Shown here: positions 1 to 64,000 of the stretch, in pieces
Layout of the letters: every line of letters begins with the position of its first letter
How positions within the stretch are numbered: position 1 is the stretch's first letter
Source: Planctomycetota bacterium
Lineage (GTDB): Bacteria > Planctomycetota > Phycisphaerae > WQYP01
NCBI GenBank assembly: GCA_021851715.1
Contig: JAJZCR010000010.1
Span: 1 to 64,000, forward strand
Length of the DNA stretch: 64,000 bases
Reading direction: 5' to 3'
Translations under genes and position numbers: made by a program
The notes under the pieces: generated by a model
What the model saw: only the letters and a program-made list of their open reading frames with translations
Database searches by the model: none
What the model was told of the DNA's origin: nothing

Positions 1-48
1 CTGGCGGCTTTACAGGAGCATTTGCAGACCCCGGAACCCCGAAATTAG
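1..48 (+). CDS. Possible 3' end of a CDS cut by the window edge
   Basis: The first 15 codons in frame 1 read through to a TAG at 46-48 and end in Thr-Pro-Glu-Pro-Arg-Asn. The codons look like the neighbouring genes (leucine as CTG or TTG, alanine as GCG or GCT), but the fragment is too short to assign a family. It would converge with the methyltransferase gene on the other strand. It may be chance. Confidence 0.3.
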   Translation: MAALQEHLQTPEPRN

Positions 49-210
49 GGGTGGTTTGTGGTGGAAACTTTCGGCCTTATTTGCAAGATAATGCAGTTTT
101 TGGGGCCGAAGTGCGAAAGTCGGGCTAGCCATGCCGGAGTTTTGGCCGCCCGCGTAATAGAATGGTTCTGCGAAAAGGCATACCTTTGAGCTGCCGATGG
201 CGGGAAGCTC
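49..210. other. Intergenic region with an imperfect inverted repeat
   Basis: No gene is seen between the possible CDS end and the stop of the methyltransferase gene. TTCGGCC at 69-75 is matched by GGCCGAA at 102-108, and CGAAAGT at 114-120 mirrors the ACTTTCG just upstream, so the segment could fold. Such a structure between converging genes could help end transcription, but there is no clean U-run. Confidence 0.3.
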
Positions 211-930
211 TCAATTTATTTTTTTCATGATCAGCAGATAATTGAAACCGCGCAGAAAGTAATTGCCTTCGATGGCGGCGGTATGCCAATGATTGCGCTT
301 CAGGGTGCGGTTGTGGCGCACTACCGCGATAATGTCCACCGGCTGAAAACATTGGCGCAGCAGCGAAAATAATTCAAAGCCAATGGGAATAAAGGGACGC
401 CCTTTTTTGAACGAATCACTCACGTACACAGCCATGTACCGGCGGCTTTTCAGCACGCGTTGAATCTGGCCGAAAACCTCGTTCATGGCACTAAAGTAGG
501 CGTTGGGACCGCGACCTGCGGGTGCTTCGCCTGCATCGAGCTTCCCTATGCAGCGTGGATCATCGGAATAGTCCACGTGCGTACTGTAGGGCGGATCGAG
601 AAAAACAAAATCGACGCTTGCGGCAGCCAGAGGAATATGCCGGGCGTCAGCGCTTTGAATATCATCCCGGCTGGGCACCAGGTCAAAACCGATACCTTTG
701 CGATTTAGTTCCGTCGCGACATCCAGGGTGGTCCCGCTGCCGCACATGGGATCCAGGATCACATCGCCGGGGCGGGTGTAGCGGGAAAGTAAATTCCATA
801 TAACCCAAGCGGGAGTGGCTCCGATGTAATCTTTGTCGCCGTGAGGCTCCCGGCCATAGTCCTGGGAAGGATATTCCCAAAGCGTGGTGGTGCAAATTCG
901 TACGGGTGTTTTTTTATGAGAAAATGGCAC
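211..930 (-). CDS. N4/N6-type nucleic-acid methyltransferase (DPPY)
   Basis: This 239-residue protein has the signature of an S-adenosylmethionine-dependent amino-methyltransferase. A motif X-like segment (PAWVIWNLL, near residue 40) precedes motif I DPMCGSGTT near residue 60, then a GFDL motif II, and motif IV DPPY near residue 112. The order X-I-IV differs from the beta-class restriction methylases (IV before I). The closest known groups are orphan DNA adenine or N4-cytosine methylases and TRM11-like RNA methyltransferases, and the target cannot be told from sequence. No restriction endonuclease is adjacent. It lies 16 bases after yajQ and is probably the last gene of the nusA-to-methyltransferase unit. 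An AGGTG ribosome-binding sequence supports the ATG start. Confidence 0.8.
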   Translation of the reverse strand: MPFSHKKTPVRICTTTLWEYPSQDYGREPHGDKDYIGATPAWVIWNLLSRYTRPGDVILDPMCGSGTTLDVATELNRKGIGFDLVPSRDDIQSADARHIPLAAASVDFVFLDPPYSTHVDYSDDPRCIGKLDAGEAPAGRGPNAYFSAMNEVFGQIQRVLKSRRYMAVYVSDSFKKGRPFIPIGFELFSLLRQCFQPVDIIAVVRHNRTLKRNHWHTAAIEGNYFLRGFNYLLIMKKIN

Positions 931-946
931 CTATTTCGTCCTGAAG

Positions 947-1447
947 TCAGCGGTAGTTGTTGAATTGCAGCGGAATAGCCGGAGGGTGGGCACGCAGGGC
1001 GGCGATGACCGCCTGCAAGTCGTCTTTTTTTGGGGAACTAACGCGCAGCGAGTCACCTTGAATGCTGGCATTAACCTTAAGCCCCAACTCCTTAATCTGT
1101 TTTTGCAGCGCCTTGGCAGTGTCGCGGTCGATGCCGCTTTTGAGTTTCAGCTTCTGGCGGACGGTGTTGTGCGTGGCGATTTCCAGTTTTTGCCGATCCA
1201 GACAGTGTGGATCCACGCCGCGCTTGGTCATCTTGGCCACCAGCACCTGCAAGACGGCTTCCAATTGCGGTTCGCCATCGGCGGTCAGCACAATGAGCTT
1301 CTCTTTTTTGTCCAGGGCACCCACGCCGGCGGCGGTGCCGCGGAAATCGAAACGGGTGATAATTTCCTTTTGGGCCTGCACCACAGCGTTGTCCAACTCC
1401 TGCAGGTTGACCTCACTTACGATATCAAAACTTGAATCCGCGGACAC
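947..1447 (-). CDS. yajQ: YajQ family nucleotide-binding protein
   Basis: The 166-residue product matches the YajQ (UPF0234) family along its whole length, close to the usual 160-165 residues. It starts with the typical SFDIVSEV segment, has the ITRFDFRG motif near residue 31 and ends in the characteristic PLQFNNYR. YajQ proteins are two-domain ferredoxin-fold proteins. Some members bind cyclic di-GMP and act on transcription regulators, while others bind nucleic acid or nucleotide. Which applies here is unknown. The gene follows the small membrane protein and precedes the methyltransferase, all on the same strand with short gaps, so it is probably cotranscribed with them. Confidence 0.93.
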   Translation of the reverse strand: MSADSSFDIVSEVNLQELDNAVVQAQKEIITRFDFRGTAAGVGALDKKEKLIVLTADGEPQLEAVLQVLVAKMTKRGVDPHCLDRQKLEIATHNTVRQKLKLKSGIDRDTAKALQKQIKELGLKVNASIQGDSLRVSSPKKDDLQAVIAALRAHPPAIPLQFNNYR

Positions 1448-1482
1448 GAGGATCTCCTTTCATTGCCTCCGGCGGTCGGGCT

Positions 1483-1809
1483 TCACCACGCGCCCCCTGC
1501 GGGCGGACGCGGCAACGGCCGGCGGCTGGCGGCATATTTTACCAGTGGACCGGCCAACACTGCCAGCACGAACATCCATACAATAATCAGCAAAATATTC
1601 CTAGCCCAGGCGGAATGTTGCGGCACGTTCATCTCGTTCCAAGTCGGTTTGGCCCGTGTGAGCGGCGGCTCCAGATGCGCCGGTCGGGCAACTACCGAGG
1701 CAGTTGGCGCGGTGGTGGATCGCGCCTGCATGATGGCGGTGGTGCTGAGAATGACGGCAATAGCCAGGCCGATCATCAGGTTTGGAAGCATTTTTGTTAC
1801 TGCCGGCAC
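1483..1809 (-). CDS. Small two-segment membrane protein
   Basis: This 108-residue product has a hydrophobic stretch near residues 8-28 (a signal anchor or first membrane helix) and a second near residues 70-90. Between them lies a Pro/Thr/Arg-rich stretch that would lie outside the membrane, and the C-terminus is basic and proline-rich. No family is recognised. It starts only 7 bases after the hisG stop, which suggests cotranscription and perhaps coupled translation. Such small double-anchor proteins are common and poorly conserved, so no function is proposed. The spacing and the hydrophobic pattern make a real gene more likely than chance. Confidence 0.6.
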   Translation of the reverse strand: MPAVTKMLPNLMIGLAIAVILSTTAIMQARSTTAPTASVVARPAHLEPPLTRAKPTWNEMNVPQHSAWARNILLIIVWMFVLAVLAGPLVKYAASRRPLPRPPAGGAW

Positions 1810-1816
1810 AGGCCAC

Positions 1817-2701
1817 CTATGGTATCACCTTGTTCAGCGGATAACTGATCAGCCCAGAAGCCCCGGCTCGCTTTAACTGAGGAATCAGTTCGCGTTCGCT
1901 GCGCTCTTCAATGATCACTTCCACGGCCACCCACGAACCATCGGCGAGGGGTGAAATGGTGGGAGATTTTTCGGCGGGCAGAATTTTAAGGACCGCCTCG
2001 AGCTTTTCTCGCGGGGCATTAAGCTTCAGACCCACTTTCTCGCGGGCGCTGATGGCTCCGTGCAGCAGCAGGGCCATGTTTTCCATCTTCTCGCGTTTGA
2101 ACGGGTCCGCCCAGGCCCGATGATTGGCAATCAGCCGGGTGGTACTGACCAACAGTGTATCAATAATTCGCAGGTTGTTGGCCCGGATCGAAGAGCCGGT
2201 CTCGGTGATGTCCACAATGGCATCCAGCAGGCGGGCCTTCACTTCAGTGGCCCCCCAACTGAATTCCACTTTGACGGGGATATTTTTTTTCTGAAAATAT
2301 TCCCGGGTCACATTGACCAGTTCCGTGGCAATCACGCCGTCGCGCAAGTCTTCAGGTGTGGTCAGGGCTGATTCCTGCGGTACCGCCAGCACCCACCGGG
2401 CGGGCTTGCTGGTGGCCTTTGAATAGACCAACTCGGCCACTTCATGCACATTCGATCCATTTTCCTTGATCCAGTCGGAGCCGGTAAGGCCCACATCAAT
2501 GACATTTTCTTCCACATAGCGAGACATTTCCTGCGCCCGAAACATCACCACTTCAATAGCCGGATCATCAATGGAAGGAAAATAGCTGCGATCATTGACC
2601 GAGATGCGCCAGCCGGCTTTGGCAAATAAATCGACCGTAGAGTCCTGTAAAGAACCTTTTGGAATTCCCAGCCGCAGAATATCGGTACCAGGTTTTAACA
2701 T
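1817..2701 (-). CDS. hisG: ATP phosphoribosyltransferase, long form
   Basis: HisG catalyses the first step of histidine synthesis, joining ATP and PRPP to give phosphoribosyl-ATP. The 294-residue length and a C-terminal domain of about 75 residues (from about residue 220) identify the long, self-regulated form, in which that domain binds histidine for feedback inhibition. The N-terminus has the LGIPKGSL motif near residue 12, and the PRPP-binding segment DITETGSSIRAN lies near residue 165. No HisZ partner is needed for this form. The gene sits in a translation-factor unit rather than in a his cluster, which is unusual. A hairpin lies just upstream. Confidence 0.96.
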   Translation of the reverse strand: MLKPGTDILRLGIPKGSLQDSTVDLFAKAGWRISVNDRSYFPSIDDPAIEVVMFRAQEMSRYVEENVIDVGLTGSDWIKENGSNVHEVAELVYSKATSKPARWVLAVPQESALTTPEDLRDGVIATELVNVTREYFQKKNIPVKVEFSWGATEVKARLLDAIVDITETGSSIRANNLRIIDTLLVSTTRLIANHRAWADPFKREKMENMALLLHGAISAREKVGLKLNAPREKLEAVLKILPAEKSPTISPLADGSWVAVEVIIEERSERELIPQLKRAGASGLISYPLNKVIP

Positions 2702-2744
2702 CAGAATGCCTTTTTAACAGCGCGGTTCACTCAAATACAGAGCT

Positions 2745-2766
2745 TTCGTCCGCCGCGACGGACGAA
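2745..2766 (-). terminator. Hairpin in front of hisG
   Basis: An 8-base perfect inverted repeat (2745-2752 with 2759-2766, loop of six) lies between the endonuclease III-like gene and hisG. No U-run follows on the minus strand, so it is not a standard rho-independent terminator. It could slow polymerase, mark an RNA-processing site or influence hisG expression. The sequence supports the stem itself, but the role is inference. Confidence 0.4.
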
Positions 2767-2773
2767 CCCCGTT

Positions 2774-3604
2774 TTAGTCCTTATTGGAAGGCTTGGGCTT
2801 CACTTTCGTGTGCGCCCCACCGGCCTTTTCCGAGGAAGCATCCCCCCATTTTTTCCGGTGCACCTTGGACGCGTGCGCCGGGGCGGACGCAGGTTCAGTA
2901 CCGGTCGCCGGCGGCTGCGTTTTGACCGGGGACACCTCGGGGGTCTCTTGGGGCGGAGCCACAACCGTCGATGGAGTTCGTGTGACGGCGGGCCAGACCT
3001 TGGGCATCCAGTCTTCCAAATCTTTACGGGAAGCCCGGAAAAACATCCCCATCTGCGGAGCCCGAATCTGACGTTCCAGCACCAACTGCAATTCCAGCAC
3101 CGTACATTCTTCGGTGACGGCCTGTTTATTTTTCAACCATAAGAGCAGCTTCATATCCACAGGCGCGGCGGGAACGCCAAAACAATCCAATGCCACCGCA
3201 GCTTCCACATACGGGTTGATGCCGGCAAGGGACTTAAGATACTTGCGAATTTCCGGCTTGTGCATCTGATGCAGACTTTCCAGACTCATCTGCTTTTCAC
3301 GCTCAAAAATGGCTTGCAGCGTGCGATGCAGTGAGGAGCATCGACTTTCCGCAAACGCATAACGCACTCCCAAAATGGCCGCAAGTTCAATGGCCGGCGT
3401 TACGCGCAGTTCATTGTAATCGGCCATGGTGGAAACCAGGCGTTGTTCGGCGCTTTGCGCCCGTCCCATTTCCGCATCGTATTCCAGAAAAGCATGCACC
3501 AACCTGGCCAGCGGCTCCATTTTCGGCCCTTCCGGCGGAGCATGGCGGGTCCAGCGGGTGATGATTTTTTTTAGAACATCCGATTTAACATGGCTTTTAG
3601 TCAT
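2774..3604 (-). CDS. Endonuclease III-like HhH protein with changed active site
   Basis: The 276-residue protein has a helical core (residues about 20-210) that looks like the endonuclease III/HhH-GPD fold. The segment LAGINPYVEAAVALDCFGVP followed by APVDMK aligns with the LPGVGRKTA...VDTH region of the family. The catalytic aspartate (PVD) is kept, but the lysine of bifunctional lyases is a tyrosine. No Cys4 iron-sulfur motif is present. The last 65 residues are a Pro/Ala/Thr then Lys-rich disordered tail that could bind nucleic acid. It overlaps rbfA by 8 bases, so translation is probably coupled. It may be a monofunctional glycosylase (the MIG mismatch glycosylase has Tyr here) or a non-catalytic binding protein. 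Confidence 0.7.
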   Translation of the reverse strand: MTKSHVKSDVLKKIITRWTRHAPPEGPKMEPLARLVHAFLEYDAEMGRAQSAEQRLVSTMADYNELRVTPAIELAAILGVRYAFAESRCSSLHRTLQAIFEREKQMSLESLHQMHKPEIRKYLKSLAGINPYVEAAVALDCFGVPAAPVDMKLLLWLKNKQAVTEECTVLELQLVLERQIRAPQMGMFFRASRKDLEDWMPKVWPAVTRTPSTVVAPPQETPEVSPVKTQPPATGTEPASAPAHASKVHRKKWGDASSEKAGGAHTKVKPKPSNKD

Positions 3605-3947
3605 CTGCTATTCCTTTGGATTCAGCGAGAAGGCGGTCAATTTCCGCCTGCTTTTTAAGCGAATGATCGAGCACAAAGCTCAAATGGGGAGCCACACGCA
3701 TGGATAAAGCCTTGGCGACCTCGTGCTGCACGAAGGCTGTGGCATGCATCAGGCCTTGAAAAACCGTGGCCTCGGGTGACGAGGAAAGAATACTCACATA
3801 AATTTTGGCTTCGCGCAGATCAGCCGTAACCTCCACCTTGGTCACGCTGACGATGCCGGTAATTCGCGGATCTTCAAGATCACGCAGCAAGACCATGGAA
3901 ACCACGCGCCGAATCTGCGATTCAATCTTGCGCTGTCGGACACTCAT
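3597..3947 (-). CDS. rbfA: 30S ribosome-binding factor A
   Basis: RbfA binds the immature 30S subunit and helps 16S rRNA maturation. The 116-residue length and the KH-like core are typical: the N-terminal RKIESQIRRVVS helix, the LEDPRITGIVSVTKVEVTAD segment near residue 23, and the APHLSFVLDHSLK strand-helix near residue 85. The gene lies between infB and the endonuclease III-like gene, the usual place after infB in many bacteria. Its stop codon overlaps the next gene, which suggests coupling. Confidence 0.95.
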   Translation of the reverse strand: MSVRQRKIESQIRRVVSMVLLRDLEDPRITGIVSVTKVEVTADLREAKIYVSILSSSPEATVFQGLMHATAFVQHEVAKALSMRVAPHLSFVLDHSLKKQAEIDRLLAESKGIADD

Positions 3948-4015
3948 GTCTAATTCGCCCTTCGCCTCTTAAAAAGCTTTCATGGGAGCATACCGCAATG
4001 GAGTCAGCCGGCACC

Positions 4016-6883
4016 TTACAGAGTTCTGGCCACATCCACAGTTTTGTACGCCGCGATAATATCGCCCACTTTAATGTCATCGTGGCCCGCCAGCTTCAAA
4101 CCACATTCCAAGCCCGCACGCACTTCGCGGGCATCTTCCTTGAAGCGCCGCAGCGAATCGAGCACCAGATTATCAGCCACCGTTACCCCGTCACGGATCA
4201 ACCGATATTTCGCCGTTCGCTGCAATACACCGTCGGTGACCATACACCCGGCAATACTGCCCACGCGACTCACGCGAATCACCTGCCGCACTTCCGCATG
4301 GCCGATGATCTGATCCTGTTTTTCCGGGGCCAACATGCCGGTGAGTGCCTTGTGGATATCGTCGGCAATTTCGTAGATGACGCGGTAAAGACGAATATCC
4401 ACGCCGCGCCGCTCGGCAAGTTTGCGGGCACTTTCGTCGGGCTCCACGCAAAAGCCGACGATGATGGCGTTAGAGGCTTCGGCGAGCAGCACATCGCTTT
4501 CGGAAATTCCGCCCACTGCCGCGTGGAGCAACCGCACCTGCACTTCCTTGGAAAGTTCGCGGGTCATGGTCTGGCGCAGCACATCTGCGGACCCCTGCAC
4601 GTCGGCCTTGAGGATCATGTTGAGTTCCTTGATCTCGCCGCGTTTGATCGTATCAAAGAGATTTTCCAGTGTTACCTTGGTGCGCTGGGCAATGTCGGAT
4701 TCACGGTCGGCGTGGGCACGTTCCTCGGCAATGCTCTTGCTTTTCGCCAGGTCGTCCACTACGTACAGCGGATCCGCCCCCATGGGCACATTGTCCAGCC
4801 CAAACACTTCCACCGGCATGGCCGGCCCGGCCTCGGTCACAGGTCGCCCATGATCATCCAGAAGCTGGCGAACGCGCCCGGATGCCGGACCGCACACCAT
4901 GGCATCGCCAATGCGCAGCGTGCCATTCTGCACCATCACCCGGGCCACCACGCCGCGCAGCGGATCCATAAACGCTTCTATGACCGTACCACGCGCCGGA
5001 AGCTGCGGAGAGGCTTTTAATTCGCGTAGGGCGGCGGTGTAATCGAGATATTCAATGAGTTCCTTCACGCCCTGGCCGCTGGTCGCGCTGGTGCGCACCA
5101 CTTCCACATCGCCGCCCCATTCCACCGGATTCAAGCCGTGTTCAGCCAGTTGGCCCAGCACCTTGTTGGCGTTGGCCTCGGGCTTATCAATTTTATTCAG
5201 CGCCACCACAATCGGCACGCCGGCGGCTTTGGCGTGGTCGATGGATTCCACCGTCTGAGGCATCACGCCGTCGTCGGCCGCCACCACCAGCACCACCACA
5301 TCCGTCAGGTTGGCTCCGCGGGCTCGCATCGCGGTAAAGGCCTGATGCCCCGGGGTATCTAAAAAGGTAACCCGCTTCGGTTTGCCGTCGGAACCGGTCA
5401 GGCTTACGGTGTACGCACCAATGTGCTGGGTGATGCCGCCGGCTTCACCGGCAGCGACATTGGCCGAGCGGATCTTATCCAGCAGGCTGGTCTTGCCATG
5501 GTCCACATGGCCAAGAATGGTCACCACGGGCGGGCGGGCGGTACGCTCAGCCGCATCGGCAATTTGTTTGTATTTGCGCTCCAATACCACGTATTGTGAT
5601 TCTTTTTTCTTGATAATCAGTTCAATGCCGTATTCCATGGCCAGCATCTGCGCCACGTCCAGATCCAGACTCTGGTTGACCGTGACCATGGCTCCCTGGG
5701 TCAGCAGCTTTTTAAGCATGTCGCCAGCTTTGACGCCCATCAATTCAGACAGATGGCGCAGCGTTACCGGCGGGGTGATTTCAATGGAAGACGGCTTCTG
5801 TGCCGGAGCATGCGCCGCCACCATCTTTTGCTGAGCCTTATTAAGTTGCCGCCGACGCACGCGCAACATGCCACCGGTGGCTGACGCCAGCCGTTCGGCC
5901 CGGTCCTGCAGATCCGCCTCCCGCCACTCGCGAATCAGATCCACATCCGCTCCGCCCAGCCGCCCGCCTTGATGTCTGGCCGTGCGGCCTTTATTGCGCC
6001 GGGCCTTGGCTTCCTCATCATCGAGCATGGGCTCGCCGGGCTTGCCACGGTTGCGATGTGATCCGCCGCCACTGGGTGGAAACGACGGCGCACGATCCAT
6101 CATAGTGGACGGTTCATTGGAATAAGGCGAGGGCCGAACCCGAGATCGCGGCGGTTCAACAATTTCCGGTGCGGCAATGCGCACCACATTCGGACCTTTC
6201 AACTGGGCCGGTGCCGGCACATGGCGAGGTCCAGCAGGCGTTACCACCGGCTTGGCCACCACATTCGGCACCCCGCGCGGCACCACCGGTGCCGGGGGTT
6301 TTACCGGCTTCATGGGAATTTCCGCAGCCGGCTTGGCCGGTACATCCGCGACGGATTTAGCTGCCGCTTCCGCCGGCGAATGGTCCGGTATTGCAGCTAT
6401 CGGCCTGGCCACCGGTTCTGAGGGAATTGCGGCAGAGGCCGAGGTTGGAACTTCTTCCACAGATGGCCGTTCGGGAGGCACACTCACAGGTAAGCCAGGT
6501 GCCACTTTGCGGGGCCTCCCGCGCGGACGACGCGACGGTGCCTCCGCCGAGATTGTTGTGTCGGCCGAAGATGCGACTCCGGCGACCGGAGCATCCATAA
6601 CAGCGGTGTGAGTGGCCGAAGACTGATCTGCGCCGTCGTCGGCATTTTTTTTCTTCCGGCCGCGTTTCTGCGGGACTTTTTCCACTGCCACGTGTGCAGT
6701 TTTTTCCACCGCTGTTTGCGGTGCATCTTTACTGAACCACTCGCGGATGCTCTCGGCAAGACCAGCCTTGACGGTGCTCAGGTGGCTGTCGATTTCGGTA
6801 ACACCCTCCGCCTGGCATTTTTCGATAATCGCCTTGCTGTCAACGCCAAGCTCTTTGGCGAGTTTGTGAACTTTAATATTCAA
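4016..6883 (-). CDS. infB: Translation initiation factor IF-2
   Basis: IF-2 is the GTPase that brings initiator tRNA to the 30S subunit and promotes subunit joining. The 955-residue product has an N-terminal IF2 helical module (residues 1-50). A long Pro/Ala-rich linker (about 55-300) follows, with basic patches including an AT-hook-like RRPRGRPRK near residue 118. Next come a second IF2_N module (about 370-425) and the G domain, with G1 GHVDHGKT at 458-465, DTPGHQAF and NKID. Domains II-IV fill the rest, including the C-terminal tRNA-binding part. The linker is long but within the family range. It follows nusA by 71 bases. Confidence 0.97.
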   Translation of the reverse strand: MNIKVHKLAKELGVDSKAIIEKCQAEGVTEIDSHLSTVKAGLAESIREWFSKDAPQTAVEKTAHVAVEKVPQKRGRKKKNADDGADQSSATHTAVMDAPVAGVASSADTTISAEAPSRRPRGRPRKVAPGLPVSVPPERPSVEEVPTSASAAIPSEPVARPIAAIPDHSPAEAAAKSVADVPAKPAAEIPMKPVKPPAPVVPRGVPNVVAKPVVTPAGPRHVPAPAQLKGPNVVRIAAPEIVEPPRSRVRPSPYSNEPSTMMDRAPSFPPSGGGSHRNRGKPGEPMLDDEEAKARRNKGRTARHQGGRLGGADVDLIREWREADLQDRAERLASATGGMLRVRRRQLNKAQQKMVAAHAPAQKPSSIEITPPVTLRHLSELMGVKAGDMLKKLLTQGAMVTVNQSLDLDVAQMLAMEYGIELIIKKKESQYVVLERKYKQIADAAERTARPPVVTILGHVDHGKTSLLDKIRSANVAAGEAGGITQHIGAYTVSLTGSDGKPKRVTFLDTPGHQAFTAMRARGANLTDVVVLVVAADDGVMPQTVESIDHAKAAGVPIVVALNKIDKPEANANKVLGQLAEHGLNPVEWGGDVEVVRTSATSGQGVKELIEYLDYTAALRELKASPQLPARGTVIEAFMDPLRGVVARVMVQNGTLRIGDAMVCGPASGRVRQLLDDHGRPVTEAGPAMPVEVFGLDNVPMGADPLYVVDDLAKSKSIAEERAHADRESDIAQRTKVTLENLFDTIKRGEIKELNMILKADVQGSADVLRQTMTRELSKEVQVRLLHAAVGGISESDVLLAEASNAIIVGFCVEPDESARKLAERRGVDIRLYRVIYEIADDIHKALTGMLAPEKQDQIIGHAEVRQVIRVSRVGSIAGCMVTDGVLQRTAKYRLIRDGVTVADNLVLDSLRRFKEDAREVRAGLECGLKLAGHDDIKVGDIIAAYKTVDVARTL

Positions 6884-6954
6884 AGAGTGCTCCAGTAGTT
6901 ATTTTTCCACTGCGGTTATCCCGGGACAATCCGTCACGCCGTTCCGCCGCGATT

Positions 6955-8313
6955 TTAAGTCGAGACCGAAGGCGAATCGGGAGTTGCCTCCGCCTTGTCG
7001 ACGGAGGGTTCCGCCGGTTCGGTGGAAGCGTCCGCCGCAGTACCGAGAGTATCCGCTTGCGGTTCGTCGGCACCAGCGACATCCTTAACCTCAGTTTTGG
7101 CAGCCGCAGCTTCAGCGGCCGCGGTCTTTTTGGCTATGTCTTCCGCGGCCTTACGGGCAATTTCTTCCTCGGCCACGCGCAGAGCCGCGTCATGGGCGGT
7201 TTGCCGGACTTTTTCGGCCATTTCCGGCGAAAGTTCCAGCTCTTTCACCAACGGTTCCACACCCACTTCCTCGATGTCCAACAGGTTGATGAGCCCCAAG
7301 GTCAGCAGCCGATCCACGAATTTATCGTCCACCCCCTCGATGGTTTTCATGGCCCTTTCCAGATCATCGAGGCCCTTGGAATATTCTTCCGGCGTAAGAA
7401 TGTCCACATCCCAGCCCGTGAGGCGCGCAGCGAGGCGAACATTTTGACCGCGTTTTCCGATGGCCAGCGAAAGCTGGCTCTCGTTGACCACAACCGTGGC
7501 CCGGTTTAATTCAAAATTGAGCGAAATTTCCGCAATTTCAGCGGGCTTAAGCGCGTTGGTGATCAACACCTGCGAGGATTCGTTCCAACGAACAATGTCA
7601 ATTTTTTCACCGCCGAGTTCATCGACAATATTCTTGATGCGGCTCCCGCGGATTCCCACGCAGGCTCCCACGCAATCCACCTTGGTGTCGATGGAGGAAA
7701 CCGCAATTTTCGTGCGATAGCCGGCTTCACGGGCCATAGCCTTGACCTCGATGATTTTCTCCTGCACTTCCGGCACTTCCAGTTCGAAAAGCCGGCGGAT
7801 AAAGTCGGGATGGGACCGCGAAAGAATAATTTTTACCTGACTGCCCACATCGCGCACTTCCAGCACCAGGCAGCGAACGCGCTCGCCGACATGATGCGTC
7901 TCACCGGGAATTTGTTCACTGCGAGGCAGAAATCCTTCGCACCGGCCCAGATTGATCGAAAGAGAAGGTCCCTCCGCCCTGGCCACGGTACCGGTGATGA
8001 TCTGGCCGCGGCGCTGCGAAAATTCTTCATAAATACTGTCGCGTTCTTCTTCACGCAGTTTCTGAATCAGCACCTGCTTGGCGGTCTGGGCGGCAATGCG
8101 TCCAAACTCGCGATAATCAATGAGCGTGCCGTTTTTCCGAACCTCAATTTCTCCGGTCATGCGGTCAATGGTACATACCACATCATCAGTTTCACCATAG
8201 AACTTGCGGGCTGCCGAAAGCAGCGATGCCTCTATGTCCGCATAGATGGAGTCCTTTTCGATATTTTTATCGCGTGCAATCGAATCGATGATTCTCAGAA
8301 GTTCCTGATTCAT
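6955..8313 (-). CDS. nusA: Transcription termination/antitermination factor NusA
   Basis: NusA binds RNA polymerase and nascent RNA and controls pausing, termination and antitermination. The 452-residue product has the N-terminal polymerase-binding domain (1-105), an S1 domain starting at GQIITGTVARAEG near residue 110, KH1 with the GIRG loop near 220 and KH2 with the LAIGKRGQ loop near 285. An HhH-like region near 345-395 follows, and the tail from about 400 is Ala/Glu/Asp-rich. It is the first gene of the minus-strand unit and is preceded by a terminator and stem-loops at 8392-8495. rimP, which often precedes nusA, is not present in the 600 bases upstream. Confidence 0.96.
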   Translation of the reverse strand: MNQELLRIIDSIARDKNIEKDSIYADIEASLLSAARKFYGETDDVVCTIDRMTGEIEVRKNGTLIDYREFGRIAAQTAKQVLIQKLREEERDSIYEEFSQRRGQIITGTVARAEGPSLSINLGRCEGFLPRSEQIPGETHHVGERVRCLVLEVRDVGSQVKIILSRSHPDFIRRLFELEVPEVQEKIIEVKAMAREAGYRTKIAVSSIDTKVDCVGACVGIRGSRIKNIVDELGGEKIDIVRWNESSQVLITNALKPAEIAEISLNFELNRATVVVNESQLSLAIGKRGQNVRLAARLTGWDVDILTPEEYSKGLDDLERAMKTIEGVDDKFVDRLLTLGLINLLDIEEVGVEPLVKELELSPEMAEKVRQTAHDAALRVAEEEIARKAAEDIAKKTAAAEAAAAKTEVKDVAGADEPQADTLGTAADASTEPAEPSVDKAEATPDSPSVST

Positions 8314-8391
8314 ATTTTCTTTTCGCCTTTAATCTGCACTGGTCGAAATCCACCCGGATCCCGCCTCACCCGTGCGATATTTCGCATCGAG

Positions 8392-8428
8392 TGCAAAAAT
8401 AAATGCGGTGGAGAACATACTCCACCGC
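8392..8428 (-). terminator. Rho-independent terminator upstream of nusA
   Basis: On the minus strand a 9-base perfect stem (8405-8413 with 8420-8428, loop of six) is followed by ATTTATTTTT, a good terminator shape. It lies about 80 bases before the nusA start. It therefore either ends transcription of whatever lies upstream on the minus strand or acts as an attenuator in the nusA leader. No nusA promoter is evident between it and the start codon. Confidence 0.65.
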
Positions 8429-8463
8429 CCTTTCTCCGCGGAGGCAACGGCAACCCGCGGGCC

Positions 8464-8495
8464 GATAAGGCCATCCCCATGGGAACGGCCTTATC
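8464..8495. repeat. Long stem-loop in the nusA upstream region
   Basis: GATAAGGCC at 8464-8472 pairs perfectly with GGCCTTATC at 8487-8495, and the loop contains a further CCC/GGG pair around CATG. Together with the terminator just downstream on the minus strand this gives a structured leader. It matches no known riboswitch class that I can recognise. Confidence 0.5.
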
Positions 8496-8511
8496 CGGAG
8501 GATAAACCTGA

Positions 8512-8652
8512 TCAACTGCTCGATCGATCCTCGCGAATCTCCGCTGCGCCAGGCGGTACGTCTACCAGGCCCACCCGGACCTGGTCCCCCGGTCGGACGG
8601 CAACCGGCGGCACAGGCGTGTGGAAGCTACGCCGACACATACTCTCGTCCAT
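8512..8652 (-). CDS. Possible small ORF (46 residues) upstream of nusA
   Basis: A 46-residue frame contains a protein-like stretch (VAVRPGDQVRVGLVDVPPG) and ends 84 bases before the terminator stem. An overlapping ORF in another frame (8627-8839, 70 residues) runs into its start, so the two could be remnants of one frameshifted gene or two coupled small genes. No family is recognised and no clear ribosome-binding site is visible. Low confidence. Confidence 0.25.
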   Translation of the reverse strand: MDESMCRRSFHTPVPPVAVRPGDQVRVGLVDVPPGAAEIREDRSSS

Positions 8653-8977
8653 TGACCATCACAGCACCCATGTCAAACTCCAAACACGGCTCAACACATC
8701 CATGCACGAAGAGCCGAAAAATCACACCGATGGCAACCACCCGCCGATCCATAGCCGAAGTATTATACCCGCCCTTCCCGATTTCACAAACTTTACCGCC
8801 AGGGTACGAAGCCGTTTTCCCGATTCTTATCCAGTGCATCCCGAGTCAGGTACTGCCGAGTTTCCAACGCAGCCGGCTGCGGTAAATGGCCGCCCCGACC
8901 TGCGCCGGAACTGGCGTTAAGCCAGCTTTTCCCGGATGATGTTGCTGTTCACGGTGTATACTGGAGGCCGCAGGGCC
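8653..8977. other. Intergenic stretch, no convincing gene
   Basis: Only the weak 70-residue minus-strand ORF noted above is visible, with no recognised family. A short inverted repeat (CTGGC...GCCAG) near 8910-8930 is the only other structure seen. No tRNA or riboswitch could be recognised by eye. Confidence 0.4.
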
Positions 8978-9484
8978 ATGGATACGCGTTCCGGTCGCAA
9001 TTGGTTTTTGCCGCTGCTGCGACCACGAGAATCAGTGGTTTCGCCGGTGCAGATTTGCGCCGTTGACACGGTGCGATTAAGAGCCGGCGACTGTACGGCC
9101 CAGGTGCTGCATCAGTTTTATACCGGCGTGCTGGGGTTGCTGGAAACGGCCATCACCGAAGATCGGATGGTTTATCGTCTCGGTTTGATTGACGTGGAGC
9201 TCTTGCGCTACGCGGAAAGCTATAGCGCTCTGGCGATAACCGCCGATACGCAGCCCTTTCAATATCATGCCTGGAAGCAGCATGCCGGCGCGGAAGTTAG
9301 ACAACGAACCAAGCCGCGGCTCATTGGACAGCTCGGCCTCATTATTCGTAACTTTTCAGATGCCATTGAAAAGATCGGGCCAAATTGTGAAATTCTCCAT
9401 GGCGACACCGGGCGATGCCGATCAGCGGTGCTCCGCGATCCCGCCGGCAACTCTATTTACCTGCTGGAAACCCGCCCATTCTAA
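8978..9484 (+). CDS. VOC (glyoxalase/bleomycin-resistance) fold protein
   Basis: The 168-residue product ends in LRDPAGNSIYLLETRPF, the hallmark last strand of VOC-fold proteins. The earlier segment with HQFYTGVLGLLE near residue 50 matches the first helix of a VOC half. VOC proteins bind a metal and small ligands, and functions range from isomerases to antibiotic binding, so no substrate is proposed. The start was set at the ATG at 8978 because GGAGG at 8963-8967 lies ten bases upstream. An earlier in-frame ATG at 8936 lacks such a site. The gene stands alone, about 80 bases before the nfeD pair. Confidence 0.7.
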   Translation: MDTRSGRNWFLPLLRPRESVVSPVQICAVDTVRLRAGDCTAQVLHQFYTGVLGLLETAITEDRMVYRLGLIDVELLRYAESYSALAITADTQPFQYHAWKQHAGAEVRQRTKPRLIGQLGLIIRNFSDAIEKIGPNCEILHGDTGRCRSAVLRDPAGNSIYLLETRPF

Positions 9485-9518
9485 CGTCGGACACTATCCC
9501 ATAGGAGGACCAGAGCTG

Positions 9519-9547
9519 TTGTAGTGTCAGGCAAAGCAATCTATTAT
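9519..9547 (+). promoter_or_regulatory. Sigma70-like promoter of the nfeD pair
   Basis: TTGTAG at 9519-9524, a 17-base spacer and TATTAT at 9542-9547 give a good housekeeping promoter about 24 bases before the chosen start codon. Confidence 0.6.
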
Positions 9548-9570
9548 CGTTATATCTTTGGGGTTTGGCT

Positions 9571-11244
9571 ATGGGAAATGCATACAGGTTGAAATCGCGA
9601 CTGGATCAGGGCAGGGACGCGGCACTATCGCCGATACTGCTGATGATTTTTATCGCGGCGCTGCTCTGGACCGGTCGCACGGCCTGGGGGCAGGGCTTTG
9701 GCCTGCCTGGAGGTGCCGCCACGCCCATTGAAGCGGCAACGCATAGCAAGGCGGCCATCATCACCATTCATGGCCCGATCGATGCGATCATGGCGGAAAG
9801 CGTCATGCGGCGCGTCAGCGAAGCGGAAAAACGCGGGGCCACGCTGATTATTTTTGATCTCAATTCCACCGGCGGCCTGCTGGGATCGGCGTTGAAGATC
9901 AACCAGTTTATACGGGAAACTTCTACCCCAACGGTGGGGTACATTCACCGGCAGGCCATTGCCGCCGCCGCGCTGGTGGCTGTGGCCTGTCAAAAAATTG
10001 TGATGAGCCGCCACGGTCTGATAGGTGACGGACAGCCGTTTGAAGTGCATGGCCTGCGGGCGAAAGCCATTGCCGACGGAACGGCGGCCCGGCATGCGTC
10101 GCTGGTGGTGAAAAGTCTGCTGGCAAGCGGGCAAAAAAATGGCCTGAGTCCGCTGGTGCTGTTGGGAATGATTGATCCGGGGCTGCAACTGGACGAAGTT
10201 CACAACAGCCTGACCGGCAAGAGCCGGGTGGTTTCCGCAGGCACCAGGCGGAAACTCGTGAATGTGCTGACACACGTGGCCGGCGCGGTCGCGGTACATC
10301 CATGGTCTTTCGTCCGGGAAATCAAAAAAAAAGGCGAATTGCTGACACTGGAATCGAAACAGGCCCGCCGCATCGGATTTTCACAGGCAACCATTACCGG
10401 TGAGGATGATTTACTCGCTCGGCTCAACGTGGTGGGTGCCCAGATACCGGTCCTGCGTTTGAACCTGATGGAAAGATTCGCCCGCTGGCTGGCCGGCCCG
10501 TGGGTCCGTTTCGTACTATTTCTGCTGGTACTGGTGTTCGGTTACCTCGAATTGACCCATCCCGGCACGCTGATTCCGGGAGCGATTGCACTGGTGGCCT
10601 TGATGATGTTGCTGGGAGCACCTTATCTGACCGGTCTGGCGTTGTGGTGGGAAATCGGCCTGATTATTCTGGGCATTGTCATTATCATTGCGGACATTCA
10701 CTTCCTTGGCGGCATCGGTTTGCTGGCGGTGCCGGGCTTTATTCTGATGATCATCGGGTTGGTGGCAAGCTTCATTCCCTCACAGCCGGGGCATACCGGC
10801 TTTCCGCTGATCAACCAGACGTTTTCCGCCCTGCAAACCGGTGTGGCCGTGGTGGTTTTTGGCACGGTCGCAGCGATTGGCATTATTATGATGCTGGTAA
10901 GATACCTGAAATTTGCCCCCGGCCTGCGGCGGCTGCAAATTGAATTGCCAAATGTCCCCAAAATGGCATCGACGGCGCAACCCGGAGTAGGCCAGGGTGA
11001 AGTGCTGTCGCCTGAACCACTGTTTGCGGGGGCTGTGGGATGGGCGGTATCGGAACTGCGCCCGGCGGGCAAGGCGAGTTTCGATGGCCGGCTGTTTAAC
11101 GTCGTGGCCCAGGGTACGTATATTGCCCGTGGGGCCGCGATCGAGGTGCTGCGTATCGGGGAAAATCAAATAGTGGTCCACGAACTGGCGGAACAGGGGC
11201 CTAAAACTTCATCTACAAAGCCGCGTCGGCACAAGGAGCAGTAA
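9571..11244 (+). CDS. NfeD1-type membrane protein with ClpP-like domain
   Basis: The 557-residue product has an N-terminal membrane or signal segment, a ClpP-like domain (about 50-270), four to five membrane helices (about 300-450) and a C-terminal NfeD OB-fold. This is the architecture of long NfeD (NfeD1b) proteins, thought to act with SPFH proteins in membrane organisation or quality control. The catalytic region is altered: where active members have an AASAG-type motif, this one reads AIAAAALVA, with no serine, so peptidase activity is doubtful. The STGGLLGSA motif is retained. Start at ATG 9571, preceded by GGGG, rather than an in-frame TTG at 9565. It is followed within 3 bases by a short NfeD. 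Confidence 0.85.
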   Translation: MGNAYRLKSRLDQGRDAALSPILLMIFIAALLWTGRTAWGQGFGLPGGAATPIEAATHSKAAIITIHGPIDAIMAESVMRRVSEAEKRGATLIIFDLNSTGGLLGSALKINQFIRETSTPTVGYIHRQAIAAAALVAVACQKIVMSRHGLIGDGQPFEVHGLRAKAIADGTAARHASLVVKSLLASGQKNGLSPLVLLGMIDPGLQLDEVHNSLTGKSRVVSAGTRRKLVNVLTHVAGAVAVHPWSFVREIKKKGELLTLESKQARRIGFSQATITGEDDLLARLNVVGAQIPVLRLNLMERFARWLAGPWVRFVLFLLVLVFGYLELTHPGTLIPGAIALVALMMLLGAPYLTGLALWWEIGLIILGIVIIIADIHFLGGIGLLAVPGFILMIIGLVASFIPSQPGHTGFPLINQTFSALQTGVAVVVFGTVAAIGIIMMLVRYLKFAPGLRRLQIELPNVPKMASTAQPGVGQGEVLSPEPLFAGAVGWAVSELRPAGKASFDGRLFNVVAQGTYIARGAAIEVLRIGENQIVVHELAEQGPKTSSTKPRRHKEQ

Positions 11245-11246
11245 GT

Positions 11247-11756
11247 ATGGACTTCGAGTTGTTGATGAGCGCGATACTTTTGTTCACGGGTGCAGTGATC
11301 GTGCTTTTTTCGGAATTATTTATTCCGGCCCATGGCCTGCTGGCGATTCTCTGCGGACTGCTGGCGGTGGCAGGCGTAGCGGTATGTTTTGCCATGGGCA
11401 CGAAAGCCGGATTTGTGGCTACCGTGGGGACGATCGTTCTTGGCCCGTTGGCCCTGACACTGGCGATTAAGTTTTATCCCAACAGCCCGGTAGGCAAGCG
11501 CGTGCTGCTTCAGCCACCCCCAGCCCATACCACCGATGGCCTGGCCCGTGAAACCGCGGACCTGGCGCAATTGCTGGGCCGACGGGGAATTGCGGCCACG
11601 ATCCTGCGGCCCGCGGGCATATGCGAGTTTGACGGCCGGCGCGTCGATTGTCTGAGCGAATCGCAGGTGATAGTCTGCGGGTCGGCGGTGGAAGTCATTC
11701 GAGTGGATGGCGCGCACGTATACGTGCGTTTAGTGACTCCGGCCACTTCGGCCTGA
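11247..11756 (+). CDS. Short NfeD-like membrane protein
   Basis: This 169-residue protein has two to three membrane helices in residues 1-75 and a C-terminal OB-fold-like domain (from about residue 105: GIAATILRPAGICEFDG then VDCLSESQ), the classic NfeD C-terminal pattern. It begins two bases after the long NfeD gene with an AAGGAG site, so the two are translated together and probably form a complex. A flotillin-like SPFH gene, the usual partner, is not in the window downstream. Confidence 0.85.
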   Translation: MDFELLMSAILLFTGAVIVLFSELFIPAHGLLAILCGLLAVAGVAVCFAMGTKAGFVATVGTIVLGPLALTLAIKFYPNSPVGKRVLLQPPPAHTTDGLARETADLAQLLGRRGIAATILRPAGICEFDGRRVDCLSESQVIVCGSAVEVIRVDGAHVYVRLVTPATSA

Positions 11757-11842
11757 ACCGGCATGTACCAACTCCTCTGCGGTGAGCCGGAAAATACCGG
11801 GGCAATTCCGTCCGGACCGAAGCGGTACCGCGGCGAAAAATC

Positions 11843-12661
11843 TTACCGTAACTTTTGGCAGTGACGACAAAATACGGTGGTGCGCCCGGCGACCACCAGC
11901 ATTTTCAGATTATCCCCGCAACGAAAACACGGACGGCCGCTGCGGCCATAAACTCGAAGACTGGCGGCAAAGCCACCCGGCTGCCCGGCCGCATTGCGAT
12001 AGTCGCGCAGGGTGGTGCCGCCGGCAGAGAGTGATTTTTCCAGCACCCGGTGAATGGCCTGGACCAGCCGCCCAATTCGTACCGGGGAAATCCGCCGTAC
12101 CGGCATAAGTGGACTTAACCCGGACATCCAGAGGGCTTCATCCACATAAATGTTACCCAAACCCGCAACATCACGCTGGCCCAGAAGGCGGGCCTTGAGC
12201 CGGCCGCTCGCCGTGCGCCAATGACTTAAATGCGCAGGGGTCAGATTGAGGGCGTCCACGCCGAGCACTCCCTGAATTTCCTCAGCGCAAGCCTGTTCAA
12301 AGGTGGCATAGTACCACACGCCGCCGAACCGCCGCGGATCCCGCATGCGAATTTGCAGCCCTGAATTCAAATCCAGCATGAAATGGGTATGGAGAGGCAC
12401 GGGCAGATGGGATTGAGACCCTTCCAGCCTGCCACTCATGCCCAGATGAAACATCAGTGTCTGACCGTCGTCGCAGCGGCAGAACAGCTTCTTCCCGTGG
12501 CGATGGGTGGCAACAATGGTGCGTCCGTTCAAACGCTCCAGGGGTGCACGCGGCGGGGTGAGATAATTCTGGCGCAGCAACCGCACGCGCAACACCACCG
12601 CTCCGATGATCACCGGCTCCAATGTGCGGCGAACCTCCTCGACCTCCGGAAGCTCAGGCAT
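11843..12661 (-). CDS. mutM: Formamidopyrimidine-DNA glycosylase (MutM/Fpg)
   Basis: MutM removes 8-oxoguanine and other oxidised purines and cleaves the DNA backbone. The 272-residue product begins MPELPEVEEV, giving the catalytic N-terminal proline and Glu. It has the catalytic-loop lysine (HRHGKKLF near residue 55), the helix-two-turn-helix segment with GLGNIYVDEALW near residue 165 and a C-terminal zinc finger CFRCG...CRHC. All key residues are intact. It converges with the nfeD pair and is followed on its own strand by no close gene, so it is probably transcribed alone or with the receiver-domain gene upstream at 13139. Confidence 0.97.
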   Translation of the reverse strand: MPELPEVEEVRRTLEPVIIGAVVLRVRLLRQNYLTPPRAPLERLNGRTIVATHRHGKKLFCRCDDGQTLMFHLGMSGRLEGSQSHLPVPLHTHFMLDLNSGLQIRMRDPRRFGGVWYYATFEQACAEEIQGVLGVDALNLTPAHLSHWRTASGRLKARLLGQRDVAGLGNIYVDEALWMSGLSPLMPVRRISPVRIGRLVQAIHRVLEKSLSAGGTTLRDYRNAAGQPGGFAASLRVYGRSGRPCFRCGDNLKMLVVAGRTTVFCRHCQKLR

Positions 12662-12722
12662 CTTGACCTCCGATGAAAATAAAGAAGCTCACCTGGCGAT
12701 GATGCGCGGCATCCGGCAAAGA

Positions 12723-13139
12723 TCAATGTTGCGGCGAATCCGTCGCAGTTTTAGGAAGGAGAATCTTTTCCAGGGCCCCCATGAGCCGGTCTATTCTGAA
12801 CGGTTTATTGAGGTAATCTTCTACCCCCAGCGACTCGGCGTAAGTTTTGTGCCGCGTACCGAGATTGCCGGTAATCATAATCACATGTGGCTTGGTGCCT
12901 TTGGCTTTGCGAGCCTTGATTCTCTCCAGCACCAAGAATCCACTGCGTTTCGGCAGCATCATGTCCAAAATGACGACGTCCGGGTGTTCACGCTCGCAGA
13001 TTTCCACGGCGGCATTACCATCGCTGGCGGAAAGCAACCGCGCCCCGGTAGTGGAAAGCGCTGCGGTGATGGTGGTAAGCACATCGGCGTCGTCATCCAC
13101 AACCAAAATGGCTGCATCCTTAAACTGATTATCACTCAT
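12723..13139 (-). CDS. Single-domain response regulator
   Basis: The 138-residue protein is a stand-alone CheY-like receiver. The acidic pocket is Asp15-Asp17, the phosphorylation site is Asp59 (VVILDMMLPK), the switch Thr is at 90 (MITG) and the conserved Lys is at 112 (NKPF). No output domain follows. Such proteins act in phosphorelays or by binding a partner. No histidine kinase is encoded nearby, so the partner is unknown. It lies 61 bases before mutM on the same strand. Confidence 0.92.
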   Translation of the reverse strand: MSDNQFKDAAILVVDDDADVLTTITAALSTTGARLLSASDGNAAVEICEREHPDVVILDMMLPKRSGFLVLERIKARKAKGTKPHVIMITGNLGTRHKTYAESLGVEDYLNKPFRIDRLMGALEKILLPKTATDSPQH

Positions 13140-13494
13140 TGGTTGCCCCTTTTTAAAACATCAGGCAGGTGAAAATTCATCGTTCTTTTTAATTTAACCC
13201 AAGTTCAGAAAAATTGCACCACCGCCGGGCTAAATCCTCAGCATCACCGACCCGCGGCCGCCTGACTACAACAACACCCAGCCCGGGCCGCTCCCGGCAG
13301 CTTGGGAAGCACAAAACCCTTATTGGACTAAAAACGTATCAGTCCGCACGCCGACGATTCGCTAACAGTATAGCCGCCTCACGGTGGTATTGGCCAGTGA
13401 ATTGGCAACCACGGGCATTGATCAAAAAAAAACTGGCCGGGTTGGCAAGGTATAACGACCGCTCATGTTGGGTCTCCACAGACATGGGGAAAGC
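13140..13494. other. Intergenic stretch, nothing recognised
   Basis: About 355 bases without a convincing gene. AT-rich runs before the receiver gene (near 13180-13200) may hold its promoter, but no clean hexamer pair was found. I looked for tRNA T-arm motifs and saw none. A plus-strand ORF that crosses this region overlaps the next gene and looks like a shadow. Confidence 0.4.
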
Positions 13495-14385
13495 TCAATG
13501 CCCGTGTCCGCGTGCAGGTTTGACCACGGGTGCTTTCAGCGACAGCACCCACCCGTTGGCCCGCCCAACGGTGCCATCCTCGGCCTTAAGTGCACGGGCT
13601 AGGCATTCATTGGCGGTGCGACCTGCCCCGTATTGGTTGGCCATTAAATGGAAAAGCGCCATAGCCTCCGACGCTTTGCCTGCCAGCAACAACAGGTTGC
13701 CACGGGTCAGGAGGCTCTGGTAGTCTGTAAATGGCTGCAGATCGCGCAGCGCGCGGGCGAAAGGGCGTCCGTGCAGAGGAATGGATGCGAGTACCTCGCA
13801 TGAATGGGCTTTGCCGCCCGGCGGCACGGGTACCGCTCCCGCCACCTGCTGGTTCATAAAATTTTGCACCATTTGCGGATCTTGGGGATAGGCGGCGTTA
13901 AGACACTGGGCCACCAACAGCAAAGCCTGTTGCGTCATGCGCATGGAACAGACATTGAATAAGCCCCGCGCTGCAGTTAAGGCCTGCCTTGGATGCCCGG
14001 CCCGCAGTAGCGCGCGAACCCGAAAATCCATCGCCTGCTGGATAATCCAGATATTGTCGGGAAAATTACGTACCGTCCGCAACGCTAATCTTGCCGCCAG
14101 GTTGTAGTGCCGGCCGCGCATCAATGCCATAGGCCATACCCGCAGCAGCAGCCACCGCATGGGCGGGCCAAGTTCGGGCATTTCCTTTCGTATCTGATCA
14201 AATGCCCGTAAGGCCACCGCCCTGTCGGTGTTGGCCAGTTCTCGTGTTATTTGTTGTCCCCGTGGCGGCTGCGCTCGGACAACGGTGCCGTTTCCCAAGG
14301 CCATCAGCATGATGGCCGCTAAGCCGACCTTTGGCAGCCACAGCCGTGGAAAGGCGGCTACGAATCTATAAACTAAGTTGGTCAT
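13495..14385 (-). CDS. Exported TPR-like helical protein, paralogue 1
   Basis: The 296-residue product has an N-terminal signal or anchor (about residues 18-38 ending near VVRAQ) and a helical, tetratricopeptide-like body. It shares several segments with the gene directly upstream (14382-15542): an N-V-C-[ST]-M-R motif, a QCL motif after a run of QALLLVA, RGNLLLLA, and a C-terminal D-x-T-[VI]-G-x-A-N-x-W-V block. The two are therefore tandem paralogues. The genes overlap by 4 bases (ATGA), so translation is coupled. The function is unknown. A His/Gly tail ends the protein. Confidence 0.75.
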   Translation of the reverse strand: MTNLVYRFVAAFPRLWLPKVGLAAIMLMALGNGTVVRAQPPRGQQITRELANTDRAVALRAFDQIRKEMPELGPPMRWLLLRVWPMALMRGRHYNLAARLALRTVRNFPDNIWIIQQAMDFRVRALLRAGHPRQALTAARGLFNVCSMRMTQQALLLVAQCLNAAYPQDPQMVQNFMNQQVAGAVPVPPGGKAHSCEVLASIPLHGRPFARALRDLQPFTDYQSLLTRGNLLLLAGKASEAMALFHLMANQYGAGRTANECLARALKAEDGTVGRANGWVLSLKAPVVKPARGHGH

Positions 14386-15542
14386 CGTCGCTTTGTTCCA
14401 CGGGCTCTGACTTCATTGACCCATCGATTGGCCGGGCCAATGGTCTTATCAAGCGCCTTTATCGTCCGGGCGATGCCTTCCGCCGCATCTCGCAATTGCC
14501 ACTCACCTTTCGCCACCGCATAAGCCCGATCCCACACCAGCGCCGCCTGATGACAATGGTTGGCCAGCAGAAGTAGATTCCCCCGCTGCATCAAGCTGTA
14601 AAAATCCTCATCGGTTATTCGACCAGCAAAGATGCCATACGGCTGCGGATTCAGCCTTCGCCAGACCGCCGCCATACCATCATTACCCATGGCAACTTTG
14701 CCCCCGGAACCATGCCCATAGCGACGAAAGGCCACCGGTAAGGAACAATGACCTTCGGGCATCGGCGGCACGTACTGTGCGAGGAGCTGCCCGGCTACGA
14801 AATGCCTGGCCGCAACGCCGCCGCCCATCGCACCGGCTTGTAAACACTGTGCGATCAACGCCACTGCCTGGCGGACATCGCGCATGGTACATACATTGTA
14901 CAGCCGCAGGGCATTATTCAGTGCCCGGTTGGGGATCTTGGCCGCAAGCATAACCTGCGTTCGCACCATCAACATAAATTGCACCCAACCGGTATTGGCT
15001 GGATCCAGAAGAATCGTCAAACGAGTCATGCGCAGGGCGGTGCGGTAGTGCCCTGCATGCAGCACGGCAGGCAACAAGGCTCGTTGAATCGGTTGGTAAG
15101 CCTTCCAGCGAACGCGTCTGATCCAGGCCGCAAATTGCTGCATTCCTCGGGCGCGAAGACGGGCATCGGTGCTACATAATGCTTTGAGCAAGCCTGGCAG
15201 CGGCGCATTACCCGCTGAAACAACGCGTACCTGTTTCCACCACCAGGACTCGGCCATCCTTGGCGAATAGCCCGGTAACGAGGCGGTATAAAGCTGCATG
15301 CGTTTGGGGCGACACGGATTATGGTGCCAGGGGATTTGAGCCAGCGCCGGTACGACTGATGGCACTTTTTGCTGCCCCTTGGCCAACCGCCCTGCTGACT
15401 CGGTTCCCACCACACTCAGGAGCCAACTGGCTCCGAACAGCAGCAATCCCAGAAACAGAACCGCGCCGGCGAAGATGCCCACCCGGCGGGCCGCTCGGAC
15501 TCGAACATCTGGCACGTTTGAAGGATATTTATTGCTGGTCAT
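14382..15542 (-). CDS. Membrane-anchored TPR-like protein, paralogue 2
   Basis: The 386-residue product has a short cytoplasmic N-terminus, one membrane helix (about residues 20-43, VGIFAGAVLFLGLLLFG) and a helical extracytoplasmic domain. That domain shares the NVCTMR, QCLQAG, RGNLLLLA and TIGPANRWV motifs with the next gene. I chose the ATG at 15542. A longer frame back to 15782 would overlap the transposase gene and has no protein-like sequence. The two paralogues probably act together at the membrane, but no known family or substrate is recognised. Confidence 0.7.
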   Translation of the reverse strand: MTSNKYPSNVPDVRVRAARRVGIFAGAVLFLGLLLFGASWLLSVVGTESAGRLAKGQQKVPSVVPALAQIPWHHNPCRPKRMQLYTASLPGYSPRMAESWWWKQVRVVSAGNAPLPGLLKALCSTDARLRARGMQQFAAWIRRVRWKAYQPIQRALLPAVLHAGHYRTALRMTRLTILLDPANTGWVQFMLMVRTQVMLAAKIPNRALNNALRLYNVCTMRDVRQAVALIAQCLQAGAMGGGVAARHFVAGQLLAQYVPPMPEGHCSLPVAFRRYGHGSGGKVAMGNDGMAAVWRRLNPQPYGIFAGRITDEDFYSLMQRGNLLLLANHCHQAALVWDRAYAVAKGEWQLRDAAEGIARTIKALDKTIGPANRWVNEVRARGTKRR

Positions 15543-15598
15543 TCGTACCTGCCTGCTCGCGATTACAAAACGCTCGCGTCGCTTGAGCAGCCACCATT

Positions 15599-16273
15599 TT
15601 ATTTTGCTTTTGTAGCCTGCCTGGGCGGACGACCAATGGGGTGAAGCGTCTGCAGGCTCCCGGTCTTCCTGGCCATCGTTGTCACCCAGCGGTCTTCGCC
15701 CAGAGGACGAGATCGTTTCAGACTGGCCACCACGGCATCCCGGTCGGATTTTTTGAGCGATTTGCCGACCAACTTTCGCCAATGTTTTGGACGATCAGCA
15801 GGCCATGGATCCAAGAGTGCAGATGCCACCTTTTTATCGCATCCCAAGCTCGACCAGGGCCAATTCTCCGCCCGCTTCTTCAGTTTGGCTCGCTGTGGAT
15901 TGCTTTCAACATAACGCATCAGGTTGACTAAATGCCGTCCACTTTGCACCGGAAAACTTTTATACCGCCCATGATACAAGCGACCCCTGGTATGAGGATA
16001 TCGCACACGATGGCGCTTGACATGGGTATTGGTAATCCAGGAAAGATAAGCAGAAAGATCGCCGTCACGTCGCGGGCGAACCACCAGGTGCCAATGCGTG
16101 GGCATCAAACAGAATCCGAAGACTTCAATGGATGCCCGCTGCCGGCCGGCCTCCAATATTTCCATAAACATTTCATAGTCCTTCCGCTTACGAAAGACCA
16201 CGCCGCGACCATTGCCGCGATTGGAAATATGATAAATGACGCCGCCCTTGGCAGCCCGTGCAGTTCTAGGCAT
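15599..16273 (-). mobile_element. RAYT (REP-associated tyrosine transposase), Y1_Tnp
   Basis: This 224-residue HUH single-strand transposase has the motif MPTHWHLVV (metal-binding HWH) near residue 56, the VIYHISNRGN N-terminus, the GRYKSFPV segment and the RYVESNPQRA motif with the presumed catalytic tyrosine near 121. RAYTs are usually single-copy domesticated relatives of IS200/IS605 TnpA that act on REP palindromes. No REP-like palindrome or terminal inverted repeat was seen around it. It sits 56 bases before the TPR-like gene on the same strand. The C-terminal 70 residues are basic and may be lineage-specific. Confidence 0.9.
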
Positions 16274-16323
16274 AAAATCAAAGCCTAGCTAAGTTTTGGC
16301 AGACTGTCAATAACATGAATTGC

Positions 16324-17367
16324 TCATGGAACCACCAGAATATCATCGATGCTTTTAGGTTCTTCCCGTCCGGTGAATGGAGGTGTTGAATCTCCCTGCA
16401 CGGTCCAGATATTGTCGTGCTTCGGTCCAACATCTGGTGTTGTCACCCAGCGCACGCTGCCATCGTCACGCAGGATATTTTCGCCTCGCTGGTTATGATT
16501 AAAAGAGTTGGAAGTCTCGCAAACCTGGCGGGCTTGGGCTTGAAACAGCGGATTATAGTCGGCCATAATGACCACATGACCAGCGCTTCCCCAATGGTGA
16601 TGGTAAGGGGCAAGCTGGTCAATATAAGAGTAGCTGATATCGCCTGTAGGCAATCCATGCGACAGATTGGTGCTAAGGCCGAGGAGATGCTGGAGTTGGC
16701 AGCTTGGGCAAATCAGGCGATTCCAGGTAGCAAATTCACCACGAACCAATAATGGCCGTAAATTCGCCAGGTTGCTATGGGCATTGGCCGATCGCGGTTG
16801 ACCCGGAGTATCGGTACGCGGTAACCAGTTGGCATCCGTCGGCGCCGCGATGCGCGGCAACATGCCGGCATCATCGGCGGCATAACCAGAAAACGCACTG
16901 GCCAGTGCGGTAAGATTTTCCGCACAGGCTACGCGGTCCGCCACAAAGCGGGCATGATGAATCCCGGAAATCAAAATCATAAAGAGCAACCCGGCCGCGA
17001 CGCTCATTGCGGCCAAGTCTATTTTCCGCCGATCCCAGCCGATGCGCAATTTCGGAGATCCATGGCCCGCATCCTTACCCCAGGTATTTGCCCCAGCCGA
17101 CGAAAGCTCCCGGGTTAAGGCCATGGTGCGATGCGCCAGCCCGTGTGGAACCTCTGGCTCCCCTACTTGGCCAAGCAGCTTAAAAATTTCGGCCAACCGC
17201 GGGGTGGGAGCATTTTTTGCGCCCTCCTCCGGTGCCGCATTGAGGGCCGGCAAATCTTGACTAAGCCAGCGGTCCACATGGGCTGCTTCCGCTTCCGTTA
17301 AACGGTAATCCTCAAAAGAAAAATTCTTTTGGACGTCAGAATCAGAATGAAATGGATCGTGGGTCAT
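16324..17367 (-). CDS. Anti-sigma-like membrane protein with pilin-like C-terminus
   Basis: The 347-residue protein has an acidic cytoplasmic N-terminus (1-110), one membrane helix (about 117-136) and an extracytoplasmic domain. Near residues 293-310 this domain carries NHNQRGENILRDDGSV, resembling the H..G.N....DG.V segment at the end of planctomycete DUF1559/prepilin-type proteins. Lying 70 bases downstream of an ECF sigma gene, it is probably the cognate anti-sigma factor or signal receptor. No zinc-binding HxxxCxxC motif of ZAS anti-sigma factors is seen, so the inhibitory mode is unclear. The CPSC pair near residue 220 could bind metal or form a disulfide. Confidence 0.7.
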   Translation of the reverse strand: MTHDPFHSDSDVQKNFSFEDYRLTEAEAAHVDRWLSQDLPALNAAPEEGAKNAPTPRLAEIFKLLGQVGEPEVPHGLAHRTMALTRELSSAGANTWGKDAGHGSPKLRIGWDRRKIDLAAMSVAAGLLFMILISGIHHARFVADRVACAENLTALASAFSGYAADDAGMLPRIAAPTDANWLPRTDTPGQPRSANAHSNLANLRPLLVRGEFATWNRLICPSCQLQHLLGLSTNLSHGLPTGDISYSYIDQLAPYHHHWGSAGHVVIMADYNPLFQAQARQVCETSNSFNHNQRGENILRDDGSVRWVTTPDVGPKHDNIWTVQGDSTPPFTGREEPKSIDDILVVP

Positions 17368-17437
17368 GTTGGTTCCATACTCACATCAAACAGATCAACC
17401 AGTCCTTCGCCGTCCGTTACAATATCCACACGCGTGG

Positions 17438-18025
17438 TCACAATCGCTGCGCCGCCTGACGTTGTTTCCATAAGCGGCCAAACTGGCCCAAAGCCGAGTG
17501 CAACCGGCTCTTCACCGTTCCCACCGGAACATTTAGCACTTCGGCAGTCTGTTTATACGAAAAATGGTTGAAATAACTCAAGAGCAGCACCTCGCGATAA
17601 ATATCCGGCAGCTTGGCGATCATCTCGCGGACTGCCTCAGCATCTTCGCCGCCGATGAGCAAATCCTGCGCGGAGTCACCATCGGCTTCCAACATGTCCG
17701 CAAATGCCGCTTTTTTGTTGTCTGGATCAAGGCTCGCATCCAGGGACTGCGTCGAACGGCGGTGACTAGATCGCAAATAATCGCGGGCTTTATTCGATGC
17801 AATCGTAAAAAGCCAGGATCTAAACCGCCGCTGAGCGTCAAACTTATCGGCATTGCGGTATACCTGGATAAAGGCCTCCTGAAATAGGTCTTCTGCGGCA
17901 GCGCCGTTATTGACAAACCGCTGCAGAAATATAAACAACTCGCGTTCATAACGCGACACTAACTCGCCAAAAGCCGATTCACTGCCCGCGATAAAATCGG
18001 CCATGAGTTGTTCATCAGTGGCCAT
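17438..18025 (-). CDS. ECF-type sigma-70 family factor
   Basis: The 195-residue product has region 2 (EDLFQEAFIQVYRN near residue 44 and FRSWLFTIASNKARDYLR near 68) and region 4 (LPDIYREVLLLSYF near 137, then the helix-turn-helix ending TVKSRLHSAL). It lacks regions 1.1 and 3, as expected for an extracytoplasmic-function sigma factor. The start was set at ATG 18025, preceded by AAGGAAGGG. The longer frame to 18148 has no family match. The downstream membrane protein is its likely partner. The long acidic linker between regions 2 and 4 (about 100-125) is somewhat extended. Confidence 0.92.
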   Translation of the reverse strand: MATDEQLMADFIAGSESAFGELVSRYERELFIFLQRFVNNGAAAEDLFQEAFIQVYRNADKFDAQRRFRSWLFTIASNKARDYLRSSHRRSTQSLDASLDPDNKKAAFADMLEADGDSAQDLLIGGEDAEAVREMIAKLPDIYREVLLLSYFNHFSYKQTAEVLNVPVGTVKSRLHSALGQFGRLWKQRQAAQRL

Positions 18026-18236
18026 CCGGCCCTTCCTTTGTTTATACGTCGCCCCCACGGCTTGGTTCACCAGCGGCATCAGGCTGCTGGCACTCCACCA
18101 GGCTCCCCAGCATAATATAAGTTTCCGCCAAGAGCCATTGCTTTTCAATTAATTTGCTTTTACGAATGCGATGAACCGGCCAAGCCCCAGAATTTTTATC
18201 GGTCCTGTGCCACTCCAGTTATGGACCAATCGCCCG
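18026..18236. other. Intergenic region upstream of the sigma factor gene
   Basis: On the minus strand GGAAAC near 18125 lies close to a TATTAT, which hints at a promoter, but the spacing is not good for either sigma70 or ECF types. No other feature is seen. Confidence 0.35.
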
Positions 18237-19010
18237 TCACCCACCAGCCAGCGCGAGCAATCGTATCAGCACTGGTTCACACGCCGAATCAATACGCATC
18301 GCTCGCCGCAGCCAGTCCATTTCCGCCCACCGCCTGGCCCGTACCGGATGGCGTGACTGCCACTTGAGAGCCAATAATTCGTGTGCCGCCAGCAATGATT
18401 CGCCCGCCAACGTCGCTCCGGCTGATCCGGGTGGATAGATGCCCCCAGGCGGCAGGGCAATCTCGTCGGCATTGGATGTATTGCCAACCTCCGGGCCTGA
18501 TGGATGTTGCACCCACCGTACCGGCAAACCTGCGGCAAATGTTGGATCCGCTGTGGATGAAATCCTCCACCGATTGCCACTTCGCAATAAAGCCAATGCC
18601 TCCAGAGAATAGCCACTTTTTCGCGCCGCGTAACGTACCTTCTCCAGCATTTTCAACACCCACCGATCACCGGCGTTTCCCCCTAACAACAGCGTACCTG
18701 CACGCTGGCGGGAAAACTCCTCAACCATCCGCCGCTGCAAAGTACAATCGTCACCAATGCTGATGACGATCACGCCTTCGCAAGCCTGTTGACGCAACAG
18801 CCGAGATGCCTCCAGCAGCGGCAAATAGACTTTAGCCAACGCGGCCCCATCGCGCTGCCGCCACAGTTGAGCCTCAGCCTGCCGTAACAACCGCTGGGCC
18901 ACCATGTACTGCCCCCCCGCCAAATAGCGCTCGCCGGCCTGGCACAACAGCGAAACATTCCCTGCCGGTCGCTGATCGGATTCGGGTAAAGGCTGATTCA
19001 TCGATGTCAT
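18237..19010 (-). CDS. Unrecognised protein with helical N-terminal repeats
   Basis: The 257-residue product starts with helices resembling tetratricopeptide repeats (residues about 15-75, GERYLAGGQYMVAQRLLRQA). A mixed domain follows with VIVISIGDD near 80 and an alpha/beta feel, then a Pro/Gly-rich stretch, and it ends in more helices (LLAAHELLALKWQSRH). No family is recognised. The start could be ATG 19010 or 19001, and neither has a strong ribosome-binding site. It is on the same strand as the sigma factor but more than 200 bases away, so the link is uncertain. Confidence 0.55.
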   Translation of the reverse strand: MTSMNQPLPESDQRPAGNVSLLCQAGERYLAGGQYMVAQRLLRQAEAQLWRQRDGAALAKVYLPLLEASRLLRQQACEGVIVISIGDDCTLQRRMVEEFSRQRAGTLLLGGNAGDRWVLKMLEKVRYAARKSGYSLEALALLRSGNRWRISSTADPTFAAGLPVRWVQHPSGPEVGNTSNADEIALPPGGIYPPGSAGATLAGESLLAAHELLALKWQSRHPVRARRWAEMDWLRRAMRIDSACEPVLIRLLALAGG

Positions 19011-19098
19011 AAAAAAGATCATGGCCCAACCTGGCCAATGCGTCAATGTTGTTGGACGGCCGATTCCTCGCAAACACGCATTTTTTTAACGCCCCCTT

Positions 19099-19104
19099 TA
19101 TAAT
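19099..19104 (+). promoter_or_regulatory. -10 box upstream of the SDR gene
   Basis: TATAAT matches the consensus exactly and lies 55 bases before the SDR start. No clear -35 is seen at 17 bases upstream. Confidence 0.45.
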
Positions 19105-19159
19105 TCTTCCGGCTGGATGGTTAAAAATCCGGATGTTCCATGGGCTTGGGGTGCTTCAA

Positions 19160-19927
19160 ATGAAAGTGGCAATTGTAACTGGTGGCGGGGGCGGCATTGG
19201 ACGGGCGACGGCGCTGGCACTGGCGGACCTGGGTTACGCTGTGGTGCTGGCCGGGCGCACGCCGGGCCGCCTGGAAGAGGTGGCTGAGCAGATCAAGCGT
19301 GCGGCTGGCCGGGCCATTTGTGTGCCGACCGATGTGACCAAGCCGCAAGAGGTGGATCGCCTGGTGCGGCAAGCCAAGGAAGAATTTTCCCGCATAGACG
19401 CATTGATCAACACAGCGGGCATGGCTCCAATGATCCCCACAGCCGATATATTGCCGGCCCAGTGGAGGGAAATCCTGGAGGTAAATTTATCAGCGGCATT
19501 TTATTTGACCCGGGCGGTATGGCCGGTATTTCGCAACCAGCACATGGAATCGCAGTCTGATCTGCATGGACAGGGACGGTCGGGAGCGGAACTGGGACCG
19601 GATTCCGGCGGAATTATTGTGCATATATCCAGCGAGTCTGCCCGTGATCCATTTCCCGGACTGGGGGCATATGGCGTAGCCAAGGTGGCGCTGAATATGC
19701 TGACCAAAGTTACCGCCCAGGAAGGCGAGCCGCTGGGAATTCGGGTTGTCGGTATTGCGCCAGCCGCCGTGGAAACGCCCATGTTTCGGGCATTGATGAC
19801 AGAAGAACAGGTGCCCACCCGGGAAATTCTTGCGCCGCAGGATGTGGCCGAAGCCGTGGTTGGAGCCGTTACCGGAGCCATGCGTTATGCCAGCGGAGAA
19901 ACCATCTTCATCCACCGGCGGATATGA
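19160..19927 (+). CDS. Short-chain dehydrogenase/reductase
   Basis: The 255-residue enzyme has the classical SDR pattern: the TGGGGGIGRA nucleotide-binding loop near residue 8, a DVT acidic site near 61, NTAG near 89, a catalytic serine in HISSES near 158 and YGVAK (catalytic Tyr and Lys) near 172. The substrate is not predictable. An insert of about 20 residues (near 130-150) before the serine strand is unusual. The ATG at 19160 was chosen because the nucleotide-binding strand starts immediately after it. Its end overlaps the next gene's likely start. Confidence 0.9.
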   Translation: MKVAIVTGGGGGIGRATALALADLGYAVVLAGRTPGRLEEVAEQIKRAAGRAICVPTDVTKPQEVDRLVRQAKEEFSRIDALINTAGMAPMIPTADILPAQWREILEVNLSAAFYLTRAVWPVFRNQHMESQSDLHGQGRSGAELGPDSGGIIVHISSESARDPFPGLGAYGVAKVALNMLTKVTAQEGEPLGIRVVGIAPAAVETPMFRALMTEEQVPTREILAPQDVAEAVVGAVTGAMRYASGETIFIHRRI

Positions 19928-21317
19928 ATTGGCCCCGGCCAAGGCAATTTTTCCCGGTGACCACACGCCATCCCCCTCGACCGTCATTGCCGCTGTTGGG
20001 AGTGCATCAGTACAGCCATCGACCCCTGATCTCGAGATCCCGGCGGTATTGGCTCGCGGCTGGTGGTTACGACCCCTGCTGGCGTGGGTGGTGGTGATGC
20101 TATGCGTGAATTTAGCGGCGCAAATTGCTTTTCACTCCCCGCAGCGATCCCCGTTTTTCCCATCGTGGGCGTATCATCCGGGATGGAGCCCGCATCAACA
20201 TGCGCTTATTCGCTGGGATGGCATTCGTTATTGGCAAATAGCACATTGGTGGTACCGCACAATTAATGTGCCGGTGGGCACTGCAAACACCGCTAACTAT
20301 CCGGGCTACCCGGCGGTGGTGTTGGTGCTTTCACGAATGATCCCGCTGCCGGTGTGGGTGTGGCTGCTGCTGGTCTCAAATGCCGCATCGGCGGCGGCCG
20401 CAATTTTGCTGTACCGCCTGGCGGCAGAATTATTTCCTGATCAACCGGCGGTGCCCATGCTGACGGTGCTGAGCTTTCTGCTGCAACCGGAGGCTGTTTT
20501 TTTATTCGCCGCCTATACTGAACCAATTTTTGATGTGCTGATGATCCTGTTCTTTTTTGCCATGCTGCATCAGCGATGGTGGGTGGCGGCCATCATCGGA
20601 GCCGTTGCCGATCTGGTGCGGCCCACTGGCGTAGTTTTTTCAGCAACGCTCTTCGTTATCCTTATTGGAGCGGTTGTTGCAGCGTGGCGGGCCGCAGGAA
20701 AAAGTGGCCTCTCGATCGATGCGCAGACTTCTGCACCACAGGGCCGCCCCGCCATCGCGCCGGCCACAGCCCTGGGGCGGGCCATTGGGTGGCCTGCAGT
20801 AGCCGCCAGTGGATTTATTCTCTGGGCGGCGTGGCTGGCCTGGGAAACCGGCAACCCGTGGATGGTATTGGACATTCAACGTTGGGTACACGTGGGGCTT
20901 ACCTGGAAACACACGATGCTGGCTTTAGACGTGGGTAAAACATTTCATCGAATGACAGCCGATTTGGCTTCATCCGCGGATACATCCCACATCACCGCAC
21001 TGGAAAACGCCTGCGCTTTGTTCACACCTCTGGTGCTGCTGGCCATGCTGCTGCCCAAGGTGCGGCTGCCCACACCGCTGTGGCTGGTGGCCCTGTTCTT
21101 ATGGCTAATTCCTTTTTTTTCGCATAGCAAAATTCACTACCAGGGGATGGGGCGTTACCAACTGGCCACCAGCTTGCCCCTATGGATTTTCTTCGGATTG
21201 GTGATGGCCAAGTTGCCACCTCGCTGGGCCTGGTTGTGTGTGCCGCTGCTGTCGCTAAGCACTCTGTGGATGTTCATGGTGACCATGCGCTTTACGCAGG
21301 GCTTTTGGGTGGGCTAA
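19887..21317 (+). CDS. PIG-V-like GT-C membrane glycosyltransferase
   Basis: The product (about 476 residues) has nine or more membrane helices. An early luminal-type motif RWDGIRYWQIA corresponds to the WD...Y motif of PIG-V-type mannosyltransferases, and a later helix reads QPEAVFLFAAYTEP, as in that family (F..A...TE). A lipid-linked sugar is the likely donor, and the acceptor is unknown. The start is uncertain: ATG 19887 overlaps the SDR gene by 41 bases, and no ATG or GTG is obvious between the SDR stop and the first helix. Hydrophilic residues 1-60 look unlike the family, so the true start may be later, at a rare codon. Confidence 0.75.
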   Translation: MPAEKPSSSTGGYELAPAKAIFPGDHTPSPSTVIAAVGSASVQPSTPDLEIPAVLARGWWLRPLLAWVVVMLCVNLAAQIAFHSPQRSPFFPSWAYHPGWSPHQHALIRWDGIRYWQIAHWWYRTINVPVGTANTANYPGYPAVVLVLSRMIPLPVWVWLLLVSNAASAAAAILLYRLAAELFPDQPAVPMLTVLSFLLQPEAVFLFAAYTEPIFDVLMILFFFAMLHQRWWVAAIIGAVADLVRPTGVVFSATLFVILIGAVVAAWRAAGKSGLSIDAQTSAPQGRPAIAPATALGRAIGWPAVAASGFILWAAWLAWETGNPWMVLDIQRWVHVGLTWKHTMLALDVGKTFHRMTADLASSADTSHITALENACALFTPLVLLAMLLPKVRLPTPLWLVALFLWLIPFFSHSKIHYQGMGRYQLATSLPLWIFFGLVMAKLPPRWAWLCVPLLSLSTLWMFMVTMRFTQGFWVG

Positions 21318-21331
21318 CCGGAGGAGCTTTG

Positions 21332-21856
21332 ATGAAACTCTATTTATGCCGTCATGCCGCCGCCGAAGAATTCGCCCGCGGCGGTGATTCCCAACGAGCG
21401 CTGACCACGGCAGGTAAAAAAGATTTTGCTTGCGTAGCCGCCGGGCTGGCGACCTTGAAACCTCCCATTGCCATCATATTCACCTCGCCCTATGTGCGGA
21501 CACGGCAGACGGCGGAAATTCTGGTTAAGGCACTGGGCAGGCCGGCGGGCGCGGGCAAAGGCGATAGAATTCCTATTATCTCAGCTGCGGAGTTGGCCTG
21601 CGGCGGCTCGCCGGAACTGTTGCTTGCGCGGCTGAAGTCGCAAAAACACCAGCCGCAAGCCATGATGGCCGTCGGCCATGAGCCGGAGTTAAGCGGTTTT
21701 CTCGGACAACTCTGTTTCGGCAAGCCCGGGCGCGTGCGCTTCAAAAAAGGGGCTGTTGCGTGCGTGGATATGGACGCCACGCTAACCCACGGCGAACTGC
21801 TGTTGTTGATGCAACCCAAGCACCTTATGGCGTTGGCACATTCCGAATCTCATTAA
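21332..21856 (+). CDS. sixA: Phosphohistidine phosphatase SixA
   Basis: The 174-residue protein is a small histidine phosphatase: RHAAAE at residues 7-12 (catalytic Arg-His), the TSPYVRTRQTAEIL segment near 50 and VGHEPEL near 116 with the second histidine. SixA proteins remove phosphate from phosphohistidine in phosphorelay or PTS proteins. The start at ATG 21332 is fixed by GGAGGAG at 21320-21326. It begins 14 bases after the glycosyltransferase stop and is probably cotranscribed. Confidence 0.9.
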   Translation: MKLYLCRHAAAEEFARGGDSQRALTTAGKKDFACVAAGLATLKPPIAIIFTSPYVRTRQTAEILVKALGRPAGAGKGDRIPIISAAELACGGSPELLLARLKSQKHQPQAMMAVGHEPELSGFLGQLCFGKPGRVRFKKGAVACVDMDATLTHGELLLLMQPKHLMALAHSESH

Positions 21857-21975
21857 GGCATTGTTCGCCGGAGAGCCGTGGGGCCAACTATCAACGAACG
21901 TTTGCCTGCCCGACACGGCACCTCCGCCTTGGCGAGGCTGTTTACCAACCTCGGCCCAGCGATTATGCTACCATC

Positions 21976-22563
21976 ATGATAAAACGCACCGGTAATATTT
22001 TTCTGGTTCTCTGGTTGGGAGTGCTGCCGCTGCTGCTGGGGGGATGCGGATACTTTCGCCCACTGTCTATTATTCCCGTGCGGTCGCAGGCCGGCAGCAC
22101 ATTGCAGCCACATTTTCATCAGGCCTTCTACTATGTTACCCGCGACGGCACGTACCACTTTATTCTAAAATCCAAGACCGGGGGTAACACCGGCGTCACG
22201 CAGATGATGGTCATACGGGTATTTTGGAAGCCTGTGCCGGGCGTAACGCCCATCTTATCCACCGCCATCAATGCCACGTTTGAATATATTGTGATTACCC
22301 CCAGCGGCACAGGCCGATATTCAGGGGCGGGCTTCATTCGCCTGCACAATGGGAAACATGCCGCGATCATGCATGCCACCATGGTGGATGGAGATTTACG
22401 CTTAACCGCCAGTTCCGGTTATTTTCAAAATGCGCTGGGGCCGTCGCGAATTCGCGGCGACTTTACGGCCGACCGTGATCCCCGCCGCGCCATTGCCATG
22501 TTACTCCAAGCCCGGCGGTTTTATTTTATTCACGCCTACCATACACGGCTGGCCGTGCATTAG
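21976..22563 (+). CDS. Putative lipoprotein
   Basis: The 195-residue product has a signal peptide ending in LLLGGC (lipobox, Cys near 24) and a beta-rich body with repeated short strands. No family is recognised. The start at ATG 21976 gives a compact signal peptide with a positive N-terminus (MIKR). The frame extends upstream to 21760 but would overlap sixA. It lies between sixA and nrdR on the same strand. It probably faces the periplasm, anchored to a membrane. Confidence 0.75.
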   Translation: MIKRTGNIFLVLWLGVLPLLLGGCGYFRPLSIIPVRSQAGSTLQPHFHQAFYYVTRDGTYHFILKSKTGGNTGVTQMMVIRVFWKPVPGVTPILSTAINATFEYIVITPSGTGRYSGAGFIRLHNGKHAAIMHATMVDGDLRLTASSGYFQNALGPSRIRGDFTADRDPRRAIAMLLQARRFYFIHAYHTRLAVH

Positions 22564-22593
22564 CCGGCAGGATTTAATTTGCGAGGGTGATCC

Positions 22594-23127
22594 GTGCGTT
22601 GTCCATTTTGCCATGTTGCTGATAAAGACCGCGTAATTGATTCACGCCCCGTTGAGGGGGGTGAAGTCATCCGCCGCCGCCGGGTCTGCGAAGCCTGCAA
22701 CCGCCGCTATACCACCTATGAACGCGTGGAGCAAACCACCCGCCTGACCGTCGTAAAAAAAGATGGCAGCCGCGTACCCCTGGACCGTACGCGAATTATG
22801 GAAGGCATTCAAAAGGCCTGCTATAAACTGCCGGTACCGGCCGAGCACATTGATGCAATGGTGGATGCCGTGGAAGAGGAAATCACGCAGCAAGGCACGC
22901 GTGAAGTTACCAGTTCCTTTATCGGCGAAGCGGTGATGAAGCAGTTGCGTATGGCTTCGCCGATTGCGTATGTGCGTTTTGCCGCGGTGTACCGCCAGTT
23001 TCAGGACCTGGGAGAATTGGTCAGTGAAGCCCAGGACGTGTTGGATAATCCCTCACGTCACGATCCAACCCAACCGGATTTATTCCCGGAAAACCGCCCT
23101 GCATCCGGCGATAAAACCGGAAGCTGA
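22594..23127 (+). CDS. nrdR: Transcriptional repressor NrdR
   Basis: NrdR represses ribonucleotide reductase genes in response to (d)ATP. The 177-residue product has the zinc ribbon (CPFC at 3-6, CEAC at 32-35), the DSRPVEGG and RRRR basic stretch, and an ATP-cone domain (about 50-140). The start codon is GTG at 22594, preceded by GAGGGTG. The tail beyond residue 155 is longer than in many NrdRs. No reductase gene or NrdR box was recognised in this window. Confidence 0.96.
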   Translation: MRCPFCHVADKDRVIDSRPVEGGEVIRRRRVCEACNRRYTTYERVEQTTRLTVVKKDGSRVPLDRTRIMEGIQKACYKLPVPAEHIDAMVDAVEEEITQQGTREVTSSFIGEAVMKQLRMASPIAYVRFAAVYRQFQDLGELVSEAQDVLDNPSRHDPTQPDLFPENRPASGDKTGS

Positions 23128-23221
23128 ATCGTGCCTCCGGCAGGCAGGTTCGCCATTATTTATTGCAATTTGCGGGGTATCGGCGGCGTTCATTAATCTG
23201 GTTGCAGCAGGAGTGTTACGC

Positions 23222-24178
23222 TTGAGAATTCTGGTCACCGGTGTCGCAGGGTTTATTGGTTCGCGTCTGGCTCGCAACCTTTTGGATCGCGGCGATCAGG
23301 TTGTGGGGTTTGACAACCTGAATGATTATTACCCGCTGGTTCATAAGCAGCGCCACCTGGCAGACCTTTCTTCACATCCTCATTTTACCTTTGCAGAATG
23401 TGACCTGCGCGATCTGCCCGCCTTGGTGGAATTATGCCGCACCCACCCGCCGGACGCGGTGGCCCATATCGCCGCCATGGCTTCCGTGCGCTACAGCGTT
23501 CAGAATCCTCATGTATACAGTGCCGTCAATGTACAAGGCACAATGAATTTGCTGGATGCCGTTAACCGCATAGGCAAGCCGCACTGCCTGCTTGCTTCCA
23601 CCGGCTCGGTATATGGGCGCTGTACGCCCACCCCATTTGTGGAAACCGCACCGGCCGATCGCCCGCTGGCACCCTATCCAGCCAGCAAGCGTTCCATGGA
23701 ACTTTTTGCCCATAGTTTTGAACATCTCTGGGGCTTACCCATCACAATTTTGCGATTCTTCAATGTCTACGGACCTCATGGCCGCCCGGACATGATGCCT
23801 TGGCAGTGGACTACAGACCTTCTCGCTGGCCGCGAACTGACCCTCTATGACGCCGGCCACCTCAAACGTGATTGGACTTACATTGATGATATTATCGCCG
23901 GCTTTCGCCTGGCCTTGGATCGTCCACAAGGCTATCAGATATTCAACTTGGGCTGCGGCGAACCGGTGGAGAACATCGAGTTTGTCCGAATTCTGGAAAA
24001 GCTTCTGGGCCGCCAGGCCCGGATTCGCAACGTTCCCGCCCCCGCTTCTGAACCGCCTGTTACCTTTGCGGATATCACGCTGGCCCGACGCACATTGGGC
24101 TACCAGCCCCAAGTGCGGGTACAGGAAGGACTTTCACGCTTTATCGCCTGGATGCGGGCGGCACAGATCATCCATTGA
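23222..24178 (+). CDS. NAD-dependent sugar-nucleotide epimerase, UDP-glucuronate type
   Basis: The 318-residue extended SDR has the GVAGFIGS nucleotide-binding loop, the DNLNDYY segment after the second strand typical of UDP-glucuronate 4-epimerases (CapI type), catalytic YPASK near residue 159 and NVYGPHGRPDM near 182. It likely supplies UDP-galacturonate for surface polysaccharide. The start codon appears to be TTG at 23222, eight bases after AGGAG (23209-23213). An in-frame GTG at 23213 would overlap that site. It is on the same strand as nrdR, 94 bases downstream. Confidence 0.85.
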   Translation: MRILVTGVAGFIGSRLARNLLDRGDQVVGFDNLNDYYPLVHKQRHLADLSSHPHFTFAECDLRDLPALVELCRTHPPDAVAHIAAMASVRYSVQNPHVYSAVNVQGTMNLLDAVNRIGKPHCLLASTGSVYGRCTPTPFVETAPADRPLAPYPASKRSMELFAHSFEHLWGLPITILRFFNVYGPHGRPDMMPWQWTTDLLAGRELTLYDAGHLKRDWTYIDDIIAGFRLALDRPQGYQIFNLGCGEPVENIEFVRILEKLLGRQARIRNVPAPASEPPVTFADITLARRTLGYQPQVRVQEGLSRFIAWMRAAQIIH

Positions 24179-24219
24179 AACGGCTCTTCGGACCAAAGTT
24201 CGCGCGGAAGCATCTCCGA

Positions 24220-24981
24220 TCAACATGCCACGGTCTGGGCATGACGGCGCCGTGATAACAACAGCACCCCTAAACATCCCACGGCCAACAGCAAAGCTGG
24301 AATCGGTTCCGGCACTGGTGCCACCGTGGAGTTCCAACTGACTTTCACTGCATCCCCAGGATTGAGGGTTACCGCCAGATCATTGCCGAAACTGTAACTG
24401 GGTACCAACGCGCCCAAAGGAGTTGTCACCGAAGGAAGATCGGTGGAAAGTGCGCCGCCTACATTCAACGCAGCAACCGTGGTGGAATAGCCGATGCCCT
24501 CCAGCATACTCACTTCACGTACCAGATCCTGCGAGTTTTGCACATCCCGGGATGTCCACTGCACCGATCCGAAGCTGCTGATCTGCAGACCGGCGCCGCT
24601 TGGATTAGCAAATCCAGTGTCCAGTAAATTCATATCCAATGTTTCAACAGAGGCGGAAGTATTTTTCATCTGCAGAGAACTACCCATCACCACCGCGCTG
24701 GAACCGGCACTGCTACTGTTAGAACTGGCAGTAAAATTTTCCATCGTAAATTCTGACGCACTGCTGTTCGGAGAATTAATGGTTACATTGGTCGGCCCGA
24801 TAACCAGCAGGCCGCTGGATGTAACCGGGGCACCATTGAGCAACGTGCTGCCACCACCGACAACGCTGATGCTGGCGGTGAAACTCGCCTGTGCAGCCGC
24901 GGCACTCAAGGCCAGCGCCGCCACCACGACCGAGGTCTTCACCGCTGAAACAGAAACGTTAAATCCAAGGATGGTCTTCAT
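24220..24981 (-). CDS. PEP-CTERM exported protein
   Basis: The 253-residue product has a signal peptide (residues about 8-32, ending AAAAQA), a Ser/Thr/Asn-rich beta-structured body, and a C-terminal sorting signal. That signal is Val-Pro-Glu-Pro, a membrane helix of about 18 residues and RRRR. PEP-CTERM proteins are processed by an exosortase, which is not encoded in this window. The low Lys/Arg content and repeated short strands suggest a surface or matrix protein. Start ATG 24981 has AGGAGA upstream. Confidence 0.85.
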   Translation of the reverse strand: MKTILGFNVSVSAVKTSVVVAALALSAAAAQASFTASISVVGGGSTLLNGAPVTSSGLLVIGPTNVTINSPNSSASEFTMENFTASSNSSSAGSSAVVMGSSLQMKNTSASVETLDMNLLDTGFANPSGAGLQISSFGSVQWTSRDVQNSQDLVREVSMLEGIGYSTTVAALNVGGALSTDLPSVTTPLGALVPSYSFGNDLAVTLNPGDAVKVSWNSTVAPVPEPIPALLLAVGCLGVLLLSRRRHAQTVAC

Positions 24982-25584
24982 GAGTGTTCTCCTGTTGTTT
25001 GGACTCCATGCGTTAATCACAACCGCGTCGACGGTTGCGCCCGGCGATACTATCAGCCCGGGTCGAGCTATCGCGCCCCCAACCATCCTCTCCAACCTCA
25101 ACACTCTCTTGTCTTTCCCGACCTTTCACGATCCCGGACGATGATGCACCACGCCATCGCCGAATCACTGGTGTCAGAGCCGTCCGGAAAGGCCCTGGCT
25201 GGGCGTTTCCGAACAACTGCTTTCCGGCCCTTACTATCGGAACAAAATCACGGCTGGATAAATCAAACGGCCGAGCTTGATGGTTATTGGTCCCGGGACA
25301 ACCATATATGCCCCGGCAATTCTTTGGGCCCTATAACATTCAGGGTCCTGGATAGACCGATAATCCACTGGATGAACCGCAGGACAACCAGTGTGCGTTT
25401 GCTATCGCCACGCCCTGGTGCCGCGGATCATCCGATAACTATATTTTTTTCACCCTTGGCAGAATGACCCTGGCGGGTTTAACATGACGGCCAGTTGGAC
25501 CGGACGAATCGTGAACGATCGGCCGGATCTGGACTCAGGGAAATATCGGCTGCCCCGGGTAGTTTTGCAGCCGGAAAGGCATGT
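24982..25584. other. Divergent intergenic region of 603 bases
   Basis: This separates the PEP-CTERM gene (minus) from the GH3 gene (plus). Frames that cross it are not protein-like. It probably holds the promoters of both genes, but no clean hexamer pair was identified and no RNA gene was recognised. The GH3 frame opens at an ATG at 25495 with no good ribosome-binding site. The ATG at 25585 is preferred. Confidence 0.4.
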
Positions 25585-27729
25585 ATGAAAATTAAAAAAT
25601 CCAAGGCTCCGTCGGCCAGGTCTAAAAGCTCAAATTACCGCGAGCTATACCGGCAACGGGCTCAGACGATGGTCAAGCAACTCACGCTGGAGGAAAAATT
25701 AGGCCAGATGCTGCATGAATCCGTGGCAGTACCACGGTTCAACATACCGGCCTACAACTGGTGGAATGAATGTTTACATGGAGTGGCACGGGCCGGACTG
25801 GCCACGGTTTTTCCGCAGGCCATTGGGTTGGCGGCCACATTCAATGCCCCAGGCATTAAAGAGATCGCTGGCCTCATAGCTGACGAAGCCCGAGCCAAGC
25901 ATCATGCGGCGCTCAAAGGTGGTTATCGAGGGCAGTATTTCGGCCTTACCTATTGGACGCCCAATATCAATATCTTCCGAGATCCGCGCTGGGGCCGGGG
26001 GCAGGAAACGTACGGTGAAGACCCATTTCTTACCGCACGCCTGGGGGTGGCCTTCGTTGGCGGCCTGCAGGGCGATGATCCGGCCTATCTCAAGCTGGTG
26101 GCCACACCCAAACACTTTGCGGTACATAGCGGGCCCGAGCCGCTGCGCCATGGTTTTAATGCCGTGGTTTCGCCGCGTGATCTGCGGGAAACTTATCTGC
26201 CCGCGTTCAAGGCTTGTGTGCAGGAAGCGGGTGCGGCCTCGGTGATGGGAGCCTACAACCGCGTTAATGGCGAGCCGTGCTGCGGCAGTACCACACTGCT
26301 GGAGAAAATTCTCCGCCAGGAATGGGGGTTTGACGGCTTCGTGGTGTCCGACTGCGGAGCCATCTGCGATTTTCACAACCATCATCATGTCACGAAGGAT
26401 GGTGCGGCATCGGCGGCCATGGCGGTTCGCGCCGGATGCGAACTGAATTGCGGTGTTACGTATCATCACCTGCTGGATGCGCTGCAAAGAGGTTTAATCA
26501 CCGAAGCTGAAATTGACCGGGCCGTCGTGCGGCTGCTGGAAGCCCGGCTGCGACTGGGCATGTTTGACGCGCCGCGGCAGGTGCCGTTTGCCAGGATACC
26601 GCTGCGCTGTGTGGCCGGCGCCGCTCATCGCCGGGCGTCTCTGACCGCAGCGCGGGAATCCATCGTGCTGCTGAAAAACGATCAAGCCATCCTGCCCCTG
26701 GCGAGACATTTGAATTCCATCGCCGTGGTCGGGCCGACCGCCCACAACCCTGAAGCCCTGTATGGCAATTACACGGGGTTTGCCAGAGAGTCGCAAACCA
26801 TCCTGGAGGGCATTATTTCGGCCGCCGGCGCGGCCACACAGGTTCATTATGTCAAAGGCTGCGATCTGGCGGGATCCAGGCCGCTGAACACCGGCGAACT
26901 GAATGGGGTTATTCCCGATGTGGATTTAATTATTGCAGTTCTGGGCTACACCCCGGCATTGGAAGGAGAGGAATTCGGTGATACAGGCGATGCGGCGGCG
27001 GATGGCGGCGGAGATAGACTACGTATCGGCCTGCCGGGCCGGCAATTGGAACTTCTGCAAGCCCTGCATGCCGCAGGCAAGCCCGTGATTCTGGTGCTGA
27101 CCGGCGGCAGCCCCATTGAAATCCGCTGGGCCAAGGATCACATTCCGGCCATTCTCATGGCGTGGTACCCGGGCGAGCGCGGGGCCAGGGCCATTGCCGA
27201 TGTGCTGTGGGGTCGCTATAACCCGGCCGGCCGACTTCCGATTACTTTTGTTAAATCGCTGGAACAGTTGCCCCCCTTTGAGGATTACAATATGGTCGGC
27301 CGCACCTACCGATTTATGACCGACGAACCGTTGTACCCCTTCGGTTATGGGCTAAGCTACACCACATTTAAATACGAACAGCTCAAGCTGAGCCGCAACA
27401 AAATCCGCCCAGGTCAATCGGTACAGGCTCAGGTGCAGGTGGTAAACACCGGCCGGCGAGCCGGTGATGAAGTTGTTCAATTATACGTGCGGGATGTTCA
27501 GGCCAGCGTACCAGTGCCGCGACATCATCTGGCGGGTTTTCAGCGGGTGCATATCCTCAGCGGCGGGCGGCGGGTGGTAAAATTTGACATAGGGCCGGAA
27601 CATTTTTCCGCCTTTCGTGATAACGGCGAGGCCTTCATTGAACCAGGAACGTTTTTGATCAGCGTCGGCGGTGGGCAACCGGATGCCGAAGCGGCCCAAA
27701 CGATAAACTGCCAACTCACCATTACCTGA
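25585..27729 (+). CDS. Glycoside hydrolase family 3, beta-glucosidase/xylosidase type
   Basis: The 714-residue enzyme matches the GH3 subgroup of beta-xylosidase/beta-glucosidase proteins. WWNECLHGVARAG lies near residue 55, the N-terminal barrel has PNINIFRDPRWGRGQETYGEDP near 130, KHFA near 172 and the nucleophile aspartate in VVSDCGA near 252. An alpha/beta sandwich (about 360-560) and a C-terminal FN3-like domain (about 610-700) follow. No signal peptide is obvious, so it probably acts in the cytoplasm or is exported by another route. It cleaves terminal beta-linked sugars from plant-type oligosaccharides. GGAAAGG supports the start. Confidence 0.92.
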   Translation: MKIKKSKAPSARSKSSNYRELYRQRAQTMVKQLTLEEKLGQMLHESVAVPRFNIPAYNWWNECLHGVARAGLATVFPQAIGLAATFNAPGIKEIAGLIADEARAKHHAALKGGYRGQYFGLTYWTPNINIFRDPRWGRGQETYGEDPFLTARLGVAFVGGLQGDDPAYLKLVATPKHFAVHSGPEPLRHGFNAVVSPRDLRETYLPAFKACVQEAGAASVMGAYNRVNGEPCCGSTTLLEKILRQEWGFDGFVVSDCGAICDFHNHHHVTKDGAASAAMAVRAGCELNCGVTYHHLLDALQRGLITEAEIDRAVVRLLEARLRLGMFDAPRQVPFARIPLRCVAGAAHRRASLTAARESIVLLKNDQAILPLARHLNSIAVVGPTAHNPEALYGNYTGFARESQTILEGIISAAGAATQVHYVKGCDLAGSRPLNTGELNGVIPDVDLIIAVLGYTPALEGEEFGDTGDAAADGGGDRLRIGLPGRQLELLQALHAAGKPVILVLTGGSPIEIRWAKDHIPAILMAWYPGERGARAIADVLWGRYNPAGRLPITFVKSLEQLPPFEDYNMVGRTYRFMTDEPLYPFGYGLSYTTFKYEQLKLSRNKIRPGQSVQAQVQVVNTGRRAGDEVVQLYVRDVQASVPVPRHHLAGFQRVHILSGGRRVVKFDIGPEHFSAFRDNGEAFIEPGTFLISVGGGQPDAEAAQTINCQLTIT

Positions 27730-27821
27730 GGTGGCCGCTCCGCCGATCTGCTGGCCAATCCGCGACTGACGGCCTAAGATCAATCAGGATTGGACCGCCA
27801 AACGACGCAGACAGGTGAGCG

Positions 27822-28964
27822 ATGAAGCATATTTACGGCGAATACGACGGCCAGGAATTTGCCACGCCTGATAGTCTCTTTCGTTATGACCAGATTATGG
27901 ACTTTGTTCTGGATTATGGGGACAAAGCCCTGGAAGCCCTGGAACGACTCAACCAGACCGATCCCGCATTGCTTGAACAATTAATGCGGGAAGGCTTGCT
28001 TGAAAAAGTGGCCGGCCGGATGCGACTCACCCCGCGGGCCATCGGTGCCATGCAGCGCAAGGCGCTGATGGAAATTTTTGCCAATTTACAACGCGGCTCA
28101 CGCGAAGGCCATCCCACGCTGGCCGCCGGAGCCGGATCCGATCGGCTGGAATCGACCAAGCCGTACGCCTTCGGGGATCCAATCAGCGAACTGGACATGA
28201 ACCAGTCGCTGCGGAATGCGATGGCCCGGAATGTTTCCACCAATCAGTTTGTCGGTGTGCCCATTCAATTCAACGAGCGGGATCTCGAATTGCATCTGGT
28301 GGAAGGTAGCACATCATGTTCAATGTGCATCTTAATGGACATGTCCGGAAGCATGATCCGCCATGGGCGGTTTCTGGCGGCTAAAAAAGTAGCCATGGCC
28401 CTGACTGCCCTGGTGCGACAGCGATATCCCCAAGATACCATCGATATCGTAGGCTTTTACAGCACCGCAACGCAAATCTCCGAACAGCAATTACCTTTAC
28501 TGATGCCAAAACCGGTCAGCACGCACGATTATGAAATTCGCGTGCGCATTCCCCTGGCCCAGGCGGCACACACGCATCAGCACTTCACCAACCTGCAACT
28601 GGCCATGCAAATGGGTCGCCGGATTTTGGCCTCTCGACCCGCAGAGCAGAAAATAATGTTCATCATTACCGATGGTCAGCCGACCGCCCATGTGGATGGG
28701 GACATCCTGCACCTTATATACCCTCCAGAGCAGGTAACGGCCCTGGCGACCCTGCGCGAAGCCCTGCTGTGCGCCCGGGCACGGATTCGGGTGGCCACCT
28801 TTGCCTTGATTGAGGATTATTGGGGAATGGAATGGGTGGAATTTGTAGATCAGCTCACACGCCTTTGCCGCGGCGTGGCGTTTTACTGCGCCTCCACTGA
28901 TCTGGCCAGTTGTGTTATGGAAAGTTACCTGAGCGGAAAAAAGAACAAGACTTACCTGGCGTAA
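27822..28964 (+). CDS. VWA-domain protein
   Basis: The 380-residue protein has a helical N-terminal half and a von Willebrand A domain from about residue 165. The domain has a complete MIDAS metal site: DMSGSM near 173, a threonine in HFTNL near 250 and TDGQP near 288. Such proteins act with MoxR-type AAA ATPases as chaperone or maturation pairs. No MoxR gene is adjacent, although a MoxR C-terminus lies at the far end of the window. AGGTGAG precedes the ATG. It is 92 bases after the GH3 gene, on the same strand. Confidence 0.88.
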   Translation: MKHIYGEYDGQEFATPDSLFRYDQIMDFVLDYGDKALEALERLNQTDPALLEQLMREGLLEKVAGRMRLTPRAIGAMQRKALMEIFANLQRGSREGHPTLAAGAGSDRLESTKPYAFGDPISELDMNQSLRNAMARNVSTNQFVGVPIQFNERDLELHLVEGSTSCSMCILMDMSGSMIRHGRFLAAKKVAMALTALVRQRYPQDTIDIVGFYSTATQISEQQLPLLMPKPVSTHDYEIRVRIPLAQAAHTHQHFTNLQLAMQMGRRILASRPAEQKIMFIITDGQPTAHVDGDILHLIYPPEQVTALATLREALLCARARIRVATFALIEDYWGMEWVEFVDQLTRLCRGVAFYCASTDLASCVMESYLSGKKNKTYLA

Positions 28965-29112
28965 ATCTCCAGCCTCGCCACACCGCGGCTGTCTGCATCG
29001 GGCGGTGGCGGCTGAATGTTAGATCACCCGACCAATCGTGGAACTCGCGCCGCGAGAAACGCAGCGATGCTTTGTCACTGAAGATGTCGTGCAACATGAA
29101 CATCCGCGCGTT

Positions 29113-29141
29113 GCACGGGTGACAGACACCCCCATCCGTGC
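29113..29141. repeat. Inverted repeat between the VWA gene and a small membrane gene
   Basis: GCACGG at 29113-29118 pairs with CCGTGC at 29136-29141, with further inner GTG/CAC pairing, making a stable hairpin. No U-run follows on either strand. It may be an RNA-processing or weak termination signal after the VWA gene. Confidence 0.4.
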
Positions 29142-29197
29142 GACAATACGCGCACAGTGAACTGTTGGGCTAACCTTGGCAAAACAATGGTGTCAAC

Positions 29198-29470
29198 ATG
29201 ATGGTGCTTCCTAACCTGTCGTCAACACATATCCTGGCACTGGTGGCGTTTTCGCCGATCTTTCGCGATATCGGCATGGTTTTGCTTTTCGGCAGCGCCC
29301 TGATCTGGGTGTTCGCGGCATGGGAAAAGTGGAAGGAAATTCACAACCCCGTCACACCGACGGCCTTGGAAACCAAGACGAAAAAGTCGTTGCCATTCTG
29401 GGCCATTATTGTGTTGCTGATTATTTCTCTAGCCTTTGGCACCCTGTTGCTGGTCGGCATGCCGGGGTAA
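29198..29470 (+). CDS. Small two-helix membrane protein
   Basis: This 90-residue frame has two membrane helices (about 22-42 and 67-88) separated by a charged loop of about 24 residues with several Lys. No family is recognised. Two ATG codons stand in tandem (29198 and 29201) with no strong ribosome-binding site. The hydrophobic pattern and clean termination make a real gene likely but not certain. Confidence 0.5.
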   Translation: MMVLPNLSSTHILALVAFSPIFRDIGMVLLFGSALIWVFAAWEKWKEIHNPVTPTALETKTKKSLPFWAIIVLLIISLAFGTLLLVGMPG

Positions 29471-29925
29471 GCCACCGTAAGGCTGATTGCTGGCGGATTC
29501 CTCAGCGCCAGTCCGCAACCGACCCAACAGAAAGTGTGCTTGGTAGAAGCCGCTACAGTAGAAACACCCAATAGATTCGACATTGATACCAAGCCTGGGC
29601 CGCTTTTGTCAGCCCATCGAAATCATGGAGGAAAACGCGGTGGCAAGCGTTCATCGGCGATTTTCGTCCGCCCACGCGGGCGGCAAATCCGTGAATCAAG
29701 TGGGGGTATTGGCGTTAGGATCGCCCGTGCCGTAGCACCAAGCTTGGACGCCCGGCCGTGGCACAACAGACCCTGCCGGTTCCAAAATTCGCCGCGATGC
29801 TCTGTCCGTAAACAGCTACAAGTTTTCTCGATTCCCCTCGTCTCCGCAAGTGGCCAAACCGCAACAATGGCGTATAATCCCCTTCACACTGGCCAACATA
29901 GTCAAGCCAGCAACGAGGAATGCTC
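29471..29925. other. Intergenic region before the ATPase-DUF4276 pair
   Basis: No gene is supported in these 455 bases. The only clear signal is TATAAT at 29873-29878, annotated separately. A CCGCCCACGCGGGCGG palindrome near 29670 could form a small hairpin. Confidence 0.4.
29873..29878 (+). promoter_or_regulatory. -10 box for the ATPase-DUF4276 pair
   Basis: TATAAT matches the consensus and lies 48 bases before the ATPase start. No good -35 is visible at 17 bases upstream. Confidence 0.45.
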
Positions 29926-31122
29926 ATGAAAATCCTTGAATTGCAGATAAAAGGCTTCCGCTCGCTTAAAGACGTTACGTGGAAACCCGGCGATTTAAAC
30001 GTGATCATCGGTCCTAATGGCTCCGGTAAATCCAATCTCTTGCGCATTCTTGAACTCATCGCCGTCTCCGCCCAAGGCCGCCTGGGTAAACATATTCAGA
30101 CCCTTGGCGGCATTGAACCGCTACTCTGGGATGGCAGGGTCACGGAAATATCATGGAAGATTGAAACCTCACCAATAGATCATTGGCGCAATCAGATGCG
30201 TGAGAGCCTGACCTACCAAGCCACACTCGCCCAGATCGGCAAGTCCAGCACCTACCGCGTGGGTAGGGAGGTGCTCGGAAATTATTACCGTGTCCAGACC
30301 GGCGAGAAACCCGATCCATTTAAGCTCATCGATCGCCTTGACAAAAAGGCTAACATTTTTGATGAAAACGAACACCGCTTTGTCGCCCCAGAAGAATCTT
30401 TTTCCGAAGACGAGACGCTGCTTTCCCTGGCCACGGGGCCGTTCGGTTACAACAAGCTTATTCCTCTCTACCGACGCGAGTTGGCCGCCTGGACAGTCTA
30501 TCACGATTTGCATGTAAATCGCGATTCGCCAATTCGCCAGGCGTCGGTAGCGCGTCTTGAAAAACGCGTTGATCCCGATGGCCAAAACCTCATCAGCGTT
30601 CTCCATACCCTCTACACTGGAAACCGTGATTTCAAACACGAGATCAACGCCGCTATGAACGCCGCATTCGGAGATGATTTTGAGGAACTCGTGTTCCCAC
30701 CCGCCTCCGACCAGCGCATTCAGCTTCGCTTGCGTTGGAAGAGCCTGAAGCGCGAGCAATCCGCCGCGGATATTTCCGATGGCACGTTGCGATTTTTGTT
30801 CCTGTTGACGGTCTTAGCGAGTCCCGAGGCCGCGCCGCTGATCGCCATTGACGAGCCGGAAACCGGTTTGCATCCCTCCATGCTCCCCGTTGTGGCCGAA
30901 TACGCCGTGAATGCCGCAAGGCGATCCCAGATCATTCTGGCCACCCATTCCCCGCAACTGCTTGACGCATTCAAGCAGCAAACACCCGGAACAACCATCG
31001 CCCTTCAGCAAAACGGCCAAACGGTTCTAAACGTCTTGGCCGATGACAAGCTCCAGGACTGGCTCAAGGGCTATTCACTCGGTTCTCTGTTCAAGTCCGG
31101 TGAACTGGAGAGCCTGGAATGA
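29926..31122 (+). CDS. AAA_21/RecF-like ATPase, candidate defence component
   Basis: The 398-residue ABC-type ATPase has the N-terminal GFRSLKDVTW segment, a Walker A of GPNGSGKSN near residue 30, a signature-like SDGTLRFLFLL near 284, Walker B LIAIDEPETGLHP near 304 and a HSPQLLD switch near 344. This is the OLD/RecF-like architecture found in phage-defence and repair proteins. It overlaps the DUF4276 gene by 4 bases (ATGA), a sign of a two-protein module like the ATPase-nuclease pairs of PARIS or OLD-type systems. The start at ATG 29926 has GAGGA seven bases upstream. Confidence 0.88.
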   Translation: MKILELQIKGFRSLKDVTWKPGDLNVIIGPNGSGKSNLLRILELIAVSAQGRLGKHIQTLGGIEPLLWDGRVTEISWKIETSPIDHWRNQMRESLTYQATLAQIGKSSTYRVGREVLGNYYRVQTGEKPDPFKLIDRLDKKANIFDENEHRFVAPEESFSEDETLLSLATGPFGYNKLIPLYRRELAAWTVYHDLHVNRDSPIRQASVARLEKRVDPDGQNLISVLHTLYTGNRDFKHEINAAMNAAFGDDFEELVFPPASDQRIQLRLRWKSLKREQSAADISDGTLRFLFLLTVLASPEAAPLIAIDEPETGLHPSMLPVVAEYAVNAARRSQIILATHSPQLLDAFKQQTPGTTIALQQNGQTVLNVLADDKLQDWLKGYSLGSLFKSGELESLE

Positions 31123-31757
31123 AATTCATTCTCTTTGTGGAAGGGCACACTGAGTACAAAGCCGTCCCATCCTTTCTCAAGCGGTGGCTTGACCCGCGTC
31201 TACGGCGATCTGTGGGCATTAAATCTGTCCGCTTTGATGGCTGGGCCGAACTTGTGGGCGATGTATCTAAAAAAGCCCATTGGTATCTCGATGGGCCAGG
31301 CAAAGCCGAGGTGATTGCGGTAATATCGTTGCTTGATCTTTATGGTCCCACCATTTATCCAGCCGATGCTCGATCCACCGCCGACCGTCTCCAGTGGGGT
31401 AAGAATCATATTGAAGGCAAAGTGAGCCACGAGCGATTCCGACATTTTTTTGCCGTTCATGAAACCGAAGCGTGGCTACTTAGCGACCCGGATATCTTTC
31501 CCCGCAGCATTCGTGACGGCATGCCCGAAATGGTCGCGACACCAGAACAGGTCAATTTCAACACCCCGCCTGCCAAGCTTCTCGATAGTCTCTACTCCAG
31601 GATACAGAGAAACTCGTACAAGAAGGTGGTTTACGGGCGACAACTTTTTGACAAACTCGATCCGAACCTCGCCTACCAAAGATGCCCGGCACTAAGAAAT
31701 CTTCTCGATGAAATGCTATCCCTGGCACGCACTGCCGAACTGGCCAGTCCACAGTAA
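31119..31757 (+). CDS. DUF4276 family protein, predicted TOPRIM-like partner
   Basis: The 212-residue product has the DUF4276 pattern: an N-terminal strand with FVEGHTE near residue 5, VISLLDLYG near 68 and the HETEAWLLSD motif near 115. The conserved acids in the first two could form a metal site of TOPRIM type (E, then D), which is inference from motif spacing. DUF4276 genes commonly follow AAA ATPase genes. The overlap with the ATPase gene means the two proteins are probably made together. A nuclease or effector role is likely but unproven. Confidence 0.8.
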   Translation: MKFILFVEGHTEYKAVPSFLKRWLDPRLRRSVGIKSVRFDGWAELVGDVSKKAHWYLDGPGKAEVIAVISLLDLYGPTIYPADARSTADRLQWGKNHIEGKVSHERFRHFFAVHETEAWLLSDPDIFPRSIRDGMPEMVATPEQVNFNTPPAKLLDSLYSRIQRNSYKKVVYGRQLFDKLDPNLAYQRCPALRNLLDEMLSLARTAELASPQ

Positions 31758-32016
31758 CCCCCATAAACTCCCGCCCGAGGCAGGTTGTTTGAACTGCTCT
31801 GGCCGGTCAGGCCCGCGACCGTAACTTTGTTGTGATGGCTCCGGCCTCCATGCCGCTGGCCCGTTGGCACCCGCCCGTTGCCCTTGGCAGCGAAGATACT
31901 GTTTCCGGTGGCTGGCGGGAAAGCCTCGGCAGTGTGGCAACGCTAAATAAAATACACGGGCAGATCACACCCCCTTTTGCCCATGGCTTCGTTGAGCAGC
32001 GCACAAGCAGTCAGCC
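31758..32016. other. Intergenic region, nothing recognised
   Basis: Between the converging DUF4276 and CPBP genes. A 79-residue plus-strand frame (31832-32071) has no protein-like pattern and runs into the CPBP gene. No terminator hairpin with a U-run was seen. Confidence 0.35.
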
Positions 32017-33138
32017 TCACCGCGTTGGCCAGCCCACCTCTTGGGAGCGGCGGCGTTCGGCCTGCAGGTAATCCCGCACCGCGCGGCGGGCGCTACTGAC
32101 GTACGGCGGCTCGGCATATGTGGCGAAAGTGGCCGTCAGCACGGCGAAGGGATATTGGTACGGATCGCTGCGGAACAATGCGGAGTTGAGTTTCACCAAG
32201 CGAGGATCGAAGGTTAACCGACCGCCACGCACCCGCACGTAAATAGCGTCGGCCTTACGCAGGTCGAAGACATGGCCGCCAACAGTGAGGGTATGCCCGC
32301 GCAGGTCATAGGAGACTTGGTAATAGGTGCTGCCAATCTGCATTTGAAATGGCGATGACACACCGTTGACCATCAGCGAGGCCCACAGATCGTCGGAACT
32401 AAGCGAATGTAAAGTTCCGTAACTGCTGACAATCGCAAACTCAAACGGACCGTGTGGTTTCCAAAAATACCAACTGGCGAGGCCAGCAGGGCCGCCCACG
32501 CCGGAATCCATGGTCAGGTCATGCGCGGGACCGGGCCAGCCGCCTGAGACAACCGCCAGCAGACCGATGAGTACGGCGTTGCTAAGGGCGTGAGAGAGGC
32601 CCGTGGTCCAAAGGGCAGTCCAGCCTGAGCGCGGCCACCAAGTAGCAAAACAAAAGGACAGGTAGAAGCCGCCGATAAGGCCGGCGACCATACCGGCATC
32701 CAAGCCGCGGCTCAAGTAGTGGGCCACGGCGAACAGGGCGGTGGAAAGGCTGATTTGCAACCAGTAGCGTGCGTGATAACGCCGAGCGACGGCGATGGGC
32801 AGCCATTGGAATACCAATGTCTCCCACAGCGGCGCGATGACGACCACAAGCGCCACCGCCAGAAAGAACGGCATGCTGGTGAGGGTTGGCATCCCGGAGT
32901 TGCTAATAAATGAAAGTGCCGTGGAAGCAATCAGGCCCAGCACTAAAAATTCGGCGGTAACACGCCAACAGAAGGGCCATGGCCGAAGCGAATGGTAGCG
33001 GGCGAAATGGCGGATGAGCCAGTGTGATGGCAGCGGATCGCTCTCCGGAGCGGAAGCGATCATATTTTCACTCGGTAGTCCAACGCCAGCCGGTGGTTGG
33101 ATTTTACGCGACGGTCGAAACCAGCCCATAGAGGCCAC
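32017..33138 (-). CDS. CPBP-family intramembrane protein
   Basis: The 373-residue protein has six to eight membrane helices in residues 60-210 and a soluble C-terminal domain. The membrane core contains the CPBP (Abi/CAAX-protease) motifs in order: WETLVFQW near 106, FAVAH near 139 and SHALSN near 183. Motif 1 normally reads EExxxR and here keeps only one glutamate, with no Arg at the expected place, so activity is uncertain. The C-terminal 130 residues match no known domain. The start may be GTG 33138 or the in-frame ATG nine bases later. It follows rpmH after about 300 bases. Confidence 0.7.
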   Translation of the reverse strand: MASMGWFRPSRKIQPPAGVGLPSENMIASAPESDPLPSHWLIRHFARYHSLRPWPFCWRVTAEFLVLGLIASTALSFISNSGMPTLTSMPFFLAVALVVVIAPLWETLVFQWLPIAVARRYHARYWLQISLSTALFAVAHYLSRGLDAGMVAGLIGGFYLSFCFATWWPRSGWTALWTTGLSHALSNAVLIGLLAVVSGGWPGPAHDLTMDSGVGGPAGLASWYFWKPHGPFEFAIVSSYGTLHSLSSDDLWASLMVNGVSSPFQMQIGSTYYQVSYDLRGHTLTVGGHVFDLRKADAIYVRVRGGRLTFDPRLVKLNSALFRSDPYQYPFAVLTATFATYAEPPYVSSARRAVRDYLQAERRRSQEVGWPTR

Positions 33139-33445
33139 CTAACGGGGGTTCTAGGTAAATGTTCACGGCCTGCCGACCACCCAAGCCCACAGTGGGCCTG
33201 AATGCAAGTCATTGTATTCCAACGCCGTAAGGCTGCCAAGATCTGGGGGCAAAAACAGAAAGCCTCGTTGGAATGTCGAAAATCACTTTGATGGAAAGCC
33301 TACATCTTCCTTACCACCTTCAGGCCTGTGAACGCCTACACTCCTCGGCAAGACGCCACAGGCAAGCCCCCTACCGTACGAATTGGCCGCAAAATCCACA
33401 CGCCAACCGAAACTCAGCAGACCCTCACTGAACGATCTCTTCCGC
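33139..33445. other. Region between rpmH and the CPBP gene; rnpA not found
   Basis: rnpA usually follows rpmH. I read the three minus-strand frames here and found no RnpA-like sequence, only stop-interrupted frames. A short palindrome GCCCACAGTGGGC lies near 33185-33197. The stretch may carry the CPBP promoter or an unrecognised RNA. Confidence 0.45.
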
Positions 33446-33580
33446 CTACACCACGTTGACTGATCGCCCTGCCGCGCGTTTACGATTCATCATCTGCCGA
33501 CCTTTTTTGGTCTTCATCCTGGCCCTAAAACCAATGTTTCTGGCTCGTTTGCGATTGCTGATCTTATGGGGGTAATGCAC
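33446..33580 (-). CDS. rpmH: 50S ribosomal protein L34
   Basis: A 44-residue, strongly basic frame reads with the L34 signature: an SNRKRARN segment followed by IGFRARMKTKKGRQMMNRKR and AAGRSVNV. L34 is a small 50S protein of about 44-46 residues with the pattern R-x-R-x-x-x-F-R-x-R-M-x-T-x-x-G-R. The start is a GTG at 33580, with GGAGA eight to nine bases upstream, and the N-terminus HYPHKIS differs from the MKRTYQPS form but still reaches the conserved core. It has no rnpA directly after it. At under 150 bases it is easily missed by length filters. Confidence 0.92.
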   Translation of the reverse strand: MHYPHKISNRKRARNIGFRARMKTKKGRQMMNRKRAAGRSVNVV

Positions 33581-33611
33581 GCTTATTCTCCAGCAGAGTG
33601 TTGGTTTCGCC

Positions 33612-35804
33612 TTAATGGACCGTTACCAGCACCGATTTATAAGTCTTGTTGCCCTTGGCATCGACCGCCCGAATGGTAATCCGATGCGGCCCCGCGGCAA
33701 GTTTTCCGGTCCGGGCGGAAAAACCTTCCAGTGGCGCGTCAAATATCTTATCCGAAGCCGCCGCAGGTTGCCAGTACTTACCGGAATCCACCTGGAAGGC
33801 CACCGCCACAATGGGTACTCGGCGGCTGCGTGCAAAGCCCGTGACTACCACGCGCTGACCCTGCAAATTTTTCCATTTCAGCCCACTGATGACCGGGGGC
33901 GCATTTTCCACCACAAAATAGCGCGTTTCCCGCGCCACCTGAAAGGTTTCTTGCGGATTGTTGTCGGCAGCATTGCTGGCAATCACCTTCACACGGTACT
34001 TGCCGCTGGGCACGGAGTTGGTTTTAAACAAATAATCCGTATCCGTCAGATGATTCACCAGACCAATCCAAACCGGGATCCCTTTTTGCCTATACGCCAG
34101 GCGATACTGCAAGCTATCACCATTGGCATCCGTGGCCGACCATTTAATTTTGACCAGGTGCGGATTCCCCGCCACCGGCAGCGCCATCACAGCGTTAATT
34201 TGCGGCGGAACTGTGATCTGTTGATACACCAGGCTGGCGGCATCAACCACCGGCGATTGACCAGCCTTGTTGGCCGTGAGATGAATTTTAAACTGCAGAT
34301 ACCGCGCCGCCGGGCTGGAGATTTTTCTCCAGGTATTAGCCGGCATCGCCGCCGACCACGCACTCCAGAAACGACCAAGGGTTGCGATATTCTGCACGTT
34401 GCCGCTGCGCGTGCGAATCGTTACCCGTGTGCCGGCGGGCATATCCGCCTGCAAGTGGGCCACCCCCCAATTAGCCGGAAGTTTGGCATCCATCACGCGG
34501 CTGACATAGGTGCCGCTGGCCGCGACCTTCGCCGACAACCGCAACACCTGACCGCCATTGGCCGTCCCGAGGTACAACCCGCCATGCCGCCCCGCCAGCA
34601 ACGAAAGGATGTCCAGTTGTGTCAGACGCGTCACCAGCGTTTCCGTCTGAGTGAAGGGATCGTATTCCAGCAATCGGCCATGACCGCCTAGTCCCAGCAG
34701 CAGTTTTCCATGCCGATACAGCATGGACAGGATCATATCCGGCACGTGCAGCAACACACTGGCTCGCCCCGTTGGCGTAATCTGATATACCACATTACTT
34801 TTGATATGGCCCACCGAAGGAAACGGCAGAGGTGCCGGATGCGTCACCGCGGGTAAACGTCCCATCCGTGGCTTTGCGGGCTTGGGAGCCGGATGGACCT
34901 TGCCTTTGAGGGCGGCGGCCAGCACCTTGCCTCCATGCACAAGGGCCGGTCGCCCCATGCCGGCAAGATCGGATTGCATGCTCAACGCAGCCACACCTAT
35001 CCGCGCCAGCAGAGGCGATGCCGTGGCCGCAAAAATATCACCGGATTGGTCCATCGCCAATGCATCAATTTCCGCAGCACCGGCCGATAGCAGCACAAAA
35101 GGCCTGCCTGTCCTTTCGTTCACGCGAATCACCAAGCCAGGGTTATCAGTTGCCACCACCAGATTGTTGTGCGGCGCCTGAACCATTGCCAGAATATTCT
35201 TCGTCCCGGTCTTCAGCAGCAAGGACGCCTTACCGGCCGGGCTGATCTTCCAAAGCTCGCCGGTCGGACCGGTGGCCAGATAAATGGTTCCATTGGCATT
35301 GACATGGATGGCCCAGATGTATTTGACCCCCACCTGATGAAACAGGCTCGTCGCCACAACTTTACCACCGGCATTTTGCGTCAGTCGCGCCAGCGTGGCC
35401 GGCCCCGTGCCCGAAATTCCCGCCAGCAGATGGCCCCGCACCCCCACCACCAGCGACAACACCTGGTGGCCGGTACCCGGTACGGTGTAGTACGGACGTG
35501 TTTTGCCGGCCGCGCATGCAAACACTTTACCCGGGGATGTGGTGCCCCAAAAAATAGTTCCATTTTTGGTTTGAACCATGGCATTGACGAAACTGAAGGC
35601 TGGTTTTTTCACCAGTTTTACCGCAGTACGCCCCAAAAAAAGCTGCCCGTAATTGTTCACTTCCGTGGCCGCAAACTTGCCCGTGGAATAGGCCTTTTCA
35701 CTGTTAAAACGCCATGTGACCGGATGCACCGCCCACGCCGACGACTGCAGCCACAAGACTCCCGTGATGAATGCCACCGATGAACCAATCTTCCCGAATT
35801 TCAT
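33612..35804 (-). CDS. Secreted beta-propeller/FN3 protein
   Basis: The 730-residue product has a signal peptide (residues about 8-25, ending SSAWA). A long region of six or seven repeats resembling NHL or SMP-30 type propeller blades follows (about 50-430; GTIYLATGPTGELWKISPAG is one blade). A mid-linker and two FN3-like domains lie near 545-645 and 650-730. It probably folds outside the cytoplasm. It follows the S55 peptidase gene by 87 bases on the same strand and may be its target or partner. The start ATG 35804 has GGAGA just upstream. No catalytic motif is seen. Confidence 0.75.
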   Translation of the reverse strand: MKFGKIGSSVAFITGVLWLQSSAWAVHPVTWRFNSEKAYSTGKFAATEVNNYGQLFLGRTAVKLVKKPAFSFVNAMVQTKNGTIFWGTTSPGKVFACAAGKTRPYYTVPGTGHQVLSLVVGVRGHLLAGISGTGPATLARLTQNAGGKVVATSLFHQVGVKYIWAIHVNANGTIYLATGPTGELWKISPAGKASLLLKTGTKNILAMVQAPHNNLVVATDNPGLVIRVNERTGRPFVLLSAGAAEIDALAMDQSGDIFAATASPLLARIGVAALSMQSDLAGMGRPALVHGGKVLAAALKGKVHPAPKPAKPRMGRLPAVTHPAPLPFPSVGHIKSNVVYQITPTGRASVLLHVPDMILSMLYRHGKLLLGLGGHGRLLEYDPFTQTETLVTRLTQLDILSLLAGRHGGLYLGTANGGQVLRLSAKVAASGTYVSRVMDAKLPANWGVAHLQADMPAGTRVTIRTRSGNVQNIATLGRFWSAWSAAMPANTWRKISSPAARYLQFKIHLTANKAGQSPVVDAASLVYQQITVPPQINAVMALPVAGNPHLVKIKWSATDANGDSLQYRLAYRQKGIPVWIGLVNHLTDTDYLFKTNSVPSGKYRVKVIASNAADNNPQETFQVARETRYFVVENAPPVISGLKWKNLQGQRVVVTGFARSRRVPIVAVAFQVDSGKYWQPAAASDKIFDAPLEGFSARTGKLAAGPHRITIRAVDAKGNKTYKSVLVTVH

Positions 35805-35891
35805 TTGATCTCCGTATACATATTGTTGTCTGAGAAGCCCGATCAATGTTCCTCCTATCCCCCGTCCGCTGGCCCGTGCATGGCAGGCCCT

Positions 35892-37958
35892 TTATCCCGG
35901 CCCCGGCCGCATCCGCGAAGGGGGCGGGCCTGGAGGTACAAGATGGGCACCGCCCGCAAAACGTTCATCCGCGCGATGCCGCACCACAATCGTAAAGCTG
36001 GCCCCACCCTGCTCCACGACCGCTTTAGCCGGAACCTCCGCCGTCACATCCTGATACAGCGGTATAGTCTGGGCTGGATTCATCTGGGCGAGCAGGGCAC
36101 TGCGGCTCGCCGGCAGGCCCGGGTATTCGCGAGTTCCCATGGCAATACCGCTGGTACTGAGAATAAGTCGCGCATAGAGACGATTGTTCTTATAGGCCAG
36201 GATACGCCGTACCGCCTGAACCAGCGTCGGAAGATTATCCGGCGCAAAGCGCTGGGGGTAATAGTCAAACGCCTGTTGCAGAACCGCCCGCGCAGAGCCT
36301 ACCACCAAATGATACTGGCCATCGGGAATATCCATCGGCACTTTTAACCGCAGCATAACCGCCCGCGGCCGACCGTTAAAGTCCAGCAGTTGTACCCGAG
36401 CCACGACCGTATCACCCTGCGCCACCAGGCGGCGCTGAACGGTTACACCCGTGATGGCGGCACTGCGATCCACCGGATCAAGAAAGACATGCACATCCGC
36501 ACTGGTCAGTGCCAGCTTATGAAATGGATTGTTGATGAGCAGGCCCACCGGCAAGAGCAGCCGGGTCATAAATCCTTTGGTGCTATAGTGGCTGTTGGTT
36601 ATTTCATCATCAAACGGAATGGCAGCCCCCTTGAAATTGAATTGGCCTGCCACATGCAGTGTAAAAAGACCTTTGGGTTTCTGGTGGGCCACCATGCTGG
36701 CCAGGATCGCCGCGCCTAAGGAACTCACGGTGGCATTGACATTTGGATACAGCTTGTAATGGAACGTTCTATCCAGCGTTCCCGACGCATTGGTCATCCG
36801 CACCGTAATTGGCACCTGCCGGATGGGTCGCCCCAGTTCTCCCACAATGCCCGTCGCCTGGTCCATCACCAGCCGCCCTCGCACATGATCCGTAGAACCG
36901 ATCTTAAACGAAGTACGTACACTGGGTAAAATGGTGTAAATATACGCCGTAGAAATAGGTAAGTGCGTCAGCCCCTGGGCAAAAAACCGATGCCCAAAAG
37001 CATACACGCGCCGGCCCACCACCGCCGTTACCGTGCCGATAGCACCCATGTCCGCATCGCCGCTGAGCAGCGGAACGCCGATGGCCGCGCCTGGACGCAG
37101 CCTTAATGCCCCAGGCTTGAGTTCGGTCATGCCTCCGAGCAGCGTTGCGTGCCTGTGGCCCGGCTGCCCTGCTGCGCCGGCGGCCATCGGCACCAGTGAC
37201 GTACCCCGGAATTCCCCGCGTAAATACCGCAACAGCGTGCCAGACGCACCACTGACCATCAAGGGTGAAGCCAGCGGAACCAGACCACTGCGACCGGCAG
37301 TGCTCAAGCCCTTCTGCAGCATCGGCGACGCACCCGCGCCGTCAATCGTCAGGAGATGAGCCGCCAGCGGACACCATCCAGCCCAACCGTGGGAAATGGC
37401 ATAATTCCAGCCCAACCCGCCCACATATCCGGAACCGCCGGACCAACCCATGGCTCCTTTTGGGCCGGCCCCAAGCCTGGGCACCGGTATCCGCAACATC
37501 TGCCGAATCGGCTGAACCCCGCCGATCGGCTCTTTGGAAAAGCCCCATCCGTACGCAATCGCGCCGATCAACTTTCCGTCGATATACACCGGCGAACCGC
37601 TCATACCCTCAATGATGCCGCTTTTACGTAACCCCAGTCCCCAACACTTGACCAGAATCACGTTCATGGCCGGGCCGAAATTTTTAATAACATCCAGAAT
37701 CCGCACATGGAATTTCTGAATCTTCGCCCCATGCATCACCGTTAAGCCGTAACCCACCATGCCCGGCTTGAGCTTATTTTCAAACAGGTATAACTTCGGA
37801 TTCGGATTAAACCACTTGTCGGCGCGAGGAGGCTTGGCGTGCGCCCGGACCACGGCGGATTTTGCCGCGGCCGGCGCTACCGGTGCCGCAGTCAAGCCGC
37901 GGACCACGGACAACAACACCCCCGCTGCCACCAGAACACCAAACCGCTTGGACATCAT
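35892..37958 (-). CDS. SpoIVB-type (S55) serine peptidase, secreted
   Basis: The 688-residue product has a signal peptide (to about residue 25) and an S55 peptidase domain. The domain shows GMVGYGLTVMHG near 65, a nucleophile serine in GMSGSPVYIDGKLIGAIAYGW near residue 120, and a histidine near the start of the domain that could form the catalytic pair. The C-terminal 400 residues contain beta-rich domains of unknown type. SpoIVB works in sporulation signalling in Bacillus, but planctomycetes do not sporulate that way, so this family serves a different role here. It precedes the beta-propeller gene and is probably cotranscribed. Confidence 0.85.
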   Translation of the reverse strand: MMSKRFGVLVAAGVLLSVVRGLTAAPVAPAAAKSAVVRAHAKPPRADKWFNPNPKLYLFENKLKPGMVGYGLTVMHGAKIQKFHVRILDVIKNFGPAMNVILVKCWGLGLRKSGIIEGMSGSPVYIDGKLIGAIAYGWGFSKEPIGGVQPIRQMLRIPVPRLGAGPKGAMGWSGGSGYVGGLGWNYAISHGWAGWCPLAAHLLTIDGAGASPMLQKGLSTAGRSGLVPLASPLMVSGASGTLLRYLRGEFRGTSLVPMAAGAAGQPGHRHATLLGGMTELKPGALRLRPGAAIGVPLLSGDADMGAIGTVTAVVGRRVYAFGHRFFAQGLTHLPISTAYIYTILPSVRTSFKIGSTDHVRGRLVMDQATGIVGELGRPIRQVPITVRMTNASGTLDRTFHYKLYPNVNATVSSLGAAILASMVAHQKPKGLFTLHVAGQFNFKGAAIPFDDEITNSHYSTKGFMTRLLLPVGLLINNPFHKLALTSADVHVFLDPVDRSAAITGVTVQRRLVAQGDTVVARVQLLDFNGRPRAVMLRLKVPMDIPDGQYHLVVGSARAVLQQAFDYYPQRFAPDNLPTLVQAVRRILAYKNNRLYARLILSTSGIAMGTREYPGLPASRSALLAQMNPAQTIPLYQDVTAEVPAKAVVEQGGASFTIVVRHRADERFAGGAHLVPPGPPPSRMRPGPG

Positions 37959-38179
37959 GCCATCACCCGTAAGGACCACGAACTCCTGCGCCGCAAGCGA
38001 GCCACCTCTTTATGCGACCTTGTGCAACCGGCCCAAAGTATATCGGCCCGCGCGGAACCTGTCATGATACGCACCAACGGCGAGGTTTGTGCGTTCGACC
38101 CGCCTTCGCTATCATTGACGGAGTAGTAACACATTGGAAAGGTTGTTTGAAACTTGATGCAGCGGGACTTTTTTAGATT

Positions 38180-39595
38180 GTGATGGTTTTGAATACCGCC
38201 ATACCAGTTTCCCCGCCTGATGTTGCAAGCCATGCGAGCGAATCCTGCGCTAAGGGCGCGGCAACCCCACCCATATTTGCAGTCATCATTCCTGTCTATA
38301 ACAATCCCAGTACCGTGGCCAAAATTATCGCGGATGTGCTATCCGGATTTCCGGCAGCCCGCGTGTTCGTCATCAACGACGGCAGCACAGATCGCACCGC
38401 CACCGTTCTGCAGGACCTGGCCCAGGGCCTTCCCGCCCTGCAGGCACAACGCCTGTCGCTGTTGACCCACCACAAAAATTGCGGTAAAGGCACCGCGCTT
38501 GAAACTGGCTTCCAGGCCGCCTTCGCCGCCCGATGCACCCATGTCATCACCATGGATGCCGATGGCCAGCACCTTCTTGCCGACATGCTTAAGCTCACCC
38601 AGACCGCCACCATATTTCCCGAAGATTTGATCATCGGCGAACGGCAAATGGACCTTTCCGTGGTCCCTAAAAACAGCATTCGCGGACGTGACCTCTCGCG
38701 ATTCTGGCTTTGGCTGCAAACCGGCCAGGATGTGCCGGACAGCCAGTGCGGGCTGCGAGTTTACCCGCTGATTTACACCATGAAGCTGCGCCATTGGTTT
38801 CACCGCTTTGACTTTGAAACCGAAACCCTCGTGCGGCACGCCTGGGGCGGAGTGCATATTCGCAGTGTGCCCATTACCTGCATATACTTTGCCGGCGAAC
38901 AGCGTGTTTCCCATTTCCGGCCCTTTCGAGATACCGTTCGCGGTGTGCGTCTCAACGTGCTGCTTACCACCCGCAGGCTTATGCCATGGCCGGTCATCAA
39001 ACTTATTCACCGTCCTTCTCTCCATTCCATCTTCCGACGCGACAAACACGCCTATTGGAGCCTGAGCTATTGGAAAGCGCTGATTTTTCAGATGCTGCAA
39101 AATAATTCCTCCAATGCTCAGCTTTCTGCGGCCATCGGAGTCGGCATTCTCATCGGACTGCTGCCGATCTACGGAGTACAGACCGTCATTGCCATTTGGG
39201 TGGCCGATCGGCTGCACCTGAACCTGCCCGCCACCCTGCTTGGCACCGAAGTTTCCATCACTCCCACCATGCCTTTCTGGCTTTTACTAAGCACCGAAAC
39301 CGGTCATCTGCTTTTGCACGGAACCCTGGTTCCATGGAATTTTGCCGGATGGACCAGCTTGTCTGTTGCTGAATTTTTCGAAAAGCTTGGCTCTGACTTT
39401 TTGCCGTCCTTTCTGCTCGGCGGACTGGTCGTTGCGTTGGCCTTCGGAACCATCGGCCTGCTGCTGACCCGCGCCGCGTTAAATCGCTGGCGACCCTCTG
39501 GCCACAACTTGTTTGCAACGTCGGTCAACACCGCAACCGAAACCATGGTCACTGATTCCGCTGCATCGCTGGACGAAGCTCGCCCGCCGGTTTGA
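38180..39595 (+). CDS. GT2 glycosyltransferase fused to DUF2062
   Basis: The 471-residue product joins an N-terminal family-2 glycosyltransferase (VIIPVYNNPS near residue 34, NDGSTD near 65, DADGQHL near 124) to a C-terminal DUF2062 membrane region (from about residue 300: GVGILIGLLPIYGVQTVIAIW, then TP.MPFWLLL). The GT2 part resembles dolichyl-phosphate mannosyltransferases and the DUF2062 part may deliver a lipid carrier. Such fusions are known but uncommon. Start codons GTG 38180 and ATG 38183 are both possible. It starts the plus-strand group ending at the hydrolase gene. Confidence 0.88.
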   Translation: MMVLNTAIPVSPPDVASHASESCAKGAATPPIFAVIIPVYNNPSTVAKIIADVLSGFPAARVFVINDGSTDRTATVLQDLAQGLPALQAQRLSLLTHHKNCGKGTALETGFQAAFAARCTHVITMDADGQHLLADMLKLTQTATIFPEDLIIGERQMDLSVVPKNSIRGRDLSRFWLWLQTGQDVPDSQCGLRVYPLIYTMKLRHWFHRFDFETETLVRHAWGGVHIRSVPITCIYFAGEQRVSHFRPFRDTVRGVRLNVLLTTRRLMPWPVIKLIHRPSLHSIFRRDKHAYWSLSYWKALIFQMLQNNSSNAQLSAAIGVGILIGLLPIYGVQTVIAIWVADRLHLNLPATLLGTEVSITPTMPFWLLLSTETGHLLLHGTLVPWNFAGWTSLSVAEFFEKLGSDFLPSFLLGGLVVALAFGTIGLLLTRAALNRWRPSGHNLFATSVNTATETMVTDSAASLDEARPPV

Positions 39596-39780
39596 CGACG
39601 CCTTCGGCCCACCATCCGCCCGGTAACCGGCTCTGCTCCTCCAGCCCAGGTGTACACGAATTGCCCAACGGTCCGCAGGTCAGCGCGGCGTATGCCGCAA
39701 CGCAGCCGATGGCCTCCTATCGGCCACGGTGCTATTATCAAGAGACGATAACGTTAGCACCTGAAAAAAGGATGGCTTGC

Positions 39781-40533
39781 ATGACCCGTGAAAAGATTCA
39801 GACTCAATTGGTGCAAATTACCCCGAATCTCAAGGGATTTCTGGCACTACCGCCCGGTGGGCATCCACGTCCGGCCATCCTGATTTATTATGAAATTTTC
39901 GGTCTCGACGAACATTTTAAGGAATTGGCCCGGAAGTTCGCGACCATGGGCTATGTGGCCCTGGTACCCGACGCGATAGGAGGCAAGGTTTTCGGCTACG
40001 ACGAAGTGCAGACAGCGTTGCCGGCAGCCCGCGCCGTTACCGATGGCCAATTTGTAACTCACGCCCAGGATGCCGTCACGTTCTTACAGAGCCATTCCAG
40101 CGTACTGCCTGGCCATACCGGCCAGATTGGCTTTTGCCTCGGAGGCCGGTGGGCATTTCTGGCTGCCACGCAGCTCGGCTCGCACATCCAAGCGACGGTG
40201 GCATATTACGGTGGAGGGATAGATTCCAAAGATCCCCGGTACGCTGCCGTGCCATCTCTTCTCCCGAATGTTGCTGGAATTCAATCTCCGCTGCTGCTGC
40301 ATTATGGCGCACAGGATACGGCCATTACGCCGGAGGAAATAGGCCGCATAACCACGGCCCTGGCCGCCTCCGGCAAGACCTTCGGCGTACACGTATTTTC
40401 GGGAGCGGGCCACGCCTTCGCCAATGATCGCCGCGCCAGCCACAACCCCGCCGTTGCCGCCGACGCCTGGAATTTAACGATGGCCTTTTTTCAACGCTAT
40501 TTGGGCGCAGCCGAAATACCGGCCCAATCATAA
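39781..40533 (+). CDS. Dienelactone hydrolase-like protein
   Basis: The 250-residue alpha/beta hydrolase has the dienelactone hydrolase nucleophile motif GFCLGGRW (Cys in place of Ser, near residue 121), the acid in GAQDTAI near 180 and the histidine in GAGHAFAND near 212. Family members open dienelactone rings in aromatic breakdown, but many act on other esters, so the substrate is open. The ATG at 39781 follows an AAGG site. An in-frame ATG at 39772 is a weaker choice. The frame extends 180 bases upstream without protein-like sequence. Confidence 0.88.
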   Translation: MTREKIQTQLVQITPNLKGFLALPPGGHPRPAILIYYEIFGLDEHFKELARKFATMGYVALVPDAIGGKVFGYDEVQTALPAARAVTDGQFVTHAQDAVTFLQSHSSVLPGHTGQIGFCLGGRWAFLAATQLGSHIQATVAYYGGGIDSKDPRYAAVPSLLPNVAGIQSPLLLHYGAQDTAITPEEIGRITTALAASGKTFGVHVFSGAGHAFANDRRASHNPAVAADAWNLTMAFFQRYLGAAEIPAQS

Positions 40534-40585
40534 CCAATCCGCACACCAACCGCCGGCAGCAACTTGCGCCACGTTCGCACTGGAC

Positions 40586-41050
40586 CTATTGCAGCGGCCT
40601 GATATCCACATTAAAGTCGTTGGCCAGCGGAGTCAGGCTGGTAAAATGAATTTGCGCCATGCCGTGGGCCTGTACCCGAATCGTGTTCCAGCCGGACGTC
40701 TGCTCCACCTGCACGCCTTTGGCATTCAAAAAGCGATATTGATATTCCAGATACAGTTCATCATCCGTCAAATTGCGCAGCGGGACTACAATGTGCAGTT
40801 GGCCGTCGCCCACCCGCGTAGCAATGGGCTCTCGAATCACAATTTTGCCCAGCAAATTCCAGTTGGTTAATTCCACCTGCGGATACGGATTAAGGTTGTC
40901 TTGAAACGGCACAATCGGGCCGCATCCGGCCAATCCCACCACCAGCAGCACCGCCCCCAGAAACATCGCCATGCGCAGACCCGACCCATTGCCCCTTAGC
41001 CTGCCGGCCTGCAACATTCGATCTCGTGAAGACACACTTCGGTTCATCAT
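40586..41050 (-). CDS. YcfL-like (DUF1425) lipoprotein
   Basis: The 154-residue product has a basic N-terminus, a hydrophobic segment and a lipobox VGLAGC near residue 43, then a beta-rich domain with PLRNLTDDELYLEYQYRFL. This domain pattern is that of YcfL/DUF1425 lipoproteins. In E. coli the ycfL gene is adjacent to lpoB, which activates a penicillin-binding protein. The neighbouring gene here is also a lipoprotein, so an LpoB-like pair is possible. AGGGG lies before tandem ATG codons. Confidence 0.7.
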   Translation of the reverse strand: MMNRSVSSRDRMLQAGRLRGNGSGLRMAMFLGAVLLVVGLAGCGPIVPFQDNLNPYPQVELTNWNLLGKIVIREPIATRVGDGQLHIVVPLRNLTDDELYLEYQYRFLNAKGVQVEQTSGWNTIRVQAHGMAQIHFTSLTPLANDFNVDIRPLQ

Positions 41051-41091
41051 AAAACATTCCCCTTGTGGAAAGTCCAGCTATCCCTGGATCA

Positions 41092-42183
41092 TTATTTGGC
41101 CGGCTGAATTGGATTATTCTGTACGGTTTTGGTGACGGTTTGCGTTTCCGTGCGCACCTGTGTTCTGGTGGTAATGGACGTCGTTTTCAAGATCATCGGG
41201 CCGGTAATTTCCATATCCACCGTGTTGTTTTGTATATCCGTTGCCTTAAGCCCGCTGGAAACACCCAACTCTCTTTTCAGCGCTACGTAAAAACTGGCCG
41301 GCGATCCCTGGTATTGAACAGCCAGCGTACCATAGGCCGTCGAACTGGAACCGGTAATGCCCTGTTCCACTACCCGGCTCACTCCCGGCACTTTTTCCAC
41401 AAAATGCTGAATCTTAAGCACATCGTCCACCGCTGCGGCATTATATATTCGCACAGTGATGGGGTTGAACGCTCCCGCGACACCACCCCAAAGAGAGGTC
41501 AGCTTCTGCATCAACTTATCCGCCAGAAAGCCGGTGTACAAATTGATGTTGGTTTTACTCATCGGCAGCGGCATGTCCACATATTCCGCTCCCAACACCC
41601 GGCCATTTGTGGTGCTGATCGCCTGGGCCAACAAACGAATTGCCGGGCCCGCCGCCGCCTGATTGGTGGGTGCCGCCTGCACCTCCACCAGAATATCCGT
41701 GTTCAACTGATGTTGAATCAGCGGCAGCACCCGTGGATCCCCGTTTTGCAACCGCAAAAAGCTTTCCCGATCCAACACTTGCTGTGCCATCTGCGGATCC
41801 TGAATATCCACTTGTCCGCCGGCATTGAGATAGTCAATCATCGAAATCTGGATGGCCTGGTAATCGTTGGGCAGGATGCCGGTTTTCTGCATCGCCAACT
41901 TGCTGGTCGGATACGTTACCAGCACCATGATCCGCGGGCTGCGTTGGGCCTGATAAGCCCGCACATACCCTGCTTCGTCCGGCAACGGCACATGCTGGCC
42001 GATTCCGCCGCTTGACGCAAATGCGTCGGGTGGCAAAGGTTTGGAATAGGGCATGGGTTGGTAAGCACTCCGATCCTGCGCGGAAGGAATGTTCACCCGC
42101 TGCACCGTTTGGCAGCCGGCCATCATGCCACCCAAGGCCAACATGAATGCTCCGACGATCAGGGTAAAATGATGGTTTTTCAT
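41092..42183 (-). CDS. Large lipoprotein, possible LpoB-like partner
   Basis: The 363-residue product has a clear lipobox (GGMMAGC near residue 24) and an alpha/beta extracytoplasmic body. The first half contains IMVLVTYPTSKLA and ISMIDYLNAGGQVDI, reminiscent of LpoB or CsgG-type folds. A second region of about 250-320 has an additional beta domain. It lies 41 bases before the YcfL-like gene on the same strand, as lpoB and ycfL do in enterobacteria, but sequence similarity to LpoB is not evident enough to name it. GGAG precedes the start at 42183. Confidence 0.6.
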   Translation of the reverse strand: MKNHHFTLIVGAFMLALGGMMAGCQTVQRVNIPSAQDRSAYQPMPYSKPLPPDAFASSGGIGQHVPLPDEAGYVRAYQAQRSPRIMVLVTYPTSKLAMQKTGILPNDYQAIQISMIDYLNAGGQVDIQDPQMAQQVLDRESFLRLQNGDPRVLPLIQHQLNTDILVEVQAAPTNQAAAGPAIRLLAQAISTTNGRVLGAEYVDMPLPMSKTNINLYTGFLADKLMQKLTSLWGGVAGAFNPITVRIYNAAAVDDVLKIQHFVEKVPGVSRVVEQGITGSSSTAYGTLAVQYQGSPASFYVALKRELGVSSGLKATDIQNNTVDMEITGPMILKTTSITTRTQVRTETQTVTKTVQNNPIQPAK

Positions 42184-42307
42184 GACGCATACTCCGACAA
42201 TTGCCGCTGATTTACGTTATTTTATGAACATTAACGGCCATCGGCAACCTCACTGCCGCTCCATAGACAAACGCCCGAAAACGAGCTTGTTGCAATCTCT
42301 GCCTCCA

Positions 42308-43918
42308 TCATCGTCGTCCGCGATTTCCTTTTCCCGCTTGTCCCCACCCACCCACTGCCGCCGTGCTCACGTGGGTCATTTTACCCTTGTCTGCGGCGGA
42401 AGCGTTATCCCGGGCGGCCTGGCGGTCACGGGCCATTTCTTCTACGGTTTTGGTATGCAGGCGAGCCGCGCCCTGATAGTCGCTGCGCACCTTAACACGA
42501 GTGCCATCTTTCACCGCCTGGGCCAGCCGCTGCGCTGCCGCCGGAATTTGCGCCTTAAATTGCGGCAGCCACGCGGCCTGGGCGACCAGCATCTCATCGG
42601 TCATTTGCCACACTTCTTCCGGATTGCATACCGCCCCCACCAGGGGATCATGGAGCATGGCCTGTTTGAGCAGGGTTACATCTCCATGCACCGCCGCTTC
42701 CATGGCCATTTCCTGTACGCGAATAGTCGCCGAGCACGTGGCCGCACAGGCCAGCGGCAACGGGCCCACCACCGGCATGTTAATGCCATTGTGATCGACA
42801 TAACCGGGAATTTCCACTATTGCATCCTCCGGCAGATTGGTAATGTGACCCTTGTTGGGCACATTAAAATGTCCCCGATATATCCGGCCCGTTTCCAGCC
42901 CTTCAATAATATAGGATCCATGTTCCTCACCCCGATGTTCCGGCCCGATTTTGGGGCTTGGTTGCGACAGCCAATTCGGAAAATCCGTCTCAAACCAATT
43001 GCGTCCTTCGGTGCATACCCGCAGGTAGCCGCCCGTCTCGCCGTTGATCCAGGAACCCAAATCAATCCAATGTTTGATTTCATCTGACCGCTTGCGATAC
43101 CAGGGAAGGTATTCACTTAAGTGCCCGTTGGATTCCGTGGAGTAATAGCCAAACCGCCGCAGCACATCGATTCGTACCTTCTCCGTCCTGGCATATTCCG
43201 GATGCGCTTGAAACAATTCCAATAGCCGCGGCACCATATCCATTCCCCGCCACTGTACCTTGATGTACCAGGTTTGGTGATTGATGCCTGCAGCCACAAT
43301 ATCCACATCGCGACGATGGAGCTTTTCATCTTTTTTGATCAGCCCCTCTTTTTGCGCCCCAAGCTCTATACATCTGGTGATCTGCCAATGCCCGCCCTGC
43401 ACACCATGGCACAGGCCGATGGTCTTGACCCCTCCATATTTGTTGCAGGCCCAGGTGTTCATGGCCATGGGATTGGAGTAATTCAGAAATAAAGCCCCCG
43501 GTTTTGCCACCGCTTTAATATCCCGGCAGATATCCAAAAGGGCCGCAATGGTGCGTTGTGCGTACATAATGCCCCCGGCACAGATGGTATCCCCCACGCA
43601 CTGGTCCACACCATACTTCAACGGAATATCAATGTCTGTCTGAAATGCCTCCAAACCTCCCTGGCGAATGGTCGAGATCACATAATCCGCCTGGGCAAAT
43701 GCCTCCCGCTGATTCTTAGCCGCAATCACTTTTGCCGGGAGCTTGTTGGCCGCAATATCCTTGCGGCAAAGCTGCGCCACCATATCCAGATTTTTTCCGG
43801 AAATATCCGTGAAACTAAAGATTGTATCCGCCAGTTCCGGTACACCCAGTATGTCCCGCATCAACCCACGCGTAAAACCGATTGAACCAGCCCCAACCAT
43901 GGCTACTTTAATCGCCAT
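42308..43918 (-). CDS. Glycoside hydrolase family 4, alpha-galactosidase type
   Basis: The 536-residue enzyme belongs to GH4, which uses NAD and a divalent metal. The Rossmann loop reads GAGSIGFT near residue 10, NYSNPMAMNTWA lies near 147, the metal ligands are in the CHGVQGG motif near 172 and the GINHQTW motif near 214. GH4 includes alpha-galactosidases (MelA), glucosidases and glucuronidases. The CHG and GINH pattern fits the MelA/AglA group without fixing the sugar. The start was set at ATG 43918 after GGAG. The C-terminal 45 residues are Ala/Gly/Arg-rich and probably disordered. Confidence 0.9.
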   Translation of the reverse strand: MAIKVAMVGAGSIGFTRGLMRDILGVPELADTIFSFTDISGKNLDMVAQLCRKDIAANKLPAKVIAAKNQREAFAQADYVISTIRQGGLEAFQTDIDIPLKYGVDQCVGDTICAGGIMYAQRTIAALLDICRDIKAVAKPGALFLNYSNPMAMNTWACNKYGGVKTIGLCHGVQGGHWQITRCIELGAQKEGLIKKDEKLHRRDVDIVAAGINHQTWYIKVQWRGMDMVPRLLELFQAHPEYARTEKVRIDVLRRFGYYSTESNGHLSEYLPWYRKRSDEIKHWIDLGSWINGETGGYLRVCTEGRNWFETDFPNWLSQPSPKIGPEHRGEEHGSYIIEGLETGRIYRGHFNVPNKGHITNLPEDAIVEIPGYVDHNGINMPVVGPLPLACAATCSATIRVQEMAMEAAVHGDVTLLKQAMLHDPLVGAVCNPEEVWQMTDEMLVAQAAWLPQFKAQIPAAAQRLAQAVKDGTRVKVRSDYQGAARLHTKTVEEMARDRQAARDNASAADKGKMTHVSTAAVGGWGQAGKGNRGRR

Positions 43919-44016
43919 TGTCATCTCCAAAGAAACCGCAAATCACCAACGACCTGTTCCGCCTGTACCCCGCGGCGCTGCCGCATATAGTTTAATCCGA
44001 AAGCTTTCCGGCCGCT

Positions 44017-44487
44017 TCATCGGCCGTGATGGAGCTGCCGCCAGGCTATGATATCCAAAGAGATCCAAAAGATCAGGTACGCCGTGCCAAGCGCCGCAAT
44101 AATCGTCGCAATGATGGCCAGACCGCGCGGGCGGAATCTAAGCCCAACCAGGCTCATCACCAAGCCGATGGGGGAAACCAACCCCGCACAAAATATCCCC
44201 ATGACGGCAATAATTAATCCAGCCAACCCGTAGCCATTAAGAGGTCGTGCAGATTCGCCAGCCTCCTGTGGGGAGTCCTGGCGAACCACCGGCCCAGGCG
44301 TAGCCGACTTTGTCCAGGCCCCAGGCGATGGCGGTGGAAGGTGAGCCGCTGAGCGTTGGGCCTGGTTTGACGCAGCGATCTTTGGCGAAAGATTTTCAAA
44401 ACAGCGTCGGCAAACGATTTTACCGCGATGAATCCAAGGCTTATTGGGCTCAAGAATGCCCGCCCCACAATGAGTGCAAATTTTCAT
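44017..44487 (-). CDS. Zinc-ribbon plus DUF4190-like membrane protein
   Basis: The 156-residue product starts with a Cys4 zinc ribbon (CTHC at residues 4-7 and CRRC near 26), continues with a Pro/Ser-rich linker and ends in three membrane helices (about 88-110, 113-123 and 125-147), a DUF4190-like pattern. It lies directly before clpX on the same strand. No function is known. Start ATG 44487 gives the ribbon as the first feature. A longer frame to 44505 adds nothing. Confidence 0.65.
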   Translation of the reverse strand: MKICTHCGAGILEPNKPWIHRGKIVCRRCFENLSPKIAASNQAQRSAAHLPPPSPGAWTKSATPGPVVRQDSPQEAGESARPLNGYGLAGLIIAVMGIFCAGLVSPIGLVMSLVGLRFRPRGLAIIATIIAALGTAYLIFWISLDIIAWRQLHHGR

Positions 44488-44525
44488 GCCGGTTCCCGGA
44501 AACAAGCTCCGGGCCTCTGGGCCGA

Positions 44526-45908
44526 TCAGGCACTTTCTTTAATGAGTATCGGTTTGCCGTCAAAGAGGCCGGCCTCACCGCGCACAATTTCTTCGGTAAT
44601 GACATAATGGCCGTGCTGGCCCTTTTCCGGCAATTGATACATCACGTCGATCATCAATTCCTCCATAACGCTGCGCAAGGCCCGGGCACCGGTATCGCGT
44701 TTCAAGGCCTTTTCCGCGATCAGCCGCAGTGCCGGAGCGGTAAACTCCAACTCACACCCTTCCAGTTGAAAGAACTTCTGGTATTGGCGTACCAGGGCGT
44801 TTTTCGGTTCCTGGAGAATCTGCATCATGGCTTCGTGCGTGAGCGGTGTCAGCGGTGCGACGACGGGCAGGCGTCCGACGAATTCGGGAATCATGCCGTA
44901 TTCGATCAGGTCGTCAGGCGTTACCTGGGCGATATAGCTGGAAGGCTTGTCGGCAGCATCCTGTGCGGCATTGATTTCCGTGCCGAACCCGATCATTTTT
45001 TTCCCCAGGCGATTGGCGATAATCTGATCAAGTCCCACAAAGGTGCCACCACATATAAATAAAATGTGCGTGGTGTCGATTTGAATATATTGTTGTTCCG
45101 GATGTTTGCGGCCACCCTGTGGAGGTACATTCGCCAGCGTACCCTCCAGCATTTTTAACAGGGCCTGCTGCACGCCTTCACCCGAAACATCGCGGGTGAT
45201 GGACACATTCATATTGGTTTTGCCGATTTTGTCGATCTCGTCAATGTAGATGATGCCGCGTTGGGCGGCTTCAAGATCGTAATCCGCATTTTGCAGCAGC
45301 TTGAGCAGGAGATTTTCAACATCTTCTCCCACATAGCCGGCCTCAGTAAGCGTAGTGGCATCGCCAATGGCAAACGGCACATTAAGACTGCGGGCCAAGG
45401 TACGCGCCAAAAGCGTTTTGCCCGATCCGGTGGGACCTATCAACAACACATTGGATTTATCAATTTCCACATCGTCCGCGCCGCGGGCATCCGTGTGCAT
45501 GAGACGTTTGTAATGGTTATGCACCGCAACCGCCAAGGCCCGTTTCGCGGTATCCTGGCCGATGACGTACTGGTCCATGAAGTCTTTGAGTTGCCGTGGT
45601 GGCGGAATCTGGCCGACAAGGGGCTTGGATCCGGATACTTTACGGCGTTCCTGGCGAAAAATATTCTGGCAAAGTTCAGAGCAGTTGGAACAAATGTAGA
45701 TGTCGTTGGGGCCTTCCACCATCGGCCCCACTTCCCGGCTGGATTTGCCGCAAAAAGAGCAACTGGTAATTTTACGGCCACGGAACCCGCTACCCCCGCC
45801 GCTACCGCTCCCCCCACCCCCTGATCCACTGCCACCGTTGCCCGAACCAGATCCACCGGTTCCACCGAACCCCGTTGAACTGGAACCACCACCGGTTTGA
45901 TTAATCAT
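44526..45908 (-). CDS. clpX: ATP-dependent protease ATPase subunit ClpX
   Basis: ClpX unfolds tagged substrates and feeds them to ClpP. The 460-residue product has a Gly/Ser-rich, low-complexity N-terminal stretch (residues 5-45) before the Cys4 zinc domain (CSFC near 50 and CSNCSELC near 74). The AAA domain follows, with Walker A GPTGSGKT near 160, Walker [10 protein letters not shown] near 225, the GGTFVGLD motif and sensor 2 region [11 protein letters not shown] near 420. The N-terminal Gly/Ser insert is unusual. clpP is not adjacent in the window. The start at 45908 follows GGAAAAAAG. A longer frame to 45965 is not supported. Confidence 0.96.
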
Positions 45909-46214
45909 GACTTTTTTCCAACCAAATCGAACCGCACTTGTTATTTCTGATATACCCATAGCCACTTTTATCGGCTACCGGGTGACAATCGCTGAAACCC
46001 TTCCATCCCGTCTGGGTAATCCAGTCGATGCCATTTTCGGGGGTCATTTCGCAGCCAGGCATGTGCGCGACAGCAAAATCATCACCTCCCCACCGAATTT
46101 ACTGATTTTACTTCAATTATCCCTCAAAGTCCAGAGATGCAGCCTAAAAACCGCCGCATTGGCAGGCCGAAACCCAGATATTCCATCGTCCATGGTCTTC
46201 GCAGCGTGGTAAGG
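45909..46214. other. Intergenic region before clpX
   Basis: No gene is supported. AT-rich stretches near 45940-45960 and 46100-46125 may hold the clpX promoter, but no confident hexamer pair was found. Confidence 0.35.
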
Positions 46215-46511
46215 CTATTTTTTGTCTTCACCATGATCGGTATCCGCCGAATCCGCCGGCTCCGAAGGCCAGAGGTGTTCCTTCATTCGCGCCGCCGACT
46301 TGGCTTTGATACGCAGATATTCCTCATGGGTCAGTTCGCCGTTTTCGTGCATGCGTTTAAAGTCCAGCAGCGTAAAGCCACCCGCAGATGCAGAGGTATC
46401 CTCCTCATCCATCATCTTGCGCTGGATAACTCGCACTGTCAGATACCCGATCACGCCAAAAATCATCAGCCCGATGCCGCCAAGAATAATCTGTACCAGC
46501 GTTGCGATCAT
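46215..46511 (-). CDS. Small membrane protein with SHOCT-like C-terminus
   Basis: The 98-residue product has one membrane helix (about residues 7-32) and a C-terminal FTLLDFKRMHENGELTHEEY segment near residue 45, like the short SHOCT oligomerisation motif (LxxLhxxGxIsxeEy). A charged acidic tail follows. The start at ATG 46511 avoids a Gly-rich upstream extension. Function unknown, probably an assembly or regulatory membrane protein. Confidence 0.65.
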   Translation of the reverse strand: MIATLVQIILGGIGLMIFGVIGYLTVRVIQRKMMDEEDTSASAGGFTLLDFKRMHENGELTHEEYLRIKAKSAARMKEHLWPSEPADSADTDHGEDKK

Positions 46512-46725
46512 ACCCAACTCCTGCCTGACCGAGCCCCCTCCGCCCTGGTAACCCCGCATGGACCAGACCTTCTACTATTCTATTGTACATCAAGCATGGT
46601 CCACAGGTATATCCTGCGGACCGGCAAAAACGTGCCGGGCTATCGGTACACAACGGCCGAAAATGGCTTGACAGGCGCTGCCGCTGGCTCGAAATGATGG
46701 GGCAAAACCCATATACTGCCGCAGC

Positions 46726-47256
46726 ATGGGAAACGCAAAATCAACCACCCGATTTTCGGCCACGCCACCACGCTCCCGGCCCGGCCCGGCAAAAGCGTCG
46801 GCCAAGCCCCATGCACCACATATCGAAAACCGGCGGGCATATCACGATTATTTCATTCTGGATAAATTTGAGGCTGGCCTGGCACTGGTTGGCAGCGAGG
46901 TCAAAAGTCTGCGCCAAGGCGGTGCTCAATTAGCGGGATCCTTTGCCATAATTCGCAATGGCCAAGTATTGCTGATGGGCTGCCATATCAAGGAATATGA
47001 ACAAGCTAATCAATTTAATCATGATCCCACCCGCGTTCGCACCCTGCTACTGCACCGGCGCGAAATCAGACGGCTGGAACAGCGCATGGCCAAGGAAGAG
47101 GGAACTACACTGGTTCCATTGACCATTTATTTCAAGCGCGGCTTTGCCAAGGTGTCTTTGGGACTGGCTAAAGGCAAGGCCAAGTATGATAAACGCGAGG
47201 CCATCAAGGCGCGTGACGCGGCTATGCAGATGCGCCGAGCCATGCGGCGGCGATGA
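46726..47256 (+). CDS. smpB: SsrA-binding protein SmpB
   Basis: SmpB binds tmRNA and lets it rescue stalled ribosomes. The 176-residue product has the core with NRRAYHDYFILDKFEAGLALVG near residue 35, KEYEQANQFNHDPTRVRTLLLH near 89 and the C-terminal basic tail (KYDKREAIKARDAAMQMRRAMRRR). The first 30 residues are an extra Pro/Ala/Ser/Lys-rich stretch not found in most SmpB proteins. A later start is not obvious, because the next Met is well inside the core. The ssrA RNA itself was not found in the window. Confidence 0.95.
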   Translation: MGNAKSTTRFSATPPRSRPGPAKASAKPHAPHIENRRAYHDYFILDKFEAGLALVGSEVKSLRQGGAQLAGSFAIIRNGQVLLMGCHIKEYEQANQFNHDPTRVRTLLLHRREIRRLEQRMAKEEGTTLVPLTIYFKRGFAKVSLGLAKGKAKYDKREAIKARDAAMQMRRAMRRR

Positions 47257-47312
47257 TGTCGTTGTCAAGGCCGCCGCCTGCAACGTTCCCGTGCCTGCCG
47301 ATGCCACTGCAG

Positions 47313-48032
47313 TTAAAAGTGCAACATCTTTTTCACATTGCTGATGCCCGGCATGCCGCCGACTTCAAACTGGCCGGCCAGTTTTTCCACATCGCCAAGC
47401 GATTTAATCGAGCCGTTATTGAGTCCGGTTTGAACCTGCTGCAGAAAATTGGTAGCTTTGGCCAAACCCGAGGTCAGGGCACTGAGTTTACTTTCCGCAG
47501 TGGCCGCATCCGGATACAGGCTGCTCACCGTCTTTTGCAGGTCGACTTTCCAGTTGCCCGCATATTGTTTCAAATAAACCGAGGCTAAGTTATCACCCTG
47601 TTTGACAATGGCGTTGTCGCCTTGAATGACCAAGGGCGATTTCTCGGAGGCTGCAGACGGAATCAGGCCGCTTGACGGAGCAATTTTGGCAACCAGCGAA
47701 CCAATTTCCGAAGACTGCCCCCCCAGTTTCTTTTCCGCCGCCTGCACTACCGTGGTTTTCAAGGATTCCATCTTGGCTACCGCGGCCACAAGCTTTTTCT
47801 CTACCGGAGTGTTGGCGGCAAAGCTGTTTTCAATTTGTGATACATCGCCGGATTTGATCGTTTGAACAATATTCGTCAGTGCCGTCTCCGCCGAACCTAC
47901 CGTCAGAGCGGCTGCGTTGTTAGTGCCGCCGGAGTTTGCCGTTGATGCGGACTTGCCTTTTGGCGACTTGGAACAACCGCAAAGAGTCAGACCCAACGCC
48001 AAACCGAAGACCATCGCGTAGCGACTTTTCAT
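47313..48032 (-). CDS. Putative lipoprotein, helical
   Basis: The 239-residue product has a lipobox LTLCGC near residue 17, a Ser/Gly/Asn-rich spacer and a long helical body (about 40-239) with no family recognised. The start at ATG 48032 follows AAAGGA. The longer frame to 48176 would run through the promoter at 48077-48105. Divergent from the aromatic biosynthesis unit. Confidence 0.72.
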   Translation of the reverse strand: MKSRYAMVFGLALGLTLCGCSKSPKGKSASTANSGGTNNAAALTVGSAETALTNIVQTIKSGDVSQIENSFAANTPVEKKLVAAVAKMESLKTTVVQAAEKKLGGQSSEIGSLVAKIAPSSGLIPSAASEKSPLVIQGDNAIVKQGDNLASVYLKQYAGNWKVDLQKTVSSLYPDAATAESKLSALTSGLAKATNFLQQVQTGLNNGSIKSLGDVEKLAGQFEVGGMPGISNVKKMLHF

Positions 48033-48076
48033 GGGAATCCTTTCAAAAGAGGCTTTATTTCCTAATTCTGCTTGAA

Positions 48077-48105
48077 ATCTTATCACTGAAGCTGTGCATT
48101 GACAA
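48077..48105 (-). promoter_or_regulatory. Sigma70-like promoter of the lipoprotein gene
   Basis: On the minus strand TTGTCA (48105-48100), a 17-base spacer and TAAGAT (48082-48077) form a good promoter about 45 bases before the ATG at 48032. Confidence 0.6.
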
Positions 48106-48150
48106 GCTCGCCGGCCGGCGTGCAGCGGACTCAGGATCAGGGCCAAGCCA

Positions 48151-48179
48151 TTGACTTTTGGTGGTGGGTTGCCCATAAT
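48151..48179 (+). promoter_or_regulatory. Promoter of the aroF leader
   Basis: TTGACT at 48151-48156, a 17-base spacer and CATAAT at 48174-48179 resemble a housekeeping promoter. Transcription would start about six to seven bases later, at or beside the ATG at 48186, which would make the leader ORF leaderless or nearly so. Confidence 0.65.
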
Positions 48180-48185
48180 TTTCTG

Positions 48186-48272
48186 ATGAACGCGATCTGG
48201 TCATATTTTCAGCATCCTGTCCGCGAACCCGTTTGGCGATTTTGGCGGGCTGCTTTTTACTTTTCAACTTGA
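48186..48272 (+). CDS. Aromatic-rich leader peptide of aroF (attenuator)
   Basis: A 28-codon ORF has Trp at codons 5, 17 and 20, Tyr at 7 and 25, and Phe at 8, 19, 24 and 26, so nine of 28 residues are aromatic, plus His at 10. This is the pattern of leader peptides that sense aromatic amino acids by ribosome stalling. It ends at TGA 48270-48272, 48 bases before a terminator stem. Codons 20-22 contain the anti-terminator segment (48244-48251). A start codon immediately after the -10 box and a lack of a ribosome-binding site suggest leaderless initiation. Confidence 0.8.
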   Translation: MNAIWSYFQHPVREPVWRFWRAAFYFST

Positions 48273-48328
48273 GACCATCGCGAGCTTAGACGTCCTTCAT
48301 ACATCAGAAAGCGTACTTTAAGCCCGCC
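48244..48328 (+). promoter_or_regulatory. Anti-terminator pairing in the aroF leader
   Basis: GGCGGGCT at 48244-48251, inside the leader ORF, is exactly complementary to AGCCCGCC at 48321-48328, the 5' arm of the terminator. Pairing would prevent the terminator from forming. A ribosome stalled at the early aromatic codons (48198-48209) would leave the first segment free, while one that moves through to the stop would cover it, allowing termination. The pairing is seen. The behaviour is inference. Confidence 0.65.
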
Positions 48329-48349
48329 CGCAAGACGGGCTGTTTTTTT
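48321..48349 (+). terminator. Attenuator terminator upstream of aroF
   Basis: AGCCCG at 48321-48326 pairs with CGGGCT at 48336-48341 and is followed by G and seven T residues (48343-48349). It lies between the leader peptide and the 52-codon ORF, so it sits inside the unit and not at its end, as expected for an attenuator. Confidence 0.8.
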
Positions 48350-48360
48350 GAGGTTCTTCT

Positions 48361-48519
48361 ATGAATAACTCACTCGAAGCTACACTGCAGCAGGCCGTGA
48401 ATCTGGCTGAAAGATCGGTGCAACTCGCCGCCAAGATTGAGCACGCTCTTTGCGTCAGCGGCGAGCAGGAGCGTCTTTGGCGGACAACCCGAAAAATCAA
48501 CGACCAACAACGGCTGTAA
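48361..48519 (+). CDS. Small helical protein in front of aroF
   Basis: This 52-residue frame begins with an ATG eight bases after GAGG and ends 13 bases before the aroF ATG. Its residues form a likely single amphipathic helix ([18 protein letters not shown]) and a basic end. It could be a small regulator or partner of DAHP synthase, or a spacer ORF that couples translation to aroF. It resembles chorismate mutase helices only weakly. No family is recognised. Confidence 0.6.
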
Positions 48520-48532
48520 ACAGGAGCAAACA

Positions 48533-49558
48533 ATGATTGTGGTAATGGCCATGGGCGCAACTACCGGACAGGTGGACCATGTGGTAACCCTCATCCGGGA
48601 AATGGGTTTGCGTGAACATGTGATTGTCGGCACCGAACGCACGGTGATCGCCGCCCTTGGCGACGACCGTGCCAAGGATAAGGACAAACTCGAAAACGCC
48701 GCCGGTGTGGAACGGGTCATGCCCGTATTAGCCCCCTACAAAATGGCGTCGCGTGAAGTCAAGAAGGAACGCACTGTGGTACGGCTGGGGGGCACGCTCG
48801 GCGGCAGTGTGGGAGGCAATTCCATCGCCCTGATTGCCGGCCCGTGCTCGGTGGAGGATCGCACGCAGCTTCTTGAAATCGCTCATCAGGTGAAAGAAGC
48901 GGGGGCAACGGCTTTGCGCGGCGGTGCGTTTAAACCGCGCACCAGCCCGTATGCGTTTCAGGGCCTGGGTGAAAAGGGCCTGGAAATTCTGGCTGAAGCC
49001 CGCCTGCAAACCGGGTTGGCCGTCGTAACGGAAGTAATGTCGGTTGAGCAGGTGCCGTTGGTGGCCCAATATGCGGATGTCTTTCAGGTGGGTGCCCGCA
49101 ACATGCAGAATTATAACCTGCTCTGGGCTGTCGGCGAACAGCGCAAACCTGTGCTGCTGAAGCGCGGATTAAGCGCCACCCTGGAGGAATTTTTACTGGC
49201 TGCGGAATATATCATGTCCCGCGGCAACAGCGACGTTATTCTCTGTGAACGCGGCATCCGTACGTTTGAAACGTATTGTCGCAACACGCTGCCGCTGGCC
49301 ATTGTGCCGGAAGTGCATCGCATCAGCCATTTGCCGATTGTGGTGGATCCATCACAGGGTACCGGCCACGCCCACCTGGTGCCGGACATGTGCCGGGCCG
49401 CGGTGGCCTGCGGTGCCGATGGGTTGATCATTGAATGTCACCATGATCCGGAACACGCGCTGACCGACGGGGCTCAATCCATCACTCCGCAGACGCTTAA
49501 GGAACTGGCCAGGTCCTTGCAATTGATTGCCAAGGCCATCAACCGGACTGTACAATAG
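48533..49558 (+). CDS. aroF: DAHP synthase (3-deoxy-7-phosphoheptulonate synthase), type I beta
   Basis: This enzyme joins phosphoenolpyruvate and erythrose 4-phosphate at the start of aromatic amino-acid synthesis. The 341-residue product has an N-terminal ferredoxin-like regulatory domain (residues 1-75), typical of Thermotoga-type feedback-regulated DAHP synthases. The barrel has GPCSVED at 103-109, [16 protein letters not shown] near 137, an EVMS segment near 180, VGARNMQN near 202 and DPSQGTGH near 275. Start ATG 48533 follows AGGAG. Its leader suggests control by aromatic amino acids at transcription, and the N-terminal domain suggests a second control by binding. Confidence 0.95.
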
Positions 49559-49637
49559 ATATGTTGGGCCGCATGGATATCCATCCATGATTTGCACTTT
49601 GTGGCTTCCGACACCCGTGATGAAAGGAGTACGCGCC

Positions 49638-50417
49638 ATGCGCCAAGTATTGAAAGTTATACCCGTATTGGTCATTTTGGCTTGCAGTTCATTACGCGCT
49701 GCGGTGCAGGTGGGCAATAAACTCAACCTGTCGTTCGTCACAACCAACGGTATGCGCATTACCACACCTCAACTCAAGGGTCACCTGCTGGTGGTCGATT
49801 TCTGGGCCACCTGGTGTCATCCCTGCATGGTGGAGGTTCCGCACATTGTCAAACTGTACAAGAAATATCATCGCGACGGCGTGGGTTTCTTAGGTGTTAG
49901 TCTGGATGACGATCTGGGCCAAATGCAAACAGTCGCCAGGACTCATGGTATTGTCTGGCCCCAGGTTTTTCAGGGGCAGGATTGGCAGGATCCCATCGCC
50001 AAGGCCTGGGGCATACGGGAGATACCGGTAACCTTTCTGCTGGGGCCGGATGGAACTGTGTTATGGAAAGGTTTTCCGGTCCAGCTCGACAATCCCCTTA
50101 AAGCCGCACTCAAAAAGTATCCGACCCAAGTCATGATCGACCGCAAATCGCTGCGCACCATCAACGCGGCTACACGCATACTCCAGAGCAAACACAATTA
50201 TGTCAGGGCTTTGAAAATACTCTCCGCCCTGCCTGCAAAAATGAAATCCAGCCGCATCCTGCGCCGGCCGTCGCGTATTCTGGTTACAGCCTTCTACCAC
50301 ACCGGCAAGCCGGCTGTGACGGCCCTGCTGGCTGATACAACTTTAAGCACAAAGCTGGCCCGGCTGGTTGGAGGCATGGGGCGACTGCGCTCGATGCTGC
50401 GCGGTTACAATTATTAA
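49638..50417 (+). CDS. Thioredoxin-like (TlpA/ResA-type) protein
   Basis: The 259-residue protein has a signal or lipoprotein-type N-terminus (LVILAC near residue 16 is a borderline lipobox) and a thioredoxin fold with the active-site CxxC at Cys60-Cys63 (FWATWCHPCM) and a cis-proline in REIPVTFLL near 132. TlpA/ResA proteins reduce disulfides in the periplasm. The C-terminal 100 residues are extra helices. AAAGGAG precedes the ATG at 49638. It lies 79 bases after aroF on the same strand, but its link to that unit is unclear. Confidence 0.85.
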   Translation: MRQVLKVIPVLVILACSSLRAAVQVGNKLNLSFVTTNGMRITTPQLKGHLLVVDFWATWCHPCMVEVPHIVKLYKKYHRDGVGFLGVSLDDDLGQMQTVARTHGIVWPQVFQGQDWQDPIAKAWGIREIPVTFLLGPDGTVLWKGFPVQLDNPLKAALKKYPTQVMIDRKSLRTINAATRILQSKHNYVRALKILSALPAKMKSSRILRRPSRILVTAFYHTGKPAVTALLADTTLSTKLARLVGGMGRLRSMLRGYNY

Positions 50418-50437
50418 ACACCCGGCAACCGCCAGTC

Positions 50438-50773
50438 TCATTGCAACATGGCGACGCGCCGGCGGGCATCGCGGCGCAGTCTCCGGCAAACCAGGTCACA
50501 CAGATCAAAGACCATTGGTTCGCGCACTTGATAACGAATCTGGTTGCCCACGCGCTGACTTTCCACCAGGCCGGCCATGCGCAAAACTTTCAACTGCTTG
50601 GAAACATTGGCCTGTTTGAGTCCGGTCCGGCGGCACAATTCACTAACGAAGGCCGGCGAAGTCCGCAGGGTATTCAGGATAGTAAGGCGAGAACCGTCGG
50701 CCAGGGAAGCAAACATTTCGGCAATTCCCTGCAACTGAACCGGACTGAAATCCTTGGATGGGCTACGGGGCAT
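50438..50773 (-). CDS. ArsR-family transcriptional repressor
   Basis: The 111-residue winged helix-turn-helix protein has the ArsR pattern ADGSRLTILNTLRTS, the recognition helix near QANVSKQLKVLRMAGLV and a wing with VGNQIRYQV. It lacks the full ELCVCDL metal-binding motif. Only Glu-Leu-Cys is visible in SELCRRTG, so its signal may be metal through other cysteines or another cue. ATG 50773 with GGAG upstream is the chosen start. It is divergent from the efflux operon, whose promoter overlaps a palindrome. Confidence 0.92.
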   Translation of the reverse strand: MPRSPSKDFSPVQLQGIAEMFASLADGSRLTILNTLRTSPAFVSELCRRTGLKQANVSKQLKVLRMAGLVESQRVGNQIRYQVREPMVFDLCDLVCRRLRRDARRRVAMLQ

Positions 50774-50784
50774 CAACCATCTCC

Positions 50785-50813
50785 TTGACAATATTACTAA
50801 TCGGTAATATTAT
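50785..50813 (+). promoter_or_regulatory. Promoter of the efflux operon
   Basis: TTGACA at 50785-50790 (perfect), a 17-base spacer and TATTAT at 50808-50813 give a strong sigma70 promoter. The ArsR-type inverted repeat lies between and over the elements. Confidence 0.8.
50790..50811. promoter_or_regulatory. Likely ArsR-family operator
   Basis: AATATTAC at 50790-50797 and GTAATATT at 50804-50811 form a perfect 8-base inverted repeat with a 6-base spacer. It starts at the last base of the -35 and ends within the -10 of the efflux promoter. It lies between the divergent arsR-like and efflux genes, which strongly suggests the repressor's site, probably also autoregulating. Confidence 0.8.
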
Positions 50814-50902
50814 CCTCATATGATCGACGTGTCCAGCGCCGTCCGCGATCCGCCATGGCCACGGGCCGCCGAGGCCTTATGAATCATGAAGGAGTGCCTG
50901 AC

Positions 50903-51103
50903 ATGAGTGTGGAAAACATCATTCGAATCATCGCCGGTACGGTGGTCCTTTTGAGTGTTATACTAACGGTGCTGGTCAGCCACTGGTGGCTGATTCTGAC
51001 CGTTATGGTGGGCATTAATTTAATTCAGTCTGCTTTTACCGGATTTTGCCCGGCGGAAATGGTGGTCCGGCGGCTGCGCACCGACTCAAGTGCCAGGCAG
51101 TAG
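50903..51103 (+). CDS. DUF2892 small membrane protein
   Basis: The 66-residue protein has two membrane helices and the DUF2892 pattern: IIRIIAG near residue 6, HWWLILTVMVGINL near 27 and GFCPAEMVVR near 46. DUF2892 proteins occur next to rhodanese and sulfur or efflux genes. The start at 50903 follows AGGAG. It is the first gene of the efflux operon controlled by the ArsR-type promoter. Confidence 0.85.
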   Translation: MSVENIIRIIAGTVVLLSVILTVLVSHWWLILTVMVGINLIQSAFTGFCPAEMVVRRLRTDSSARQ

Positions 51104-51227
51104 GAGCCTGACACCGGCCTGCAACCACAGTGGTGACGCCCGTAAAGGCCCAGGCTCGGCCGGATTTTGCCGGGAACCAGGTGTGTTGATAACCTTCTCA
51201 GACTTTTCAATTTCAGGAGTTGGCTCC

Positions 51228-52349
51228 ATGCCCTCAAAAAGTGCAAAACTCCGGGCCTTGCTGGGGCGGTCTGTCCGCATTGCAACGATTCTGCTGATGG
51301 TGCTCGTGGTGGTGGTCCTTATTCTATGGCTCATCGGGGCTCTAAGAAACAAAATTCCGCCTGGATCAGCCTCCAGACGCGCAGTTGCCACAACTCATCC
51401 GCTGACTGCCGCCGCCCGCAGACTCACCTTGACTCGCAATATGTCGGCGGTGGGAACCATTCGCGCTATTCACCCCGTGACCATCGCATCGCGTATCGTG
51501 GGCCGCATAATCTGGACCAATCTGGAAGTCGGTGCAGTTTTGCAAAAGGGTCAGATTATTGTACGGCTGGATGACCGCAATCTTAAAGCTCAACTGGCCC
51601 AGACGCTGGCGGCGGTGCGATTGGCTCGCGCCGAACTGCATCAGGCACTTATCAACCAAAGGCGGGATAAAACGCTGCTGGCCACCGGAGATGTTACCCG
51701 GGCGGCCATGGATCTGGCGGACACCGGTGTAGCCACGGCCCAGGCCAGTGTAGCCCGGGCCCTGGCCGCCGGCCAATCAGCTAAAACCCTGCTGGCATAC
51801 GCAACGATTCATTCCCCCGTCAACGGTGTCGTGAGACAAAAGATGATCAGTGTCGGTGATACGGTGCTGCCCGGTACGGCTTTGGCCCGCATTTATAACC
51901 CGCGGCGCATGCAGCTTGCCGCGGTGGTGCAGGAATCCCTGGCGGACCGATTGCATCCAGGCGAAATATTGCCCCTGCGCCTGGAAGGTTTAAACCGAAA
52001 GCTCGAGGCTCGCGTGCGGCAGATTGTTCCGCGGGTGCAATCGCAAAGCCGCACCTTTATCATCAAGGCCACGGCCGCTTTTCCGGCAGGTGTATGGCCC
52101 GGCATGTATGGAACCATCCTGGTACCCGTGGGTGCCGAGCATCCACTGGTCGTTCCTGATGCGGCCATCACCTACGTGGGTCAACTGGCACTGGTGCATG
52201 TTCTGCAGGGTAATCGGGTGCTTCGGCAGGTGGTGCAACCCGGACGACACATAGGTCAGTGGCGGGAAATTTTATCCGGACTGCGCATCGGCCAGCGTGT
52301 GGTCATTCCGCCAGGCACCAGCCTGGCGGCACCGGAGGGCCACCCATGA
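51228..52349 (+). CDS. RND efflux periplasmic adaptor (HlyD/MFP)
   Basis: The 373-residue product has a membrane anchor (residues about 15-38) and a lipoyl-type beta domain, a long helical hairpin (about 115-180, ALINQRRDKTLLATGDVTRAAMDL) and a barrel domain, which are the usual parts of a membrane-fusion protein. The C-terminal domain (about 290-350) is present. It overlaps the RND gene by 4 bases and joins the inner-membrane pump to an outer-membrane channel, which is not encoded here. AGGAG precedes ATG 51228. Confidence 0.9.
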   Translation: MPSKSAKLRALLGRSVRIATILLMVLVVVVLILWLIGALRNKIPPGSASRRAVATTHPLTAAARRLTLTRNMSAVGTIRAIHPVTIASRIVGRIIWTNLEVGAVLQKGQIIVRLDDRNLKAQLAQTLAAVRLARAELHQALINQRRDKTLLATGDVTRAAMDLADTGVATAQASVARALAAGQSAKTLLAYATIHSPVNGVVRQKMISVGDTVLPGTALARIYNPRRMQLAAVVQESLADRLHPGEILPLRLEGLNRKLEARVRQIVPRVQSQSRTFIIKATAAFPAGVWPGMYGTILVPVGAEHPLVVPDAAITYVGQLALVHVLQGNRVLRQVVQPGRHIGQWREILSGLRIGQRVVIPPGTSLAAPEGHP

Positions 52350-55300
52350 ATGACACGGGCAAGCCGGAAACACAACAATTTTCCATGCTGGAGCGGCTGG
52401 TACGTGTATTTTTGCGGTCTAACCTTTCCATTGTCCTCATTTTGCTGGCCACGCTCATGGGTATTGCCGCACTGCTGATTACGCCAAAAGAGAAAGATCC
52501 GCAAATCCTGGTTCCCATGGTGGATGTTTACGTAAATTTTCCGGGCCATTCCGCTAAAAGCGTGGAACAACTGGTCACCACGCCCCTGGAGCAACTGCTT
52601 TATCAGATTCATGGCGTTGAATACGTCTATTCCACCAGCAGCCGCGGTCACAGCATGGTCACCGCCCGGTTTTACGTGGGGCAGGATGTCCAGCGGAGCC
52701 TGGTGAAAGTGTATCGCAAAATCCAGGGCCATCTCAGCCTGGTTCCGACGGGCGTTACCGGCTGGGTCATCAAGCCGGAAACCACCAATGACGTGCCCAT
52801 TGTCACGCTGACCCTGACCAGTTCGAAGGTGTCCGCCGTAACCCTGAAGCAAACCGCGGTGGAGCTTTCCAGCCGCCTGGCGGCCCTGCCCAATATTTCG
52901 CGATGCTACGTCATCGGCGGACGCTCACGCGTCATTGATGCCTATTTGAACCCCACCACGCTGCGGGCTTATCATCTAACTCCATTGGCCATTGACCGCG
53001 ATATTCAGGCCGCGGATGTCACGCGAACAGCGGGCAGCTACAAACGCAACAACATGCAGGTGCGGGTACTGGCCGGCACGGCTTTGGCTAACGCGCGGCA
53101 ATTGGGCCGGCTGGTGGTGGCGGTACGCCATCAGCGCCCTGTCTATTTGCGCAACGTGGCCCGCATTGTGGATGGCCCGGCGGAAATACATGCCTATGTA
53201 TGGCACCAGTGGGGCATGGCCGCCAACGAGCCTGCGGCCTCTGGTTTTCCGGGAACCGCTCTTAACTTTGCCGGCCCACACCGCATCAACGCACCGGCCA
53301 CCCCAGCAGTGACCATTGCCGTTGCCAAGCAGGCCGGCAGCAATGCCGTTTGGGTGGCCAACGATGTGATCGCCAAAGCTCAAAAACTCTCCCGCACGAT
53401 TGTGCCTTCCGACATCCAGGTAGTGGTGACACGCAATAGCGGCCTGTCCGCAAGTGAAAAAATCAATGGCTTGGTCGAGGGTCTGCTCGTAGCCATCATC
53501 ATTGTTCTGGTTCTGCTGACCATCGGGCTGGGTCGGCGGGAAGCGCTGGTCGTGGCCGCTGCCATTCCGGTCGTGTTCGGCCTGACTTTGGCCTTTAACC
53601 TGATGCTCGGTTTTACTATCAACCGGGTCACACTGTTTGCCCTGATTTTGTCCCTGGGGTTATTGGTGGATGACCCGATTGTAGATGTGGAAAATATCTC
53701 CCGCCATTTTGCACTGGAAAACAAAGCCAACCGCTCGATCACGCTGCGGGCAATTTCCGAAATTCTCCCGCCGGTGATTGTGGCCACCCTGGCCGTAATC
53801 ATTTCCTTCATACCCATGTTTTTTATCACCGGAATGATGGGGCCATACATGCAGCCGATGGCGTTTAATGTGCCGGTGGCCATGATCATGTCACTGTTGG
53901 TATCCGTGACCATCACACCGTGGCTGAGCTACCATGTCTTAAGGCATAACCACCGCACCACCCATGAACAGGCCTTGGCCGAAGAAGGTGAACCGCAGAC
54001 AAGAAACAACCTGACCCATACCGTTCGCTACCGGGTGTTTAGGCCGCTCATGTCGCCGCTCCTCAATTATCGTCTCGCCCGATGGGGATTTATCCTGGCA
54101 GTGGCGGGGGTTACTGTGGCGGCGGTGGCATTGCCGGCGCTGCGCCTGGTACCCCTGAAAATGCTGCCTTTTGGCAATCAAAGCAATTTGCTTATTGTGG
54201 TACACACACCCCGCGGCACCACATTGCAAACGACCGATACAGTCACCCAGGCCCTGGTGCGAAGGCTGCGGCGTGTCAACGAAGTGGCTGACATCACCAG
54301 TTATGTCGGCACCACTGCACCCATGGATTTTAACGGCATGGTACGCCACTACTTTATCCGCAAGAATCCTAATGATGCCCAGATCAGCGTAGACCTGGCC
54401 GGAAAAAAAGTCCGGGCTATGCAGACCCATGCCATCGCACTAAGGCTGTGCAACAAGCTTACCGCCATTGCTCAAGCGTATCATGCGCGAATTCAAATTG
54501 TGGAAGCTCCACCCGGACCACCTGTTCTTGACACCATTGTCGGTGAAATTCATGGCTCCCCACTGGTGAGCTACCATGAAATGCAGTTGGCCGCTCGCAC
54601 CCTGCGACACCGGCTTTTGCTGGAAACGGGCGTGGTGGATGTGGATGACAGCGTAGAAGCCCCCGAAAAGCAGATGATTTTTGTTACTGACAAACGCAAG
54701 GCTGCGCTCAACGGTGTCACTACGCAGGAAATTGCCGACACCCTTAAAATCGCCTTGGCGGGGCAGGCCGTCGGCCTCATTCATGCCCCCCGCCAGCGTG
54801 AACCGCTGCAGATTATTCTGCGATTTCCCATTGCCCGGCGGTCCAGCCCGGCGGATTTATCCAGGATTTTTGTACAGGGTGCGGATGGCGCCATGATTCC
54901 ACTTTCAGAGCTTGGCGTCTGGAAGCGGAATTGGATGGGGCAGACAATCTACCATAAGGACCTTCGCCGCATTGTATACGTCTACGCGGACAGTGCCGGC
55001 CGCCCGCCCGTCAACGCCATCCTGGATACCCAGGCGGATCGTTTGCCGGATGGTCCCATGCCCTCCATGGCCGGCATGACGCACATTGGGGCCGGCTGGA
55101 TCCACCAGACGCCCCCCCGCCCGCTGTCCCAGCGATCCTTTTTCCATGATGGATCCGGCATTGCGTGGCAGCTGCCGCCCGGCCTGCACGTCAATTTCGC
55201 CGGTGAAGGAGAATGGCGCATCACGATCAACGTTTTCCGGGATCTGGGAATCGCCTTTGCCGCAGCCATGGTGGGCATATATATTCTGCTGGTGGCCCAG

Positions 55301-55783
55301 ATGGGATCCTTTGTTCTTCCACTGATTATCATGCTTGCCATTCCGCTGACGATTCCGGGAGTAATGCCGGGATTCTGGATTTTAAATCTGGTGGCTGCAC
55401 ACGACGTCGGCGGCTACCGCAATTCGATATTTTTTACGGCCACCGCCATGATCGGCATGATCGCCCTGGCCGGTATTGTCACCCGCAATTCCGTTATCTT
55501 AATCGATTTCATCCATCGCTCGCTGGCCCGCGGGTTAAATCTGCACGATGCCATTATTGAAAGCGTGGTGGTGCGCATGCGGCCGATCCTGCTCACCGCC
55601 GGAGCCGCCATGCTTTCTTCCATCCCCATTCTTGCCGACCCTATTTTTTCCGGCCTGGCGTGGTCGCTGATTTTCGGGTTGCTGGCCTCCACCGCTTTTA
55701 CTCTTTTTGTGATACCTGTTACGTACTGGATCATCTTTGCTCACAAACCGGGCCATGGGCTGCCCGTGGAAGCTGATGAATGA
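52346..55783 (+). CDS. RND-family efflux pump
   Basis: The 1145-residue inner-membrane pump has the RND repeat: a first membrane helix near residue 30-48, a large periplasmic domain, a cluster of helices near 380-560, and a second periplasmic domain followed by another set of helices (about 980-1135). The proton-relay motif GLLVDDPIVDVENI lies near residue 440. The inner repeat is symmetrical. Substrate cannot be told from sequence. The subfamily with VDDPIVDVENI includes both drug and cation pumps. The regulator is ArsR-type, so a metal or oxidant signal is possible. Confidence 0.93.
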   Translation: MNDTGKPETQQFSMLERLVRVFLRSNLSIVLILLATLMGIAALLITPKEKDPQILVPMVDVYVNFPGHSAKSVEQLVTTPLEQLLYQIHGVEYVYSTSSRGHSMVTARFYVGQDVQRSLVKVYRKIQGHLSLVPTGVTGWVIKPETTNDVPIVTLTLTSSKVSAVTLKQTAVELSSRLAALPNISRCYVIGGRSRVIDAYLNPTTLRAYHLTPLAIDRDIQAADVTRTAGSYKRNNMQVRVLAGTALANARQLGRLVVAVRHQRPVYLRNVARIVDGPAEIHAYVWHQWGMAANEPAASGFPGTALNFAGPHRINAPATPAVTIAVAKQAGSNAVWVANDVIAKAQKLSRTIVPSDIQVVVTRNSGLSASEKINGLVEGLLVAIIIVLVLLTIGLGRREALVVAAAIPVVFGLTLAFNLMLGFTINRVTLFALILSLGLLVDDPIVDVENISRHFALENKANRSITLRAISEILPPVIVATLAVIISFIPMFFITGMMGPYMQPMAFNVPVAMIMSLLVSVTITPWLSYHVLRHNHRTTHEQALAEEGEPQTRNNLTHTVRYRVFRPLMSPLLNYRLARWGFILAVAGVTVAAVALPALRLVPLKMLPFGNQSNLLIVVHTPRGTTLQTTDTVTQALVRRLRRVNEVADITSYVGTTAPMDFNGMVRHYFIRKNPNDAQISVDLAGKKVRAMQTHAIALRLCNKLTAIAQAYHARIQIVEAPPGPPVLDTIVGEIHGSPLVSYHEMQLAARTLRHRLLLETGVVDVDDSVEAPEKQMIFVTDKRKAALNGVTTQEIADTLKIALAGQAVGLIHAPRQREPLQIILRFPIARRSSPADLSRIFVQGADGAMIPLSELGVWKRNWMGQTIYHKDLRRIVYVYADSAGRPPVNAILDTQADRLPDGPMPSMAGMTHIGAGWIHQTPPRPLSQRSFFHDGSGIAWQLPPGLHVNFAGEGEWRITINVFRDLGIAFAAAMVGIYILLVAQMGSFVLPLIIMLAIPLTIPGVMPGFWILNLVAAHDVGGYRNSIFFTATAMIGMIALAGIVTRNSVILIDFIHRSLARGLNLHDAIIESVVVRMRPILLTAGAAMLSSIPILADPIFSGLAWSLIFGLLASTAFTLFVIPVTYWIIFAHKPGHGLPVEADE

Positions 55784-55822
55784 CCGGCAGGCCGTCCCAC
55801 CTTCTCATGATTTGGCGGACTT

Positions 55823-56926
55823 TCAGCGACCGGGCAGCACCCCATGCTCTCCCAGCCATTGGCTGATGACCGGAGCAATTTGTCGCTGAAGCTCGGCATT
55901 GGCATAACCACACCAATGCACGCCCGTATGCACATCCAGCGGGGCGTCCAGCGGATCGCCGAAGCCATCCGTCAAAATCACACCCGCCCTGGCTGCCACC
56001 AGCGCACCCGCCACATCATACGGATGACATTCCAGGCCGTAAGCGCCGGTCTGGCCGCTGCCGCGCAATGCCGCGTAGAAAAGTGGTCGCAAATCACAAC
56101 AAAACCGGTCTCGGCCCAACATCAGTTCCACCATTTGCCCCCCGGTGGCGATGTATTGGTCTTCAAAAACACTCGCCGCTCCCGGCTCTATCGCACCCAG
56201 GGTACTTCTCACAATGCGCTCCATCAATGTGGAGACAAATATTTTGGTACCCGGAAAAAAGTTGGATACCTGCCCAAACCCATTCCGCAGCGTCGCGGCC
56301 CGACTGGGCTGTACCTTCAAAGGAACCGCCTTATTGCTTTCCAAATTCACACGCACAGCCGAAAGCGAGCCATCTCGCTCGGCAGCGAACATGTCGGCCA
56401 ACAATTGCTTGGATGGAGGCAGTTCCACCATCACCGCAGCGAGCGCATCAGCAAGGGTGGCCGCTCTTCCATCCATGCGGCGAACCGGGCACACTGCGGC
56501 AAGAAACCAGGCGGAGCGTTTATCGTACATGATGTTACGCGTGCCATCGATGGGGTCAATGATCAGGCGATATTTCAGATCCCCATGGACCGGGCCAATG
56601 CGCCGCGTGCCGGTTTGACCCAGGCCTTCCATCACCAGTTCCAGGGGGAAACACACCGACGGCCATGTGAAAATTTTTTCCTGGACAATATCTTCCACAT
56701 GCCGGTCAATCTGGAAGATGGTGTCACCGCCTTCCTGCGCTACAGGAATCGCCATCGCTTCCAGATTCATCGCACCGGCGCGAACCGATAGCAGTTGGGT
56801 GCGTACAGCCTCCCCCAAACCCAGTAACAATGCGGGCCACAAGCCGCGCGAATCCGCCATCTGGTATGCCCTGTCAGGATAAACACCAATCGTCGACAGC
56901 GGCCCGCCACCCTTGCACATGCGCAA
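55823..56926 (-). CDS. Inositol monophosphatase-family phosphatase
   Basis: The product (up to 367 residues) has the IMPase metal sites: DPIDGTRN near residue 124 and a C-terminal HPYDVAGALVAARAG near 301. The middle is longer than typical IMPases. It may act on inositol phosphate, a sugar phosphate or 3'-phosphoadenosine derivatives. The start is uncertain. The ATG at 56860 (residue 23) gives a family-like N-terminus, and the longer frame to 56926 is kept as an upper bound. It converges with the RND gene. Confidence 0.85.
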   Translation of the reverse strand: MRMCKGGGPLSTIGVYPDRAYQMADSRGLWPALLLGLGEAVRTQLLSVRAGAMNLEAMAIPVAQEGGDTIFQIDRHVEDIVQEKIFTWPSVCFPLELVMEGLGQTGTRRIGPVHGDLKYRLIIDPIDGTRNIMYDKRSAWFLAAVCPVRRMDGRAATLADALAAVMVELPPSKQLLADMFAAERDGSLSAVRVNLESNKAVPLKVQPSRAATLRNGFGQVSNFFPGTKIFVSTLMERIVRSTLGAIEPGAASVFEDQYIATGGQMVELMLGRDRFCCDLRPLFYAALRGSGQTGAYGLECHPYDVAGALVAARAGVILTDGFGDPLDAPLDVHTGVHWCGYANAELQRQIAPVISQWLGEHGVLPGR

Positions 56927-56941
56927 GTTTACCCAGGATGA

Positions 56942-58783
56942 CTATCCACCCTGGTTGCCAGGCGCATTAGGAGGTGGCGGTGGCTGCTGGCCGTTCATCA
57001 TGGACATCATCACCATCATCATCACTGCCCGGCCATCACCGGCGAGTGCCGTTAACTGATCCGTCGGGATAAACCATTGCCCGGCAACCTGGCTGCCGCT
57101 GGTTGCCACGCTCACAGTCATCGGATTAGCCGGGGCCGCCCCAGCCTGCGCCAGTGGCGCACCACCACTGGCCGCCGCCATCCGGGCCATCGCCAATCTC
57201 AGCCATGAATCCACCGGCAAATATGCCACTATTTGCGGATGTGGCAATACGTGTACTGTCTGGACGGCAATGTCCGGCTGACTATCCAGAACGTCCTGCT
57301 GCATTCGCACCGCCGTCACCGCCTTCGCCAATTCTCCCCGACTGGCGTTGAGGCCGCCGGCTAAGTGCGTCTTATTCACGGCTCCCATATCAATCTTGGT
57401 ACCGTGGAGGCCATACATGGAAGTTATCACGCTTTGTGCGATGGCTGACTGCGGCAAGGCCGGATTATTCGGCACGGAAACGTGCATGGTGATACGATCA
57501 AAATTCACACCATCCAAAACAAAGGCGTTGGGCTGCAGCTTTATTGCAATGGCACGGTCCGGAAGTTTCATGCCCGAAGGTCCGTAAAGACGCTGAAAAC
57601 CAGCCATGTTCGCCGCCAGCGCCGCCGCGGCGTTGCCGGTCGTCTGCTGCACAAATACGCCATGCATCAACGCTCCCTTCGGGCCGCGGGGACGCATCAG
57701 GCAAAAGGCCATGGCGGACTTTCCCGCCGCCGCCATGGTCGCAAGCTGCGTCGCCAGTTGCTGCTGAGCCTTGGCCATCCCCGGCATTTTGTTGATGGAT
57801 GGATCCTGCGCGGCTTTAGCCACAAGTTTATCCAGCCACACAGACAGTAGCTTTCCATTAGTCATCATAGCACCAACCGCCAGGAAACGCCCCCCCGGCA
57901 AGCCCATCAGCGGTTTGGCGGGCAGTGATCGTTGACCCGCGATCAGCGTCGCCAAACCACTGCCAGGCACCGCATCAACAGCCACTTTCAATGCCACCCC
58001 CGACGGCATGATATTACCGGTAAATAAAACCGCCTGGCTTTCTCGAATGATCTGGCGTAACGCGCAAAACTCCGTATCCATCACCAGACACGTCAACGCA
58101 AGGGATTGGAAGTTGCTCACTTGACCACGGATTTGGGCCATCATCTTGGACTTTACCTGATTCAACTTGGTCAAGGCCTGCTTTCTCACTGCCGGCAGGT
58201 TCAGATAGCAGGCAAAATCCGAAGTGTTAATGCTGTTGGCTTCCGCCGGTGTAACTCCTTTAATGCCCCACGCAGTGGACGCCAAATAGGCCTGCAGCAC
58301 CGACCGGTGCTCAGCCATCACCGCAAAAGCTCCGCGGCGGGCTACGTAACCGGGCGTGCCATCAGGTGCGGTAATGGTGTATATTCCCCGGGCATCGGCC
58401 TTGGAAATACCATCCGCCGCAAAGGCGGTGTGAAGATGGGCTATCGGAAACAATACCACCTTCGGCTGCGGATGACCCGGCATACGATGTAACATTACCA
58501 GTCCGGCGGAACCATGTTCATCTACGCCATGGCCGATGCCCACGTTTTGTTCCATCATAGCCAGTGGATCACTGGTAATCGGCAAGTTCAGTTTTCCGGC
58601 GAGCACCTTAATCTTCTGGTCTACCATGGCCAGGTTGTTCATCACCACGCAGGCTGTAGCATTGGTCGGCACTTGATCGATAACATCAGCCGCCCGAGCA
58701 CTTGCACCGGCCCACGACAGCATGCTTGCCACGACGGCCAAAGCTCCCGAAACCACAGCCTTTTTCGATTGACGCGAAAACAT
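56942..58783 (-). CDS. Large secreted protein, paralogue 1
   Basis: The 613-residue product has a signal peptide (about residues 8-30, ASARA) and a mixed alpha/beta body. It shares the segment [PL]-[FM]-x-G-L-P-x-G-R-[FY]-x-x-x-G-A near residue 300 with the gene upstream (58962-60761), and both begin the mature part with an [IV]-P-[AT]-... N/T-A...V..NNLA-like strand. A Met-rich, Pro-rich tail ends the protein. The two genes are therefore tandem paralogues. No domain is recognised. Start ATG 58783 follows GGAGA. Confidence 0.72.
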   Translation of the reverse strand: MFSRQSKKAVVSGALAVVASMLSWAGASARAADVIDQVPTNATACVVMNNLAMVDQKIKVLAGKLNLPITSDPLAMMEQNVGIGHGVDEHGSAGLVMLHRMPGHPQPKVVLFPIAHLHTAFAADGISKADARGIYTITAPDGTPGYVARRGAFAVMAEHRSVLQAYLASTAWGIKGVTPAEANSINTSDFACYLNLPAVRKQALTKLNQVKSKMMAQIRGQVSNFQSLALTCLVMDTEFCALRQIIRESQAVLFTGNIMPSGVALKVAVDAVPGSGLATLIAGQRSLPAKPLMGLPGGRFLAVGAMMTNGKLLSVWLDKLVAKAAQDPSINKMPGMAKAQQQLATQLATMAAAGKSAMAFCLMRPRGPKGALMHGVFVQQTTGNAAAALAANMAGFQRLYGPSGMKLPDRAIAIKLQPNAFVLDGVNFDRITMHVSVPNNPALPQSAIAQSVITSMYGLHGTKIDMGAVNKTHLAGGLNASRGELAKAVTAVRMQQDVLDSQPDIAVQTVHVLPHPQIVAYLPVDSWLRLAMARMAAASGGAPLAQAGAAPANPMTVSVATSGSQVAGQWFIPTDQLTALAGDGRAVMMMVMMSMMNGQQPPPPPNAPGNQGG

Positions 58784-58961
58784 AAAATCTCCGTTTTGTA
58801 GGATAGATACACGAAAAGTCAGCCCGTTGCCGCCATTCGTAACTATATTGTGCATTATACCGCCACGGTGGTATTTGCAAGCGGGTCTGAATCGGCGGGC
58901 GCGGCCGAAAAGACCCACGTTTCCCGATGACCTCACCGACAGGCCCAGCCGCCGGCCAAAT
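58784..58961. other. Intergenic region between the two secreted paralogues
   Basis: On the minus strand TATAAT lies at 58859-58854, and TTGCAA at 58880-58875 stands 15 bases further upstream. This may be a promoter for paralogue 1. No gene is seen. Confidence 0.45.
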
Positions 58962-60761
58962 TCAAAACAGAAAACCGCCCAACAGCGAATCGCTCTTGAG
59001 CACACTCATCAGCGAATACGCCATATAGGCCCGATATACTATGCACCCTCCTGCGACGGACTCGCTGATCAGCAGCGGTGGAACCGGCGCACCGATGACC
59101 ACCGCCCCCGCCACGGGCCTGCCCGCTCCCGGATGGCCCTGCTGTCGGGCCAGCGATGCCCACCGGGCCAGCGGCAGATAAAAAAGCAGGCGAGCATGCA
59201 CCGGCTCAAACGGTGCCACTTCTGCAATATCGGCCAACTGTGGCAGGTTTTGCTGGTGCTTTTGAATCTGCCTTATTACCTCCGGCAGTTTTCCCGCTAC
59301 CCGGGCATCCGCGAAAATAATCCAATTGTTCATTGCCGCCACATAGACGCAAGGCCTGTGGGACCCGAAAATATTCTGCAGCGTTGGTCCCTCGGGAAGG
59401 ATTGAAGGCGAAGATACCTTGGCTTTATTCGGGAATTTCCCGATCACCTCCAGGAATTGGAGGCTCGAAATGTGCAACGCCTCCGGCTTAACCGTCCAGC
59501 GGGCCTTAGCCCACTTCGAACCTGCAGCCGCCCAGCCGGTAGGATGCTTCACCCATGTTAAAATCTGCTGCAAGTGCCGGCTCGCGTTGGCAATATGCAC
59601 CAACTGAATTCCCAGCCCACCCTGGCCGACTGGCTTTTGGCCGGCATAATTGATCTGGCTTAGCCCCTGCAAATCTGCCAAGGCGTCCAGCGCCACGGCC
59701 GTCTGTTTTTTCAGGGCCGGATACCGCTTATCCAACCGTATCGACGCATGTTTATTCCACACCAGTGCTACGCGGCGTAACCACGCTGCCACCGCAGCAC
59801 CATTTATGGCCGCCGCCCCCGCAACGGTGTAACGTCCTGCCGGCAAGCCCACAAACGGTGTTGGGCCTAATGACAGCGGGGCTTGAATTATTTTCGCCGT
59901 GGCGGTGCCGGGCTGCGGAACGGCTATCAACCGGCACAGCAGCCCCGTGCGGACGAACCTCATGGTAAATATCACCTGCGGCACCTGGGCTATCATCTGG
60001 TGCAGGGCATGTGTGGCCAGCAGGCCGAAAGCCTTTTTATAGTATTCAGTATTGCTTAATTTCACCGGAACTTTCTGTTTTTTCTGCTTCACACTGTTGA
60101 TCTGCGCCATCATCTTCGCCTGTTGCCGATACAGCCGATAGGTGCTGCCCACGCGCAGCGATAACGCCAGATCGCTGTTGATCAAAAAGTGCCGCTGTGT
60201 TGGTGAAAGTTGCGAACCTAAAAAAACCTTTGTCGCCAGGTACTTGCGCACACTTGCCGCCTGATCCGAGAGAATCAGGTAATGGCCCTGCACCGCCATA
60301 AACAGCGGCACCGGCTGCGATGGAATCACTCCCTGATATATTCCGTTCCCCACGCTTTTGGCCCCAAATGCCGCCAGTGTAGCCGTCGGCTTGCTGCTGG
60401 CCAGAAACGCCACCACGGAAGGCTGTACCATCATGGCTCCCGGCTGCGGCCATGACAAAACCGCTATTGCCGCCGGCCGGTTGAAGTTAATCGCCGACGT
60501 GGGGCCAAACTCACGCATCAGTGCGGAGATGGGATCAAAGCTGTCCGGCGAGTTTATCTGGTTTTCCATCAGCCGGATCTTTGCGTCCAGTGCCGCTATA
60601 TTGGCCGTATACACATACAATTCGGAGCCCGCCGGAATTCTTGCCAGTACGCCCCTTGGTTTGGAGGCAGGGTGTGCCGCAGCGAGGCACCGCACCCCAT
60701 GGCCAATCACGGCCGACCAACTCATACCCACTACGACCAATCGCAACAGCATTCCACGCAT
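58962..60761 (-). CDS. Large secreted protein, paralogue 2
   Basis: The 599-residue product has a signal peptide (about 5-28, ending LAAAHPAS) and a mature body starting IPAGSELYVYTANIAALDAK, which parallels the other paralogue's VPTNATACVVMNNLAMVDQK. A later PFVGLPAGRYTVAGAAAINGAAVAAWL matches PLMGLPGGRFLAVGAMMTNG in the other gene. The body has alternating helices and strands. No family is recognised. These lineage-type secreted proteins may be substrate-binding or surface proteins. Confidence 0.7.
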   Translation of the reverse strand: MRGMLLRLVVVGMSWSAVIGHGVRCLAAAHPASKPRGVLARIPAGSELYVYTANIAALDAKIRLMENQINSPDSFDPISALMREFGPTSAINFNRPAAIAVLSWPQPGAMMVQPSVVAFLASSKPTATLAAFGAKSVGNGIYQGVIPSQPVPLFMAVQGHYLILSDQAASVRKYLATKVFLGSQLSPTQRHFLINSDLALSLRVGSTYRLYRQQAKMMAQINSVKQKKQKVPVKLSNTEYYKKAFGLLATHALHQMIAQVPQVIFTMRFVRTGLLCRLIAVPQPGTATAKIIQAPLSLGPTPFVGLPAGRYTVAGAAAINGAAVAAWLRRVALVWNKHASIRLDKRYPALKKQTAVALDALADLQGLSQINYAGQKPVGQGGLGIQLVHIANASRHLQQILTWVKHPTGWAAAGSKWAKARWTVKPEALHISSLQFLEVIGKFPNKAKVSSPSILPEGPTLQNIFGSHRPCVYVAAMNNWIIFADARVAGKLPEVIRQIQKHQQNLPQLADIAEVAPFEPVHARLLFYLPLARWASLARQQGHPGAGRPVAGAVVIGAPVPPLLISESVAGGCIVYRAYMAYSLMSVLKSDSLLGGFLF

Positions 60762-60815
60762 GGCGACACTCCTTGATGAAAAATCTATTCATTAGAATAT
60801 CCTAACACGTCCTCT

Positions 60816-60844
60816 TTGTCGCCTGCGTCAATTCCGGCTATTAT
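60816..60844 (+). promoter_or_regulatory. Promoter directly in front of the MFS gene
   Basis: TTGTCG at 60816-60821, a 17-base spacer and TATTAT at 60839-60844 are followed after six bases by the ATG at 60851. Transcription would start at or next to the start codon, so the mRNA would be leaderless, in line with no ribosome-binding sequence. Confidence 0.6.
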
Positions 60845-60850
60845 TCTGAC

Positions 60851-62155
60851 ATGAACGCCAGCCGCAGTCCGCCCGACAATGAGACCTACGTTAGCGAACC
60901 TTTCGGCCAGCCATCCCACCCGCAGCCACCCACGATGCGCCGACGAAGCCTGCTGCTGCTGGTACTTTTTCGCCTCTTGCGCAGTGCCGCCAGCGCCATG
61001 ATCGCCGTTGCCCTGCCCTATCTGGTACTGCGAAAACTACATTACGGCAGCCTGATGTTGGGCGCTATCTACATGGTTGGCCTGGCTTCCACCGCCTTGT
61101 TGGGACTGGCCGTGGGCCATCTGTCGGACCGCTGGAGCCGCAAAGGCACCCTCGTTGTCACCGGCGTGATGGTGCCACTCAGCGCTTGGCTGGTATACGC
61201 GCTGCCTGACCTGCCCATTTTATTTCTCGCCTCGCTTATTGGCGGGTTTGCCGCCACCGGTTCATTGATCGGCGGCGGTGTGGGCGGAGCAGCCCAGCCG
61301 GCGCAAACCGCCGTGATTGCCGATCTCACCACTTTATCCAACCGCACGCTTTATTATGCGGTCCTGGCCTTTTTAAGCGGTGTGGCCGGAGCCGCCGGGG
61401 CCTGGCTGGTCCGATCTTTTTCCATTCACAATATTTTCCTGGTGGCTGCCGTGCTTTCAGCACTCGGTCTGCCGGCCCTGGCATTCATGGCTATCCCCGC
61501 TCGGCCCGCTGCGGCCCCGCGCACACCCGATGCCCATAAAGCCTCACGGAAAAACATTCGCAAGTTTGGCATCACGGGAATGCTCAACGGTTTTAGCCAG
61601 GGGTTACTCACGCCATTTCTCATTCCCTTTTTTGTCATCGTGTACGGCCTGCACAAATCGCAGATGGCCACGTATACATCGGTGGCCACCATACTCGGAG
61701 CGGTATCGCTGCTGGCCGCACCAGTGCTGGAAAAACGTCTCGGCTTTGTGCGCAGTATCGCCTTTACCAGGGCTTTGGGAACCGTGCTGCTGGTGGTTAT
61801 GGCCGTCTGGCATAACCTGGATTTTGCCCTGATTATTTACGTTATTACGCCCGCCCTGCGCATCGCCGCACTGCCTGCCCAGCAAACCGCAATCACCAGC
61901 CGCGTTCATTCCGATGATGTGGGACGGGCCCTGGCGGCCAATCAGGTTGCACGGGTATCCGCCTCTTCCGGAGCCATTTTGTGCACCGGTTATTTATTTG
62001 ATCTTTCCGCGGTGGAAGTGCCTTTTTTTATCTATGCCGCCGTCATGAGCGCCAACATCTTTCTGTATTTCAAATTTTTTCCCAACCAGGAGCCGGCTCC
62101 CATCATTTCCACTGATACCAGTGAACCGCCTCCGATGCCGCCGGCCGGAAGCTAA
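60851..62155 (+). CDS. MFS transporter
   Basis: The 434-residue product has twelve predicted membrane helices and the MFS loop 2-3 motif (GHLSDRWSRKGTL near residue 88). An extra Gly-rich stretch (GGGVGGAAQPAQTAV near 142) lies in the first half. The central loop (about 215-240) is Pro/Ala-rich and basic. The substrate is unknown. It stands apart from other transporters in the window. The start at 60851 follows a promoter with no leader. Confidence 0.85.
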   Translation: MNASRSPPDNETYVSEPFGQPSHPQPPTMRRRSLLLLVLFRLLRSAASAMIAVALPYLVLRKLHYGSLMLGAIYMVGLASTALLGLAVGHLSDRWSRKGTLVVTGVMVPLSAWLVYALPDLPILFLASLIGGFAATGSLIGGGVGGAAQPAQTAVIADLTTLSNRTLYYAVLAFLSGVAGAAGAWLVRSFSIHNIFLVAAVLSALGLPALAFMAIPARPAAAPRTPDAHKASRKNIRKFGITGMLNGFSQGLLTPFLIPFFVIVYGLHKSQMATYTSVATILGAVSLLAAPVLEKRLGFVRSIAFTRALGTVLLVVMAVWHNLDFALIIYVITPALRIAALPAQQTAITSRVHSDDVGRALAANQVARVSASSGAILCTGYLFDLSAVEVPFFIYAAVMSANIFLYFKFFPNQEPAPIISTDTSEPPPMPPAGS

Positions 62156-62335
62156 AATGTCAGCCCTTTGATGTGTACGCTGTACTGCACCGGCAACCCA
62201 TGGCGCAGCTTCAGATCCCCCCTGTTAACCGCGCACAACGGCGCTGTCTTTTCCAACCAGGCCGCCGGGCCAAAGCTCCAATTTTATAAAATTGTCCCGA
62301 TCTTCCACTGGAAAATCCTGGGGATATTCGTCCAT

Positions 62336-63745
62336 CTACACATTGCCATTTTCCACTGCACGATCGGTCTGAAGCTTCTCCGGAATCAACGTACGTACAC
62401 TGCAGGCTTTTTCGATGAAACTGCCGCCCGCGGGAACGCATTCTATAATCGTGGGGCACCGGACATGGTTGTGTATCTGGTCCATGATCCGCTGGCTGAT
62501 GTCCACATTAAAGACGGCTTGTCCGGCCCGCGATTCATAATCCCGGCCGTTGATGACGGCAAATTTCTCCACAAAGGTAATGCCGCGCGGGTCGTCCAGC
62601 GGCACGGCAATCCGGGCCCTCAAATTTTGCCCAAGCATCTGGTAAAGCACTGCCTCACCCAGGACGCCAATGCCATTACCGTGGCGGGCGCTGATGACCA
62701 AAGCATTCGCAAAAGTCAGCCGCCAGAATGTCAGGTCATCCGGTGAAGCCACTGCATCAATTTTATTTAATAAAAGCAGGGCCGGTTGTTCGCCGCATCC
62801 GATGTCCACCAGCACCCGCTGCACGCTTTGCAGTTGCTTGAGTGCGTGGGGATGCGAAACATCCACTAAAATCAGCAGCAGATCCGCGTGCGTGGCCTCT
62901 TCCAACGTAGCTTTAAAGGATGCCACCAGGTGGTGCGGCAAATCCCGCACAAAGCCAACCGTATCCGAGACCAGCGCACTGTGGGCCGCAGCCAGCCGCC
63001 AGGTGCGGGTTTTGGTATCCAGCGTGGCAAATAGTTTATCTTCCACGAAGGTATCCGCGCCGGTCAAGGTGTTAAACAGCGTGCTTTTTCCGGCGTTGGT
63101 GTAGCCCACCAGGCTGACGGTGAAATGTTCCCGTTTGCGGGTGGACACTTCACGGGTTTTGCGGGCCTGCACATCCGCGATGCGACTTTTAAGCTCGGAT
63201 ATCCGCGTGCGCACCAGGCGCCGGTCTATTTCCAACTGCATTTCGCCCGGGCCGCGAGCGCCCACACCGGCCCCGGCTCCGGCACCGATGCGTTCCAGGT
63301 GGCTCCACATGTGCCGTAGCCGCGGATACGTGTATTCAAGCTGAGCCAGGGCCACCTGCAATTGAGCTTCGCGGGTCCGCGCCCGGGTGGCGAAAATATC
63401 CAGAATCAGTTCGCTGCGATCCAGAATTTTGCAATCACAAATTTTTTCCAGTTCCCGCAGATGGTGCGGCAGCATGTCATTGTCAAAAAGCACCACGTCC
63501 GCTTCCAGGGCTTTGACCATCGCGGCAATTTCCTCCGCTTTCCCGCGGCCAATGTATGTTCCCGGATCAATGCTTTTGCGCTGCTGCACCACACGCTCCA
63601 CCGGCTTGGCCCCGGCGGTGTGCGCCAGGCTTGCCAGTTCCCCCAGCGGATCACGCAAATCCGCCGATGAATTCGGCAACAGCACCGCCACCAAAATGGC
63701 TCGTTCCGCCGTAACGGAAAGTTGAACTCGACGATCTTGCGACAA
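62336..63745 (-). CDS. hflX: GTPase HflX
   Basis: HflX binds the 50S subunit and splits stalled or idle ribosomes under stress. The 469-residue product has the N-terminal HflX domain, the glycine-rich linker GAGAGAGVGARGPGE near residue 150, the G domain with G1 GYTNAGKST near 215, DTVGFVRDLPH near 262 and NKIDA near 330, and a C-terminal domain. The start is probably the TTG at 63745. Other start codons are not in frame nearby. A -10 TATAAT on the minus strand lies at 63796-63791, about 45 bases upstream. Confidence 0.95.
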   Translation of the reverse strand: MSQDRRVQLSVTAERAILVAVLLPNSSADLRDPLGELASLAHTAGAKPVERVVQQRKSIDPGTYIGRGKAEEIAAMVKALEADVVLFDNDMLPHHLRELEKICDCKILDRSELILDIFATRARTREAQLQVALAQLEYTYPRLRHMWSHLERIGAGAGAGVGARGPGEMQLEIDRRLVRTRISELKSRIADVQARKTREVSTRKREHFTVSLVGYTNAGKSTLFNTLTGADTFVEDKLFATLDTKTRTWRLAAAHSALVSDTVGFVRDLPHHLVASFKATLEEATHADLLLILVDVSHPHALKQLQSVQRVLVDIGCGEQPALLLLNKIDAVASPDDLTFWRLTFANALVISARHGNGIGVLGEAVLYQMLGQNLRARIAVPLDDPRGITFVEKFAVINGRDYESRAGQAVFNVDISQRIMDQIHNHVRCPTIIECVPAGGSFIEKACSVRTLIPEKLQTDRAVENGNV

Positions 63746-63790
63746 ACTAAAACCGTATCCCTCAAAAAGGACAATCCCACACGCTTGAAC

Positions 63791-63796
63791 ATTATA
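63791..63796 (-). promoter_or_regulatory. -10 box upstream of hflX
   Basis: The minus strand reads TATAAT here (the plus strand reads ATTATA). It lies between hflX and the MoxR-type gene. No good -35 hexamer was found 17 bases upstream. Confidence 0.4.
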
Positions 63797-63849
63797 GCGG
63801 CGATCCCCCTGGCGTGGGACTTTTGTGCATCCTTGTGATCAGGCGGCTG

Positions 63850-64000
63850 TCAGGCGGTTCGCGCGGGCTTATACGCGTCGGCCGACGGTTCCTGCACGGT
63901 TTGAATCAGTTTTTCCACCACGGCATCCGAATCAATGCCTTCGGCGTCAGCGTTGAAGTTGGTGATAATGCGGTGCCGCAGCACCAACTTGGCCATCTGG
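63850..64000 (-). CDS. MoxR-type AAA ATPase, C-terminal end
   Basis: The last 49 residues of a gene that runs out of the window contain LRHRIITNFNADAEG and AVVEKLIQTV, the closing segment of MoxR-family AAA ATPases. MoxR proteins often act with VWA-domain partners in the maturation of membrane or metalloenzyme complexes. One VWA gene lies at 27822, far away, so no pairing is claimed. The stop is at 63850-63852. Only this end is visible. Confidence 0.75.
   Translation of the reverse strand, partial: QMAKLVLRHRIITNFNADAEGIDSDAVVEKLIQTVQEPSADAYKPARTA

Follow-up and report, generated by a model that had tools for sequence, protein, structure and literature searches.

The window analysed here, a 64-kb stretch of planctomycete DNA, very probably carries upstream of aroF a ribosome-mediated transcription attenuator by which this DAHP synthase gene would sense the supply of aromatic aminoacyl-tRNAs. 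Attenuation of a planctomycete DAHP synthase had been put forward in the original prediction as an inference; it is now supported by comparative tests, and the response to aromatic amino acids is what we infer from the arrangement. Transcription would begin at or beside the A of the leader ATG and, because of this, a 70S ribosome would initiate on a leaderless 5' end. The ribosome would then trail the polymerase along an ORF with many Trp, Tyr and Phe codons. When charged aromatic tRNAs are ample, it would reach the stop codon, with the antiterminator strand either covered or held in a local hairpin; this strand being unavailable, the 5' arm of the terminator would be free and transcription would stop at the T run. 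When aromatic aminoacyl-tRNAs are scarce, the ribosome would stall at the aromatic codons and a downstream strand would pair with the terminator 5' arm, allowing the polymerase to continue into a small ORF and aroF.

The components of this device are found in order on the forward strand. The -35 hexamer TTGACT (48151-48156), whose TTGACN form is kept in relatives, is separated by 17 nt from the -10 hexamer CATAAT (48174-48179); the proposed promoter (48151-48179) proved exact when checked base by base, and the -10 hexamer was also compared with relatives. Six nucleotides past the -10 box lies the ATG of the leader (48186-48188), which is the expected transcription start. It opens a 28-codon ORF (48186-48272, predicted to be leaderless) that ends with the stop codon TGA (48270-48272) and encodes the peptide MNAIWSYFQHPVREPVWRFWRAAFYFST. 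The nine aromatic codons announced for this ORF were likewise recovered base by base (W5, Y7, F8, W17, F19, W20, F24, Y25 and F26). The predicted sensing codons belong to the first cluster, TGG TCA TAT TTT (W5 S6 Y7 F8, 48198-48209), and the Y7-F8 codons TAT TTT are identical across all five members of the window genus. Further along the ORF, segment 1, CCCGTT (48228-48233), can pair with positions 48244-48249, which belong to segment 2, the 8-mer GGCGGGCT of the original prediction (48244-48251) and a candidate antiterminator strand. An alternative candidate, CGCGAGCTT (48279-48287), is located 3' of the leader stop and is invariant in the window genus. Segments 3 and 4 form the terminator hairpin (48321-48341) in two overlapping registers, AGCCCG/CGGGCT (48321-48326/48336-48341) and GCCCG/CGGGC (48326-48330/48336-48340), followed by a run of seven T read from the sequence (48343-48349).

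As had been proposed, the hairpin and its seven T precede a DAHP synthase gene, according to both the sequence and a domain search. The 341-residue product of aroF (48533-49558, forward strand) has an N-terminal ferredoxin-like domain, matches PF00793 (1.4e-72) and PF18152 (6.1e-22) and scores above the TIGR01361 cut-off. The gene begins only at 48533, and a 52-codon ORF absent from the original prediction lies between the terminator and aroF (48361-48519, forward strand), with its own Shine-Dalgarno-like GAGG. Related ORFs of 35-52 residues were found at 12 loci of the family, several of them with a Shine-Dalgarno-like GGAG; they share an invariant Leu, an invariant Ile and a Trp near the C-terminus that is usually part of LWR or RWR. 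The window ORF has no Pfam match. It possibly encodes a small protein co-regulated with aroF.

The association of these features with aroF was evaluated by a four-part rule requiring a good promoter, a start codon 5-9 nt after it, an ORF of 15-50 codons including at least six aromatic ones, and a terminator past the stop. Within the 64-kb window, the rule matches just one site, the leader at 48151-48349. Applied to both strands of 1.05 Mb of planctomycete DNA, it returned 20 sites, all of them (20/20) upstream of aroF and none elsewhere. Of 87 unique orthologous loci, 42 proved in an automatic scan to be preceded by an aromatic leader and a terminator, a few of them doubtful (e.g. L102), with leaders such as MKSDGPFCFAKSTGDGFRFWFYYFTGALRRAG, VKHSFATFSFWFSGYFYPLRNCAF and MNTTWYSFSFYYFTDFRPGRWGFAVR. 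Under a stricter rule, an aromatic ORF and a terminator are present together in 34/86 orthologous upstream regions and in 25/78 regions of an additional set drawn across the phylum, which includes families far from that of the window (e.g. leaders MNGSTYWFAYFYFFGGHTAA and MRHRYFSYRYWYFYFSPPDHRAGAVL). All three features, with a slightly wider rule for the -10 box, co-occur in 23/86 and 6/78 regions. The aromatic-codon enrichment expected in relatives was also observed, aromatic ORFs being found in 46/86 upstream regions versus 4/86 in antisense. Neither the combination of aromatic ORF and terminator nor the full pattern was found in antisense or in any of 65 control upstream regions, taken from the second DAHP synthase paralogue, trpE/pabB and prephenate dehydratase. 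No leader is detectable at roughly half of the orthologous loci. At five loci (L066, L070, L213, L239 and L241), the rule used recognises no clear T-run terminator with the aromatic leader (e.g. MLRTAYYFWFYFAPAGRGAGGGL); these loci may rely on a different kind of terminator or on control of translation. In the same family, attenuators were also sought ahead of trpE/pabB, prephenate dehydratase and the second DAHP synthase paralogue, and none was found; the aromatic-looking ORFs ahead of this paralogue shift frame between relatives. Among Rfam leader families, none scored above threshold in 20 loci, and the Trp_leader family RF00513 reached 20.7 bits in the window (E 0.9), below its gathering threshold of 41 bits.

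The original prediction offered a leaderless leader peptide as possible, and the promoter geometry that suggested it is conserved throughout the leader set. A good promoter (at least 9/12 hexamer matches, with the start codon 5-9 nt downstream) precedes 30 of 39 leaders, against a background of 0.35% of all ATG/GTG codons, and most leaders have their start codon 6-7 nt past the -10 box. As this geometry recurs, having almost no 5' leader is a conserved property of the predicted transcripts, and leaderless initiation looks conserved as well. Five leaders (L020, L046, L025, L026 and L052) apparently begin with GTG instead of ATG. The first three keep the usual distance from the -10 box and may thus undergo leaderless initiation on GTG.

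The exact complementarity claimed between the ORF and the 5' arm of the hairpin is real: GGCGGGCT (48244-48251) and AGCCCGCC (48321-48328) are exact reverse complements, and their pairing amounts to -18.5 kcal/mol. The window terminator itself is weak, at about -10 kcal/mol. The 1:2 hairpin CCCGTT/GGCGGG has an energy of -7.5 kcal/mol in the window and of -12.6 to -13.7 kcal/mol in three congeners. The post-stop strand CGCGAGCTT pairs with segment 3 at -8 to -12 kcal/mol with one A-C mismatch, and its position is homologous to that of the antiterminator strand of sister genera. Taken alone, a complementarity of 8 nt is moderately unusual (p = 0.013 versus shuffles), so that the case against chance rests on comparative evidence. 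Part of this evidence comes from a permutation test, used in place of a hand-aligned covariation table that was judged biased. At 24 divergent loci, the end of the ORF pairs with its own terminator 5' arm at a mean of -18.0 kcal/mol, versus -13.9 kcal/mol (sd 0.64) when the arms are exchanged between loci, and none of 100,000 permuted exchanges was as good as the matching pairs. The complementarity is locus-specific and the two strands have therefore changed together, which bears out the compensating changes anticipated between ORF strand and terminator arm; leader ORF, terminator and complementarity all recur across the phylum. Much of the window family has the strand/arm pair GCGGGCT/AGCCCGC, and one of its genera has CAGGCTTT/AAAGCCTG; other Phycisphaerae carry GCGTTCTGA/TCAGGACGC, and Pirellula-like genomes carry TGGGGTT/AACCTCA. 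The distance from the leader stop to the terminator is 23-49 nt. In the first three of these groups, the window genus excepted, the position of the strand is at the leader stop or overlaps it, so that a ribosome completing the ORF would cover it. The window genus instead has the exact 8-mer mid-ORF, about seven codons ahead of the stop.

The consequences of ribosome position were modelled in two ways, a first model in which RNA could pair across the ribosome being replaced by a barrier model in which the ribosome blocks such pairing. With the barrier, a ribosome placed at the aromatic cluster leaves the terminator 5' arm more sequestered than one placed at the stop in 39/39 loci, a result that is partly trivial because more upstream sequence is then exposed; sequestration exceeds that of dinucleotide-shuffled sequence in 36/39 loci. 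For the window, the modelled probability of the terminator is 0.00 with a stall at W5 or F8, the terminator is likewise lost at Y7, and the probability is 0.80-0.83 from W17 to F26 and at the stop. The scheme of mutually exclusive structures proposed around the 8-mer is corrected in this respect: in the model, only a stall at codons 5-8 frees the 8-mer, which is masked at the later aromatic codons (W17-F26). These late codons fit the simple scheme poorly, since termination is predicted there. In the first model, with pairing permitted across the ribosome, the arm is more sequestered at the stop than in the cluster for three of the five members of the window genus. For several relatives, the terminator persists at every ribosome position in the equilibrium model, and the switch would therefore have to be kinetic in them. 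The working antiterminator of the window genome could be either GGCGGGCT or the post-stop CGCGAGCTT, both of which are candidates.

The variation of the leader peptide bears on what the device would sense. In divergent groups, aromatic codons differ mostly at the third position or swap among W, Y and F, a pattern that, as far as these small groups allow, is as expected of a translated leader. Throughout the phylum the aromatic run often precedes an end rich in Gly, Arg and Ala, which looks like a by-product of the G-rich antiterminator strand encoded within the ORF. The close relative L031 has one base inserted, compared with the window, which shifts the leader stop; its peptide ends in VRLRPSRA, similar to the PRA and RRAG ends found in sister genera. 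TnaC is a leader peptide whose ribosome arrests in response to tryptophan. Similarly, the planctomycete peptide could arrest its ribosome on a free aromatic compound instead of reporting tRNA charging. Distant groups do share an aromatic run followed by Thr/Ser and Gly/Pro (FYYFTG, WFTG, FYFSP), and this motif is more constant than codon sensing requires. However, the peptide varies freely outside the aromatic run, the aromatic residues interchange, and the Gly/Arg/Ala-rich ends are accounted for by the encoded strand, making such nascent-chain sensing quite improbable. The terminated leader transcript or its peptide could also work in trans, with or without attenuation in cis, as rnTrpL and peTrpL of Sinorhizobium are said to do, and a short leaderless transcript and a peptide would indeed arise whenever aromatic amino acids are ample. 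Aside from aromatic content and pairing, however, conservation of peptide and RNA between genera is poor, contrary to what a product acting in trans would lead one to expect, and this possibility appears very slim. Finally, the chance meeting of a random aromatic ORF with an unrelated promoter and terminator, conceivable from the 36 aromatic-rich short ORFs of the window alone and the modest p value of the 8-nt complementarity (p = 0.013), has a negligible probability and was ruled out by the 1.05-Mb scan, the permutation test and the control promoters, the combination being found solely upstream of aroF, in many families of the phylum and with zero control matches.

Ribosome-mediated attenuation of aroF, the preferred reading, belongs to a type of switch best known from proteobacteria and actinobacteria. 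The enterobacterial trp and pheA systems, invoked as precedent in the original prediction, are switches of the same type, but the closest precedent is aroR-aroF of Corynebacterium glutamicum. Like the enterobacterial trpL and pheL leaders, the planctomycete element combines a leader ORF of cognate codons, alternative 1:2, 2:3 and 3:4 pairings and an intrinsic terminator. The enterobacterial leaders have a ribosome-binding site and each senses one amino acid, whereas the planctomycete leader is predicted to be leaderless and is shared by three. Outside proteobacteria, classical attenuators of trp and leu genes were found by comparison in actinobacteria, where they target trp, trpS, leuS and related genes; the available part of that account mentions no DAHP synthase attenuator (PMC1262725). 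The literature searched, in which few subscription journals were covered, yielded no published description of this attenuator in planctomycetes and no mapped leaderless start in Planctomycetota. The switch is thus of a type known from other bacteria, and its phylum-spread planctomycete family appears to be undescribed. The leader set also provides promoter-start-terminator sites at which leaderless translation could be tested in Planctomycetota.

In C. glutamicum, the aroR leader with its Phe-Tyr-Phe codons is reported to precede a DAHP synthase gene controlled by ribosome-stalling attenuation (Neshat et al. 2014, as relayed in PMC11802643 and PMC4046766). In the same species, several small leader mRNAs are described as leaderless and the ilvBNC leader is reportedly made without a ribosome-binding site (PMC4046766). 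The planctomycete leader similarly places aromatic codons ahead of a DAHP synthase gene (PF00793 and PF18152) but, unlike aroR, planctomycete leaders carry longer mixed runs of Trp, Tyr and Phe codons. The TIGR01361-type enzyme was not detected in C. glutamicum by the same search of control genomes. Common descent with aroR-aroF is for this reason unlikely, and the two devices probably arose independently. We lean slightly towards a broader reading, in which the planctomycete device would be phylum-wide, probably ancestral and of separate origin from its actinobacterial counterpart. Leaderless initiation would then be part of its conserved design, and a single leaderless leader would read the supply of Trp, Tyr and Phe where the shikimate pathway begins. 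Overall, the conservation of this probable attenuator across the phylum, at the point of entry into aromatic synthesis and with predicted leaderless initiation, suggests that evolution reached this solution on more than one occasion.
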